A DNA stretch of 64,000 nt from Zymoseptoria tritici IPO323. Its lineage: Eukaryota; Ascomycota; Dothideomycetes; Mycosphaerellales; Mycosphaerellaceae. This document shows positions 1 to 64,000 of this stretch, one piece after another. Position numbers and translations under genes: made by a program. Location of the stretch: positions 2,232,001-2,296,000 of the forward strand of contig NC_018215.1 in the NCBI RefSeq assembly GCF_000219625.1, in the 5' to 3' direction. The notes beneath the pieces were generated by a model. It searched no databases and had not been told where the DNA came from. It saw only the letters and a list, made by a program, of their open reading frames with translations. Position 1 is the first letter of the stretch. Every line of letters starts with the position of its first letter.

Positions 1-598
1 CGGCGGGGAGGTTTGGACAGGTACTGCTCGTTGGGTGGGCGCGGAAGAGGGTTTGTAGGTCGGGCGTGTCGGGGAGAGGAGAGGTGGTGCCACTGTCGCC
101 ACCGAGGGGAGGTGTTTTGACTGAATGGGGATTCTGGCGTGAGGAGGGTCGGTTATGGTGAGGGTGGAAGATGTGGTGGACGTTGGTGTGTGATAAGCTC
201 CGCTTCAAGTCGTCGAGGAGTTTGGGACGGGTTTTGAGGTGTGGTGGCGAGATGGAGGAAGGGAGGCTGTTTGGTTGGATTGCGCCGGCTTCTGTTGCCG
301 CGAGGGAAGTGATGGTTTTGTTGGGGATAACCATTGGGGGTGTACTGCCTGGTCGGATCTTCTTGGCGGAGGGTGGGCGTGAGGTTCGTTCTGGAGTGTT
401 TTTCAGGTCGAAGTGGATGGAGCGTGGCTTCGCTTCTGGTGTTGACTGGCCGGATGGATGATGTGAGGCGGCGGCTGGTAGGAGGGCAGAAAGCATCGGT
501 GGTGGGAGTCTTGCATTGCCGCCTACCATGTGGTCTTCCGAGATGATGATCTCAGGCGTAGATTTGCTTGAAGCAAGGAAGCTCGCTGGCGAAGCCAT
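1..598 (-). CDS. Hypothetical protein, N-terminal part, cut by the left window edge
   Basis: A minus-strand reading frame is open from an ATG at 598 to base 1 (199 codons plus one base) and has no stop, so the gene continues off the left edge. The predicted protein begins MASPASFLASSKSTPE. It is rich in Pro, Ser and His, with many short basic patches, and reads like a disordered N-terminus of a regulatory protein. Further in-frame ATGs lie at 529 and 496. Base 598 is preferred because the Ala/Ser-rich start and open frame run continuously from it. No domain is recognised in the visible part. Opposite-strand frames here are Gly/Arg/Val-rich shadows. Whether an intron lies beyond the edge cannot be seen. 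Confidence 0.6.
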   Translation of the reverse strand, partial: MASPASFLASSKSTPEIIISEDHMVGGNARLPPPMLSALLPAAASHHPSGQSTPEAKPRSIHFDLKNTPERTSRPPSAKKIRPGSTPPMVIPNKTITSLAATEAGAIQPNSLPSSISPPHLKTRPKLLDDLKRSLSHTNVHHIFHPHHNRPSSRQNPHSVKTPPLGGDSGTTSPLPDTPDLQTLFRAHPTSSTCPNLPA

Positions 599-1375
599 CT
601 TCGCTCGTCGAGGTCTACAGTGGACCTGCGCAAGGAAAGCGGAAGACGAAGTTCAAGGTCGTTCAATGCAGGAACACGGATGACTTCATGTGTCGTGATC
701 GCCAGCCAGAAGAGAGTGAAGTGCTTGTCGTGAAGAGGGGCAGGGATGAAGTCGAACGGCGGAGAGTGTATGGAAGGCACGACGTGGGCTTTGTCATTGC
801 CCTGGAGGCGACGTAGTTATGTCGATGAAGAAGATGAAGTCGGAAAACAGATGTTTGCGCCGTGTGCCGAAGATGTTGCGGCTTGGGTCGTTGGAAGATC
901 CGAATGCATGATGATGGAAATCGTGGAGAAACCGCTGCGGAGGCACGACAGGGGTACGGACAGGCAAGGGATGATCGCCAAGCCGGGGTCAAGTCACAGA
1001 AATCGGCAGTACTGCAGCACAACACAATCAATGGCTCGTGATCATCATACTGCTGCTATGTAGTCGTAGCCCTCTGTGCGTATGCATCATACAAAACGGA
1101 ACTTGAAAGCTTCCTCGGTCTGCTCATAGACCATGCAATCGTAACAGAATTCATCAACATCTCTCATCGCAACCATGTGAGCAGCTCTCAGACTCGATGT
1201 CGTAGAGTTTGAGGCCGCAGCACAGGAATCGTTAATCGTGAATGCATCGTTGAACGCGCATTCCGCTTCGCAGATCAAAATGGCCCTTCGAAGCGCTCAA
1301 TATGCATCATTCGTAGCGCGGAGGCCCTTCAGCTTCATGCTTCGTTCTGCTCGTTCCTCCCATTCCACAAGGACC
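599..1375. other. Intergenic stretch, 777 nt
   Basis: This lies between the start of the edge gene and the stop of the LanC-like gene. It should hold the promoter and 5' UTR of the former and the 3' UTR of the latter. Short frames on both strands look random and no RNA gene was seen. Confidence 0.5.
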
Positions 1376-2613
1376 TCAAAGATCATTGTAGCCCAGAATC
1401 CGCTTCGGCAGGCCTTTATCCGCGACAGCCCAAGTCCAGGCTCTTCCAGCTTCGCCGAAGAACAGGCTCTCCGGCGCAGAAGACTTCTCCAGCATCCCAT
1501 CCTTTTCCATCGACTTCATCTCATGGCCCGTAGTGTAGGTGAGGAAGTGCTCAAAGTCTGAATCCTCAAGCGCAAGGGCGTTTCCAGAGATACCTGCCAT
1601 CAGATCAGCAAACCATCCGCACACAAGTCTCCCTCCCTCCCATCCACGACTCACCATGACAAACACACGGCTCCTTAGTCAATAGTCCCCTCTCCAAAAC
1701 ACACTCCCTACCCTTCACAATCGCCTTCTCAATCTTCTCCCTCAACGGCCCGTCATAAAACTCCACCACACTAATCAAACTACACACCACCCCGGGCGCC
1801 CCGTGACAAACCTGCACCAAACGATCCTTCTCCGGCGGCACACTCGCCGGGAAATTCCCTCCTTCATACTGATACGTCAACAACACCGCCAACTCCGCCT
1901 GCAACTTCTCCGCGTACTTTCCCGGATTCGTCAGCACCACTTGCGTCAGAATCCCAATCGCGCCGTGAATCGCTCCGATATACGTCTTCCCCTGCCACTT
2001 CCACGGCCGTGGGGAGTCGAGAATCGCATCAATGACATCCTCCTGCGTATCCGTGATGAGCTGCAACGTCTTGGCATCATCCATAAAACTTGCCTTCACC
2101 AACCGCAGGAGGTAAAGGTATCCCGCCCGTCCAAACATGAGCTCATTCTCCGTCTCGGGATCAATCACCTCAGCAGAATAATCACACAAATTCGCCGCCA
2201 TGTCCGCATCTTTACTACTCGCCGCGCCAATCGCCAGCAGCGCGAGAATGTCGTCGGTGATGCCGCATTTTCCCGGTGAAGGACCGGCGTAGCTGGCGAT
2301 GTGTTCTTGGGCGTGGTGGAGGTAGGCGGCGGACCAGGTACCGAGGGGTGTGTCTTCGACGAGGAGGTCGGAGTAGATTTGCTGGAGGACGAGGAAGAGG
2401 TAGGCGACGGAGATGGGGCCTTTGAAGAGCCCGCCGCCGGGTTTGATCGAGGTGGGTGGGTGTTCGAGGACGAGGCGGGTGAGGGAGGCTTCGAGCTGGC
2501 GGCGGGGGTCTGTAATACGTTGTCAGTTGGGTGTGCAGTATTGAACGGTAAACACAGTGTTGCTGACCTCGACGTGCGAGCGGTGCGTCGTTCTTGAAGT
2601 ATCGCGGCGGCAT
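1376..2613 (-). CDS. LanC-like protein (lanthionine synthetase C-like family)
   Basis: Three exons are read: 2613-2568, 2509-1655 and 1593-1376, giving 372 residues. Introns of 58 and 61 nt have GT-AG ends. Splicing joins ...VCH to GISGNAL, restoring the family Cys-His-Gly motif (CHG) that the unspliced frame breaks. A second conserved block, VCHGAPGVV, lies upstream. These Cys and His residues match the zinc ligands of LanC proteins. Glycine-rich helical-barrel repeats such as GAIHGAIGIL are visible. LanC-like proteins in eukaryotes are soluble or membrane-associated. Animal members add glutathione to dehydrated residues; fungal roles are poorly known. The end of the protein (ESLFFGEAGRAWTWA) fits the family's last repeat. 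The family call is firm; the substrate is unknown. Confidence 0.85.
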
Positions 2614-3070
2614 GGTGGTGGATATGAGCTCAGATCATGGAGTTTGTGTGATTGTTGTGTGCAAAACTTGAGAGATTTTCTTTTGTTTTGTTCAGGTTCA
2701 GGCGGGACGATGGGTACCGGTAATTGGTGGGTCCATGGTCGTGTGTTTCGAAATATTGGCTGGGATGGTCGGTCGGTGTTGCGTTCTTGAAAGCTTCGAG
2801 CTGCGAGGTCACAAGTGACGTTGTGAGCTTTGCTTGTCAGAGGCCTCCCTCTGTCACATGCAAGGAATATGCTTGGAACTGAAAAGGCGTGGTCCAATGA
2901 TACATGCTTCTACGCATAGCGAACATTCTATATGCCTCATAGTCCTTCATGCTGCTCCAAGTCACTGTATTGGACTTGGCCAATCCATTATCGGGTATGC
3001 ATCCATGCTGCCCGGGTCATGCAAACGCCAAAGATGTCATGTGAGAGAGCAACATTGCCAGTGAGCTCGT
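2614..3070. other. Intergenic stretch, 457 nt
   Basis: This separates the LanC-like start codon from the SEC9 stop codon; both genes are on the minus strand. It presumably holds the LanC-like promoter and the SEC9 3' UTR. No convincing frame or RNA was seen. Confidence 0.45.
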
Positions 3071-4553
3071 CTACCTAATGCGATCCAACCTCGCCCTGTT
3101 GACGGCAATCTGATCGTCCACCTTGTCTGTCTTCGTAATGATACGATCAATGTGCTTGTTCTGCGAGTCAATCTCCTCGCCCATGGCCTTGCCCAGCATA
3201 TTAAGCGTTTTGGCTCCGCGGTGAATGGCGTCCCTACCAGGTTTTGTTAGCAATCCGCTCGACCAGTGGACTCCACGACATCACTCACAAGTTATCATCA
3301 ATCTCGTTCTCCATCTCGTCGTCCTCACTATCCGCCTCAAACTGATACTTTGCCCGATCCGCAAGATTCCTGTTTGCGCCCGGCGCTGTTCGCACGACAT
3401 TGCCATTGATGTCTCTTTGCTGGCGCTGCGCTCTCGCTGTGCTGCCATACGCCTCCTCGCGCGTGGCATCCCTCTGCGCACGTTCGCGCTGATGTTTCTC
3501 CAATGCGATCGCATTGGCGGCCTCCTCGCGCTTCTTGGCGGTGAATGGGTTGGCAACGTGCACAGCGAACATGCTCCTGTTGAGTGTCTTGAGTTCTCGA
3601 GCTTTCTCCTCCGCGAGTCTGTTCTGATTGGATGCCATGTCGAGATTGCGTTCTGTGTTGTGGATCCTCTCGCCTTGAGCACCCAAACGAGCAAGTGTCT
3701 CGCGACCTGTCGCTTCGGCCTGCTCGGCGATACGGCGGGCGTTGCGGGTAGATGCCACATCTTGCTGCTTGATGAACCGGATCTCCTGCTTGCTAGCCTC
3801 TACATCTTGATCCTCCTGCTCTTCAGCTGTGAGTTCTCGTGGTGGACCGGACCCGTACCCTCCAGGCATCTCCGTCGAATCGTAGCCACCTGTGTTGCTG
3901 TAGCTCGCATCACCTGCTTCTCCTGCACTGCCTTGCTGAGGCGGCATATCCGGCCGTGACTGCTGCGCACGAGTGGGCGCATCGCCGAAGAGCGCATTCC
4001 GACCAGCGTCTGTGCTCATTGTGTCTTGGCTGTTGCTCCTCCCTAGCCCACCATATCCTGAAGGCCCATAGCGGGATGCTTGTTGTGAGCTGCCAGTTCC
4101 ATATGGATCGCTGTTCCCATAGCCTCCCGTTTGTCCATATGAATTTCCAGGTGCTGGGTATCTCGCCTGTCCGCCTCCATATCCTCCAGGCGGCACTGGG
4201 CTCTTGTCATTGCGAAACGGCTGTCCACTCCCTCCGGCTGCGCCATAACTCGGAGGCGCAGCGCGATCGCCGTTCAGGCTCAGGTTCCCGAATGAGCTCG
4301 TGGGTGGTTGTGAGAAGCTGCTCTGACTCTTCGCATATGGATCAGTCTTGATGTCTTTGCCATATGGGTCGTTTGTGGGTGCTGAAGCGTATGGGTTTGC
4401 GTTGCTGGGCGGAGCGGCGGCGTATGGATTGTTCGAAGCAGGTGCTGGAGATCCAGAGGCTTTGGAGGCCTTTGATCTTCCGCCGAAGAGAGAGGCCTTC
4501 TTCGAGTCGAGATCGCCGTCTCCCTTGTCGCTTTTCTTGAGGCCGAATGGCAT
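3071..4553 (-). CDS. SEC9: Plasma-membrane t-SNARE Sec9 (SNAP-25 family)
   Basis: Two exons, 4553-3289 and 3233-3071, are joined across a 55-nt intron and encode 475 residues. Residues 1 to about 240 are low-complexity (PYG, GGYG and Ser/Gln-rich). They are followed by the family signature RELTAEEQEDQDVEASKQEI and a first coiled-coil SNARE helix. The second Qc-type SNARE helix sits at the end, and its last part (GKAMGEEIDSQNKHIDRI) is split by the intron. As in yeast Sec9, no transmembrane segment or palmitoylated Cys cluster is visible. Sec9 pairs with Sso-type syntaxin and Snc-type v-SNARE for exocytosis. The start at MPFGLKK is preferred: the frame is open upstream, but that sequence is not protein-like. 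Confidence 0.92.
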
Positions 4554-5205
4554 GATTATGGGTGATTTTCGCGGGAATTGGATGTTTGTGGGCTCTTTGT
4601 ATGGTATGGTGCTTTCTGTAGAGCAGATCAGTGTGAGGAGAGGAGGAAGAGAGGAACAGTGAATCAGGGGAACGGATGCACGTCCACAAGTTTGGGTCCA
4701 ATGATGGAGATCTCGCCCGTGAAGCATGTGGGGAACGCAAGTGGGATGGACGTCAGCCACACTTTGGGCGTCGTCAGAAGACAAAGATAGATTTTCGGAC
4801 TCCAGGCAGCACAATGCCAATGATCCGGAGTTATAGAGGACACGCAAGCGAACATGCGCTTTGTGATTCGACAAGCAAGTCTCCATTGCCATTTTTGCTA
4901 CATTTCCCTCGTTCTGCCTCGCTCGATGTTATGGTACAGAGGACATTTTCCGCATACTTTTGCAAGGCCGCTGCTCCGTCGAAGACTTGAACAGAACAGC
5001 AAACCTGCGCCAACTTCATAGCTCAACATCATCGCCTCCTGCTGTCACATTCAACCAGCCACTGTATCGTCTCTGCTGCGCCGGCTTGCTGCACCTCTTG
5101 CTTTTCGTCTTCAACTCCCGCCTCCGATTCTGCAACCATCGATATCGACAACCATGGATTGTCGCCCTTTTTCAACTCACGCCATGCTCTCCACGTCTCT
5201 CCTCT
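4554..5205. other. Intergenic stretch, 652 nt
   Basis: This is the upstream region of SEC9 and the downstream region of U2AF65. The frame of SEC9 stays open to 4892 on the minus strand, but with no conserved sequence, so it is taken as 5' UTR/promoter. Nothing else was recognised. Confidence 0.4.
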
Positions 5206-6963
5206 CTACCATGCGTTGACGTCAAAGTACTCCTCTCCGAAGTAAGTCACAACGACAGTACGATCCGCAAACTTCCTGCCTGCCAACGCTCCCAATGCCT
5301 TCGCGGCGCTGTCCGGGGCCTTGTATTTCAGATAAATCTTACCGATTCCATTGTTTTGACGCGAGCCGCCAGTGGGTCGGGGCATCTTGACCTCCATCAA
5401 TTCGCCGTACTTCGCGCATTCTTCCTTGACATCCTCGAGGATTTCTGCTCTTACATTAGCATGCTGTGGGTAAGTGGCAAGACATAAGCATCGTAACTCA
5501 CCATCTGCTTCGTCAGCATCCATAAGCTCTTCTGGTGTAATCATGTTCATGAGGCACAACACGCGCCCGTTGTCAGCATCGGTGCTCTTAGTTCCAGCGA
5601 TGAGACCCATGGCGCCCACGGTCATTTCTCCGCTGACCTGCTGAATACCAATACTGGCAAGCTTCACCTTCAAAGCAGCATCGCCGAGGTCCATCCCGTT
5701 CAGCGCCTCGAGTGCTATTTTGGTCGTCGAATCGGGGTCCTTGTACTCGACGAATGCAATGCCGCGGCTTTCTTCGGTCGACTTGTCCTTGACAAGAACA
5801 AAGTTCTTCAGCTGGCCAAAGGAGGTCAGCAACTCGACGACCTGCTCTTCCTGGAGGTAGACAGGGATGTTGGTGATCGAAATCTTGTTTTGCGTATCTG
5901 GGACGATGGAGGAGAAAAGGCCAGAGGTGTTCTCGGTCTCATCGGACACGGTCGGCACAATGTAGTCCTTTGGTCTCTTGATTTCCAGACCCTTCGAGGT
6001 ACCATTTGATTCGCCATTGCCCATGTCGACATCGGCTTCCATCTTGATACCATCCATGGCCATTGCATTGGTGGCATCCTCGGGAGTCTTGAACTCCAGT
6101 AGAGCGTATCCGTTGCCCTGGCTGATGTTTGCGGAGATGCACGGGTCTGCGCCTTTAGTCACGTTGAGCCCATTAAGCTGCAAGTTGAAAAAGTCCATGA
6201 GACTATCATCAGTAGCCGATGCTGGGAGGTTGTAAACGAGCAGACGCTTCGATTGGCGAGCCGAAGAAGGCTTGAGAGCTGAAGTATTAGCCTGCGAGCC
6301 TGGCTGAGCCATGAACTCCTTGAGCCTGTTGGCGTCCATTGCCGGCACACGAGGTGCGCCAGGAAGTGGAAACATGCCAGAGAGCTTAGCCTGTTCAGCA
6401 GTGACATTCTCGTATCCCGGAGGCTTGACATCCCACTGCGTCATCCGGCGAGGCTTTTCCAGAATCGGAACGATGTCGGTAAGATCGGGCGTGGGCTCCT
6501 TTGGCTTGCGCGGTGGTGAAGCGCTTTTGCGCTTGGACTGATTCTCGAGCTGTCTCATGTCGTCGCGATCACGTCCACGATCACGGTTGTCCTCTCGAGG
6601 CGCACGATCATCGCGGCCGCCGCGTGGTGGTCCTCTCCTGTCACCGAACAAGTCATCACCTCCGCGACGGTCACCTCCACGGCGACGGTCGCCGTCATCA
6701 TCGCGTCGAGCATCGCGCCGAGCGGATCCACGGTCTCCACCCCATTGGCGGTCGTCTCTGCGGTCACCGCGGCCACCGCCGTAGCGATCCTCGCGCTCGC
6801 GCTCACGGTATCCTCGTTGCGAAGAATAGCTGTCTACCTCGGGCTGACCGCGTCTCTGGTTGCGGCGGTCGTGCGGAGATCGCGAGCGACGGTTCTCGCG
6901 GCGGTCACCGTGGTCGCGGCGGCGGTGGTCATCACGAGAGGACTGCAGTCTCCCGTCAGACAT
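5206..6963 (-). CDS. Splicing factor U2AF large subunit (U2AF65)
   Basis: Exons 6963-5502 and 5444-5206 give 566 residues. The N-terminus is Arg/Asp/Ser-rich (RS-like, about residues 1-150). A linker carries the conserved block RMTQWDVKPPGYENVTAEQA. Two RNA-recognition motifs (KRLLVYNLPASATDDSLM; NKISITNIPVYLQEEQVVEL) and a C-terminal UHM domain (RVLCLMNMITPEELMD) follow, ending EEYFDVNAW. U2AF65 binds the polypyrimidine tract and, with U2AF35 and SF1, defines 3' splice sites. A 57-nt intron at 5501-5445 (GTGAGT...GCAG, with TGCTAAT inside) is a multiple of three and has no in-frame stop. Retaining it would insert 19 residues into the UHM. The spliced form matches the family better because EELMDADEADEILEDV is continuous. 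Confidence 0.93.
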   Translation of the reverse strand: MSDGRLQSSRDDHRRRDHGDRRENRRSRSPHDRRNQRRGQPEVDSYSSQRGYREREREDRYGGGRGDRRDDRQWGGDRGSARRDARRDDDGDRRRGGDRRGGDDLFGDRRGPPRGGRDDRAPREDNRDRGRDRDDMRQLENQSKRKSASPPRKPKEPTPDLTDIVPILEKPRRMTQWDVKPPGYENVTAEQAKLSGMFPLPGAPRVPAMDANRLKEFMAQPGSQANTSALKPSSARQSKRLLVYNLPASATDDSLMDFFNLQLNGLNVTKGADPCISANISQGNGYALLEFKTPEDATNAMAMDGIKMEADVDMGNGESNGTSKGLEIKRPKDYIVPTVSDETENTSGLFSSIVPDTQNKISITNIPVYLQEEQVVELLTSFGQLKNFVLVKDKSTEESRGIAFVEYKDPDSTTKIALEALNGMDLGDAALKVKLASIGIQQVSGEMTVGAMGLIAGTKSTDADNGRVLCLMNMITPEELMDADEADGELRCLCLATYPQHANVRAEILEDVKEECAKYGELMEVKMPRPTGGSRQNNGIGKIYLKYKAPDSAAKALGALAGRKFADRTVVVTYFGEEYFDVNAW

Positions 6964-7464
6964 GCTGATATTTTCCTCAGTTGTGTTCTTCTGCGCGCTC
7001 TTACGTAGGTGTCGCGTGCAGGTGTGGAGGAGTTGTATCCGGTAGTTCTTTCCCGTCGTGCGTGCCTATAACGATCAATTGAACGTCTTCAGGGAAGGAA
7101 CACGGAAGTGCTTTCGGCGGAGGAGGTTCGAGGTCTCGATTTCGGTCCGTCGGTCAGTGGGACTAAACGGAACGGGAAGTGCCAGTGGATGAGTCTGCAT
7201 CAGTCGTCGGATGATGCGACAATGACAAGATGCGCGGAACGGGGTGACAGAGCTGGTGAATGTTGATGATCGAAGGTGCAAAATCTCGAAGTTCACATCC
7301 AAACTCGAAGCTCAAGCAAGAGCGGGATATCCGCCGTGGGTCCGTGCGTTGGTCGAAGGACTTCACTCTCCTCGTGGATAAGGTACATTAATTTTTAAAC
7401 ACATATTAACATCTTTGCGAGGCCACTACCCACGCACACAGTCTCTGCTAGCTTTCAATAAGAA
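6964..7464. other. Intergenic stretch, 501 nt
   Basis: This holds the U2AF65 promoter and 5' UTR and the GH51 3' UTR. Around 7389-7410 is a short AT-rich run near the GH51 stop, a plausible polyadenylation region. No other gene was recognised. Confidence 0.4.
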
Positions 7465-9645
7465 CTAGCAATCACTTCCGGCAACATCCAGTACAGCGAC
7501 CGAGTACTCCGGCAAGCTGAAGCAGAATGCGCCATTGGCATCTGCATCCACCTGGGACGTGTGTGTCTCGACAATATTCCCACCAATTGGCTGACTGGCA
7601 TTCATCGGCGCGGTCAGGTATGTCAATGTCGCGGTCGAGCCAGCTCCGACCCCTTCGAAGACGACATTGAATGGAACATCCCCAGTGCTGTTGTAAACAG
7701 CTGCCTTGAGGATATGCGAGCCCGTCACGTTGCTACGGCCAGCAACATAGTACGCTGGACCAAACTCGGCACCTTCCATGGGCAGATTCTCCGTGATCCG
7801 ATTGCTGGAGAACAGGCTGATCATGTGGTAGCTCGTGGAGAGCGTGGTGTGTGCTGGGTTCGCATCATACGAGATGAGATTTGGAATCCACTCCCATCTG
7901 TTCAGGTTCTGCAGCATCGGCGCGTACGCTGCTCCGATCATCTTGTCTGAATTGCGCTCGGCTCCGAGAACGAAGATGGCTTCTGCGACTGTGCCATACC
8001 AGAAAGGTGTGAAGGCTCGTGGGGCGCCTTTCTCCCAGGTCACCTCAGTTCTGTTAAAGCCGTCGTATTCGACAATGGCATACTCGCCAATGAGGATCGG
8101 ATGATCTGAGGTATAGTTGTCGAATTTGCCGAACTCAGACGACATCTCGATGGGGAGGGCGTACTGATGATAGTCTGCAAACGGTTAGCGAGGTTCTTGA
8201 AGCCACGAAAGTACTGCTCACCTCCAGCTGTTCCATCTACAGGCGTGGGACCATCGACATCGTAAAAGCTGGAGATAACTTTGATGTCTGGGTAAGCTGC
8301 GCTAATGGCATCATTGAACATCTTGAACCTGTACTCCCGGTAACTCTTGTCTCCTTCGTTCAAGCTGTCTTCATTGCCGACTTCGACATACTTGACAGAG
8401 AACGGCTCCGGGTATCCGAGACTGGCACGAACACTGCCCCAAGGCGATGAAGCGTCGCCTCGGAGGAATTCGATCTCATCCAGTGCGGACTGCACGTACG
8501 GCTGGAGCTGATCTTCTGGGACGACTTCCTTGTCGAGCCAGAGGCCTGCCCATACTGCAAGAACAATTTCCATGCCTAGCACTGGTCAGCGATCTCTCGA
8601 AAGGAACGTAGTACTGGACAACCAACCGAGATCCTGTGCCCACAGCATGTACTCTATCAAGCCGAGTCCATCGGTGATCTCATAGCTCCAGGTATCGGGA
8701 TATCCAGGTCGGTCTGTCAGTGGACCGATAGTGTTCGTCCAGTTCCACCAATACGGTGACTGGAGACCCTCCACGTTGTTGCCTCCCTTTTTTCTTTCAT
8801 CAGACTTTTGCCAATTGAAGATGATGCAGGAAGGGCAATGCACAAAAACATTTCACCCAGACTGATGTTCGACTTACCGGAGCTCGGAAGAACGACGGCT
8901 TCAAGCCAGCCATCGCTTCCATAAGATCAATCCGCAATCCATTCTCCCGGTCGTTGTACGTCGGGGGGAATAGGCTGATCAAGTTGAAGTCAAGAGCACA
9001 TCCAGAAGTGGAGTCCCAGGTAAAGTCCAAGGTATTGTTCGAATTCGGAGCATCCTGACCTGGCTGTAGCGTATAGTGGTACTGTGTCCACTGCCCAGAG
9101 CTGGACGACACCTCGATCGACGCCTCTGCCCAAGACTTCTTCTCCAAGGACTGAAGATTGACGCTGATGTTGCCGTTGTAGTCACCATGGACATAGAAGG
9201 AGCCTTTATAGGTCCAGTTCGAGACGACCGGGAAGCCCCAGAAGCCAGCATTGGAGAAGCCGATACCATTCCCGGTTCCAGTAACCTGCATCGAAGCTGG
9301 CAGAGCCGACGATAGTGGCGTCGAGAGGTTCAGCAGGGATAGCTGGGCACCGCCAAGCGCAGACCAAAAAGTCAGGTTGCTTGGCCAGATCTATGCGATG
9401 ACAGGCTCGTTAGCTATGCTGTCACGTGTCTGGGTCGACGGCGTCGAACTCACACCGCTGCCCTGGAATGCTCGATTCTGAACAAGCTCGGCGTACACGC
9501 CGCCATCTCCAGAGTTGTTGATGTCTTCGAACATGATCCCATATTGAAGAGGTGATGTAGCATTTCCTCCAGTCGACTTGACGGTGATCTCGACCGCCTG
9601 AGCCGCGAGGGCCAAGCCGAGCGTTAGAAGACTTTTCGCAAACAT
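7465..9645 (-). CDS. Secreted alpha-L-arabinofuranosidase, glycoside hydrolase family 51
   Basis: Five exons are read: 9645-9454, 9390-8878, 8786-8627, 8575-8222 and 8174-7465, giving 642 residues. The start at 9645 gives a clean signal peptide (MFAKSLLTLGLALAAQA); an in-frame ATG at 9678 would only lengthen it. An N-terminal beta-sandwich region (GIMFEDINNSGDGGVYAEL) precedes the TIM barrel. Splicing restores FFRAPGGNNVEG and QDLGMEIVLAVWAG. The acid/base Glu is in VEVGNED and the nucleophile Glu in LIGEYA, both in place. A C-terminal beta domain follows. Many N-glycosylation sites (NxT/S) fit secretion. The enzyme releases arabinose from arabinan and arabinoxylan of plant cell walls. Intron 3 has a less usual donor, GTTGGT. 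Confidence 0.92.
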
Positions 9646-10359
9646 CTTGAAAGAGGCTTGAATGAGGACCATGAACACGAGATCGATTCAGCAGGCCGGA
9701 CCGCCTACTTGTACTTGATCGTGCTCGTTATCTCCTTCTTCCGATCCTGTGACGTTCTCCAATGCTTCCGCCATCGCTCTCTCACGATATCGGCTCCACT
9801 CTCCCGCATTTCGTGAGGAGAGATGCCCGCTCCGGCAGATCTATGGTAATACGGAGTGGTGTTGTTCGACCAATTTGGGAAGGAAGAGGGATCACATGCG
9901 GGGTGCATGAGCAAGGATCAAGGCGGGGACGAAGTACATTCACGGAAAATCTGGGATCGGGTAAAAACAACCTCGTATCCAAGTGAGAGCCCAGCATCCC
10001 AGCTCTCGTTGCAATGACGAGCGAGGCACTGTGGTCGGAGAAGTTGTCATTTAGCCGCCAATATGTGTTCGTCTAAACTGTTGTCAGTGCAGATCGAGTA
10101 GAAAGACCGGGTGTAAGCTTTCGGCTGCTGGAGCTTGAGGAGCTTGACTTGTTTTTGTTCGGTAATGCATGGCGAGTTGGGTGGGTTGGACCGGTAGCAA
10201 TGCACTATTCCGTCCTTCGCCGATGAAAGACATGATCCCGCGATATGGCAGAGAATCAAGCATGAATGAAGGAAGCTGCCCATGGTTTTCGTTATGGTGC
10301 ATGTTCTGTTAAGAAGAGTCCATGCACCATCAGTAGTAGTAGTCGTTCTGGCGGCTGTC
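9646..10359. other. Intergenic stretch, 714 nt
   Basis: This is the upstream region of the GH51 gene and the downstream region of VPS36. It contains short repeats of AGTAGT (about 10330-10343). No frame resembles a protein and no tRNA was found. Confidence 0.4.
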
Positions 10360-12195
10360 TCAAGACACTATCTGAGGAGGAGGAGAAAACAGCATGAAAG
10401 AGTTGCTCCAGAAACGAATGCCATCAAGACACTGATCTCGACAAATGGCGCCAGTCTCTTCAGCCATCTCGAGCTCCTCAGTTGCAACTCCCACGCTCCA
10501 GCCGAAACGCTCTGCGGTCTCATGTGCTGTCACGCCTCTACCGAATTCTAATTCGTTCGTGACCGGATCAACAGGCAGAGAGTGGTTCTGTGGCTGTCGC
10601 AGCCAGGCCAGGAGACTTGCAATCGTCTTCTCGTCCGTCCGACTTCGTTCTTGTACGACAAGCAGACCACTACGAAATCGACGTAGACGAATCGGCAACC
10701 GAAGATTATCCCACATATTCGCCGCTTTCCCAAAGTCCGCAGGCGATATGAGTTCGATGCCGTTTCGGGTCCGATTGAAGACTTGCCATAGATCGACAAG
10801 TGACATGATTCCGCCTTCCTTTCGCAGTATGCCTTTCCTATCGTCGGTGAGATATTCTGCCAGATCTCGCGACAACTCCGTGAGGTAGGTCTGCTCAGCG
10901 GATGAGCCGGATCCGAGCATGTCTTTCGTTGTGATCAATCCAAGTGCCGAAGTCGAGTCCGATATCAGCTTTCTAGTCTCGCCGTCAGTCGTCCCGTTCG
11001 ACTGCATTGCGAACTGCTCGGCCATCTTGATGACTTCTTTCGCGGATGTCATCAAAGCTTCGAGATCTTCAAATGCAGTTCCTATCACGGCCTGGTTGTT
11101 CTGACGTAGTGCTGCACCTCGCTGCTCCAGTCCTGCTATACCGACGACTCGTTGCGGTGTGCTGGCTGGAGCTGGAGAGTCTGGCGGCCTCGAAAATCCA
11201 CCTGACTGTGGTGGGGTTTGAGGTGCTCGCGGAACTGGAGGCGCACTTTGTAAGAGCCATTTGCGCTGCACAAGAGCGCCCCTCAGTCGCTCTGTGAAAG
11301 TCTTTTCTCCACCGTCGCGGAACGAGAATTTGATCGTCTCGATCGTGTCGTCTCCGATGATAGTGTTGGTGCTCAACGAAGGTCCAGGACTCTCAGGCCG
11401 ATTTATCGCGGATTCTATGATTTGTGAGCGTCGATGAGAGGCATTCTGTAACGATGCACCGCAGATCTCGCAAGTCGACAAGGAAGGATGATTTTGAAAG
11501 GTACACCGTGGACATTGGTTGGGTGTCGTGGCCGACTGCTGCAGCGAGGACGATCCTGCATTTACAGAGGATACATCGATTGAGTTTCGTGGTGAGGAGA
11601 CTCCTCCTCCAATGTGATTCGACATGGCTGCGATTGCTGCCCTCACTAGATGCACGAGTGGTGGCTTGATCCCACAGGCCTGACATGGTGGAAGCGGTGT
11701 GTGCTGGTTCGCCGTGGAAGGATCGAAGTTTGAAGGCACTGGATTTGACAGGCCGCATATTGGACAGATCCAGGTAGCGTTGATGTCTCGAGAAGGAGCG
11801 GTCGACTGAGGCGTCAAGCGTGGCGATGAAGTCGCAGCTCCGACGAGAGCGTCGCTGGGAGAGGCGTACTTCGGGACAGGACTACGAACTCCCAATGCTG
11901 ATTTCTTCAATGCTTTGGGAAATAGTGTAATCTTCGGCGATGACTTGAGGAACCCAGCATAGAACTCGATCCGGTCGATCTCCTTGAGGTCCACTGCAAC
12001 GGAGTACTTTCTTGGTTCTTCATTGTCGATATAGCACACTCGATGCGATGTGAGATAGGCATGACCATGCTGATAGTTGGGAATCTTGTATTTGCCTTCG
12101 TAGAGTCCGACGCTGTCCTGCACAAAGAGTAAAGTCTCGTCATCGTAGAGCGATGGCCTGAGGGCTGTGGTCAAGTCTAGCTGCCGGAGGAACAT
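10360..12195 (-). CDS. VPS36: ESCRT-II subunit Vps36
   Basis: One uninterrupted frame of 611 residues. The N-terminal GLUE domain is visible (DETLLFVQDSVGLYEGKYKI; HGHAYLTSHRVCYID). It is interrupted, as in yeast Vps36, by two NZF-type zinc fingers (WICPICGLSNPV... CQACG and CPRCTFQNHPSLSTCEICG). After a disordered Pro/Ser segment comes the EAP30/winged-helix half (GIMSLVDLWQVFNRTRNGIE; SGLLVVQERS; ETAERFGWSVGVATEELEMA). Vps36 joins Vps22 and Vps25 in ESCRT-II, binds PI3P and ubiquitin on endosomes, and sorts cargo into multivesicular bodies. It is divergent from THP3, with 408 nt between the two start codons. Confidence 0.93.
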   Translation of the reverse strand: MFLRQLDLTTALRPSLYDDETLLFVQDSVGLYEGKYKIPNYQHGHAYLTSHRVCYIDNEEPRKYSVAVDLKEIDRIEFYAGFLKSSPKITLFPKALKKSALGVRSPVPKYASPSDALVGAATSSPRLTPQSTAPSRDINATWICPICGLSNPVPSNFDPSTANQHTPLPPCQACGIKPPLVHLVRAAIAAMSNHIGGGVSSPRNSIDVSSVNAGSSSLQQSATTPNQCPRCTFQNHPSLSTCEICGASLQNASHRRSQIIESAINRPESPGPSLSTNTIIGDDTIETIKFSFRDGGEKTFTERLRGALVQRKWLLQSAPPVPRAPQTPPQSGGFSRPPDSPAPASTPQRVVGIAGLEQRGAALRQNNQAVIGTAFEDLEALMTSAKEVIKMAEQFAMQSNGTTDGETRKLISDSTSALGLITTKDMLGSGSSAEQTYLTELSRDLAEYLTDDRKGILRKEGGIMSLVDLWQVFNRTRNGIELISPADFGKAANMWDNLRLPIRLRRFRSGLLVVQERSRTDEKTIASLLAWLRQPQNHSLPVDPVTNELEFGRGVTAHETAERFGWSVGVATEELEMAEETGAICRDQCLDGIRFWSNSFMLFSPPPQIVS

Positions 12196-12603
12196 TCGCA
12201 GACATGGAAGAAATTTGTTGCAGCAGTACGATCAAGCTGAGAAGCCGATGATCACTTGAAAAGGCCAGAGATCCACGGAATGCTAAAAAAGTGAAAAGAT
12301 ATCGTCTCGCGAGGCCAATTCATTCATGATATGCTCACGTGGATGTGTTTTGCAAGTCCCATTCACAGGATTTGTGGTCACGTGCTCTCATGCGACTTCC
12401 TTGGCTTCCCGTCACCGTCTTTCCTCATTCTTCTTCCTCTTCAACACCAACAAAGACAGCACTTCACGACGCGAACATCATCCACGATCAAAGGCTGCTC
12501 CATCTGTTAGCACCGCCACACGAACACTTGTCTCCTTCGTCGTTATTCCACAATCTAGTTCCTTTCTGCCACTCTCGGCGCACTGTACGCCGACACGGTC
12601 GCC
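12196..12603. promoter_or_regulatory. Shared upstream region of divergent VPS36 and THP3
   Basis: These 408 nt must carry both promoters. The THP3 side is pyrimidine-rich (about 12405-12450, repeated CTTC/TTCC), as is common before fungal transcription starts. No defined factor site was identified. Confidence 0.5.
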
Positions 12604-14272
12604 ATGACCGCGGAACCGTCCTTCACGCAAGTTGCGGCGAGGCGAACGCTCGCCAAAGACCCACTGCCGCCGCAGGAAACACCCAAGAAGAAGAAGGAAT
12701 ATCCTCCTTCGCTTCTGGATTATGTGACGCGGGCTTTTTCCGAGTTCAACAAACGCAAAGACGAGCCCGCATTCTCCGGCATTCTCGATGCCGATATTCG
12801 CGCGGCACTCTCCAAAGTGATCATGGAAGTGGATGACAGCCCGATCATATATGAGCGTGATTGGAAGGCATTCCCGCTACCTCACCAGATCCTTCTTGAA
12901 GCCCGGCAGCAGGCTGCGCTCTTCAGTCGACAGCAAGAAATGCTTACTAACCCCGATCCCACTGCATCGCTTCAAAATCCTCTGTATGCCACGAATACCG
13001 ATCCGACCGCATCGCTCCAAAACCCTTTGTATGCCACAGGAGCTGGCACGCGAAAACGGAAATCACCGGACCAAAACGGCAGCGAATCGCACGGACGAGC
13101 CGTCACACCACCGTGGAAGAAGAAGAACACTATGGCGAAATTGACATTGGCCGATCGTGTGACTGGCGCTGTTGGCAAGAGTAAGAATCAGGATAAGAAG
13201 CGCAAAGAGACGACCAACACCAGCTGGTTCGATACCAGCTCAGATGCGCTTGAGCGACGCCGGCAACGTTTCGGTCAGATTTCCTCCGATGATATCTCCC
13301 CCATTTCCTCTCCCCGTATAGATGTTTCTTCACACGACGCGCACGCTGGACCCATCATTGGAACATGTCAGACACTCGAAAAGAACTACTTTCGGTTGAC
13401 GGCGCCTCCTATTCCAAGCTCAGTTCGACCAGTACCTGTTCTAGAGAAGACATTGGCACTCATCATAGACAAATGGCGCACCGACAAGGACTACACATAT
13501 GTCTGCGATCAACTGAAGTCACTACGACAAGACCTCACGGTCCAGCGCATCAAGACGGCATTCACCATCAAGGTGTACGAAGTACACGCGCGCATTGCCC
13601 TGCAGATGAAGGACTTGGGTGAGTACAACCAGTGTCAGACGCAGTTGCGTGCACTGTACAAGATGAGGTTGGGCGAGAATGGCGGCAGTGGCGGAGAAGA
13701 AGATGAGTTTTTGGCTTACCGCATCCTGTATCTGATTTACACGCGAAACCGGGTCGACATGAACAACATGTTGGCCGAACTAACTCCAGCAGACAAGAAT
13801 GGGCCTTTCGTGCAGCTTGCTCTCCAGGTGCGCAAGGCCCTCGCGTCCGGCAACTACCATAAATTCTTCCAGCTATACAACGATTCCCACGACACTGGTA
13901 TGGTACCATACCTGATGGATATGTTCGTTGCTCGAGAGCGGCTTGCTGCGCTGGCTGCCATGGGGAAGGCGTGAGTAGTACCTCAATCTGGCCTGCATCG
14001 TCATTTGCTGACTTCTTTCCAGATACAAGCCCGACGTGAACAGTGAATTCGTGGCCAGAGAGCTTGCATTTCACATCGACAGCCCTGCTGACTCGGTGTT
14101 TGACAACGCAACTCTTCAGGCTTGTCTCGCGTTCATCTGCCAAAACAACGGCGAGAATCTCTTACAAGAAAAGGACGGATCTACGCGCTTCCTCACTGGC
14201 AAGGCCGGCAACATTCTCGAGAACGCCAAGCGAGCTGCCTTCGGCATGACCGACATCAAAGGTCAAATATGA
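12604..14272 (+). CDS. THP3: SAC3/GANP-family protein, Thp3 (LENG8)-like
   Basis: Exons 12604-13970 and 14023-14272 flank a 52-nt intron and give 538 residues. The disordered N-terminal half contains Lys-rich segments and a tandem repeat. The C-terminal half (from about residue 250: GTCQTLEKNYFRLTAPPIPS, then the PCI-like helices EYNQCQTQLRALYKM) is the SAC3/GANP domain typical of Thp3/LENG8. Yeast Thp3 works with Csn12 in transcription elongation and mRNA maturation in the nucleus. The second exon completes the PCI winged helix (YKPDVNSEFVARELAFH). The assignment to Thp3 rather than another SAC3-domain protein rests on the phrase order and is fairly secure. Confidence 0.85.
12955..13038 (+). 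repeat. In-frame 45-nt tandem duplication inside THP3
   Basis: The protein unit DPTASLQNPLYATNT at 12955-12999 is followed at once by DPTASLQNPLYAT at 13000-13038. The peptide copies are identical over 13 residues, while the DNA differs at several third positions. Confidence 0.85.
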
Positions 14273-16605
14273 TAGACTCACCGTTTTCGACTTCGCGCAT
14301 CATCGGTGAAAAGCACATGGACCGTCCGACCGCGTTGCACTTCCCATCCACATCTTCAAGACCGCTCCTCCGATCTCATTGCTTCACCTGATTCCTGCGC
14401 GGCGCAGAACTAACCTCATTCGAACGAGCTTTGCCTGTTGTGCCGGAAGGGAGACACCGGAGGAAAGCTGGTGTCGGCATTTGATGGACTTGCTTTCGGC
14501 TCATGATCGTCCTCTGTGTCCGGCGAGAGAGAAGCACGGTATTCCATGTCGGATACGGCACGCCGTCGGTCGGGTTCTTTACAGTAGCCTGCTTGTCGAG
14601 TTCGAGCGTCGAGACGACAAGGCTTTGGCAGGCCTCAACTGGGTTCGTGCACTGTCCTTAGGATCGGTTTTCGGCATGGCTTGGATTGGTGATGATACCA
14701 AGGGAGTGTGAGCATGGTGATAGTGACGCGTACTTCATATCCATGCGCGATCTTCAGACATCCAGACAGTCGGCTCTGAGATGTCAAAGACATTTAAGAT
14801 CGATACCAATAGCAACGATGTTTTGTTGAGAATGAAATGGCTGCACAACGCGCGTTCGGATTCAAATCCCGCGACATCTAGCTACGATCAACCCAGACCG
14901 ATCTCAACATGTTCCTGCAGCGAAGTCGACCAGGTCAGGTACCAGCAGCGATTGAGTGGTCGTGCTTGTCGACCCAACGGTGCATTCGCGACAAAGATGC
15001 AAGAATAGATTGCTGGGCTATTCGGCATATGTCATGCAGCTCGGGAGTCAGTCGCGCATGCTCCAGCCGCCAGCGCATCGTTCGCCGCCATGTTTCTATA
15101 TTCTCATTGCTCGATTCAGAGATGCTGTAATCTGGCGTGGGAATCGAGAGGGTTCTTGAAACGTGGTCCCTGAAGGGTCCATGTCGAAGAACGGCTGGCG
15201 TTCAGTGATTTCCAACCCGGTTATGATGTTTTATTGCAAGGACGTCCTGGTCTGTTGGTCGATCGGCATGATGCGAGTACCTATTTCGTGATCTTGAACT
15301 GGATGACAGGTGTGGCGAAGAAGGGACGACGTTTCGGTGTGGTGTGGTGGGTATAAATCTCAACAACAACACTATTGTTGACAGCGAAGTGGGCGGAGCA
15401 CCGAGAGGCGAACACGGACAGCATCCCAGGAGGAGCAAACAGGTTGGCAACATGTCGGCTCATTTGGGCGTCAAGCAGCCGCCTGTGCGGTAGACCGCCA
15501 TTCGTATGTCGAGGCACAACGGCGAGCGAATCCGTACATTCGGCGGCTGCAGCTGTTCGTGGAGAGGCTTGCATACAGAGCGGCGGACGAACCGTAGAGG
15601 GAAGGATATGGCGTACATTTGAGGGTTGAGAGTCGATTGAAAGGGATGGCTTGTGTGTCGTGTGTGTACTGTTGTGTCGGGGATCTGCCCCACTCGGCAA
15701 TGAGGTCGTCGGGCTGCCACGAGGGTTGTGGAAGTGCTTCTTCTGGTACTACTGGTAGGCTCTGCATGTGGTCTTGGTGCTGTACCGCTCCGAGTTTTCT
15801 CGCCATGTGGTACTCCGTCTGACTACCACCGAACCTACCGCACTCTGTCGTCCGTCCGCCCCAATCTGGCCGTAAACAGAGCGTACAGACTCAGATCCAC
15901 GTTCATCGCTCCGTCATTGCTGTCACTCCAGGCCTTGTTGCTGCCACGTGCAACCCCGGTCAGTCGCTATTGTTGGCGCATCTTCGGTGGAGTCTGGGAC
16001 AAAGCAAGCGGCGGGCGATCATCAAACTTTGGCCCGAATACAGTCGAGAGGGAAACAAGAGAAGCACAGGTATCGTCTTGTTCAGCTATTGTGAGACAGA
16101 TCAAGAGATCACCGTCTTGCCTTGTTGAGATTGACCTGCTCCTCCGAGGTGTCGTGCCTTGAACACAGCAGCCGTTGCGGCTTCTTTCTTGTGCAATCCG
16201 GACGATTTCGCCGTTGGACGGGAACGCACGCTACCAACCTACTCTCACGCTTCGACGCATCCGATTCCCATACACCACGCACCAACACAACACCGCCACC
16301 ACCCCGCCTCCGCGCCTGCAATCGAAAACACTGCTTTTCGCGACTTTACTCCCTCCCACCGCGACCGAGGCAGGCGACGACGTATACGATAGTGGCTCAT
16401 TCCGCCGGAAATCGCGACCAGAGACGACTTCGGCTTTGTGACGGCTGTCTTACACCCACATTCATTGTTCGGCAGGCGCAGAGAGGACACCATTCTTACC
16501 ACGGTCGCTTAAGAGGAGGACAATCGCGAAGGTACAGTGCTATTGTGCGCGCGACAATTTCCTTTCTGTAAGAGGCGCGCTCAAGTGTGAGCATAAGCAG
16601 CAAGG
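14273..16605. other. Long intergenic stretch, 2333 nt
   Basis: This holds the THP3 3' UTR and the BEM1 upstream region. The last part (about 16160-16600) is rich in CACC/CAAC and pyrimidines, with several short upstream ATG frames, and may be a long BEM1 leader. A minus-strand frame at 15471-15806 has a protein-like start but no recognised relative, and its tail looks random. A B-box-like TTCAAAT at 14864-14870 is not flanked by a pairing T stem. No RNA gene is supported. Confidence 0.4.
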
Positions 16606-18520
16606 ATGGACAAAATGGCTATGAAGGTAGGCAGTGCACGCGGGACATCCGGTCTGCACATCGCGCTGACAAGGAACAGTTCCGACGGTCGATCAAGAGC
16701 GACAAGCACGACTCGGCGAAACAACCTGTTCCGATATCAGTCCAGAACAAGGACGCCATCGCAATCGAGCCGCCCAAAAAGGTACGAGAGAGCAGCCGTA
16801 GAAGCCGCGCGCGTTTCCATTCAGGAAGATTCCCCACTGACGTCGCAATACACAGGTCATAAAAGCGATATACGATTACAATGCGCCCGCCGACTCTGAC
16901 ATGTATCTTTCCTTTTCTGCCGGCGACTTCCTGCACGTTCTGAGCCGCGAAAACGATGCGGACTGGTACGAAGCCTGCAACCCCTTGCGCAATGCGCGAG
17001 GACTGGTTCCAGTGAAATATTTCGAGATTGTTGGAAAGACAGTGCGCGACAGCGGCGACTCCGCGCAATCCATATCCAGTACCACACACGATAGCGGCTA
17101 CGCCGAGGGCTCTACCCCACCTGCGCCGAGAATGAGTACCGTACCGCCAATGCCGGGCCACCGACCAACCAAGTCTTACAGTGGGAGCAAGGCACCCGGC
17201 GGTGTTTATGGCGTCGTGTCGTACGACTTCCACGCGGAACGACCGGACGAGCTGGATGCAAAGGAGGGTGAGGCGATCATTGTCATAGCGCAGTCGAATC
17301 CGGAATGGTTTGTCGCAAAGCCTATAACTCGCCTAGGAGGACCCGGACTCATTCCAGTATCATTCATCGAGATTCGAGACATGACGACGGGCAAGGCTGT
17401 GGAGGATCCGGTGGCCGCGGTGTCGGCGGCAGGCATTCCAAAGGTGGAGGAGTGGAAAAAGATGGCGGCCGAATACAAGAACAACAGCGTACCTCTCGGC
17501 ACTGTGTCAATCTCCGGTAATCTCGAGCAGGGCATGGGACGAATGAGCGTGAACGGACAGAGCGCATATGGACAGCAAAGACATTCTCGGCAGACCAGCA
17601 TGTCGCAGCAGAACGTCTTCGCCGCGGTGCGAGCGTCTGTACCGCGATTCATCTTTTCGGACGACAAATTCCACTTCATCGTGGAGTGCAGGCTGTCAAA
17701 CGGCTCGCACTGGGATCTTTCGCGCATTTACGAGGACTTTTACGAACTGCAAATTAATTTGATCAACGCATTTCCCGAAGAGGCGAGGACGGCACCGAAT
17801 AAACCCCGGATACTGCCATACATGCCAGGACCGGTCAAGTTTGTCACAGACAGCATCAGCGAGGGACGAAGAGCAAATCTGGACGAGTACCTCCGCGATC
17901 TGCTAAAGCTGGCACCACACATCACAAACTCATCCCTGGTACGGAACTTCTTCGCACCACGGGAAGGCGACTACGAAATCGATCCGAACGCAGTGGATCT
18001 CAACGAACACGCCCGACCCTCCGATCCTCGCGCACGATACTCCCAATCCTCGCAAATATCCCACCAAACAACCGCTCCCGTTCGGCCATCGCACCAATAC
18101 TCCGCCTCCCAATCCACAACCCTCAACTCCGCCACTGGACCCTACGCGCACCGCCCTTCTCAATCTTCCCAAGCCAACGGCTCCTTCACTTCCAGCCAAC
18201 AAACCCTCCCCGCGCCCGGCGGCGGCACCAGCACGCCCAACGCGCCGGTGAAAGTCAAGGCCTGGTTCGACCGCGATACGTGCGTCGTCATCCGCATGGC
18301 GCCGCGGGGACAATTCACGTACGACGAACTGCACAAGAAAATCGTGGAGAGGAGGAAGTTGGAGTATAAGGGTCAGGATCAGGATGATGAGGATCTGGAT
18401 ATTGAGTATCGGGATGAGAAGGATGGGGAGTATTATCGATTGGAAGGGGATGAGGATCTGGATATCGCCGTGGAGAGGAATGAGAAGTTGACGTTGGCGG
18501 TGAGGGCGGCGGGGTCGTGA
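16606..18520 (+). CDS. BEM1: Polarity scaffold Bem1 (SH3-SH3-PX-PB1)
   Basis: Three exons are read: 16606-16626 (only seven codons, MDKMAMK), 16680-16781 and 16856-18520, for 595 residues. The second junction joins EPPKK to VIKAIYDYNAP, restoring the first SH3 domain (about 42-100). The second SH3 (GVVSYDFHAERPDELDAKEG) is near 145-205. A PX domain (FIVECRLSNGSHWDLSRIYE...) is near 275-390. After a Ser/Gln-rich linker comes a C-terminal PB1 domain (VKVKAWFDRDTCVVIRMAPR). Bem1 holds Cdc24, Cdc42 and PAK kinases at sites of polarised growth and binds phosphoinositides through PX. The PB1 domain pairs with Cdc24. Confidence 0.93.
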
Positions 18521-19029
18521 ATGTGGTGGGATGGATTGATGGATGAATGCATGGATGAATGCATGGTTGCAATGCGAGGAATCTAGGACGATATTTTTAT
18601 TTTGTGTGCTTCGATGTGGAGCGTGGTATTCTTTTCATGCGCGATGGAGGGAAAAGAGGAACGGAGGGTGGAGTTGAGTCGTGGAGATGTTCCTGCTTTT
18701 TTGCTGCCTATACCCTTTTGAAGAACGAAAATTGGCAGTTTTGGAAATATGGCTAATATGTTCTTCTTTTCGAAGGAAAGACACATTCATCAATGCTGAT
18801 GATCTCCTTTCCATGCAGTCAAATGCTGTTGTACTTCCCAGCCGCCTGCTCGCGTCCATTCCCATGATAGAGATGCTACCGCTCTTGTATTGATCGATCA
18901 TCAGCCCGCACACATGCCGTTGTACTTCTGACTTGACTGGCCGTATACATGCCCGCACATTGCTGAGTTGTCTGGAGATTTAGCTATCTGTCGACCCACA
19001 CGAAACGACAATGCAGACATTGAAACTAC
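18521..19029. other. Intergenic stretch, 509 nt, between convergent genes
   Basis: BEM1 and the DUF4246 gene point at each other here, so this should contain both 3' UTRs. It starts with a short tandem repeat (18539-18562) and includes T/A-rich runs near 18593 and 18750. Confidence 0.45.
18539..18562 (+). repeat. Two tandem copies of a 12-mer
   Basis: The unit ATGGATGAATGC occurs at 18539-18550 and 18551-18562, just after the BEM1 stop codon. A third partial copy (ATGG) follows. Confidence 0.85.
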
Positions 19030-20914
19030 TCAGTGCTCGCAGAAGTTGAAGGTGTCCTGTACGCAGATCAGTCATCAATCAGAGAGCATTGAACATCCGG
19101 CGTGCTTGCTCACCTCACTGGGTATCTCGTCAAATTCGGCAGTGAAGGCACCCCGCTCCTTCATTAATTCCTCCCTCGCCTCGCATGCTTGCTTCCAGGT
19201 CATCGGTAAGTCTTCCACGTCGTCGATAATGTGGTCGAACAACTCCACAGGCAGTCTAGCGAAGAGTTCGACTTTGCGGATTTCCGCGGCCCACCAATCA
19301 CGACGCTGCGGTGGCACGTTTGCCGTGGAGAGCACCTGGACGTGCGGGTCCACCAGAAACATGGCGAGGATCTTGCGGTGTCCGGGCTTCGACTTGTCTT
19401 GTAGCTGAAAGGGACCAACCTTGTGCTGGAGCACGTTGGGAAAGGCAAGTATACGACCCGGCTTTGTGAGGACTTTGCCGAGTTCTTGGACGGCGCTGCC
19501 TCCCCAGTTGACACCGTACATCTTGCACATGGTAATGCCCTCACCCTGTGCGCACTGGTCGCGCAGCTCTTCTGCGTCGACGTGTTGACGGCAGTGGAGG
19601 TGGCTGTCCGTAACGTTGTCAGAGTCGTAGTAGAACAATGCCGTTGCTGCGATGTGCTCGTTCAAACAGCCTTCTATGTGCCAGTTGCTGCCATCGTATC
19701 GTGGATTCTCCGGCGTTAACACGACGTTAGCCAGCTTGAAGATGACTTGCAAACCTTCCGAGAACCTGGTGCGTAGATCCAGTCGCTGGGCTTTGGCTTC
19801 CTGTGCCTGCGCGTCGAAGGAAGCAAACTTGACTGCCGAAGGCTGCTGCTTGAGCACCCAGGTGTCGTAATCCGGATCCTCCCAGTCCACATCGTCGTCC
19901 GTCTCGCCGTTCGATCCCACGGGCGGGACGAGACCCTCAATGCCGATGTGCCGGTCTTCGATACGCGACCGCGAGTGGAACCATGACAGACATTCGTTCC
20001 AAAGAGGAACTGCTTTGTCGACTGCAGTCTCCAGGACGCGATAGGTGTCTTTATGTTGATCCGGATGAAGGTTGTTCACGTAGCTGGCGATGTAGGCCTT
20101 GCCATTCTGATGGAATTCGATCTCGGAAGGCAGCCATTGAAAGGACCCCCAGGCCTGCATGAATTTGATGTTGTCCCACATGAGATGCATGTGAACTTTG
20201 CGCTTCTCTTTGACCTCTCGCGGCACTGGGCATATCTTGCCTTTGTTGATATACTCTACACATCCTTCCAGTGGTACCAGAGAGTCTGACAAGACTCGGG
20301 TCTTGCCAAATTCTAGCGGGAACAGAGATGGATGAAGGAGATCAAGGACCTGTTTGTTGGTATGAGGATGCCAGTCTTTGCAGCGATCCGGAACGTTTTC
20401 GAAGTCCAGCACTGCCGATTTGAGTGATGTCCAGAACACATCAGTAAGGTCCAAGTCCGACTTCACTACGGTGATTTTGACATCCAGAACGTGAACGACG
20501 CCATGTCGCTGAAGATAGGCAGCTTTGTCGTGAAGCTCAGCGAGGCACTTTGCCGCCAGGTCAGCGACTGTGGGCATAGCGTCATCTTCCGACTTGGGAT
20601 TCGATACTCACATAGTCAAAGCTCTTCTGATCCAGGTGATCAGACGAGCGTTGCTGCTGCTGCTCGGTACCGCAAGCTTCCTGTCTCCAACGCGCAACAA
20701 TCTCATCCTTCTTGATCTTTTCCCACCAACCTGGCTTGTCGGTGATCTGCCCAACAAATTCCAGCATTCGCCGCTCTCGTAAAGTGACGGCAGAGACGGC
20801 GAAGAAGTCTTCGATGGCATGTGGAAACCTGTCGTCGTCGTCGTGGCCGGTGCCACGCCAGTTGTATTCCGCCAACCTCAATGGCAAGCCAAATCCTGGT
20901 CGTTGGATCTTCAT
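19030..20914 (-). CDS. DUF4246 family protein
   Basis: Exons 20914-20608, 20567-19114 and 19056-19030 give 595 residues. The first begins MKIQRPGFGLPLRL, the usual opening of the family. The last adds only DTFNFCEH; many members end in a similar FN(F/L)CEH. Without the last intron the protein would end in unrelated sequence. Intron 1 is just 40 nt (GTATCG...CACAG); its junction gives FDYVIADLAAKC, in line with relatives. The core has a likely Fe(II)/2-oxoglutarate-type fold, judging from HLHCRQHVDAEEL and KPGHRKILAMFLVDP with conserved His/Asp and Arg, but this is inference. Function is unknown. DUF4246 proteins are common in ascomycetes. Confidence 0.82.
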
Positions 20915-21242
20915 CGTGAGTGTGCGGCGCGGCGATAGCCGTGATTTCGAAGTCGATTTGAAGCTGATCAGAACGTCGATCGTGATGTGTCTGAGAAAGT
21001 TTCCGCGCAAAATGTCAACGTGATAACTTCACTTCGTCAGGAAGGCGGAGCTGAGCCGCACGCGAGTGCAGCCTGGCACCCGCGAGGCAGGAACACCCTC
21101 AGCGACCACACGTGCCGATTGACGACGCGCGAAAATCGCAACCTCTCTTGAACGACATGGAAGCGCTCTGAACGAACAGAACCGTATGATACAACTTGGT
21201 CATGATTCGTTTTGTACACTATTATTCACAATGCCTCCTCTT
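20915..21242. other. Intergenic stretch, 328 nt
   Basis: This is the upstream region of the DUF4246 gene and the downstream region of the CFEM receptor gene. Both are on the minus strand. Nothing else was recognised. Confidence 0.4.
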
Positions 21243-22874
21243 TCAACCCATACTGCGCTTTGAAACTGGCGGAAGAGATCCCATGCCAACGTACTCCTCG
21301 CTGTACTGGCTGCCTTTATTCATCGACTTCTCCGGGCGGACGAGGTCGAAGGAATGTATTCGGTTCCGTGAAGATATGATGGAACTGCTGTTGGCGACGT
21401 GGGAGACGCAACGCTTCAGGAGACCGGCCATCGCGGGCATGCAGCAGCAGATCCTGTTCGAAGTGTCAGTAGAGAACTCGGGCAGTGTCATTGAGGATGT
21501 GATATGCCGCATCAACGGACTCACATGCTGACGTAGACCTCGACCTGGAGTGGGGATTAGCAATGGGACGAGGTTGACCATCGAAGTGACTTACCACGCT
21601 CCACATCAAGAATGGGTAAAAGTCCATCGTGATGTCCCTCACATTCGTCAATTGGTACAAATGAGTGAGCCGCACGGTGCTGCAGACAGTCACCACGAGA
21701 CCGATGAGGAAGCAGGACACAACGCTGGCATAATCAGTCAGTCGAACGCATCCCACTCTGCACTGCCAAAGACATACCCTATCCTCTGCCTCATGGATAC
21801 CTTGAGAGCGATCATCCGTGGAATGGGCAGCAGAATGACGATCAGATCGAATATGACATTGAGGCCTCCGAAGGCGTAGCCGGCAGCCACACGGTCAATG
21901 CACTTCCCACCCGCCCTGTTTGCGTAGCGCCATGCTGTAGAGATGAACGTCGTCAGCGATTTCATGTGGCTGAGATAGACGCACCGCTAGCGTTGTAAGC
22001 GATACCTACCATCCGAGATGGGATTGCACCCAAAGATGAGCGTGAGCACGGAAATGAACGCCGTGAGCAACAGTAACAATCCAATGACTTTGCATCCCAT
22101 GCGGAATATTCGATTCGTGCCAGTGTCGTCCGGCCAAATGCGAAGGTAGAGCAAGATCAGGGAGAGCTTCGTGCAGAAAGCTGCCACGAAGTAAAGCGGC
22201 ATAGAAGCGAAGAACCACTGAGAACTGGTCAATATGGGTGGCTCAGTTGACAAAGGCTTGATTGACCACCAACCTTGCTCCAAGCCAGAATGCTATCCGT
22301 AGGAACCATCCACATGTCTCTACCCAGACCGTAGTGATACATGTTGACACCGACGACAAAAATGCCCACAATCGGTACGTAACATAGCGAGGCAACGCCT
22401 GCAAACGCGACCTGTCAGTGGAACCGTCCCAGATTTGGAGCGACAGAGCAGCCTACCATCGTCCCAGCTAAAACCAGCACCAGACCATCGCGGCATGCGC
22501 GAAGCCAACCGAGCAGTGAGAAACAAGGTCGTAAACGCGAACAGCGCGACGTTCACGGTCAAGGCTGCAGTCGAGAGGTCGCGATCGCGTGGCCAGTGGC
22601 AGCCGTCCGCTTGGAATTTGAGTCCTTGGATGGGTTCGCGTAAGGATGGACATGCTGCCATAACACAAGCTGTAAGGGCTATGGCAACCGGACCTCCTCT
22701 TGCGCAATAGCAGTCGGCTCCAAGCGTGCAGTTCATTTTGGGAAGGACTGTCAAGCCGCAGTCGGTGACGCACTTTGGGAGCTCCATGGCGGCAGTCGAG
22801 TTGAGTGTGTACTCCGCTTGCACGTGCGATATTGCCAGTGCTCCGACGGCCCACAGACACAGTGAAGGCCTCAT
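21243..22874 (-). CDS. CFEM-domain seven-helix membrane protein, Pth11/rhodopsin-like
   Basis: Seven exons are read: 22874-22457, 22398-22274, 22217-22010, 21934-21778, 21724-21595, 21544-21525 and 21453-21243, giving 422 residues. A signal peptide (MRPSLCLWAVGALAISHVQA) precedes a CFEM domain with the spaced Cys pattern (KCVTDCGLTV, CTLGADCYC, CVMAAC, GC). Seven hydrophobic segments of the fungal 'rhodopsin domain' family follow, including AALTVNVALFAFTTLFLTA, FFASMPLYFVAAFC, VIFDLIVILLPIPRM and SCFLIGLVVTVCSTVRL. Pth11-type receptors sense host or surface cues at the plasma membrane and signal through G proteins and cAMP. Exon 6 is only 20 nt. The short tail carries no evident coupling motif. 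Which ligand it senses is not known. Confidence 0.88.
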
Positions 22875-25848
22875 GGTCGATCTCGAACCTCAAATTGAGG
22901 CAATGTTCCGGCGTAGCAGTGATTGTTGATGGGACAGGAGATGTCGACGCGGACTGCGCCCGAGATATAAGCAGATGCCGACTTCAGCTCCCCTGTTGGG
23001 CCAAGGGCTGGGATTGATCATTCAGTGGTGCCGTGCACTGGGATTGTCCGCATTCGTTCCTCGGAGCATTCGAGCTTATGCAACGCTGCAAATGCGGCGG
23101 CAACTGCTCGTCTTCAGTTTCGAGGTCCGCCGGTATCATCTCCACTACTCCGTATATTGTAGCGTAATTTGGCCAATGCATTCTGCTCGAATCCGTCTGA
23201 AGATCTGGGGCGAAAGGTCATTACTGTATTAGGCCTCAATGCACTGCCTGCGAGTCAAGAAGTTGGGGTCCGCGATCGCCAGAAGCTAAAGTTGTGAAAA
23301 TGCGGTGCCACGGCTCCAGATGATCACAGATGTGATAGACCTTGCTGTATTAGCCATGTTCTCGAGCATCATAGATGATTCTGCTGGTCTATCGATTCCG
23401 AGGTCAAGATTCCTGGTACCACAATTCTCTCATCATCAGCACTAATGAAGCAGAACAAGACAATCCGACACACGCCAGAGCCAGGTGTCGTCAAGCATGG
23501 TGTTCCTTGCATGAGCAGGGCAAGAACTAGCGCATGTTGCCATGCGCCGCAATTGGTTTTCGGGGTGATGATCACCTCAACGTGCAGGGCAGCCTAGCAC
23601 AGTATGCGGGGTCAGCCTCTTTCAGCACATTTCTGACAGCCGTTGGAGACACTTTCGATTTCCGGTCCGGCCCTGAGATCGGGGAAATGTGCGAGAACTT
23701 CGGTCCTGGTTGCGATACGACCAGTCGATGCTGCAAGTCGATAGATCGATTCGGATCTCACATTCTATCGCGTGTCACTTTGCCTTACGCGGCCGGCTGC
23801 TGACTCCGTGAGCTGCTGCACAATAGTAATAATACAATGCACAGCGCAATACTGCGGTCCGGAAAATCGACATCTTCCCGTTTGCCAAGCTCGATCGTGT
23901 CGAGTGTCGTCAGTCGGCACACATCGAGGCCAGTCTCTCCTCGTAGTCGTGTCGCTCTCATGCCGCCCGCATCTTTCCGTAGGGTTATGACATTATTGTC
24001 CTGCAGTGGTCTCTCACCGCCCTGTACAACGGCTCAGCATCTTTCCGGTCACCTTCCGAGATCTTGACGAGCATGAATTTTGGTGTTCGCAAGGACCGAA
24101 TATAAACCCTCGATCAAGTGCATGACTAGCCCAGAGAACACGAACGCATGAACGGACCAGGCGCCAGATCCTCGCCGAGCAGCACGTGGCCGAACGGGAT
24201 TTTTCCGGATCCTAGGCCTTCTCGAAACAGCTCGGTTCGGTATAGTGTTTCTGGTGGTGCAACGACCGACATCTCGCCTTTCTCTCCGTTGAGCAATATA
24301 AGCAGGGTCTTGATGCAGAATAGTGGTCGTCACAGATTTGTGCAACAACGTGGCTTCGCAATATGAGGATCGCACGTCATGGCCCGAAGGAGTGACGATT
24401 CTTGAGTTCGAGGGTTGTCTCTTTTTCACAAGTAACTTGGGTAGCCCGTCTCCAGAAGCCTGCTGAATTCTGCATGGATGTCCCTGCCGTAACAAGGTAG
24501 CTGAATGGGACTCAGTGCAAGCCGAAGTGACAAGTCGCCGGGACGACTGGTCTCCAAATTACCTTGTAGACGTTCCCCCAGGTATTGCGCATGCCGGACG
24601 CACCGGCGACAGCGCCAGACGCATGGACAGCACGATACACCCTTGACCACCAACAGGAAGGGCCTGCGACCTGTCACTCTTCACGGCCTTCGAAGGCCAA
24701 GACTCGAAAGGCCGGCGATCGTCCCAGGCAAGGAAGCGGACAAGAGCGCGCTCTTCTGCGTGGCTAATCGAAAAACTCACAGTCTGATGATGCGATCGAT
24801 GGTCGTGGACAAGGAGCTTATGGCACATGGCGATGCGGATCTTCATCATGCATCACGAACAAGCCAGAGACCTTGCACGCTAAGCTACCATCGCGCAACA
24901 GAGCCATGTCCGAGAAAGCCTTGTACTCTCTGCAGCTCCTTCACCAACAACGTGCACAATGAACACACTGGAAGCGTTCGCTTGCTCATAGCAGGGGCCT
25001 CTCCTGGTGATCATTGGATCAAGACCTTGTGAACGCAGGCAAGCCTTCAATTTCGAGGCGGATCGAGCGTTACTTTATGGTCATCCGATGTGTCCACATG
25101 CTGTGACTGGTGACTGAACAGGTTGCTTGTCGTGGCTCATGATCCTGAACGTGTCATCTTCAGGTTGCAGTGCAACTTGAATAGCGCTTGGACAGCGCTG
25201 CTCAACAAATTACCTTGCGCCAAAGGCTCGAAGCTCTTTCGACGCCTCATGCTCGAACCATCTCGTCGTCCAGAAAATGAACTCTTATGGTTCGTTCGGC
25301 CGCCAGATGCTTTGGCATGTTCAGAGAAAAGGCATCTCGGCTCTGCACGAGCATCTGCATGTTCGAGGCTGCAGTGAGCAGGATAAATCACGCCCTTGAT
25401 GTGATGGAACGGCGCCGTACGTATTCGATGGACGCATCCATGGTTGCAGTGGGACAGGCCAAGCAGCGCCAGTATGGATGGCTTTCTTGATGGAGACAGC
25501 TGTTGACACCGACAGTATTGGAGGTCCGCGTGTCAGGCAGAATCCAAAAAGTCGGAAGCAGCACTTCTTGCCTGAGATGTTGATGAGATGAAATGGAGAC
25601 GTTCTGTGTGGATGGAAGACGATCGGATCCGAAAACCGATCTGAAAGTCTCGGCCGAAATCGGCCCAAGCAACTCAAGCTCCCCGCCTGCCCGGTCTCCG
25701 CTTGATATTGCGGGCTAAAAGCTTGCCCGGCAACGTGACAATAGCTGCCCGAGGGTAGACTAAATTCCTACCCAGAGCCGCTGGTCTAGACTAACATCAC
25801 CTTGCGACAAAGACAACGAGCGGAGTCTTTCATCGTCGCTCACACACC
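22875..25848. other. Long intergenic stretch, 2974 nt
   Basis: This is the largest gap in the window and lies between divergent genes (the CFEM receptor and methylmalonate-semialdehyde dehydrogenase). A small Cys-rich frame at 23534-23803 (89 residues, no signal peptide) and a 175-codon frame at 24505-25032 look like chance. On the minus strand between about 24120 and 24680, short protein-like pieces lie in different frames. They may be the debris of a decayed gene. The last 100 nt belong to the dehydrogenase promoter. No tRNA or repeat was seen. Confidence 0.4.
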
Positions 25849-27614
25849 ATGGCAGCAGCCCGTCGAGCGATCTCGAGTCGAGCTCTCCAGAACCTCACTC
25901 TCCGCCCAGCGGTAGCTCCTCGCCTCGCCAGGATGCCTCAAAACGTCAATGCCAGCAAGATCGCAGCTCGACGGATACACGCCACGGCATCTCACCTCGC
26001 CGGTACCACATCCGCCGCCAGCTCGCCGACAGAGTATCCGAACAACCATGAGAAGGTGCAACAGCCGGCAGACACACAGAATTTCCTCGACAACAAGTTT
26101 GTTGCTTCCAAGGCCACACAATGGATTGATCTCCACGACCCCGCCACGAACAACCTCGTGACTCGAGTACCTCAGTCGACGGATGAAGAGCTGAAAGCGG
26201 CGGTGGACAGCGCGGAGAAGGCCTTTCCCGCGTGGAGGGCGACCAGCGTTCTTGCTAGACAGACCATCATGTTCAAGTACGTGGCCTTGATCAGGGAGCA
26301 CTGGGACCGTCTAGCGGCCAGCATCACCTTGGAGCAGGGCAAGACCTTTGCTGATGCAAAGGGCGATGTTCTCCGTGGTCTGCAGGTCGCCGAGCAGTCT
26401 TGCGCGATCACTAGCGACCTCAAGGGTGAGGTATTGGAGGTGGCAAAGGACATGGAGACCCGCTCATACCGTGAACCTCTTGGTATCATCGCTGCCATCT
26501 GCCCGTTCAACTTCCCGGCTATGATTCCTCTCTGGACCATTCCCGTGGCCACCATCACTGGCAATACCTGCATCATCAAGCCTTCCGAGCGTGATCCAGG
26601 TGCCGCCATGATTCTGGCCGAGCTTGCTGAGAAGGCTGGCTTCCCGCCAGGTGTCATCAACATCATTCACGGCTCTGCCAAGACCGTCGACTTCATCATC
26701 GACGAGCCACGCATCAAGGCCATTTCCTTTGTCGGTTCCAACAAGGCTGGTGAATACATCTACACTCGTGGTAGCGCCAATGGCAAGCGTGTGCAGGCCA
26801 ACTTGGGCGCCAAGAACCACGCGGCTGTCCTCCCGGATTGCAACAAGAACCACTCCCTCAATGCGATCGCCGGTGCTGCTTTTGGTGCTGCCGGTCAGAG
26901 ATGTATGGCGTTGTCTACTCTCGTTCTTGTCGGAGAGACCAAGGACTGGGCTCCTGAGATTGCTGAGCGCGCCAAGGCTCTGTCCATGAACGGTGGTTTT
27001 GAAGAGGGTGCAGATCTTGGTCCCGTCATCTCGCCACAGGCAAAGGAGAGAATCGAGAGCCTCATTGCGTCCGCCGAGAAGGAGGGCGCGACCATTGTTC
27101 TCGATGGCAGAGGCCAGAAGCCAGAGAAGTACCCCAACGGCAACTGGGTAAGTGGCATTGATCGACATCTTTCAATTCGCAACTAATTCATTCCTAGGTC
27201 GGCCCAACCATCATCGCCAACGTCACAAAAGACATGACCTGCTACAAAGAAGAAATCTTTGGCCCAGTACTCGTGTGCTTGAACGTGCCCACCCTCGACG
27301 ATGCAATTAACCTCATCAACGAGAACGAGTACGGCAACGGCACAGCTATCTTCACATCTTCCGGCGCGACCGCCACTCGATTCCAAAAGGAAATTGAAGC
27401 CGGTCAGGTTGGTATCAACGTTCCGATCCCTGTGCCGCTTCCCATGTTCAGCTTCACGGGCAACAAGAAGTCGATCGCGGGAGGTGGTGCGAACACATTC
27501 TATGGAAAGCCGGGTATCAACTTCTACACGCAGCAGAAGACAGTCACGAGCTTCTGGAAGGCCGAGGATGCGGTCAGCACGCGGGCGAAGGTCAACATGC
27601 CGACGCAGTCGTAG
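25849..27614 (+). CDS. mmsA: Methylmalonate-semialdehyde dehydrogenase (CoA-acylating), mitochondrial
   Basis: Exons 25849-27147 and 27198-27614 flank a 50-nt intron (GTAAGT...CCTAG) and encode 571 residues. About 75 N-terminal residues are Arg/Ser/Ala-rich and lack acids, as expected of a mitochondrial presequence. The ALDH6 core starts near [23 protein letters not shown]-binding ([20 protein letters not shown]), an oxyanion Asn and the catalytic Cys in [17 protein letters not shown] (about residue 352) are intact. The second exon has the family close ([28 protein letters not shown]). The enzyme converts (methyl)malonate semialdehyde to propionyl-/acetyl-CoA in valine, thymine and uracil breakdown and in inositol or beta-alanine routes. 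Confidence 0.94.
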
Positions 27615-28223
27615 GTTGTGGATGGATGTATCTATCGTGACATGCAAAATTAAGGGAGCTGTTATGCCGCACATATTCGAACTTCTCATTGTCATCTCTC
27701 CTCTTCATGCTAGCTGTTTCGGCTGTTGTGTGGTAGTTCGTTGGCCGAGTTCAATTCCATGTATATTTGTGACTTGAGTCAGGACCATGGCGGCGGTGCT
27801 GGATTTTCCACGCAACCTGAATTCTCGACTTTGCTCGGTTGTTGTACCTCACAAAACCATCTTCTGGCCTACAACTTCTTCCAATTCCTCATCATGGTCT
27901 CACATCTAGTGCTTCTTACGACCATATCGGAAGGACTTCGCATGAACCATGAACCTTGAGGAAGGAGGAGCGGCGTGATCTCGGAACGCTCGTGCGAAGG
28001 ATGTCGCGGCAGAAGTGACCAGGGAGCGCAAATGTCATCAAAGGTAAGAATAGAATCAGCTGCGACCACATCACTTTCATCAAGTCACTTTCCGAGTCCG
28101 GCATGGCGGGTAACAATTCACGAGAAACAAAGCGGTGACCCAAACATTTCATGCCCTGTTCATGAGGTGGATTGACCTTCCTTCAAGCGACACACATCCA
28201 AGGTCGACCTCGAGGCAAGAAAT
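27615..28223. other. Intergenic stretch, 609 nt
   Basis: This is the 3' UTR of the dehydrogenase gene and the promoter of the MOSC gene. No other coding or RNA signal was recognised. Confidence 0.4.
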
Positions 28224-29573
28224 ATGGCCCAGCAGAGCCACCATTCGACGTTCCTCGAGCACTACATGGCGTATCTATCCTCGCCAGGTGTTGCGTTGAT
28301 CGCCATTGTTGCCTTTTTGCTGCTTGCGCTCTTCTTTGTTCACAACACTGGATCACAACACCGGAGATCGGCTGCACTCGACTATCCAGGATGCGCTAGA
28401 TTCGGACTCTATGGCCGCAGCAACCTCGACAAGCGACGAGTCAATCATGCGGAGGAGTCGAATGAGCCTCGAGTACAAGCCATCTTCGCATACCCGATCA
28501 AGTCGTGCCGCGGAGTCGAGCTTCAGACAACGGAGATCACGAGCACGGGCTTGAAGTATGACCGACTGTTCTCATTCGCGCATTGGGTGCAACGACGTGA
28601 TGATAAGGGACGTGTCATTGAAGGAGAGTATCATTGGAAGTTCTTGACGCAGAGGGAGAAGCCACAGCTCTCGCAGGTCACCACGGAGCTATGGATTCCG
28701 GATCCTCGACTTCGTTCCGAGCTTCTTCCGGAGGATGTCGAGGTGACCGAACAGTCTGGACGTGATGCGCTCAATGACTGGGAGGCCAATGGAGGCTGTT
28801 TGGTGGTTCGTTTCCCGTTCGGCTCAGAGGGAAGTACGGAGACTGTCACTTTCAAGCTTCCGCTCAAACCCACCAGTGAGCGAGCTGCGGCCAAAGGGTA
28901 CACATATGCTCCGATGAAGATCTGGAAAGACGATCCGCTGGCCATCAACGTGTCCTCGGAAATCGACGCGATCACCCTCGAGAAGTTGAAGTCGTTCCTC
29001 GGAGTCGATAGGTCATTCGCCCTCTTCCGCATCGACGACAACGATAACCTACGCACTGTCACCCGTTGTCTGCCCAAAGATCGACTCGAGGAAAAGTTTC
29101 AAGTCGGCTTTGCGGACGCGTTCCCTGTCAGTCTGCTCAGCATCGCATCAGTTCGCGCGATCGACGATTTCCTACCGTCTACAAGTCAGATCAAATCCTC
29201 CCTATCCCCGAGGCGCTTCAGAGCAAATATCTTCATCTCCGGAATCCCAGCCTTCGCAGAAGACCAATGGAAGCGCATCATCCTCGGTCGGGCAGGAAAT
29301 CCAGGTGAGGTTGCATCCGACAGCGAGTTCCATGTCGCTTGCCGCACGGCGCGATGCAGGTTGCCGAATGTGGATCCTGAGACTGGGCTGAGAGACCGCG
29401 AGGAGCCATTCATGACGCTGGAGAGGAAGAGACAGGTTGATGATGGTGCCAAGCCACATGCTGTGCTTGGACTGTCAATGATCCCGTTGTTTGAGAGGGG
29501 TTGGTTGAGGGTTGGAGAGAAGGTCGAGGTCTTGGAAACGGGCGAGCATGTTTATGAGAAGATGTACACCTAA
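28224..29573 (+). CDS. Membrane-anchored MOSC-domain protein (mARC-like)
   Basis: A single exon of 449 residues. An N-terminal hydrophobic helix (SPGVALIAIVAFLLLALFFV, about 20-40) is followed by the MOSC N-terminal beta-barrel (VQAIFAYPIKSCRGVELQTT; GLKYDRLFSFAHW). The MOSC domain runs from about residue 285 to the end. The molybdenum-cofactor Cys is in ARCRLPNVDPETG, matching the Cys before VDPxTG in mitochondrial amidoxime reducing component. The family transfers or uses Mo cofactor and reduces N-hydroxylated substrates with cytochrome b5 partners. The anchor suggests a membrane position with the domain on one side; which membrane is not clear. Confidence 0.88.
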   Translation: MAQQSHHSTFLEHYMAYLSSPGVALIAIVAFLLLALFFVHNTGSQHRRSAALDYPGCARFGLYGRSNLDKRRVNHAEESNEPRVQAIFAYPIKSCRGVELQTTEITSTGLKYDRLFSFAHWVQRRDDKGRVIEGEYHWKFLTQREKPQLSQVTTELWIPDPRLRSELLPEDVEVTEQSGRDALNDWEANGGCLVVRFPFGSEGSTETVTFKLPLKPTSERAAAKGYTYAPMKIWKDDPLAINVSSEIDAITLEKLKSFLGVDRSFALFRIDDNDNLRTVTRCLPKDRLEEKFQVGFADAFPVSLLSIASVRAIDDFLPSTSQIKSSLSPRRFRANIFISGIPAFAEDQWKRIILGRAGNPGEVASDSEFHVACRTARCRLPNVDPETGLRDREEPFMTLERKRQVDDGAKPHAVLGLSMIPLFERGWLRVGEKVEVLETGEHVYEKMYT

Positions 29574-29987
29574 GGGAAAGGAAGTGAGTAGTGCCTGCTG
29601 AGGCACAGATCGCTACCGTGTTCAGGAGAAAGACCTTGAGCGGTCGGAGGCGATTGGATATCTTTTGGAAAGTCAGCATTCTGGTTTAGCGATGGCGTTG
29701 AAAGGCATGCATGGCAGGGAAGCTCTCCCATCTCAAGCATCGACTCGATGTCTCGAGCAACAGCGGAGCAGGTTGGTTGAACATCAGCTAGAATGTTATG
29801 ATAGATGGTATCAATACGTCCATGTAAAAGCAAGTTCCCTCATCTGTCTCATGCAAGCATTCATTTCAAGGACATGTCTCCCTCTCATAGCAGACAGTTG
29901 TCCAAGAACATAGTCTGTAGGGACCAAGGGCAAAAAGACAGACACTCTCTGTTCAAAACCTCATTCTAGGTCAGACAGAGAAAAGGC
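29574..29987. other. Intergenic stretch, 414 nt
   Basis: This lies between the MOSC stop codon and the tRNA terminator on the other strand. No further gene was recognised. Confidence 0.4.
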
Positions 29988-29992
29988 AAAAA
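29988..29992 (-). terminator. Oligo-T run after the tRNA, probable Pol III terminator
   Basis: On the minus strand five T residues follow the last tRNA base by three nucleotides (sequence after the tRNA: TTCTTTTTGCC). This is the usual position and length for a fungal RNA polymerase III terminator. Confidence 0.65.
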
Positions 29993-30042
29993 GAATAGCT
30001 GAGAACGGTTTCGATCCGTTGCCCTCCGGGTTATGAGCCCGG

Positions 30043-30095
30043 CTATTTGATTGTCAGTCCAGGTCCGAAGTTGTGGGCTAATTGATGCCACATAC
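30043..30095 (-). other. Intron 2 of the initiator tRNA gene, 53 nt, spliceosomal type
   Basis: It starts GTATGT, ends AAATAG, and carries the branch-site sequence ACTGACA about 10 nt before the 3' end. It falls exactly between the linker base 26 and the first base of the anticodon stem. Confidence 0.85.
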
Positions 30096-30105
30096 CGCGC
30101 TTCCG

Positions 30106-30157
30106 CTGTGAAGATGTTAGTTGATGGACTCGAACTCAATCGTGTGGTGGAACGAAC
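30106..30157 (-). other. Intron 1 of the initiator tRNA gene, 52 nt, spliceosomal type
   Basis: It starts GTTCGT, ends TTCACAG, and has a perfect branch-site sequence ACTAACA about 10 nt before the 3' end. It lies in the D-loop after tRNA base 15. It also contains AGTTCGAGTCC (30126-30136), which is close to a Pol III B box. Confidence 0.85.
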
Positions 30158-30172
30158 CTGCGCCACTCAGCT

Positions 30173-30624
30173 GCGAACTTTCAGATGCTCGAAAGCTCTG
30201 ATTGGATGGCGGTGTGAGAGTTATTGTTATACATGACTCTCCTGATCTGCCGCCCGATGATACGCCGAGTAATCTCCTTCGACTGCCTGACCCCTCGACG
30301 AGGATGTTGACTTGAGCAGGACATTATTGGCGAAAGGTTGAAAGCTCCTGGAAGTGTACGACAAGTCGCACTTCCCAATAGCAGTAAGAAATGGCTTGGG
30401 AAGTTACGAGAAAGTAAGGCGACCTTCAAACATCTCGAAATGCAAGTCGGCTTCAGCTCCCCACAAATCTACGTGGCCGTTCCGCGGCCGAGACCGTCCA
30501 AACATTCCCTCTCCGCTCTCTCCTATACACGATCCACTTGACATTCGTCTTCGCGCGCGACCGGACTCCTTGATCGGCTCAAACCCCTCCAAAACATCCC
30601 GTGACACCCATTTCGACCAACAAC
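30173..30624. other. Intergenic stretch, 452 nt, between divergent tRNA and GLO3
   Basis: It holds the upstream region of the tRNA gene and the promoter and 5' UTR of GLO3. The GLO3-proximal 150 nt are pyrimidine-rich. No TATA box at a defined distance from the tRNA was identified. Confidence 0.45.
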
Positions 30625-32279
30625 ATGGCGCTCGCGCCCAAGTCCGAGTCGCTGAGGATCTTCGAAAAGGTCAAGCGCAAGGAGGCGAACAAGATCTGCT
30701 TTGACTGCGGCGGCAAGAACCCAACATGGTCCAGTGTTCCATTCGGCATCTACCTGTGTCTGGACTGCTCGGCACACCACAGAAACTTGGGTGTGCATAT
30801 CAGTTTCGTGAGAAGCACGAACTTGGATCGTGAGTAGAGACCATACCCCAGGAAGGAGAGGGGAGGGGACGTGCGGTGATACAAAGTTCTGACGCATGAA
30901 TAGAATGGCAATGGGATCAGCTGCGACGGATGAAGGTTGGCGGGAATGAGTCTGCGACCAAGTACTTCCAGTCTCATGGTGGAAGTGCTGCCCTGGCGAG
31001 CAAGGACCCAAAGACAAAGTATACCAGCAATGCCGCGAACAAGTACAAGGATGAATTGGCTCGACGAGTGGAGGCGGATCATAAGAAGTGAGCAGACAAG
31101 ACAATCGGGTGGAATCATGAGACATGGTGTTGACAATTCGACAGATTCCCCGACGAGGTCGTGATTGAAGACTCTCCCGAAGACGCCGACTCCGGAACTC
31201 ATACTCCATCCGGTGAGCCTGGTGGCGACGACTTCTTCTCGTCTTGGGACAAGCCAACGATCAAGCGACCCAGCAACCCTCCCTCGCGCACCGGAACTCC
31301 CTCCAACGTCAACCGTACCGCCTCCCCATTCCTCAACGCCAATGCTAACGGCAACGGCATCGCTCGCTCCAAGTCGCCTCTGGTACCAGCCGAAGGAGCA
31401 ACCACCGCTCCCGCCGCGGCAAAGTCCGTCTCGACATCCGCGATTCGCAAGACCGCAACAACAAGCAAGCCGAAAGCCAACATTCTCGGAGCCAAAAAGA
31501 CCAAACTCGGCGCGAAGAAAGTCGACGCCAGCGCATTGGACTTTGACGAGGCGGAGAAGAAGGCTCGCGAGGAAGAGGAGCGGAAAGAGCGATTGGGATA
31601 CGACCCGAATGAAGAGACACCAAGCGAAAGCAGGATAAACGCCGCGCAACCGGATACTGCTGCTTCGACGATTCATGCTCCTACACCTCTCAGCCCAGCT
31701 CGCGGAGCTGCAGGCGGATTTGGTGCGGCGGGAAAGCCAAGAGAGAGGAGCGATAGCGAGATGGAGAGACTGGGCATGGGAGTGCGGAGACTAGGCTTCG
31801 GACAGGTCGGTGGTGGTGCGCCGAAGGGCGCTGCTCCCAAGGCCATGGGCTTTGGAAGCACGAGCAAGGCGCCAGTCGTTGGTAAGGCTTCCCTCAACAC
31901 GAAAAGTGGTACACAACCTAACCCCTCACCAGACGACTCAGAACGCTACGCCCGCGAAAAATTCGGCGTACAAAAGGGCATTTCCTCCGACGAATTCTTC
32001 GGCCGCAACGACTACGACAGCTCCGCGAAGAACGAAGCCAAGCAACGACTGCAAGGTTTCGAAGGCGCCTCTTCCATCTCTTCAAACGCGTACTTTGGTC
32101 GTCCGGATGATGATGGACCGGATGCGAATGGCGAGTATGGAGACTTGGAGACGGCGGCCAAGGACTTTGTTAGGAAGTTTGGGATTACGGCTGGAGATGA
32201 TTTGGAGAATTTGACGAGTATGTTGGGTGAGGGGGCGGGTAAGTTGCAGGGTGCTATTAGGAGTTATCTTAACTCTTAG
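30625..32279 (+). CDS. GLO3: ADP-ribosylation factor GTPase-activating protein Glo3
   Basis: Exons 30625-30829, 30904-31087 and 31145-32279 give 507 residues. The N-terminal ArfGAP zinc finger is complete ([20 protein letters not shown] then CLDC; Cx2Cx16Cx2C), and the arginine finger is in [14 protein letters not shown] disordered middle is rich in Pro, Ala and Lys. The C-terminus has the Glo3/ARFGAP2-3 repeats ([19 protein letters not shown] and [16 protein letters not shown]), which bind coatomer. Glo3 stimulates GTP hydrolysis on Arf1 in COPI vesicles for Golgi-to-ER return. The start is the ATG at 30625, since the frame upstream has no other ATG. Confidence 0.94.
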
Positions 32280-32587
32280 TTGTTGAGTGAGGGAGGTTGT
32301 TGTTGGATTCAGCGAGGTGTAGGCAGAGAGAAATGATGATGATAGATTGAGACCCGACGCTTTTGTGTTTCGGCCCTGTGCTCAACGGTAGACAGCCTGT
32401 ATCACAGGAACACGGAATCATTGCTCGGACGGTGAATTGCGTTCAAAGTAGTTTGAGCTGAAAGATAAGTGGTGTCCGCGCCGTTGAAACGAGTATGGTA
32501 TGATGGTATCTCCCCCTGAACGCCTCTCGGTCTTCGCCGATCCTGCAAGGAAGGATCAACAGGATAGAATCGCTCTTTAGTCACAGT
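32280..32587. other. Intergenic stretch, 308 nt, between convergent genes
   Basis: It contains the 3' UTRs of GLO3 and the DUF1776 gene. Nothing else was recognised. Confidence 0.4.
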
Positions 32588-33883
32588 TCACGCCTCCTGA
32601 TCGCTCAGCTCGACTTTGTCCCAAGTCAAAGATCCTGTACTAGAGCGCAAGTCTTCTTCCTTGTTGACAGCAGCCTTCGCCTGAGGTAGTCTTTGCTTGC
32701 CGGCGCCCATCATCCAGGCAATGAAAGCAGGTGGCATCCATTTTCCGATAAGATCGTAGGTGAGGCTTCCACGTCCGACATGCCTGTGCTTGATTAGACA
32801 CAACTTCACTGAGACCATACCGCGCGATTAAGCTTACAATGTGCGTGACGGCGACTTCGCTACAAGCGTGTCGAAAACAGAATCGTGCAGTGCTCTCAAC
32901 GGAGTCGGCTTCAACCGAGGAGCTGGAACACCTTCTCGCCGTTGCTTAGCGGAGATCGCGGGGATGTCCATGCTGCCAATTTTGATGTGAGTGAGAGGAA
33001 TATCATCCTCCTTCAGCTCTGCCGCAAGAGACGCTGCGAAGCCTTGCAGCGCTCCGTATACGGCACTTTCCATGGAGTGCGACGCTAGCCGTAATGACGG
33101 CGCCACGGACTGTGTGAGGAGCAGAACCCGAGCTTTGTGCCGTGTGACTGCCGGTAGGAGGAGTTGTGTCGTTGCTACGGTATTGAGGACCTTTGCGTTG
33201 AGCACCATACTCCACTCTTCGGAGCTTGTGTCTTCTACTCGCATGGGAGCGACTTGAGTGTCGGGGACAAGCACGAGACCCATGAACCTCAATCTGTGCG
33301 ATTCGGCATGGTCGAATGCACGATGGTCTCGTTCCAGCAAGTCCTGAAATCGCGCGAGCTGAGTCTGAGCTTTGAATGGATCGAGGACGTCCAAGGGCAG
33401 TGGTAGCAAGTCCACCCGAGACTGTGATCGAACGAAATGCTCGTCTTCGGCTGTGGGGCAGAGTACATAGACCACGAATCCTCGCCTCTCCAAGTCGAGA
33501 TACAGTGCCGCCGTCAGAGGATTTGCCACTGCTCCAGAAATGACGACCACGTCCGTTCTGGCACCACTGTGTGATTTCCTCGCTCTTCGCTTCCGCCTGG
33601 CGTCCTTGCTCTTGATGTAGTAGAAAGCAGTGCCAGCTGTTCCAGTCACCACGAACGCCGCGAGGCCCGCCGTCAAGGCTTTATTCTTGAGCATCCATCG
33701 CTCAGCGACTTGCCATGTGGTCGGCGGAGGTAGCCGTTGAACAGGTCGGCGCACGGGTATCGAGGATGAGTTGAAGCTGTCTCGTAGGCTGTGAGCGATG
33801 CTGTCAAACTGGCGCTCCACACCGTCGGCAATCTCGTTGAACTGGGCGCGCGCGAAGTCGATGAGGTGCTGTGCGTCCGTCAT
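32588..33883 (-). CDS. DUF1776 family protein (SDR-like)
   Basis: Exons 33883-32838 and 32783-32588 give 413 residues. The N-terminus opens MTDAQHLIDFARAQFNEIAD, then a hydrophobic helix (ALTAGLAAFVVTGTAGTAFYYI, about 75-96). A Rossmann-like region follows (DVVVISGAVANPLTAALYLD), resembling short-chain dehydrogenases but with a degenerate glycine motif. The later SMESAVYGALQGFAASLAAE has a Tyr but no YxxxK. This suggests an SDR fold that may have lost catalysis (inference). The second exon (HVGRGSLTYDLIGKWMPPAF) is a conserved closing segment. Fungal members are uncharacterised. Confidence 0.85.
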
Positions 33884-34632
33884 GGTGTTGTGAAGGTAGT
33901 AAGGTGGTAGTGATGGTGGTTGATATCAAAGACTACGAATGAGTGATGGCGATAGTGACGATTGCTTCCATGTTCGCAAGCGTGACAGGGCAGGGTTGGT
34001 CGATCAGGCGGGGCACATTAAGATGTGGTCGGAGCTTTGCCCGCTAAAAGGCTTGTGTTCGTCGTGTTCTCGCACGTGAACCAGAGAAGATCTTGAGGAT
34101 ACATCAACAAGAACAAGAAAACCTCCAGTATGTTTGTGATCTTGTTTGCCCGAGCAGCTGTACTTTGATGCGCATGGAATCACGGCGACGCCTACGGGAG
34201 GCTGCTGGCTGCAATACATGGAAGCTACCGCCATCCATGTTGCTGCAATGCTGATGACGAAATACGAGGCGGCACGAGTCACAAAGTTGTACTTGCACTC
34301 TCTCTTCTTGTGCACGTGCGGTGCACTTTCTGCCTTCTATTGTTGCTTCTTGCTCACAGCATTTGCGTGGCCTCCTATCATCCTAATAAACCTCAACTCT
34401 CGCCATCCAACCCTATAGAACCGCCGATCAATCCATTGTTTTAAACCCAAAATCAAATACATTGCTGCTCATTTCAATATCGGCGCTAGCGGTACCGTTG
34501 GTTCAACGCACGGCGCACCTCGCATCCGTCTGTGACGCGATCGAGCGGTTGTCCATCTCTCAAAATTGTTTTCTTCCCAACTAACACACTCCATCAATCC
34601 ACGATCGCTGTCGCGCACGCCGTTCCGCCGCA
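33884..34632. other. Upstream region of divergent DUF1776 and PNS1 genes, 749 nt
   Basis: Two promoters face apart here. The stretch from about 34310 to 34625 is pyrimidine-rich and probably leads into the PNS1 transcript. No other gene was recognised. Confidence 0.45.
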
Positions 34633-36442
34633 ATGGATCCCAACAACCAGGGCTACGGCCAAGCGCAGGGCTACTACAATGGACAGCAGCAGTACAACAG
34701 TGCGCCTCCTCCGAAGCAGTATCAACAATACGAACAGGGCCCTCCGCCGCAGCAATTCCAACAGCAGCAGTATCAGCAATACGACAATGGTGGACCTGGA
34801 CCGCAGGAGCAGATGCCCAACCCGCCTTCGTACGGCCAGAACTACAGCTCACCGGATGGCAAAGCTGGTTTCGAGCAAACGTTCAAAGTCGAGCGTCCCA
34901 AGTGGAATGATGTTCGTAATTCTCGGCGCAAGTCGTCTCCTAATCGCAAACTGACCCTGTTCGCACACAGCTCTGGGCCGGCGCATTGCTGATTGTCGTC
35001 TTTCTGGGATACGTTGCCATCAGTGGTTACTGTCTCCATTCTTACGCCTCGAACAGCAGCCTTAACAATGGCGGTTTCTCCAATACCGACAACACATTCG
35101 GCCTCAATGGAAACACTTTGGTCCTCTTCGCCTTTGTCCTGGTCGCTGCTCTGGTTCTCGGGTACGCCTACGTCGTTATGGCACGCATGTTCACCAAGCA
35201 ATTCATCTGGATCAGCGGTATCCTCAACATCTGCATGACCATTGCAACGGCCGTCTACCAGTTCTACCGCCATGCTTACGTCGGAGGTGTACTCTTCGCG
35301 CTTCTCGCCGTCTTCACCATCATCTGCTTCATCTCATGGATCAAGAGAATCCCGTTCTCCGTGTTGATGTTCCAGACTGCCGTGGATGTGTCGAAGAAGT
35401 TCGGTCACGTTTACTTGGTCTCTTTCATGGGTGGCTTGATCGCAGCTCTTTTCGCCGCCTGGTTCGCTGCCACGCTGGTAGCCGTCTACATCCGATTCCA
35501 GCCTTCCAACAACAATCCTGCGTGTGCTGCTGGAGGTTCTGGAGGAGACTGCAGCAAGGCCACTGTCATTGGACTGGTCGTGTATATCACTTTCGCTGGA
35601 TACTGGATCACCGAGTGGCTCAAGAACACCATCCACGTTACCATCTCTGGAGTGTATGGCGCATGGTACTTCAACCCAAATAATCCGGCGAAGGGCGCCA
35701 CTCGCGGTGCTGCGAAGCGGGCGTTGACATACTCATTTGGCTCAATCGCATTTGGTAGCTTGATCGTTGCCATTCTCGACTTTCTTCGATTCGCCTGCTC
35801 CATCGCCCGTGGAAATGGAGGGACCGGTAACCCAGTCGCTGACTGTGCATTCTGCATTCTGCAGTGCATTCTTGGTTTGATCCAGTGGGCGATTGAGTTC
35901 GTCAACCGATACGCCTTCAGCTACATCGTAAGTACTGGCATTCGAGGACGGTACGTACCTTGGGCCTCTCACTAACAGATTGGCAGGCCCTCTACGGCAA
36001 AGCATACATCGCCTCTGCCAAGGGCACCTGGAAAATGATCAAGGACCGTGGCATCGATGCACTCATCAACGAGTGTCTTGTCGGTCCAGTCCTCTCAATG
36101 GGCTGCTTGTTCGTGGCCGTTTGCTGCGCGCTGGTCGCCTACATCTACCTGGACGTCACCGACCCAGCATACAACGAGGGTGGAGCTTTTACCGGAGTCA
36201 TCGTCGTTTATGCCTTCCTCATCGGTCTTCAAATTGCCAGCTGCTTCGTTGTGCCGATCAACAGTGGAATCGATACCATCTTCGTTGGAATGGGCTGGGA
36301 CCCTCAGTGCCTGATGCAGCAGCATGGAGATTTGTACCAGAGAATGGTGCAGGTGTACCCTCATGTAAGTCGGGCGATGCGGTGTGGTGATCCAAATGGC
36401 GTGCTGACTGTCTCACAGGTACAACAAGCAATCCACGCATGA
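34633..36442 (+). CDS. PNS1: Choline transporter-like membrane protein (SLC44/Pns1)
   Basis: Exons 34633-34911, 34971-35927, 35987-36364 and 36419-36442 give 545 residues. The cytosolic N-terminus is Gln/Tyr/Pro-rich (QQYQQYEQGPPPQQFQQQQY). About ten hydrophobic helices follow, starting with LWAGALLIVVFLGYVAISGY. Family signatures are visible: KRALTYSFGSIAFGSLIVAI, CILGLIQWAIEFVNRYAFSY, and YGKAYIASAKGTWKMIKDRG. The protein ends YPHVQQAIHA. The last intron is 54 nt and has no in-frame stop, so its retention would add 18 residues without changing the end. Yeast Pns1 is at the plasma membrane; its substrate is unclear. Confidence 0.92.
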
Positions 36443-37062
36443 GAGGCGCATCGTGGAAAGACTTTCGTTGATGCTGCGGTAATATCAAACACAAGAACAC
36501 AATGCACTCGATTGCAGAAATGTCACGGTTCGCTTGAGATCAAGGCACAAGGAGGACTCAGAGTACGTGTATAACGCCGATCTTGGAAGCGCTGGTGACA
36601 CAGTACACGTTTCGGCGTGCATACCTTCCGCGGGTGGTTGCATTGCTTGCTCCGGGATGTCGGTCTCCTCAGGCCGCAATTGGACGCGCTGCACGTTTGA
36701 ACCCCGGCAAACTCGACTTGCATGGCACACATTATCGTGGCAGCTGGATCTTGAGGAACATGCGGTGGGCCTGCAGATTCGGTTGCATTTCGGGATTTGC
36801 GTGTCGCTCGTTGCGAAGCGTGTTACGATGGAGGACCATCATTGAGACAGGTAGGTCTCCAGATCTTCCATAGACCACCGTATCTGGACAGTGCTCCTCT
36901 GCGTGATTGTTTGTCCTAGAAAGTTGCAAGGGGAGGAGTACCTAGGGGCGGCTTAAAACGCTGTGTGATTCTGTGACGTTGCAAAGCGCCACATATCCCT
37001 GCTCTCCCCGCCAGCCCCGCGTTGCGGGCAGGCTGGTGCCATCACACCACGACGCGAGCAAA
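36443..37062. other. Intergenic stretch, about 620 nt
   Basis: This is the 3' UTR of PNS1 and the distal promoter of the mannitol-1-phosphate dehydrogenase gene. No coding frame with protein-like composition was seen. Confidence 0.4.
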
Positions 37063-37064
37063 CA

Positions 37065-37137
37065 TTGTCTGTTTCTTCTTGGTCTCCTTCTTTTCTTCTT
37101 CTACTCCATCTTCCATTCCCTCTCCGATTCTCCTCCA
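37065..37137 (+). promoter_or_regulatory. Pyrimidine-rich tract before the mannitol-1-phosphate dehydrogenase transcript
   Basis: An almost unbroken run of C and T (TTTCTTCTTGG, TCTTCTTCTAC and similar) lies 340-410 nt before the start codon. Such CT tracts commonly precede transcription starts of strongly expressed filamentous-fungal genes. Confidence 0.55.
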
Positions 37138-37186
37138 GAACACACGCCCGCTCTACCGCACCTCTTCTACACTGTAAGCTGACAGG

Positions 37187-37273
37187 ATGTCTGCTCCGAC
37201 TCTCGACCAACTTGCCGGCATCCCCAGCGAGCTTGGTCCCGTGGTGGAGAGAATACATTCACCGGAGGATTGA
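37187..37273 (+). other. Upstream ORF in the mannitol-1-phosphate dehydrogenase leader
   Basis: ATG to TGA encodes 28 residues (start MSAPTLDQLAGIPSEL). It lies between the pyrimidine tract and the leader intron, so it would be in the mature 5' UTR if transcription starts near 37140. Whether it is translated is unknown. Confidence 0.4.
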
Positions 37274-37346
37274 ACTGACCAGGACCGCGTAGCTTTCTCA
37301 CCACCAATACCGCAACCATTTCCTCCAGAGTCGAGTCAATCAAAGG

Positions 37347-37445
37347 GTATGTCTTCTCACTGCCCGACACACTACTCGACTTCACACTGCACCTTGTCGA
37401 AGCCTGGAGCTTCGAGTAGCACATCACTAACATCATTCCCTGCAG
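37347..37445 (+). other. Predicted intron in the 5' UTR, 99 nt
   Basis: Donor GTATGT, branch-site sequence CACTAACAT and acceptor CCCTGCAG are all strong. Its removal leaves the start codon at 37477, 31 nt after the junction. Confidence 0.65.
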
Positions 37446-37476
37446 ACACCTCTCAAACCAACAGAGCACCAGCAAG

Positions 37477-38643
37477 ATGGGTTTGAAGGGCGTCCACTTC
37501 GGCGGTGGCAACATCGGCCGTGGCTTCGTGGCCGAATTCCTCCACAACTCCGGCTATGAAGTCGTCTTCGTCGATGTCATGGATTCAATCATTGAGTCTC
37601 TCCAAAAGACCTCCAGCTACGAAGTTACCGAGATCGGTCCCGATGGCGAGTCGAAATTCACCATCGACAACTACCGCGCACTCAACTCCAAGCATGAAAT
37701 GGAGAAGGTCATCCACGAGATTGCTACTGCAGACATTGTCACCTGTGCTGTTGGACCGAACATCCTGAAGTTCATCGCTGAGCCGATCGCCAAGGGTATT
37801 GATGCACGTACGGAGAAGAAGCCTCTTGCCGTTGTCGCTTGTGAGAACGCAATTGGAGCTACGGACACTCTCCGCGGGTTCATCGAGGGAAAGCTTTCAG
37901 ATGACAGCAAGACGAACATTGCATCCAAGGCAGAATTCGCCAACTCCGCCATTGACCGAATCGTGCCAATCCAAGATGAGGGCGCAGGTCTGAACGTCAA
38001 GATCGAGAAGTTCTACGAGTGGTGTGTGGAGGAGAAGCCCTTCAACGGCAGCCCACCACCCATCAAGGGCGTACACTTCGTCGACGACCTCGAGCCATAC
38101 ATTGAGCGCAAGCTCTTTACCGTCAACACCGGCCACGCCACCGCTGCATACTACGGTCACCAAGCCGGAAAGCAGTACATCCACGAAGTCCTCGAAGACC
38201 CCAAGCTCCACGACATTGTACAGAACGTGCTCAAGGAGACTGCCCATCTGATCTGCACCAAGCACGACCACATTTCCAGGGAGGAGCAGGAGGAGTACGT
38301 CCAGAACATTGTCAAGCGTATCAGCAACCCAGTGCTCAAGGACAACGTCGAGCGTGTCGGTCGTGCTCCGCTTCGCAAGCTCTCCCGCAAGGAGCGTTTC
38401 ATTGGCCCGGCTGCACACTTGGCTGAGCAGGGTGACAGCGTGGAGTGCATTTTGGGATCGATTGAGCAAGCTCTTCGTTTCCAGAATGTGGAGGGTGATG
38501 AGGAGTCTGCCGAGCTGGCGAAGAAGTTGAAGGACATGGACTCGAAGGCGGCGACGAAGGATATCACCGGTTTGGAGGAGAGCCACCCGCTGTTCGAGAA
38601 GGTCGAGGCGATTGTGAAGAAGGTGCAGGGCGAGTCTAAGTAG
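37477..38643 (+). CDS. mpdA: Mannitol-1-phosphate 5-dehydrogenase
   Basis: A single exon of 388 residues, the usual length of the family. The NAD-binding loop is at the N-terminus ([19 protein letters not shown]). The long-chain dehydrogenase catalytic pattern K-x4-N-x2-H is present in [19 protein letters not shown] (about residues 210-220). The enzyme interconverts fructose 6-phosphate and mannitol 1-phosphate with NAD(H) in the cytosol. Fungi use mannitol as carbon store, for reducing power and against oxidative stress. Codon choice is strongly C-ending (AAG, ATC, TTC), which suggests high expression. The leader has an intron and an upstream ORF, so post-transcriptional control is possible. 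Confidence 0.95.
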
Positions 38644-39100
38644 ACTGTGGAAGGGCATGACCCACGGGGGGAGATCGACAGTGAAATCACGAAGGAAGGG
38701 CCTATATTAGACACCCCAGCTTGTTGTCGTCAAGAGCACGACTAAGTCACCGGCATGTGAACGATTTTGATGCATTTCATCTTAGCTGGCGATCATAGCA
38801 ATGAGCACGATATGAAAGCGATCGCACTTGAGCAGTCGTTTCCCCGCATCCCTCTCCACGGAACCATGTCGTGAAACGATGAAGAACAATGGGATTGTTC
38901 CGTCGTCATTGCTCCAACATGTGAAACTTGGCACCACTAAGGTGGTGCTTGGTTGCTTCTACCATCGGCTTACTGTAGCCCTAGCGACGGGAATGTCTCT
39001 CACGAGGCAGTGGGACCGATCACAAAGAACTCTTTTATACCTCAAGCATCTTTACATATCATTACCCTGCATCTTTAGCCCCAAGAAACCCAACACAACG
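38644..39100. other. Intergenic stretch, 457 nt
   Basis: This is the mpdA 3' UTR and the promoter of the DUF2415 gene. A TATA-like TTTTATAC lies at 39033-39040, 60 nt before the next start codon. Confidence 0.45.
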
Positions 39101-41817
39101 ATGAGCGGCTCATCAACGCCAAGCAGTTTGCCTGACCTCATTGCCATGTGAGATCGACAAAGCCCTGTCATTCCCCCACACTTCCTCCAACGCCTTCAAA
39201 CTCCGTCATTTCGTCTGCGATCCGTCTGCTTTGTCTCGAACATTCGCACTGACCCGCCGCGATCACCGCAGTCCAGACGACGACCCGAATCCCGAACCTC
39301 ATCCGTCGAACCTATTCTCTCCGCTTGGTATTGCCGCGAGACAGTCCCCCGCTGCTGTCCCGTCCAGAACGCGCAGGATGGCTATCGATCCGGTTCCGTG
39401 CGTACCTTGTCGCGCTCGGTCTTTGGCTTGGAGGACAGTAGCTGATTGATGCGAATAGATATCCGGAAGCACACGACCTGGCGCAAACACAAAAGGCTTT
39501 CTACGAAGTCAAGATCCCAGTATCGTGAGGATATGCAGATCCGAGTGCGCCCTCGCCGAGTACTGACCTGCGCCTCTTCCATAGACACTGGCAACTACGG
39601 CACTACATCTCCGCACCCGAGGAGGATTTACTCTACTACGCCAGCGGCAAAGACGTCTACTGCCTCAACACTTCCACCAAAAAGCGCAAACACATCACCA
39701 CCCTACCTTTCGAAGCGAGGTGTACCGCATCCGGCCATGGCTGGGTCTGTATAGGCGGCGAGGACGATGGACTCTTTGCGGCGATTAAGCTTTCAGGAGC
39801 ACTCGATGTGGACGCGGCGCTGCCGATTGAGGGATGGAGGCAAAGCAGTGGGCATCGGACACCGACCGTGAAAGTTGAGCGGATTGGAGAGGAAATCGTC
39901 AATTCGATCTCGGTACATCGGATACAAGATGAGGAGGCACATTTGGACGACATTGTCGCGGTTCTCACGAATAATGACAATACGGTACGGATATACAGTT
40001 TACCGCAGGGGCTAGAGACGAGGGTGAAGGATTTGCCATTCGCGATCAATCATGCGACGATATCGCCGGATGGGACGACATTGGTGGCGGTGGGAGACTA
40101 CAACCAGGCATACTTCTTCACGAGAGAGATTTTGGACGCGCCGCCGCAAATACCCAAACCGCATAATCGCCTCACGAGCGCGAGTCTGGATTGGACGTTG
40201 ACGAATGTGGTGACGCTACATTCGAATGAGTCGACGTGTGGATATTTTACAACGGCGTGGTCGCCGAGTGGACATTTGGTTGCGCTGGGGTCGGAAGGTG
40301 GATATGTGACGATTCTGGATGCGGATATACTCGCGGACCCAGAATGCGAAGATGACGAGGCGGTGGTGGCAGTGGTTGCGGGATCGCGGGCTGACTTGTC
40401 AGGCCTCCACCCTGGTGCGATCCGGACGATGATGTTCTCCCCGGAGCCATGGAATTTGTTCATATGGGCGGAGGATCAGGGGAGGATATGTATAGGGGAT
40501 CTGCGAACTGGGTTGAAGAGCAGGCAGGTCATTAATTTGGATCCGAAGGATGAATCTCTGGAGAGGTTGGAAGTGGAAGACTTGCCTTCTGAAAATGCGA
40601 CACCGAGTGCAGTTCGGGACGATCTGGACGAGTTGGATTTGCTGCGGAGGTATCGATCACAGGTGACGGATGGGTATCCGTCGCCAGTACATTCTGCGAC
40701 GGAGTGGATGGAGGTGAGGAGACGGCAACGAGAGCAGCGTCAGCGACACGAACAGAACGCTTTGCGAAGATCATACACCGGCATTTCGAGCTCGCGTCAT
40801 GCGTCTGATGCTGAAGGCTTGACGAGACGAGAACAGCAGATATTGGAATCATTGCGAACATCACGGCAGAGAGAAGAAGCCCGCGCGAATGGACAATCGC
40901 CGTCGACGACATATACCAGCGCGGACATGTTCAACGCCTCGGGAGATATGCCGACCTCAACGACCTCTAGCACTGCAGACCTGCCTCAGCCGATTTCCGA
41001 GATTCTAGCTTCGGCACAAGAGTCGATGCCAGCTCTGTCGAGAACGCACGCCGCAACAGAGCGACCACCATCTTCCCACGCAGCCGAATCGCCAACCACA
41101 TTCGCCCAGGTCCATTCAATACCGGAAGCTTCATGGGCAGCTCGACGGCCCACCTCGAATTTGTCCCGCCTCGCGGACCCGTCCCGCCTCGCCGACCCGT
41201 CCCGCCTTCCTCGCCGACGACAATCCATCTTCCTCAGCCCTCCCGAGTCCTCGTCCGGTAGCCGGCAGCCTGCTCAATCTTCCCGGACAGCCGCTGAAGA
41301 CGACGACGAAAACCCTTGGCGCCTCATCGAAGAGCACATGCCCGCCCGCGGCCCACTCTTCGAAGGCGCCGCTCGCGCCCGTGCCGCTCCTCCCCTCCCC
41401 GAAGATGACCTCACACCCGAAGAACTCCAAGACGTTGAACGCGAGATCATCGCCGAGCGCCGTCTGGCCGCACAACAAGCCCGCACCCGCGAACGATGGC
41501 GAACCTCGCGTCTAGGTGCTGTCGTTAATGCTGCTGCGGTCGCGGCTGCGAGTGCCAATGTCTCGGGATTCCCAGAGTCGATGATAGCGGATCCGAGGCG
41601 CATTCCGTTCACTGAGAGACATGATACGTCGCTCAGACGGGTTCCTGTGATGAGGTTCTCGGCGATTGGTGGAGGGAGGGAAATTGGAGTGAGGACTGCG
41701 GGATTGGCGATTTCTCCTGATGGGAGGGTGCTTTGGGCGGCGTGTGAGGAGGGGATTTTTGAGGTTAAAATCAAGGTCAAGGGGAGGATGTTTTGGCCGG
41801 CGGTGGAGATGAGGTGA
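39101..41817 (+). CDS. WD-repeat-like protein with DUF2415 domain
   Basis: Four exons, 39101-39147, 39272-39397, 39459-39524 and 39585-41817, give 823 residues. The small exons join as DPVPYPEAHDLAQTQKAFYE and VKIPVSHWQLRHYISAPEED, an opening typical of the fungal family. Beta-propeller-like repeats follow, e.g. INHATISPDGTTLVAVGDYN and CGYFTTAWSPSGHLVALGSE. The DUF2415 segment (AIRTMMFSPEPWNLFIWAED) is near residues 270-310. A long low-complexity middle (Arg/Ser/Thr/Pro) ends with a final propeller-like strand pair (GLAISPDGRVLWAACEEGIF). The tandem SRLADPSRLADPSRLPRRR is present near residue 515. Function is not established. Splice sites are inferred from frame and conservation. Confidence 0.8.
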
Positions 41818-42098
41818 AAAGGGGCTGGATGAGAAGGTGATGAGATGAGGTGTATTGATACCCCCTGACTGCTGAAGAGTCGTGTACATTGCGATGTCCG
41901 TGGCTTTCGGAATGAAGGTTTCTCCGATTCTGGAGTCATCTTCGTGCGCATGCCGGTGTGAATAGCAGCTGAGTCTTTGTATAGATAGAGCCATCGTATT
42001 GGATAATCGGCAATGGTCAACAGCGACCCTGGACATACGATGCTCTCCTCGATCACAACCCTTCCGTTCTCGATCCATCTCCAAGCAACGCCGACGTC
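41818..42098. other. Short gap between convergent genes
   Basis: These 281 nt hold the 3' UTRs of the DUF2415 gene and the amidohydrolase gene. Nothing else was recognised. Confidence 0.4.
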
Positions 42099-43124
42099 TC
42101 ACGACTCAAGCAGCCTCTCCGCATTGCCATGATAAAGATTCTCAGTCTCACCCTCCTCAAACATCCCCTTCACTCCGACATCCATCTGCCCAAGCAACAT
42201 CTCCACCCCCTCCGCCTTCGTAAATGGAAAATCACTGCCATACACCAGCCTCTCATTCGACACCCCAACACCCTCCACCAACCCCTTGATCTGACTCGGA
42301 AACACAAATCCCGCTATATCGAACCAGAACTGCCGTTCAAACGCCGCTTTGACTTCCTCTTCCGAAACTCCTGACCAAGGTCCGGGTACAAGTCCACTAA
42401 ACCCCGTCCATCGCGAGAGCAATGGAGCAAACGCCCCACCGAGATGAGGTAAGATGAATTTGATGTCCGGACATCGCTGCACCGTACCGCTGAGGAAGAG
42501 GTTCGTTACGATCCGAGCGGTGTCAAAGAAGAATTCTAGCATGGGGTTTGGGAATCGTCCTGCGAAGGGTGTGGCTGGGATGGGAGTTTGACCTCCTGCT
42601 GCAGTGGACTCAGTGGAGCAAGGACATTTCGGTGTTGTGGGATGGATGAAGACGATCGCTTTTCTGCGGTTCAGTTCCTCGAAGATGGGATTCAAGATTT
42701 CGTCGCCTAGGTAATGGCCGTGTGCGTTGGTCAGTAGCACGAAACCGTCGCAATCTTCTGAGATCGCTTTGGGAATTTCGTCCAGGCTGGCTTGGATTTC
42801 TGGTAAGGGGAGGGAAGCGAAGAATCCGAAGCGGGAGGGATGGCGACGCTTGAGGTCGGCTGCGTAGGCGTTGCATCGTCGGGTGAGAGTGATGGCTAGG
42901 GATGGATCGGAGGCGATCAGGTGGGTTCCTGGGCTGGATATGGAGAGGATAGACCTGGAGATGTTGAGTTTGTCCATCAGGGCGAGGTGAGAGGTTTCGC
43001 TCCAGTCTGGGACGGCGGGCATTCCGTCTGGATTGGCGTGGCCGTGGGTTTGGAGGGCTGTACGGTAGAAGGGTGGGAGGAAGTGGGAGTGGAGGTCGAT
43101 TTTTGAGGGCATGGTGGTTGGCAT
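42099..43124 (-). CDS. Amidohydrolase-2 family protein (ACMSD / 6-methylsalicylate decarboxylase-like)
   Basis: A single exon of 341 residues; an alternative start lies four codons later (MPSKIDLHSHF). The metal-binding HxH is in KIDLHSHFLPPFYRTAL. Further ligand candidates are the His in AIVFIHPT, the His in IKFILPHLGGAFAPLLSRWT and the Asp in VYGSDFPFTKAEGVEML. The sequence order fits the decarboxylating branch of the amidohydrolase superfamily, which includes 6-methylsalicylate decarboxylase and aminocarboxymuconate-semialdehyde decarboxylase. No polyketide synthase or other pathway gene lies nearby, so the substrate cannot be inferred from context. Confidence 0.85.
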   Translation of the reverse strand: MPTTMPSKIDLHSHFLPPFYRTALQTHGHANPDGMPAVPDWSETSHLALMDKLNISRSILSISSPGTHLIASDPSLAITLTRRCNAYAADLKRRHPSRFGFFASLPLPEIQASLDEIPKAISEDCDGFVLLTNAHGHYLGDEILNPIFEELNRRKAIVFIHPTTPKCPCSTESTAAGGQTPIPATPFAGRFPNPMLEFFFDTARIVTNLFLSGTVQRCPDIKFILPHLGGAFAPLLSRWTGFSGLVPGPWSGVSEEEVKAAFERQFWFDIAGFVFPSQIKGLVEGVGVSNERLVYGSDFPFTKAEGVEMLLGQMDVGVKGMFEEGETENLYHGNAERLLES

Positions 43125-43416
43125 GGTTGCTTGGAGATGGTTCTGAAGTCCTTTGATTATGTCTGTCGTGTATTGGGTGTCTAGATATCCAACTTCTCTT
43201 CATGGAGGATCTCCATGCAGTGAGCTCCCCGCTCTGACATGCAGGTAGCTTCGAGCTTCGATCGTTGACAACAGCCATCGACACCCGTTGTGCATGTTGC
43301 TGAGTAGGCTTTTTCTAGAGAAACATATCGTCGGCAATCCCCGACTCGGTCCAGATAGCCTGACCCTCCACGAAGTCATGCCATCGACCCTAATCCGGCT
43401 TGCAAGCCAACGCCCC
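43125..43416. other. Short gap, 292 nt
   Basis: This is the upstream region of the amidohydrolase and the downstream region of a small minus-strand gene. No other signal was recognised. Confidence 0.35.
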
Positions 43417-43866
43417 TCAAACCGCTGGATGGCCTCGCATATACGTCGTCTCCTTGCACTTCCACATATCATTCGACTTCTGCTTCATCCATTTGAACAC
43501 GCCGATCGACTCGCCCGCCATTCCCACCCCCTCGGTGATCTCCACAACCAGCAGGACTTCTACCACATCTTCCGTGGCATTGATGAACGAGCTCGTATCC
43601 TTGATCAGGATACGATACCCGGGATTGCTGGTCGTCACACGTTTCTGTTCTTCCAGACGATCGGACAGACTTCCGCTTCCAGACTTCGTGTCGAGCTTGG
43701 AAGTAACTTCTGTGAAATGCTTGAAGACGGGGTGGTCGTACTGTCGCTCATTGAGGGCGTTGACCATTTGCCGGGAGAGGTCCTCTAGGTATCGAGTTGT
43801 CTCTGTGTCGGCTTTCTCGCTGCTGGGTTCTAGACCTTCGCCCAGGAAAACCTTTTCTTTTGGCAT
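43417..43866 (-). CDS. Small hypothetical protein, possibly SnoaL/NTF2-like
   Basis: A frame of 149 residues from MPKEKVFLGEGLEPSS to RGHPAV. It has balanced composition, helices (TTRYLEDLSRQMVNALNE) followed by alternating strands (SGSGSLSDRLEEQKRVTTSN; VEVLLVVEITEGVGMAGES; IGVFKWMKQKSNDMWKCKE), and no signal peptide. The size and helix-then-sheet order resemble NTF2/SnoaL-like proteins, but this is only a suggestion from the pattern. The C-terminus is short after the last strand, and a further small exon downstream is possible. The opposite strand is open but less protein-like. Confidence 0.5.
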   Translation of the reverse strand: MPKEKVFLGEGLEPSSEKADTETTRYLEDLSRQMVNALNERQYDHPVFKHFTEVTSKLDTKSGSGSLSDRLEEQKRVTTSNPGYRILIKDTSSFINATEDVVEVLLVVEITEGVGMAGESIGVFKWMKQKSNDMWKCKETTYMRGHPAV

Positions 43867-44476
43867 CTTTGGTGGAACGCCTTTGTGGTGACTTGCCTGG
43901 TAGGGCTGGAGGATCTGAAGGATGCCCTGCTGGTGTATATCTTGCTCGCCGGATGGTTTGAGCAGGTACTGGCTTCCGACTGCTGTTGTACGTCCGGTAC
44001 TTCTATGCCAATAAGAAGATTATCTGTCACTTTTCGTCTGTAACCGAGATGATGCCTGCGCTATTGCTCGTCTTCGTCCGGCAGATGACAATCTACCGGT
44101 TCCACTTGCAGTCTTTGGTAGGGACTGCATATACTGTCATCGTGATGTGGTACACACCATGCAGTTGAGCGAGGACAAATCTCGACAACGACTTCCTCTC
44201 TCGCTCCATCCATCTCATTGCACCTCTCCATCGCCCATGTCGATTCTTTGCTCCCGAACTCTGTAAGACCCATCTTGCCAAGACATGGAGTCATGTATCT
44301 CGAAGGATCAGCGACATCGCCCTAGACCTGGGTGAGCCGCATAAAGCAGGCACCCGCGAGCGGTAAGCCATATCTAGTCACCGTTTTTTCCAGTCAAACA
44401 TCTTTGTATCTTTTCATCTCCAAATACCTGCGCAAGCTTGAACACACTTGGAAAAGATGGCAACCGCGCTTTGACG
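43867..44476. other. Intergenic stretch, 610 nt, between divergent genes
   Basis: It should carry the promoters of the small minus-strand gene and of the large plus-strand gene. No RNA gene or repeat was seen. Confidence 0.4.
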
Positions 44477-47400
44477 ATGGACTTCTCAACAATTCGCAAC
44501 GGCCGTCCGGCGGATCTGGCACAGTACCTCAAAGACAGTGCTTCTCGCATTGGATCTACAGCAGTGACAAACGAACTTCTCGCGGGTATACAGAACGAAT
44601 CACTGCCACCTAGAGTCTACTCCTTGTGGTTGTCGGTCTGTCAAGATGCCCACTCCGTTCGCAGAGGGCTTCAATTTGAGTACTCTATGCGCGTAAGGAG
44701 GGCCTCGATCAAACACTTTGGAAGACTATTTCGCAGTTGGAAAGTTGACGAGCTGTGGCAAGTCCTGGGTGGTACCGACGGAGTCGTAGCATACCTCGCC
44801 GAAGCTTCAGTCCAGGATGTCCGGCTCTTTTGCTCTGAAGTTGGCAAAAGCGGGAGGACAGTCATCGCTGCTTCAACGAGACAAGAATACGTGGATGAGC
44901 TATATCGATGGCTGAAAGATGCATCACGAAACCCGGATCAGCGGCCTTTGACTCGGCACTACTGCAAAATGCTTCCAGCCTGCTCGCAGAGAGTCATAGC
45001 CTCCACGCCGTGCTACACATTGCCCGGCGATGTCAGGAGGTCCGTGTTCGAAGCGCATACGGTATTCCTGCGGAAACAATTTCTTGGCGATCTTTACGAC
45101 TCTGAGAAAGACATCGACATCAGCGCCTTATTCGAGCTTCTCGCACTCCAAGCTGGGGACCATCAGACCTATCAAGGGGAACGAATTTCAGCCAACATCG
45201 TATTTCCGTTGCAAGTGATCGATGCGCTGTCAAATCGACATCGTCTCAAGGCTCTCGATACAACAACTTTTAGGAAGAAGATCGCCAGACCGCTATTTCA
45301 TAAATTGTGCCAAAGAGAGCGCAAGCCGGATATCATCTCTGGAGCGGTGCAGTCCTACGTACGGTATCTTGAGAGGCACGCGGAAAATGCCGCCTACTCG
45401 GAGAATATCTTCAGCGTCAATGTCACCACTTTCGTGGTTCGAGCATGGTCACACTCTCCCGATCAGCTCGACGCTTCTCTGCAGAGCATCTTCCGCTTGC
45501 TTCCGAGCTCCGCACGGATGGACTCGAGCTATGTGACAGAACTGTTGGAAGGTGCCCGGCGAGCCCTGCGGTTTCGTTTGCTAGAACTTGCAATGCGCAA
45601 TCTCAGGTGCCTCAATATCGATATCACCTCGAATGTGGATCTAGAAAGGTCTGGACCCATTTGGTCGCCACAGTTGTTTCTTGCACTGCCAAGAGCAGAA
45701 TCGAAGCATTTACTCCAACGTCTAATGGACATCTTCCACGACAAGGTCTTCGATGGGCTGGGCGAATTCGGGCCTCGTCAACCTGCCGACGATCCCGACT
45801 TTGTGCTGATGCAGCTGTCAAAAGGCGACTCTGAACACCACGACATGGTGGTCAATGCCGTAGACCACCACAAGAGTGCAGCTTCAAACTCGCGCACTCA
45901 ACCGCTCCGCGCGTACTGTGCCTCGTACGCACTGCGATGCGCCTCGATCTCTGGCTCTCTCGACCTCTATCGCGGCACCTTGCTCTGGACGAGAAAGTAC
46001 ATCAAGGACCCGCAGACTGCGATTGGGATTTTCTACACAGGTGATCTCAAGAACCACGATACGATTGAGCTACTCAGTGGTATCCCGGACAACCTCGCAG
46101 GAGTCGATGTGTCGAGGGACGCAATATCTGACAACGTGCGAAAGGGCAACCAGATCTGTCAAGATCTTGTCGAAACGGCACTCCTCGCTTCGCATGAGCC
46201 GAGCTTTCAGGACTTCCACTGGAAGTCGGCTATGAGATTGACTGCGTTAGTGCTGCGTAAAAGAATGGAAGGGGTCGATCGCCTCCAGGATGCTCTGCAG
46301 CTGTCTGACGAGGAGACTTTCGACACTGTGTGGGAGCCGACGCTCATGTATTGGGCCTCCTTTGAACGACAGTGTCTAGAAGAAGACAACAGGGAGCTGT
46401 TTTACCCCGTCAGAGATCCGCTGATCGAGAAGCTTGATGGCTCGGCTTTCCGCGAGCTCCGACCAGCGACGGCGAGGTTCATTGATGAGCTGGCCTTTAG
46501 GCAGGATGAAATAAGACTGAAATGGCGGGAGAGGCATTTCCCACTCAGCAGGAAGCTACCGCACCCTTACTCTCGAGGCTATCCATACAAACCGTTCATC
46601 TTGATGAACTTCACAAAACTGCAAGGGACTGTCGACTTGTCTTACTTACGTTCTCGAGCGGAGGAGGTGATATTTGTGGATTCGGAGCCCGCCCTCTCTC
46701 CAGTGCCCGAATCAGAGGAGGTTCAGAAGGCGATTGCGTACGCAGTGGACAATTGGGAAGAGGCACTCGAAGACTACGTCTTGCTCAGCCAGGACAGGCA
46801 ACTTGCAGCTTCTGCAGCTTGGAAGCATGCCACGGAGACCCTTTCGCTGTCTCGCATGTCTGCAGTGGAAGCCCACGTCTTCTGGTCGCCGTATTTCACC
46901 AAGGCACTCGCAAAGTGTGATGTCCGTGGACCATGGACCGATGCACCTAGGCAATTGCCGCAGCCGAGACTGCCTGTCGTGCATTCTGATGAAGAGGCGG
47001 TTGAATGGAATCCGGACCCCGAATTGAAGGACTATATAGTCAAGCCTCGCAAGCTGACCCCGACAAGGCTGGACACGATGTTGGTGGCCAAACATCTGCA
47101 ATATCGCGACCCACAGACGAGTACTTGGCTGGAAGAGCTCGACCCCCGGATACCAAAATACGAGCCTTCTGTCTTCTGGCGACGTGCTGGAGACCACTTA
47201 GAAGATCCTGCGACAAGAGAAGCTCTTGTCGCTGCCGTGGTAATGTACGTGGCCGGGAAGTCTGGATCGTCAAACCTTCTCTCGAAACCCTTCCCAAGCA
47301 TTGGCGCCTCGAGATTCTCCGCCATGTTCCTGGACGGAGACTTCCTAGACCGAGACGATCTGGCCAAGCACCCCGTACAGCACCTACTTGCTGCCATCAT

Positions 47401-49225
47401 CAGCGACATTCCTCCTACACTGCTCACGGAATTGGTATCAGAACGGGCGTCAAGTTCAATTGAGAGCCAAGGCGCCATCAGTATCCCTCAGCTTCTGCGG
47501 CTACTGGTACTCAGTGATCGTCCTCAAGCAGCACTTAAAGTCGTCCGCTCGTTCATACTGGACGTGCCCGAGAGTAGCTCCTGGCACCGATCGGTCCTGA
47601 AGCCCAGCTTCTTCCGCTCTTTGCCTCGCAAGTACGCCAGCGAGTTCTTTCAAAGCCTGGTCATGGGCGTAGAGGAGAAGCTCGCGCAGCAAACTGCTCG
47701 GAAGTCAGATGGCAGTTCGGATCAAGGTCCGGCAGTCAAGGTGTCCACCGTCAAGATGGTGTCCAAGCTCTTGTCGGGTGCGGAATTCATGGGCGAAGAC
47801 ACTGCGAGTCGAATCCTGATTGATCTCTTTACTGGAGTGACGCACATTGACATTCGCGTATCCATTGTTGAGAGTCTGCTGGATGTTCTCAAGCAATCGA
47901 CCGATGGCAATGTCCGCACTCGTATCATTGCATTCTTCGAAAGGGATGTCGTGCCCATCATGGCAAGTATGAGCGAGCGAACTGGTCCTCCCCAAGGTCC
48001 GTCTGAGAGTCTCGATGCGGATGTGGAACTCCCGGAAGTGTACTTCGAAGGAGACTCCTTCCAGCTCACTCCAATGCTGCAACTCATGTTCAAGGCCCTG
48101 GGAGAAGTCGATGCATTAACTAAGAAGCAGATCATCACTCGTGTTCTACTCCCTGCATTTCATGACTCCATCGAAAGCAACAAACGCTGGCTATCGCTTT
48201 TCCTTCGACAAATGGGCATTCCACAACTGAAATTGCCAGCGATACCCGTTAAGCCTAGCTTTCTGATCCATCTCCTCGACCACCCGGCGAATGTTCCCAG
48301 CGAAGTACTCGATCTGTGGCTTGACTACTTCACTGTCATCCTCAGCCCGTCCACCGAGCTGGCTGCGGTGACAAGCAGGATCGAGCAGGATCCGGAACTT
48401 CACGATTGGAACGCCGGCCGACACTGGTTGACACTGTTCGGGAAGAAGCCGGCGAATTATCTGCTGCAGAAGACCAGCCCGGTCTCTATGATACGAAACG
48501 AGTGGCAAGCGACCGATGGCGGTATGAGCATAGATGAAGTGCAGTCCGTCGTGCTGCGTCAGGCCGACGTCGTTCTACAGAATCCCGACCCAACTTTGAA
48601 GCAATGGGAGATGTTCGCTGGGAAATTGGCGCCGCCACCTTGGGGTGCGAAGCAGTTTCTCATCTGGGAAAAGCACAGCAAGCCCATCGTCGACTACGTT
48701 GTCCGAACAATCGACGGCATCGGTTTGTCCGAAGGTTGGCTTGGAAATCCGGCTCGCACTCCAGCCATTCTTCCCGATCGCTTCGGCATGTATCTCTGGA
48801 TCTGGTTACCACCCAGCTCTGATACCGACAGGCATTTTGGAGGACTCGCGAGCTTCATATCTTCGAGACTTACTTGGTTCGACGAGTCGCGGAGGGCGTA
48901 TGGCAGAAGGTATGAGCAGCTTGTGTCTTTCGTTCAAAAGGCCAGATTTCCGGACTCTCGAGTGTTAGGAATTGCTTTGAGGCTGGGAGATCTGGAGAAA
49001 CACGATTTCAAGAAAGCGACCACTTCCATGGACTTGCATGTTGATTTTGCGAAGCGGCTTGTGCAAGGAGTGGGTGCTCCGCCGTCGACGGAGTTGCAAC
49101 AGCAGGTAGTGAGCATGGCCGAGAGCTGGGCGACATGTCTGGACGAAGAGACCAGGATGCAGGGCATTGGCCTACTTAACGCGAAGGACCTGTATGGCAA
49201 AATGTGGTATGCTGCTGTGGGCTGA
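44477..49225 (+). CDS. Large hypothetical protein, 1582 residues
   Basis: One frame runs 4.75 kb without a stop and has normal fungal codon use. The first ATG in frame is at 44477 (MDFSTIRNGRPADLAQYLKD). The composition is helix-rich and cytosolic in character, with no signal peptide, membrane helix or low-complexity tract. Repeated leucine-rich helical stretches (LLRLLVLSDRPQAALKVVRS; RILIDLFTGVTHIDIRVSIV; TRIIAFFERDVVPIMASMSE) suggest an alpha-solenoid scaffold, but no named repeat was matched. No catalytic motif was seen. The gene is convergent with the DUF1537 gene 107 nt downstream. It is certainly a gene; the function is unknown. Confidence 0.85.
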   Translation: MDFSTIRNGRPADLAQYLKDSASRIGSTAVTNELLAGIQNESLPPRVYSLWLSVCQDAHSVRRGLQFEYSMRVRRASIKHFGRLFRSWKVDELWQVLGGTDGVVAYLAEASVQDVRLFCSEVGKSGRTVIAASTRQEYVDELYRWLKDASRNPDQRPLTRHYCKMLPACSQRVIASTPCYTLPGDVRRSVFEAHTVFLRKQFLGDLYDSEKDIDISALFELLALQAGDHQTYQGERISANIVFPLQVIDALSNRHRLKALDTTTFRKKIARPLFHKLCQRERKPDIISGAVQSYVRYLERHAENAAYSENIFSVNVTTFVVRAWSHSPDQLDASLQSIFRLLPSSARMDSSYVTELLEGARRALRFRLLELAMRNLRCLNIDITSNVDLERSGPIWSPQLFLALPRAESKHLLQRLMDIFHDKVFDGLGEFGPRQPADDPDFVLMQLSKGDSEHHDMVVNAVDHHKSAASNSRTQPLRAYCASYALRCASISGSLDLYRGTLLWTRKYIKDPQTAIGIFYTGDLKNHDTIELLSGIPDNLAGVDVSRDAISDNVRKGNQICQDLVETALLASHEPSFQDFHWKSAMRLTALVLRKRMEGVDRLQDALQLSDEETFDTVWEPTLMYWASFERQCLEEDNRELFYPVRDPLIEKLDGSAFRELRPATARFIDELAFRQDEIRLKWRERHFPLSRKLPHPYSRGYPYKPFILMNFTKLQGTVDLSYLRSRAEEVIFVDSEPALSPVPESEEVQKAIAYAVDNWEEALEDYVLLSQDRQLAASAAWKHATETLSLSRMSAVEAHVFWSPYFTKALAKCDVRGPWTDAPRQLPQPRLPVVHSDEEAVEWNPDPELKDYIVKPRKLTPTRLDTMLVAKHLQYRDPQTSTWLEELDPRIPKYEPSVFWRRAGDHLEDPATREALVAAVVMYVAGKSGSSNLLSKPFPSIGASRFSAMFLDGDFLDRDDLAKHPVQHLLAAIISDIPPTLLTELVSERASSSIESQGAISIPQLLRLLVLSDRPQAALKVVRSFILDVPESSSWHRSVLKPSFFRSLPRKYASEFFQSLVMGVEEKLAQQTARKSDGSSDQGPAVKVSTVKMVSKLLSGAEFMGEDTASRILIDLFTGVTHIDIRVSIVESLLDVLKQSTDGNVRTRIIAFFERDVVPIMASMSERTGPPQGPSESLDADVELPEVYFEGDSFQLTPMLQLMFKALGEVDALTKKQIITRVLLPAFHDSIESNKRWLSLFLRQMGIPQLKLPAIPVKPSFLIHLLDHPANVPSEVLDLWLDYFTVILSPSTELAAVTSRIEQDPELHDWNAGRHWLTLFGKKPANYLLQKTSPVSMIRNEWQATDGGMSIDEVQSVVLRQADVVLQNPDPTLKQWEMFAGKLAPPPWGAKQFLIWEKHSKPIVDYVVRTIDGIGLSEGWLGNPARTPAILPDRFGMYLWIWLPPSSDTDRHFGGLASFISSRLTWFDESRRAYGRRYEQLVSFVQKARFPDSRVLGIALRLGDLEKHDFKKATTSMDLHVDFAKRLVQGVGAPPSTELQQQVVSMAESWATCLDEETRMQGIGLLNAKDLYGKMWYAAVG

Positions 49226-49332
49226 ATAGTGGTCTGGTCTGTCTTTACATTCGACAAGCACCATTGCTGCATCTGATGGCTAAATTTCGAATGCATACCC
49301 GTCGTTGCCGTTCGATTATGCTTGGGCGGGCA

Positions 49333-50885
49333 TCAAGGCCTCCAGCCATTGACCACGTTGAACAATTCTTCGGCTGAGCCCACGTTTCCGGGGAATACGA
49401 TATACGGTATTCCGCTCCACTTGCTGCTCTCCTCCGAGCACTCCCACAACGGTACGCCAGGCGCCGCTTGGCCAACCACAGTTGCGATCTTCATGCCCAA
49501 TCCCTTCGTCGCCATGTCGGATGATGTGATGCCGCCCTGCAAGCTGTCAGCCGAGAACTCCACGATTGGAAATAGCCCTTTACTTTGGCAATGATGTATC
49601 TCGGCCTCGATCGCAGTCCCGTCAAGAACGAGACCAAAGCTTTCGCAACAGTCGATCCAATGTTGAGACTCTCCTTTCCATCCTTACCAGTGATCAGTCC
49701 CCGACTAGTCATCACCAGCACATCTTGACCCTTCTCAATCTCCTGCGCAGCTTGTTCTTTCGCCTCCTCAATGATACGGTCGGCAGTGTCCGGCGACTCC
49801 AGTAGCTGCTCTACCTGGAGCTCAATTGTCGTGAGTTTGTCGCCGCTCTTCTCACGAAGGATCTTGAGTTGAGCAGTCGTCTTCGGAACGTATGAACCTG
49901 CAATAACGAGACCACCGACGGAAGGATTAAGCTTGAGCTGTGCTGACGTCTTGGGTGGGATTTGTGCGATTCCGAGACGAGAGGAGACCAGAGCTGCACC
50001 GCTGCGGTATAAGAACTTTCTTGACTTGCTGGCTGGCGAGAGTCAGTTCCCGACATGATAGGGGAATATGTCGTCATTAGACTCACCGTCCAGTAGTCCA
50101 GCAACGACAACGTCCATATCCTGCTCACTCGCCGCATTGATGATGACAGTGCTGCCTTTTGCGAAGCCAGTCAGAAGCTGTGCAACTTTATCAGGACCTC
50201 CTGTGCGAATGTCTTGTAGACTCAAGCTCTGCACTCGATCTCTGCTGATAACACCGTTCGTCTTTTCTTCAACCCAGTCTTTGAGATTAGAATTCTTGTA
50301 CCCGAACGTAGCATCCTTTGCAAAAGGCGTTTCGCTAGCCGGTACAAGCGTTCCCTCCTCGTCCACATAATGACAGTCATTGATCGTATACCTTCCGCCT
50401 TGAAGGAAAAATGGAGCCAGCAGCCAGATATCGGCCTCCCCGAGGACTTCGGATGCCGCATCCGCTTCGAGTGGGAAATGTCCTCGCAGTGTAGAGTCAC
50501 TCCTCAGCACAATCTCAAAATCTTTGTCGACTGCATTCCCAGCAGCCTTCAAGTTCGTGCAAATCTCCTTGATCAATTCTCGAGCTTCCGGTTCGTGCAA
50601 AGCCCGGGAATTAGTGAGTATGAAGAATCCTCCGACATTTTGCGTTACGCTGGAAGTAAAGCTAGACTTCAGAGTCTCAACGTCCCAGCTCATCAATACT
50701 TGAATGTCATGACATGTCTGCGTTCCAGTCGGATCATCGTCCAGAATCACCAAGAGAGGAATGCCATTGCTGGGGTTCGAGACTCGTTGCTTGATTGCTG
50801 AACGCAGGTCGCCAGGGTATGGCTTGGGTAGACTGGCAAGGAGAGCATCCCGATTTTCATGCTTCACGGGAGTCTTAGCTGCCAT
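49333..50885 (-). CDS. DUF1537 (four-carbon acid sugar kinase-like) protein
   Basis: Exons 50885-50087, 50032-49584 and 49536-49333 give 483 residues, a usual length for the family. The N-terminal sugar-binding half has LLVILDDDPTGTQTCHDIQV, GGFFILTNSRALHEPEA and FEIVLRSDSTLRGHFPLEAD. The C-terminal nucleotide-binding half has GGLVIAGSYVPKTTAQLKIL, DVLVMTSRGLI, AKGGITSSDMATKGLGMK and IVFPGNVGSAEEL. Splicing at 49584/49536 restores IIAKGGITSSD. Bacterial relatives phosphorylate four-carbon acid sugars such as erythronate derivatives. In fungi the family is found as stand-alone proteins, and no pathway partner lies adjacent here. Confidence 0.9.
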
Positions 50886-51267
50886 TTTCGGAACATTCGT
50901 GTAAGTGAACGAAAAGATGCTGGGGTATTCGTGGTAAGGGAAGGAGTGATGTGGCCGCTAAAACCTTTTGCCGAACATGCCGTCGGTAACGGCTCCGGCC
51001 TTTGACGGAGGTTGGAAGCAGCGGAGCCGCTCATCGAAAAGATGAACTATTGAGATATTTATCCTTTTGATGACCCAGCTGAAGCATACTCCTTGGTGCG
51101 TAGGTAGATATAGAATCGATGCCTTGCTGTGCGACGGGACTTTTGCCCCGCGATCCATCACCTCCAGCGTTCATACATCACCTGGGAGCGAGCTACACCA
51201 TGAGTGTACTCTCGATGAGAACATGTCGATATCGACGGGTGAAATATTCGCAAGTCATCTTCGGACA
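50886..51267. other. Intergenic stretch, 382 nt
   Basis: This is the promoter of the DUF1537 gene and the 3' region of the ankyrin gene. Nothing else was recognised. Confidence 0.4.
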
Positions 51268-52882
51268 TCAGTACCTACCGACCCAGTCCCAAGTACGTTC
51301 CGAAAGCGTTACGTCCCTGCATCGCCTGAACGCTCGCTTCTCGGCCTCTTTGTCTGTTTGGCCAGAAGTATCCCGAAGTTTGGTCGGACGGGCACCGAGC
51401 GACACCAGATGATCGATTACCCATGGTCCCACGGCCCGACCCCACGACCGCTCATTCAAACTTATTGCCAGATCGACAGGTGACACCCAGCGATTGCCAT
51501 CTCGCTTGTAGCAGTCGTTCAATGAAAGTCCCGCGTTCACCAGAAGAGTCATGGCCGTGAGATTGCAGCTATGCATCGCATGTCCGAGGCAAGTCTGGAG
51601 GACAATCAGTTGAGTCAACTCTGCCGAAAATCTGGTCAACAAGTCCTTCATCAACCACGACTGCCCGCCGGCGGCTGCAGCGTAAAGTGCCATCGTCGCA
51701 GAGGCCCCACGGTCGAGAAGTAAGTCCATCGTGTCTTTCTGTCCACGCTCGGCCGCGCCCTCGATTGGCAGACAATTGCTGCGAGGCGACCCACCATTCG
51801 GGTCTGCACCTTGTTCCAGCAACAAACCGACCAAATTGGCCCTGCCCAAAGACGCTGCCAAGTGTAGCGCACCATAACCCGACCAAGTATGGTTCGGGTT
51901 ATAGTGCAGATCAACACCGTTGACCAGTAGCATCTGCACGACTTCAGCCTGATTCCCCCGAATTGCCTGCCACATCATATAGTTCCCCAACCCTTCGAAG
52001 TCGGACTGCCGCTTTCCAATTGCTTCGAAGAGTAGTAGAATGAAGTCTAGACTGCCCGCTTGCACCGCGGACATGATAGCTCTGAGATATTCAACATCCT
52101 TCGTGGGTAATCGATGCTCGGGTTGCAGGAGGAGATGGACAATGTCCGTATGTCCATACAAGACTGCTGCTCGCAACGCACTGAAGCGCCGCGTCTCAAG
52201 GGCTTCCAAGTGTTCGAAGTCAAAGGCGGGATTCCAGTATGAGAGGTCTGGAATGTCTTCCACCCGCCAGTACATTGCTTCCGTGTCTTGACGGGCTCCT
52301 TGATCTAGCAAGTAGTTCACGAGATCAAAGTGACCTTCTCCAGCCGCCAGCGTCAAAGCAATGGGGAAGTAGGGAGTCCTTCTATTGAAAATCGTCTCTG
52401 CAGAGGTGGGTAATGCAAGCGATTGCACCTTTTTCACGAGAGGAATGCTTCCGGTAAGTGCAGCTGCGCAAAGTAGGTTCTGTAGCTCGTTCTCGTCGAT
52501 AGGTATCCGCAAACAAGATCGACTCAGCTACGGCTTCATGTCGAATTTGTGCTTGTTCCGGATCCATATCGTCCACGAGTCGGTCCAGAGCTCGGTTAAC
52601 TCTCGCAATTGCTTGCAGATAGCTCTGGCTCGTTACCGTGGCTAGGCGTGATTTCTGCAATAGAATCCCGACTCTGAAGTTACGGTCCATGCGATACAGC
52701 ATCAATGAATCCCCGGCTTCAGCGTCGATGACTTGACGTGTACAGATAGCGTGCATGATAGCCGCGTCAAAGGCCCTGCTCACAGTCCGCAGGAGGACTG
52801 CTTTCTGAATGCCGATAGCGATGACCAGGTGCTCAACGATTATGTCGAAGATCTCCGGTAAGCAATAACTCAATGTCGCCAT
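51268..52882 (-). pseudogene. F-box-like/ankyrin-repeat gene, copy 1, frameshifted
   Basis: The N-terminal part starts at 52882 (MATLSYCLPEIFDIIVEHLV, an F-box-like opening). It runs in one frame to about 52500; the ankyrin part runs in another frame to a stop at 51268. The two overlap only at 52497-52512. The intact paralogue at 57330-58922 is continuous across the same point (its ...CAILAKDD region), so one base has been gained or two lost. No GT-AG intron fits such a short gap. The ankyrin part has about eight repeats (e.g. YGALHLAASLGRANLVGLLL) and ends TWDWVGRY like its paralogue. It may be a young pseudogene, two separate products, or an assembly error. Confidence 0.7.
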
Positions 52883-54009
52883 CTTGCTGCCGCGAAAATT
52901 TCCAAGTGCTGCTCAGCGCGGAGTGTCTGGAGCAGATGACTTCTCGTCCTTGATCCGTTCAAGGGCTCAGCAGAAGGCGGCAGTGCGTGGACGACGCCAT
53001 CGCGAGCTGCAACATGGTCAATATCATTCAAAGCGTGCGGTCGCATGAATATGCGCTGCCTGTTCCGCCGGCACATTATTGTGCATGAATCAAAACGCGA
53101 TCTCTCCCGGAGGCGCTTCGGCAGCGTGCCAAGACTTTAGGCTCAACTTCGCCTCACTCTTTCAGGTCCTTCGTGCTCTTCTCATCGACAAGCTCGTTTC
53201 AAGAATGCTTCTCATGGCGCTCTGTATCCACAGTCCGCAGCACATGTGCTTGCTGTCGACTGGCACGAGGAAGCGCCGCAATGTGAAGCCAAAAAAGTAT
53301 GCTATTTGACCTTGGAAGAATGCTGAACTAAAGCCTCACCAAATCCCCTCGATTTGCTGCTCACAGTACTCTCCAGCATTCTCAGATGAACTCATTCGAT
53401 CACGATGAAGGTCAACGTTGGTTCAGTGGATTTTTGCCTCCCCACGCTCTTTGCCAGCGTCTCTGTGCTGGCCGCAAGCTCCTCCGATGAAAAAAATCCA
53501 GACCACCGATCAGCGAAGCCATAGCTCCACCGTTCCTCAGACGGACCTGGTCTACAACGAGCGCAAATCCACTTCAGACCTACATGCGTCCGAAAGATCG
53601 ACGGTCCATGACGCCGCTCATCTCGCGGTGCGTGGACTACCAAAATGGAGTCATCCGCAAGTCCCACCTCGCCCTCCTGCGACGTGGACACCTCCTTCGT
53701 GGACACCTCTTTTCTCTGGAGGTGCTCATGGCTCTGTATATTGCAGAAGACAAAAGCTCATGTCTCATAGACTCGATCTAGGAAGCCGCAATCAGGAATG
53801 CTTTGAAACTTCATTCTCCAAGTCTTCAGCGAGAGGTAGACATTGCGAGCAAATGTACAAAGCGATCTTTCAAAACATGCTACTTGACATTGGAGTACTG
53901 ACAAAAACTTCTAGCATACGATCACCGAAAACGCTGAGAACGCAAAGGCCGATCAACAATCGCAACACAAGTCTCGCGAGATCGTGTGTGCCGCCTCTCG
54001 AGCGACGTC
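52883..54009. other. Intergenic stretch, 1127 nt, with a small possible secreted-peptide frame
   Basis: An ATG at 53405 opens a 39-residue frame (to 53524). It begins MKVNVGSVDFCLPTLFASVS and then VLAASS, which looks like a signal peptide. Just after it is a run of seven A, and a longer frame continues in another register, so a broken secreted-protein gene is possible. A direct repeat GTGGACACCTC occurs at 53684-53694 and 53699-53709. The rest has no recognised feature. Confidence 0.3.
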
Positions 54010-55294
54010 TCAGTTCTTCCAATAGGCCTGCGAAGTGTAGTTCTTCTGTGGCACCGCCGCAGCGAACTCAGCGCGCGCGCCAATGCCGTCTTTGGGCTTG
54101 ATGGATTTCGTCTCCATATCAAAGCAGTTGTCTTTGACATGCTCTTCGTCACAGATTTGATACAACTGCTTTTCCTCCATATCGCAGTACAGCTTCTGGA
54201 CCGTGGACACGATGTCGAAACCGTGTGAGCTGGACGATTCGCACACTTCGCGGATATCGTCCTCTTGATGATCCGTGATTATGAGGTGCTCTGGATCCTG
54301 GTTGGAGCCACGGACTTTGATGTTGCGACGTCGCCGCGTCTCTCGTTTCGTGTTGTGCTTTTCTCCCTGGAACAGGTAGACCGATTTGTCGTATTGGCCC
54401 GGCTTATCGATGACCCTCTGTGGATTTTTATCTCCACCTTCACCTGACCCTCTCCCTTCTTCATCCGTTGCAACCACGTCGTATTCCAGCTTGGGGTCGA
54501 AGAATGGAATCTGACTATCCGGAAGCAAATTACCCCAGAAGGAAAACCGAGGTGTGCTTTTGCACAGAGTGTCTGGATTGCTGGTGTACTCTGCCAACTT
54601 GTCTGAAGCGGCTGCCATGTCGTTCAGGTGGAAGCTGAGCGCTCGGGCATTGATGCCATTGGAATGATCGCCGTCGAGCCAGACGCATTTTGGTTTGGCG
54701 AAGTCCGCTCCAATTCTATGTTCACTCAGGAACCACGACTGGCCGCACTGATAGCCAGTATCGCCAAAGAAAGTAGCTGACACTTGATTGTTGGCCACAC
54801 TGACGGCAGAAATGCAGATCGCATCGTTCTGGAGGTTGCTCAGCATAACATAGTATGGGTCAGCGGGCCTGCCGCCATTCTGATTGTTGGGCACATTGAT
54901 TGGACCGCCACCACTATCGCCTTCCGCTATCTTGTCGGTCTTCCTAGGGTGGTATTGGCCGATACGGTTGCCATCATCATCCCAAAGTGCAATATGAGGT
55001 ACGTTCCCGCCAGCTTGGGAATTCGGGCCTGACCCGACCGTGATTTGGACAGTCGAGCCCCCGGTGGCTGGCGCTGGTCTCTCCACAGGTATTGCCAGCG
55101 GAAGGAAGGTTGCTCCGCCGAAGATGAAACCAAGAGCCTGAGCCATTGTCAAAGTTGATAGTGGAACCGAAGAAGCTTTCGAAACGGGATGTCTGCGTGT
55201 AACAAGCTACAGAAGGTGTGTCGAGAGCGCCGAATGAGCAAAGTAAGCTGAGAGAAGCTATGGTGAGTACGACGAGTGTTTGACAAAGAGTCAT
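54010..55294 (-). CDS. Secreted hypothetical protein with GDSGGGP motif
   Basis: The preferred model has exon 1 55294-55211 (signal peptide MTLCQTLVVLTIASLSLLCS), a 73-nt intron (GTAGCT...GGCTCAG) that keeps frame, and exon 2 55137-54010, for 403 residues. Without the intron the frame would start at 55146 (MAQALGFIFGGATF), with 378 residues and a poorer leader. The mid-region (LSNLQNDAICISAVSVANNQ, then GYQCGQSWFLSEH and KPKCVWLDGDHSNG) has the Cys spacing of a widespread but uncharacterised fungal secreted family. GDSGGGPI at about residue 110 (exon 2) looks like a trypsin motif, but the His/Asp motifs of that family are not seen. A basic segment (TKRETRRRRNIK) might be a processing site. 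Function is unknown. Confidence 0.65.
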
Positions 55295-56174
55295 TATATG
55301 GCCTTCTATCACCGCAGCATGCTAACACCATCACCACCTACCATAGAATATCCTGGCTTGGGAGAGTCGTCGACGATCAGGTTCTTGATGGTGAAACAGA
55401 GACGGCGGCTGAGCCTTCTCCGCTAATGCAAACATGGCGGCTACTAAAGTCAGTTTGAGGCTCTACATCCGCTCCGTCTGCCAACATGCTCGGAGACTCG
55501 TGTTTGTCGCCTGAAGTGCGCAGATAACGACGTTCAGATCATTCTCGCCGCCCGGCGCTCTCATCCTGAAACCGAATGCCGCCATGTCGGAGCTCCATGC
55601 GATGCAGCAATGGCGCGTATGCCTGTCGCCTGCGGACATCATTGGAGCGTTCCGAGGAATACCAACAGCGTCCGAGTCGTAGTCTCCTTGTTAGTCTGGC
55701 GCTTGACCCCAAGCATTAGATCTTTTTCCAGACACGAAGCGCCGGGTGTCAACATGCAGCAACATCCCAATTTAGATCCCGAATCAATCGCCAACAAAAC
55801 TTTGCTCGGTCGATCCCAAGATGGCGCAGGCGATCAGCTATGCGGGCGTCTGTAGCGCCAATAAAGACATGGCTCCCAAGAGAGGCACAGGAACTGTTGA
55901 TTCGACAGTTGGTCGGGCCTAAGGAGCGGCACGGGAGCATGACAACCGCAGCGACAGCATCGTGAGGTAGACGGAACATGTGCCTCTTGTATTTCGATTC
56001 TAGTCTTGATGGGGTACTGGGATTCGAGGCTGTTCAAAGTTGCATGCTGCGGTCAAAGATACGATTCAATTGTTCTAGCTATCGATTAAGCCAAGGGTGG
56101 AGTATCGCCCACCGACCGGTGCTCTCCTCCTTTCGTCGCCTTGTACCCCTTGCCTCGCATTTCAACTTGGCTCG
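55295..56174. other. Intergenic stretch, 880 nt
   Basis: This is the upstream region of the secreted-protein gene and the downstream region of the four-helix protein gene. No frame or RNA is supported. Confidence 0.4.
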
Positions 56175-57064
56175 TCAGACAACGTCACACTCATGCTCGT
56201 CCGGAAACGCATCACGATAGTCACGTAGCAGTACTCTCCCGCCTCTCCAATCCCACCAGAGGAGTGCAGCAGTGCCCAAATTGCAGAATAGGAGAAGAAG
56301 ACTGATCCAGAGTGAAGCGCTTCCCCCGGCACACTGTCGAGACATGTCGTGGCCGGAGTCTTCGAAAGCACCGTAAGAACTCAGCTGGCAAGCCCATGCC
56401 GTGAGGTCGAATCTGCCACCGCTGTACACGTTGGCGGGCCCGTAGAGTGAATATGTCTTGTTGCCAAGCCAAGGGTCATCTTGATACTCGACTCGGTATG
56501 TCGGTTCAAAATGGTCGGATTGAACATGATGCACAAGGCACATGAGGAACGATATCAGCGAAAGACCGCAGTCAATGCCAATGACGAAGCAGAGTGCGAG
56601 CCTCTGCAATCTCGAAAGCTGCCAGTACTCAAGTCAGCAACGACATGATTTCAACGATCGAACAGCGTCGCCACCCGCAACGAGAATACCGAGCATCGAC
56701 TCACAAGTAGTGCTATCGCCCGCCGATGAACGAAGACCCCAAGCGAGGCAAGACTCAAGGCCACAGCAATGCTCAGACCAGCGCTGGCCACTACCGCCTT
56801 GTAGTCATTCCGGCCAACCAAAACAGCAGGATATCGTGCCAGGCGAAGTCCGTCGTTGTTCTCGTCAGGTCGGAGATCGACAGTGCCTCCGTGTGTGAGT
56901 CCTCCCTGTGTTGCATTGCTGTACGTAGTCTGAGCGTCGACCTTGAAGGCGATGATAAGGATGGCGAGGAGAAGAACGAGGGAGGTGTTGGCCGCAAATA
57001 GTAGGAAGAATCTGGGATGTTTGTTCTGCGTCTGCTTGGATCTTGTTGATGCGTATGAGAACAT
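56175..57064 (-). CDS. Four-helix integral membrane protein, unknown
   Basis: Exons 57064-56705 and 56618-56175 are joined across an 87-nt intron (GTGAGT...TGGCAG), giving 267 residues. Four hydrophobic helices are visible: FFLLFAANTSLVLLLAILII, AVVASAGLSIAVALSLASLG, ALCFVIGIDCGLSLISFLMC and LWISLLLLFCNLGTAALLWW. The segments between helices 1-2 and 3-4 contain NxS/T sites and Cys residues (AWACQLSSYGAF; MSRQCAGGS), which suggests they face the lumen or outside. The tail is acidic (DAFPDEHECDVV). The arrangement resembles MARVEL/tetraspan-like fungal proteins, but no family motif was recognised. Two copies of a 15-mer lie upstream of the start. Confidence 0.7.
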
Positions 57065-57171
57065 GCCTGTATCTGAAATGATGAAGTCGTCTGAGTTTGG
57101 CTGCGTGACGAAGCCGGAATGCTGCTCTTTAGATATGCTGGAGTTGTTTCAGGACTCATCAGGGGATGGTC

Positions 57172-57229
57172 GCGGCGCTTAAAGTACGAAATCAGCGCAT
57201 GGCGCCTTGTCTCTGCGGCGCTTAAAGTA
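57172..57229 (-). repeat. Two direct copies of a 15-mer upstream of the four-helix protein gene
   Basis: GCGGCGCTTAAAGTA occurs at 57172-57186 and 57215-57229, with 43 nt between starts. The copies are 108-165 nt before the start codon at 57064, so they could be paired factor-binding sites. Confidence 0.6.
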
Positions 57230-57329
57230 TGCAGCCAACGCGGCTTGTCCACGCGCCGATGTTCCTGTTCCACTAGTGACGCACGCACCAGTACAGCCAC
57301 CGGCGGAGCGATCATGTCAGACACAGCCT

Positions 57330-58922
57330 TCAGTATCTCCCAACCCAATCCCAAGTACGCTTGGTGACCACTACTTCTCTGACTTTGAGGTCCGAGGTCC
57401 GAGTTGATGCCCATTCGGCGTCCGTAGGATATGCTCCGAGCGATATCAGATGTTCACCGACCCATGAAAATCCATGTTGCTTTAACGCCTTGTTGATAGG
57501 AGTATCCAAGCGGACACCATCGTCTTCGTAGCAGTCGTTCAGAGAAGCACCGGCTTGAACCAGGATAGTCATGGCCGTGAGGCTACAGCTAGCAATCGCA
57601 AAGTGAAAGCAGGTCCGAAGAGTAATCTCATCCGTCAATTGTGGGTGATTGGACAATAAATGCTTGATGAGCCAAGACTGACTTCCGGCGACGGCGGCAT
57701 AGAGTGCTCTGGCAGGGTCAGCGCCATGGCTGAGCAGTAGCTCGACAGCATCCCTTTGCCCGCGCATGGCAGCTCCTTCGACTGGTAGTCCTCCGTATCC
57801 GCCTCTTGGCGGCCCGTCAATGGCGTTCGCGCCGCGGTTTAACAACAGTTCGACCAGACGAGTTCTGCCCAAAGATGCAGCCAGGTGTAAGGTTCCTCGT
57901 ATTGGGTAATAATCCCGAACTGGGCAAGCATTGACATCGACCCCATGATCCAGAACCCACTGCACAATCTCGGCCTGGTCACCTCGGATAGCTTCCCACA
58001 TGATGAACTTTCCGAGATTCTCGAAGTCTGACAACTGCTGGTCAATCGTGTCGAAAACCAACTCCATGATATCCTTGCGTCCAACCTTTGCTGCCGTCAG
58101 AATGGCGCGCAGGTATTCGAGACTAGTCGTAGGCAAGCGATGCTCGAGACGCAGTAGCAAATGAACGATTCCCGTATGTCCACCAGATATCGCAGCTCGC
58201 AATGCACTGGGCGACGATGAGTGCAACACCGTATGGTGCCTGCGCTCGTCATGGAGGTTCCAGTCTGCGAGCTGTGCAAGATCATGTCGGTCTTGCCACC
58301 AGAGTTCCGCTTGAGTCTCGAGTCGAGCACCGTTATCCAGAAGGAATTGGACAATCTCCTGGTGGCCTTTACTGGCGGCCAAAGTCAAAGGCTCCCAGAA
58401 ATGAGGCGTGGTCCCGCTGACAGTCGCTTTCTCGGACTCGGGGCCATCACGAAGAAGCACAGACCTTACTGTAGAGATGTCGCCGATTATTATAGCACCG
58501 CTGAGCAGATTCTGCCGCTCGAGTCTGGGCAGATAATCATCCTTTGCCAAGATAGCGCATTCTGCGATGGCTTCATGTCGAGCTCGGACCTCCTCTGGAC
58601 TTGAAGCTTCCACAAGCATGTCGAGAGCTTGGTTGACTTTGGCGATAACTTGGAGATATCCTTTGCTGCATCGGGAGACAGAGCGCGATCTGCTCAACAA
58701 AACTTGGCCTCTAAGATGGTGTTCCATGCGATCAATCATACATGGCGTGGCCGGATCTTCGACGTCAACCTCCTGACAAGAACAAATCGCGTGGAGAATC
58801 GCCGTGTCGAATGCTTTTTTCACACTGCGCAAAAGGACAGCTTTCTGGATCCCGATATCAAGGATGAGGTGGTGTATGATGACATCCAGAACCTCCGGTG
58901 GACAGGTTTGCAAAGCTGCCAT
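57330..58922 (-). CDS. F-box-like/ankyrin-repeat protein, copy 2, intact
   Basis: A single exon of 530 residues. The N-terminus (MAALQTCPPEVLDVIIHHLI...LRSVKKAFD) resembles an F-box, which would link to SCF ubiquitin ligase through Skp1. From about residue 150 there are eight or nine ankyrin repeats, e.g. EPLTLAASKGHQEIVQFLLD, SALRAAISGGHTGIVHLLLR and GTLHLAASLGRTRLVELLLN. It ends KRTWDWVGRY. The repeats probably recruit a protein partner. The same architecture, and the same C-terminal peptide, occurs in the frameshifted copy 4.4 kb away on the same strand, so the two arose by duplication. The specific target is unknown. Confidence 0.88.
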   Translation of the reverse strand: MAALQTCPPEVLDVIIHHLILDIGIQKAVLLRSVKKAFDTAILHAICSCQEVDVEDPATPCMIDRMEHHLRGQVLLSRSRSVSRCSKGYLQVIAKVNQALDMLVEASSPEEVRARHEAIAECAILAKDDYLPRLERQNLLSGAIIIGDISTVRSVLLRDGPESEKATVSGTTPHFWEPLTLAASKGHQEIVQFLLDNGARLETQAELWWQDRHDLAQLADWNLHDERRHHTVLHSSSPSALRAAISGGHTGIVHLLLRLEHRLPTTSLEYLRAILTAAKVGRKDIMELVFDTIDQQLSDFENLGKFIMWEAIRGDQAEIVQWVLDHGVDVNACPVRDYYPIRGTLHLAASLGRTRLVELLLNRGANAIDGPPRGGYGGLPVEGAAMRGQRDAVELLLSHGADPARALYAAVAGSQSWLIKHLLSNHPQLTDEITLRTCFHFAIASCSLTAMTILVQAGASLNDCYEDDGVRLDTPINKALKQHGFSWVGEHLISLGAYPTDAEWASTRTSDLKVREVVVTKRTWDWVGRY

Positions 58923-59892
58923 GCTGATAATGCAATGCTTCGGTAGTGTATGCCCGTATAGAAAAAGAACGATGAAAAGAGACCTGATCTTGCAGGAAGC
59001 TGAACGGACGGCGTTCTTGAGCCATCGTGAGCTCCTCCAGCATCAGTGATATGCGTCAATGTCGCTCCCGGAATTTGTTTGCCAATGATCAACCGCATCA
59101 AGCGCGCGACAAGATCTGAAACACGGCACGGGATAGATGAGAGCGCATAATCATTATGCTGCCAAGGCGCTATCTAATCTGCGTCACGTGGAGTCGAAGG
59201 TTTTGACTTCACTTCCCTTCTCTACCTACTGTATACCACCTCTTTCTGGCTGGAACTCTGCTGACAATCCGACACCGAGACTTCGCCACTCGAGCCAGCT
59301 ACATGCGCTCTCGCGCTTTACATACCATAGCCAGCGCCAATTACGAGCGCTAATTGACGATTGGAGAGCGCTTCCAGTGACAAGATCGCACGGGGCACAG
59401 CACGATGGCCTGGGTGATGCCATTCCGGCCAACCCTGCCGCAGGTCGAATTTGACCTGCGCTTGCGAAAGAACACCATCATGGGCTAGATCAGGATCCCA
59501 GTGGCATGCACTCTGCGGTCTACGCGCTGCAACATGTCTATCCCTGGCGAAGTGCATGCGGAGATCCAAAACGCCCATGTCGGAGATGATCGAGGACCAT
59601 ACAGGTTCGGACCAGCAACATTCGAAACGGTAAATAGCATGCATCGTGCAGGCGGCGATGTTGGTATTGACAGACCAACAAGAGCCAAAATTAGATCGAG
59701 GAAGAGCGCAGCATCTTGCGCCGTCCGAGGCGATGAACTAACAACAGCTTCAACGGAACCCGGGTTTGGATTTTTATAAGACTGTGGACGTCGAAGCATG
59801 TGTACGCCCTCAATTTTCTGCTGCAGATACTTGCAGATCTCTCTTTTCAACGCCGCTGTATTGCAAATTTGCAATCTACTTCAACGCCCGCC
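58923..59892. other. Intergenic stretch, 970 nt
   Basis: This lies between divergent genes. A TATA-like TATAAG at 59775-59780 lies 113 nt before the secreted-protein start codon, a plausible core promoter. The rest has no recognised feature. Confidence 0.45.
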
Positions 59893-61155
59893 ATGAAGCT
59901 CAATATCGGGAGCAATGCTCTTCTCTTCGCCTCTCTCGTGTCGTGTATTCCACGCTCCACGCTGGGATTCCCTCTCACCCAAGCAATCGATTCTCTTGGA
60001 CCACAGTCCGGGCATGACATCTTCAACCCTCGTCTCGGCGGAACCTACGGCAACGACATACTGTGGCAAGATGCGGACATCTCCTCCCTCGAGACAAGGA
60101 AAAGGGCAGCTGCCGTCGGAGCACGGGGTTTTCCGAAGGGATTTATTCCAGAAGCTCCGCGGCTTCCTGTTCCACCACCCCGAGCTTTTCCCGGAGGCAC
60201 TGCTGGCTTGACGAGTGGTCCGGCTTTCTCAAGCGAACGTCCCAAAGCGCTCGGTCCTGGTGATCCGCCTCCTCGAACGGTCACGCCACCTCGCGAGGAC
60301 CCGCCAGCCCCGAAGTCAGATTGGAAAGCCATTCCAGAGGATTTAGACCCTGGGACTGGTAAGAAAGGTCTGGATGAGGTCCGGAGTGTTGAGGAGTACG
60401 AGACCGATGGCCACGCGGCAATCGCAGAATATGCTGAGATCGCCGCTGGTCCAGGCCCAGACACACTTATCGGAACCGCTATCCCCGGACATACGGCCTT
60501 CCCCAATTTTCGCAGCTTGGAGCATTATCGCGTCGACGAGGATGACTGGGAGTTCGACTACAAATTACAGAACGGAGCGTACAGAGACTTGCTGAAGATC
60601 TTCAACTCCAACGAGCTGGGCTTCAATCTCAAGGACAACAAGGCCAATGTCAAGATGATTTCTATCGCAAACAAGAAGGGTGGGGCACCAATCAACAGGG
60701 GCATATACGATACAGAGGGCAGATTCATCATGTATCAAGAGGCTGACAAGAGGGCCCAACCTAAAGATGGGTACCAATTGCCAGTCTGGGAAATGGGCAT
60801 GCAGAGTTTCATTGAATCAGCACCTGGTAAAACACAAAACCTCAAGGTGGTGTTCCTCATGGACATCCAGAATACCGAGTTCTACAAGATCGTCAGAGCA
60901 AATTACAACGAGGCGAAGCAGCCCTTCGACCAGATCCTCACATTCAACAGCGGCACCCCAGCCTTCAACCGCATCATGGGCAGCCCAAACTTCAGGAGCA
61001 AGTTCCTTGCTTACGGATACCACCACAATGCCATTGGGAACAAGGTCCCTGACAAGGTCGTCGTTGCCCCAAAACAGGCCCAAAAACTGGCCGAGGGGGT
61101 GTCTGGAACACAGCTTTATGCTGCTGTCATCTTCAAAGAAGCAGCGTCCGCATGA
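59893..61155 (+). CDS. Secreted hypothetical protein with pro-region
   Basis: A single exon of 420 residues. A signal peptide starts MKLNIGSNALLFASLVSC (to about residue 25). A KR dibasic (ETRKRAAAV, about 70) could be a Kex2 cleavage site. A Pro-rich linker follows (RLPVPPPRAFPGG; PPRTVTPPREDPPAP). The folded part begins near residue 200 (EHYRVDEDDWEFDYKLQNGA) and has no Cys in the predicted mature domain. Its final segment (TQLYAAVIFKEAA) looks like a beta strand. No catalytic motif or known family was recognised. Start choice: the ATG at 59893 is the first to give a signal peptide. The frame is open upstream but not protein-like. Its leader resembles that of the gene at 61769. Confidence 0.75.
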   Translation: MKLNIGSNALLFASLVSCIPRSTLGFPLTQAIDSLGPQSGHDIFNPRLGGTYGNDILWQDADISSLETRKRAAAVGARGFPKGFIPEAPRLPVPPPRAFPGGTAGLTSGPAFSSERPKALGPGDPPPRTVTPPREDPPAPKSDWKAIPEDLDPGTGKKGLDEVRSVEEYETDGHAAIAEYAEIAAGPGPDTLIGTAIPGHTAFPNFRSLEHYRVDEDDWEFDYKLQNGAYRDLLKIFNSNELGFNLKDNKANVKMISIANKKGGAPINRGIYDTEGRFIMYQEADKRAQPKDGYQLPVWEMGMQSFIESAPGKTQNLKVVFLMDIQNTEFYKIVRANYNEAKQPFDQILTFNSGTPAFNRIMGSPNFRSKFLAYGYHHNAIGNKVPDKVVVAPKQAQKLAEGVSGTQLYAAVIFKEAASA

Positions 61156-61768
61156 TCCTGGAATCTACGATATATCTTGACGGAACCGTTGCTGGACTTC
61201 CTGCACGTCTGCCCTGCTGTCGCTCTCAGTCTGCTGGCTTACTTACTGTCTGGCTCTTATCGCGTTTGCGTCTCTGTCCTTTCCTGGCTGGTAATTACCC
61301 GTCATTGCTCTCTTCTGCTACTAACGGCCGGCTCGTCCACTGTTCGACAATTTCTGGTCCTATCATCTGTCCAAAGTCAAACTATGTATGTTAGCATACT
61401 CAGAATACAACTGTCTTTACCACTCATGCGAGCATGCTCCGCCAAGACACTAGCTGCATACACCGCCCGTCTTCACCCATCCCTGACCATTCGTAAAATC
61501 CTTCGCGCCGCAGCGTCTATCTTTGCTACACTAAATATCAAGCTAGCTTTTGTATGTCGCATTCACTGGACTCGCACGCCTGCCGTCTGCAGTGCACGTA
61601 CACAAAGATCACTAGCCCTGCACTTTGTATACAAAGGCGGCATATGCGGTTTGTCAGCCCTGCACTTTTCCTGTGTTTGATAAACCCATCTATCTGCCTG
61701 CTGCCTCACAGTTTTCCCAAAAGAATTAAACCTTCCATTCAAAGTGTGCTCGCACAACACAACCCACA
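61156..61768. other. Intergenic stretch, 613 nt
   Basis: It contains the 3' UTR of the preceding gene and the promoter of the next one. It is pyrimidine-rich on the plus strand and has no convincing frame. Confidence 0.45.
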
Positions 61769-62164
61769 ATGAAGCTCAACTTCTGGACAAACGTTCTTCT
61801 CCTCGCCTTACTTGGAGACAGCACTCTCGTCCTGGCTTTAGGCTCTGCAGCCGGCGACGATACCTCCTTCTCAGCCATCAAACCGCACACCCAAGAGCCC
61901 AACCAAGATATCTTCCTCCGCTTCCTCCCCAGAGCAATAATTCCCAAGCCCAAAGTTCCCGACTCTACACCCACCAACTTCGACAACGTCCTACCCATCG
62001 GAGGACAACCACATCCACCTCCTCCTCAGATCGGCGGCGCTTCAGACGGCACTACTCCTTCATCCTCCGAATCTCAGCCGCACATCGGAGCGGGCGATGA
62101 GGATCCAGCGTCCAACTCTGAGTCCGATATTCAACCACCTCCCACAGATAGAGTTTCCAGATGA
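61769..62164 (+). CDS. Small secreted protein, disordered, Pro/Ser-rich
   Basis: A frame of 131 residues. The signal peptide is MKLNFWTNVLLLALLGDSTL and ends near VLALG. The rest is rich in Pro, Ser, Asp and Gln (PHPPPPQIGGASDGTTPSSS) and has no Cys and no recognised domain. It could be a small effector-like protein, or a decayed relative of the upstream secreted protein. The two share MKLN...N-LL-A-L in the leader and a similar DIF segment (QDIFLRF here, HDIFNPR there), but the bodies differ. Confidence 0.6.
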   Translation: MKLNFWTNVLLLALLGDSTLVLALGSAAGDDTSFSAIKPHTQEPNQDIFLRFLPRAIIPKPKVPDSTPTNFDNVLPIGGQPHPPPPQIGGASDGTTPSSSESQPHIGAGDEDPASNSESDIQPPPTDRVSR

Positions 62165-62184
62165 TGACGTATCGCAACATATCC

Positions 62185-63120
62185 TCATGCCAACATCTCC
62201 CTGATCGTATCCTCCAGCGCCTTTGGCTTCACCGCCTTGGTCGCTAACAACTTCTCCAACGTCCCATCCTCAATCGCACACTCGCCTGCTCTCAACGCAT
62301 CATACGTTCGACTCCACCACTCCACGAACGGTCTGTCCATTCCTCGTTCCTCAACGTAGAAATTCTCATGCTCCTCCCTCTCTACAACCTTCAACTTCAC
62401 CTCTCTCTCGAGCGCCCTGCCGACCATTGTCGCCACATCCTTCAACGAATGGCTCTTACCTTGCGACAAATACACCGTCTTGCCCGCCCACTCCTCCTCC
62501 GGCGCCGCGAGGATCAGCGCGCTCGCGAGACCCAAGTCGGCGATACTCGTCCAGTTAACCTTTCCATCTCCACCTACCACGACTTCGCTCCGTTCATCCT
62601 CTCCCAATTTCCAGTGCCCGAAATATAGCGGCCAACTCTCGTTGTACAGTCCTTGCCTCAAGATCGTCCACTGCATTCCGCTCTGTCCCGAAGTGAGGAA
62701 TTCTTCCGTGCGTTCATGGGCCGTCATGACCTCACTAAGAGACGGGTTTGCGAAAGCGAGACTGGTGTAGTAGACATGTTTCACACCGGCTTTCTTCGCG
62801 GCCTGCAGTGCTCGGAAATGATCTTCCTCCCGTCCATGTCCTGGTGGTGCATTGTTGAAATCCTTTGAGATTCGAGGAGAAGAGATCAAGAAAAGTTTGT
62901 CGCAGCCCTCGAATGCGGAGATTAAGGAGGAGTCATCGTCGAAGCTGGCGGACCGGAGTTGGACGCCAGCCGATTGTGCGGCCTTGAGCTTTTCAGCACC
63001 TGAGGTGGAAGAGCTTGTTACGATGATGGATGTCGATGGGATGAGATTGTGTTCCAAGAGGGCGTTCAAGGTTGCGAAGCCGAGTTTTCCGGAGGCGCCG
63101 AGGATAGCGAGATTGCCCAT
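62185..63120 (-). CDS. NmrA-like NAD(P)-binding protein (atypical SDR)
   Basis: A single exon of 311 residues. The dinucleotide-binding loop is at the start (NLAILGASGKLGFATLNALL). Later segments fit the NmrA/HSCARG or quinone-reductase 2 branch: VKHVYYTSLAFANPSLSEVM, MQWTILRQGLYNESWPLYFG and KVNWTSIADLGLASALILAA. There is no YxxxK catalytic pair, so it may act as a redox sensor or an NAD(P)H-dependent reductase. Its stop is 21 nt from the stop of the small secreted protein on the other strand (convergent). Fungal relatives are many and mostly uncharacterised. Confidence 0.85.
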   Translation of the reverse strand: MGNLAILGASGKLGFATLNALLEHNLIPSTSIIVTSSSTSGAEKLKAAQSAGVQLRSASFDDDSSLISAFEGCDKLFLISSPRISKDFNNAPPGHGREEDHFRALQAAKKAGVKHVYYTSLAFANPSLSEVMTAHERTEEFLTSGQSGMQWTILRQGLYNESWPLYFGHWKLGEDERSEVVVGGDGKVNWTSIADLGLASALILAAPEEEWAGKTVYLSQGKSHSLKDVATMVGRALEREVKLKVVEREEHENFYVEERGMDRPFVEWWSRTYDALRAGECAIEDGTLEKLLATKAVKPKALEDTIREMLA

Positions 63121-63492
63121 CTTCTATCGAGACTGCGTGCTTTGTAGCCTTCGGATTGGGCGGGAGAGGTTGGAAGTGGATGGTCGATGGAAGTGTCGGG
63201 TTTCAATAATGAATGCGAATGTACGAGGACGGGAATCCTACCTTCCAGGCTGGAGAAGACTTGATCGCTTACAAAGCCTCAGGTCCCAAGCTCCCGTCCC
63301 AGAAGGGGAATCTGCCTTGGAGCCAATGGCTCTCCACACTTGGAAAGCATTCATGTCCGGCTGTACTCGTGATGTTCCTTTTCACCGCCAAGGCGGTAAT
63401 GGCCGGTTTAACGCGAATCACGTGTTCAACGCAAATCCTCTATACTACTTACAACGCGTGCCTCTTTTACGTGTTTTACTACTACCACCACT
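63121..63492. other. Promoter of the NmrA-like gene and left flank of the transposon remnant
   Basis: Where the transposon begins is not clear. Between 63400 and 63480 the sequence changes to the TA-rich style of the remnant. No terminal inverted repeat could be paired, since the other end lies outside the window. Confidence 0.4.
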
Positions 63493-64000
63493 ATGTCGTC
63501 TTATTTTGAAGTTAAGGATCGCATTGCTAAGGCCTTAGAATACCTTGTAGACGCGCTACACGCCCCTGTCACGCACGCAGCCTATTAATTTAACGTGCTA
63601 TATTACAGACTGCTTAAACGGCTTTAAGGACGACCGAGCAAGAGTAATCGCGTGTCTTTAAACCGGAGGCTTATAGCTAAATAGGACGAGGTGCTTACGA
63701 CCTATCTACGTTATCTAGACTAGTGTGGCATCTTACTACGCCTTCGAATAGTCGCCCTTACTACTAATTCGATACTCCGAGACTGCTATAATACGAACGA
63801 TCTACTACCGACTGTCGGCACTTACTAGGCTTTACGATAGAAGGATCGCAACCCCTTATAGTTTAAGAAGAAGCAGAAACCTTAGGAAATAGCACGAGCT
63901 GTAGCTAAGGACTTAGACGACTTAACAGGCTAGTTTGAGAAGCTCCGGCTAGTTATTAAAGAGCATGGTATCTAGCCTAAGGACATATAGAACATAGACG
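63493..64000 (+). mobile_element. Pogo/Fot1-type transposase remnant, mutated by RIP, cut by the right edge
   Basis: A single frame can be followed for 169 codons from ATG 63493 with no indel, yet it has eleven in-frame stops: two TAA, nine TAG and no TGA. TAG/TAA arise from CAG/CAA (Gln) and TGG (Trp) by C-to-T on either strand, the pattern of repeat-induced point mutation. Landmarks of Fot1/pogo transposases are visible: an N-terminal helix (VKDRIAKALEYLVDAL), GRPSK after a stop, a second DNA-binding helix region, and NID at the very end where the first catalytic Asp of the DDE domain is expected. The element continues beyond the window. Confidence 0.85.

Follow-up and report, generated by a model that had tools for sequence, protein, structure and literature searches.

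An initiator tRNA-Met gene of Zymoseptoria tritici IPO323 (Dothideomycetes, Mycosphaerellales) is split by two introns that carry the signals of mRNA introns, and introns of the same kind recur in seven further tRNA genes of this genome. The gene is located in the window analysed here, a stretch of 64,000 nucleotides that forms part of chromosome 4 (C4; NC_018215.1, positions 2,232,001 to 2,296,000) and whose numbering is used below. As judged from sequence comparisons, this interpretation is well supported, and the case belongs to a class of tRNA introns of the spliceosome type in this fungus. We assign a probability of roughly 0.88 to the reading that it is a working gene whose Pol III pre-tRNA would be spliced by the spliceosome, with the same holding for a sizeable share of the tRNA genes.

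Structure of the initiator tRNA gene

The initiator tRNA-Met(CAT) gene extends from position 30172 to 29996 on the minus strand, to which all features listed here belong, and comprises exons of 15, 10 and 47 nt separated by introns of 52 and 53 nt. Exon 1 (30158..30172) provides nucleotides 1-15, i.e. the 5' strand of the acceptor stem, positions 8-9, the 5' strand of the D stem and A14 G15, and includes the first part of the A box. Intron 1 (30106..30157; GTTCGT...ACTAACA...ACAG) is inserted at tRNA position 15/16, with its branch-site motif ACTAACA at 30115..30121; GTTCGT is not the commonest donor sequence. Exon 2 (30096..30105) supplies the remainder of the D loop, the 3' strand of the D stem and G26, and is followed at tRNA position 26/27 by intron 2 (30043..30095; GTATGT...ACTGACA...ATAG), whose branch-site motif ACTGACA lies at 30052..30058. 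The branch A, the 12th base counted back from the 3' end of either intron, falls at 30117 in intron 1 and at 30054 in intron 2. Exon 3 (29996..30042) contains the anticodon arm with CAT, the variable loop, the T arm with ATCGAAA, the 3' strand of the acceptor stem and A73, together with the exonic B box GGATCGAAACC (30017-30007). A B-box-like AGTTCGAGTCC is found within intron 1 (30126..30136), a run of five T residues, likely the Pol III terminator, 3' of exon 3 (29988..29992), and a TATA-like element upstream of the gene at -59 (30228..30231). The first-pass annotation had described segments of 15, 10 and 47 nt that join into a 72-nt initiator tRNA with full stems, separated by GT...AG segments with these two branch sequences in the D loop and before the anticodon stem, outside the canonical site; its coordinates and both intron positions proved exact.

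ARAGORN identified the spliced 72-mer as a tRNA-Met(CAT) in which each of the four stems is paired and the T loop reads ATCGAAA. Eukaryotic initiator tRNAs are distinguished by A1:U72, a GGG/CCC anticodon stem, CAT and A54 in the T loop, and each of these hallmarks is present in the sequence and the ARAGORN drawing. The comparison of spliced with unspliced DNA suggested by the first-pass annotation showed that tRNA-Met was called only with both introns removed (score 117.9 in the 124-locus scan described below), the unspliced gene yielded no tRNA, and neither half-spliced form yielded a tRNA-Met, one of them giving a spurious tRNA-Val when ordinary introns were allowed. A standard tRNA scan over the whole 64-kb window called no tRNA. 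Four placements of intron 1 and two of intron 2 leave the product unchanged, and exactly one placement of each intron has GT-AG ends. The predicted fold of the unspliced transcript is moderately stable (z -2.33).

Scan for interrupted tRNA genes

The analysis was performed on a single genome (39,686,251 bases in 21 contigs). T-arm loci were collected at 63 places matching GGTTCGARTCC and 98 places matching GGTTCGAYYCC. From the first group, 62 of 63 were read, the 63rd (C1:159381) lying within L006, an intron-free tRNA-Arg; from the second, 60 of 98 were read, ten of the remaining 38 being repeats or neighbours within regions already planned. Together with the window gene and its C8 copy, these T-arm loci made up a scan set of 124, in which the Arg locus was represented by a longer version (L143). 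Candidate introns were defined by GTNNGT, a [CT]TRAC motif 9-16 nt before the end, and AG, and were removed singly or in combination, after which each spliced version was run in ARAGORN one sequence at a time, with ordinary introns of up to 60 nt allowed. Several of the interrupted genes had been spotted by eye before the scan rule was written.

A tRNA was recognised over the T arm at 15 of the 124 loci. At eight of them, one or two mRNA-type introns had to be taken out before a tRNA appeared, or before it attained a better score and a sensible identity. This set comprises iMet, Ile(AAT) twice, Gln, Asp, His, Arg and Ser. ARAGORN scores after splicing were 118.1 for Ile-a, 118.7 for Ile-b (two introns removed), 118.2 for Gln(CTG), 108.1 for His(GTG), 103.7 for Ser(AGA), 113.4 for Arg(TCT) (two introns removed; its acceptor stem needs three G-U pairs) and 110.6 for Asp(GTC), as against 105.4 for the unspliced misreading of the latter as Arg. 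Reading L146 by eye, we placed a further Ser intron within the acceptor stem; the tRNA then ends in TCG, as does the Ser(CGA) gene. The other seven loci need no mRNA-type intron: L081 (Leu), L096 (Ser(CGA)), L112 (Trp), L187 (Val), L190, the odd locus L106 and the C8 initiator copy. L190 was called Tyr in the 124-locus scan and Val when longer introns were allowed.

An Rfam tRNA search of the genome, in which 63 of 1206 candidates were scored, was dominated by repeats: 28 of the 30 loci taken resembled tRNA-Cys(ACA) or Tyr(ATA). Such copies (L003-L005, L007-L012, L014-L032 and others) differ mainly by C/T and G/A exchanges and probably represent a tRNA-derived repeat hit by repeat-induced mutation. 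Under relaxed rules with single introns, L149, L181, L154, L089, L202 and L106 gave no convincing gene with an mRNA-type intron and were not counted as such. L149 (C1:341131) and L181 (C6:231382) have perfect T arms and acceptor-like 3' ends, their 5' halves were not found, and L149 is preceded by CTAAC...CACAG; both are possibly further intron-containing tRNA genes. L089 and L154 (C1 ~4796400 and ~4796889) are tRNA-like neighbours 489 bases apart, whose middles are full of short hairpin-like repeats such as CAGGCTTGTCCTG and resemble a tRNA intron enlarged by tandem repetition. At L127 (C11 ~809149-809284), the 3' half of a tRNA stands alone within ~60 bases downstream of a Ser-like tRNA gene that it resembles, and has a T run of its own.

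Properties of the introns

The 12 mRNA-type tRNA introns were compared together with two introns of the U6 snRNA gene described below. All 14 have the form GTNNGT...AG, and the branch motif is CTRAC in 13 and TTAAC in one. Counted back from the intron end, the branch A is base 12 in 11 introns, base 13 in two and base 10 in one, the scan having allowed the motif at 9-16. Intron lengths fall between 50 and 60 nt in 13 of 14 cases, the Gln intron measuring 83 nt, and TTTT is absent throughout, as is required of a Pol III transcript. Because the scan itself demanded a GTNNGT donor and a branch motif placed at 9-16, these two points hold partly by construction for the scanned genes; the exact distance of 12, the missing TTTT, the narrow length range and the fit to a tRNA lie outside the rules. 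When the search was relaxed to any GT or GC donor for Ile-a and His, the same boundaries remained best. The same branch distance was found five times in a window-wide motif scan, where block shuffles gave 0.5; intron 2 of the initiator gene should be among the five, and the excess is as expected from the mRNA introns of this genome.

The tRNA introns, numbered by eye, interrupt positions 5/6, 8/9, 11/12 (twice), 15/16, 19/20, 26/27, 30/31, the variable arm, 68/69, 69/70 and 70/71, and none of the 12 occupies the canonical position 37/38. Ordinary 37/38 introns were drawn by ARAGORN in three of the intron-bearing genes (Asp, 17 nt; His, 28 nt; Ser, 25 nt). In Ile-a and Arg, an apparent 37/38 intron was read by eye, where ARAGORN draws a long variable loop instead. 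The catalytic core of group I and group II introns comprises several hundred nucleotides, for which introns of 50-83 nt are too short.

Paralogous gene copies

Both Ile(AAT) genes (Ile-a on C1 and Ile-b on C4) are split at 11/12 by introns that differ in sequence, and the spliced tRNAs are identical over 74 nt once a 13-nt insert of Ile-a at 37/38 is left out. Ile-a is continuous (AGGGACCA) where Ile-b reads AGGG|GTATGT...ACAG|ACCA, its second mRNA-type intron, which follows base 69. A genome search with the 74-nt product found two places, a count that may be a lower bound; both were split at 11/12, and no intron-free Ile(AAT) copy was among them. A second Ile-b T arm and AGGGGTAT occur 676 bases from Ile-b (L175 and L176; C4 723666 and 724342), with the rest of the tRNA absent.

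The first-pass annotation had also named an uninterrupted initiator gene elsewhere in the genome as part of what would speak against its reading, and this situation is half realised. When the genome was searched with a 351-nt initiator query, only the window gene and one place on C8 were found. The C8 paralogue (L002 1475-1552) lacks mRNA-type introns and is contiguous where the window gene splits, but its anticodon loop contains six extra nucleotides, its D stem includes an A-C pair and the 75 nt upstream are devoid of TATA-like elements, and a fully intact initiator copy was not found in the genome searches. It scored 49.8 bits with the Rfam tRNA model and 106.7 in ARAGORN, the latter with a 6-nt intron. 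Relative to the window gene, whose acceptor stem reads AGCTGAG...CTCAGCT, two acceptor pairs and the first anticodon-stem pair are changed on both sides and are still paired. If its 6-nt insert is removed, the C8 copy might supply some initiator tRNA. Since the C8 initiator copy and Ile-a are contiguous at the respective sites, they confirm the exon boundaries.

Word searches gave a similar picture. The initiator anticodon-plus-T-arm word has a single genomic occurrence when up to three mismatches are allowed, and the uninterrupted D-arm word occurs only on C8 with no mismatch and at 347 places with up to two mismatches (481 in a backward control; the mismatched places were not inspected singly). 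GGATCGAAACC is present at 21 genome places, compared with 12 in the backward control, and is accompanied by a correctly spaced CAT anticodon stem only at C4, the stem of the C8 copy being displaced relative to it by the insert. An origin of the C8 gene as a retrocopy was suggested by ATTCTTTTTGCCTTTT 3' of both copies and was rejected, because CTTTTTGCC also follows other tRNA genes and a common 3' context is thus no evidence of retroposition. The CTTTTTGCC terminator context is common to several tRNA genes and tRNA-like loci (window 29985-29993; L002 1564-1572; L096, L151, L181 and L187).

U6 gene and promoter elements

Two mRNA-type introns of 51 and 50 nt were found in a gene at C8:1401438 (minus strand; L074), which we take to be the U6 snRNA gene by its conserved words. 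It was located with a third word pattern, two other U6 word patterns having given no U6 gene. The first intron lies between ACAGAGA and AGATTAGCATGGC, the second between AGATTAGCATGGC and CCCTGCAC. The gene is ~14 kb from the C8 initiator copy. A further U6 candidate (C1:3510835; L070) had no Rfam match and was discarded; this locus contains, at ~1500-1600, two U6-like ACAGAGAAGATTA words ~80 bases apart, the first of them inside a long inverted repeat.

U6 intron 1 contains the B-box-like GTTCGATCC, and intron 1 of the initiator gene contains AGTTCGAGTCC. In the window (128,000 positions, both strands), GTTCGANNC occurs 13 times, so that ~0.07 occurrences would be expected over the 14 introns, in which two were seen; GTTCGANTCC occurs twice in the same positions. 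The GTTCG of the intronic box of the initiator gene starts 30 nt from T8, compared with 149 nt for the exonic B box and 44 nt in the mature tRNA, so that intron 1 of this gene places a candidate B box at a tRNA-like distance from the A box, in the manner of S. pombe U6. We read the intronic B-box-like sequence as a putative promoter element that has moved into the intron, as in the S. pombe gene. Common descent of the first introns of the initiator and U6 genes was considered and set aside as weak: none of 2000 plain shuffles scored as high, but 115 of 5000 motif-keeping shuffles did.

In each of the eight intron-bearing tRNA genes, a TATA or TATT word lies between -37 and -59; by arithmetic, such a word is expected by chance in about one of two 75-nt stretches. 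All eight likewise have a run of 4-6 T residues within 43 nt after the last exon.

Alternative explanations

A chance arrangement of splice signals around coincidentally tRNA-like exons is scarcely conceivable, common as GT or CTRAC alone may be. When the flanks were shuffled with the T arm kept, 0 of 992 loci gave a tRNA after splicing only and 1 of 992 an unspliced one, and candidate introns were rarer in the shuffles (63 in 992 shuffled loci compared with 25 in the 124 real ones). An earlier scan with looser rules, run with ARAGORN in batch mode, recovered six of the eight genes and returned one spliced-only and one unspliced tRNA in 1240 shuffles. A single tight architecture is, moreover, common to the 14 introns, and boundaries are confirmed by the intron-lacking paralogues. 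Alternatively, the tRNA splicing endonuclease might cut these ectopic introns at bulge-helix-bulge motifs, with joining by tRNA ligase, as in Cyanidioschyzon or Crenarchaea. Such introns are known in other lineages (PMC3978253), and several of the present genes also seem to have an ordinary 37/38 intron, which this enzyme would process. At all 12 tRNA junctions, however, at most two of four central-helix pairs were found (under strict geometry only and with no positive control, relaxed forms being possible), and endonuclease cleavage gives no reason for a donor, a branch motif at a fixed distance and an AG to recur. We consider this explanation highly improbable.

The window gene could also be a dead or unspliced relic, with the C8 copy giving initiator tRNA after loss of its 6-nt insert. 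The absence of mRNA-type introns from the C8 copy, its Rfam and ARAGORN scores and the three doubly changed, still paired base pairs in its acceptor and anticodon stems are in keeping with this idea. It is nevertheless very unlikely, since the window exons contain no broken pair, the C8 copy is the one with a D-stem A-C pair and without a nearby TATA-like element, and good splice signals are not expected to persist in a relic. The class recurs, in addition, in other genes, among them Ile(AAT), of which the genome search returned no copy free of introns.

Proposed processing pathway

The intron-bearing loci are thus most likely, on the strength of their sequence features, genes for Pol III pre-tRNAs that would be spliced by the spliceosome. 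Pol III would transcribe the initiator gene from the upstream TATA-like element, the divided A box and a B box, for which intron 1 holds one candidate, and would stop at the T5 run 3' of exon 3. The primary transcript would be too interrupted for tRNA folding until the spliceosome had excised two short, putatively U2-type introns; the joined 72-mer would then undergo normal end-trimming and CCA addition and probably serve in translation. The first-pass annotation had suggested that this tRNA may be spliced by the spliceosome, a proposal that gains support from the splice sites, the branch site and its distance to the AG, the intron size, the U6 introns and the recurrence in seven other tRNA genes. 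The pathway would apply likewise to a sizeable share of the tRNA genes of this fungus (Ile, Gln, Asp, His, Arg and Ser), and those with an additional apparent 37/38 intron would depend on the tRNA endonuclease as well as on the spliceosome.

Since the introns found in these tRNA genes appear to be of the mRNA kind, tRNA production in this fungus probably depends on the mRNA-splicing machinery. It is quite likely that Z. tritici, and perhaps its relatives too, has made much of its tRNA repertoire subject to the spliceosome, given that 8 of the 15 genes recognised in this sample are concerned, including the best initiator gene and both Ile(AAT) genes. If so, translation would depend on the spliceosome twice, via mRNA and via tRNA, and the maturation of some pre-tRNAs would require both systems of splicing.

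Relation to known systems

Nuclear tRNA introns, removed by tRNA endonuclease and ligase, and mRNA introns, removed by the spliceosome, are generally regarded as belonging to two separate systems. Spliceosome-dependent tRNA genes would join the two, would make the supply of tRNA, and with it the initiation of translation, directly dependent on splicing activity, and would imply that the spliceosome is able to act on several classes of Pol III transcript. The mRNA-type introns would also explain why standard tRNA finders overlook genes in this fungus. Because tRNA structure and paralogues restrict the exon boundaries to few choices, such genes offer a rigid test bed for recent intron gain.

The closest parallel is provided by fungal U6 snRNA genes. 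In Schizosaccharomyces pombe, the U6 gene has an mRNA-type intron with the B box inside it. The genes described here likewise combine short mRNA-type introns in a Pol III small-RNA gene with a candidate B box in the first intron; unlike in U6, the hosts are tRNAs of several isoacceptors, and the introns interrupt acceptor, D, anticodon and variable regions, in some cases beside an apparent ordinary tRNA intron. Canonical GT-AG introns in small structured RNA genes are also known from fungal U3 snoRNA, and according to a 2017 paper, frequent interruption by an intron had until then been known for no small structured RNAs other than U3 and U6 (PMC5832005); tRNAs, the hosts in the present case, are absent from the list given there. 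Among the open-access matches listed, as represented by titles and abstract openings, there was no report of spliceosomal introns in tRNA genes, although subscription papers or preprints may hold one, and the words tRNA and intron are absent from the main text of the IPO323 genome paper (PMC3111534).

Transfer RNA genes split outside 37/38, at times more than once, are described for Cyanidioschyzon merolae, the Guillardia nucleomorph and Crenarchaea, where the ectopic introns are attributed to bulge-helix-bulge cleavage, with many Guillardia introns lacking a defined motif (PMC3978253). The genes of Z. tritici resemble them in this respect and differ in that strict bulge-helix-bulge motifs are absent and mRNA-type signals are present. 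Canonical eukaryotic 37/38 introns, finally, apparently also occur in several of these genes; they occupy another position and carry no mRNA-type signals, and the mRNA-type introns come in addition to them.
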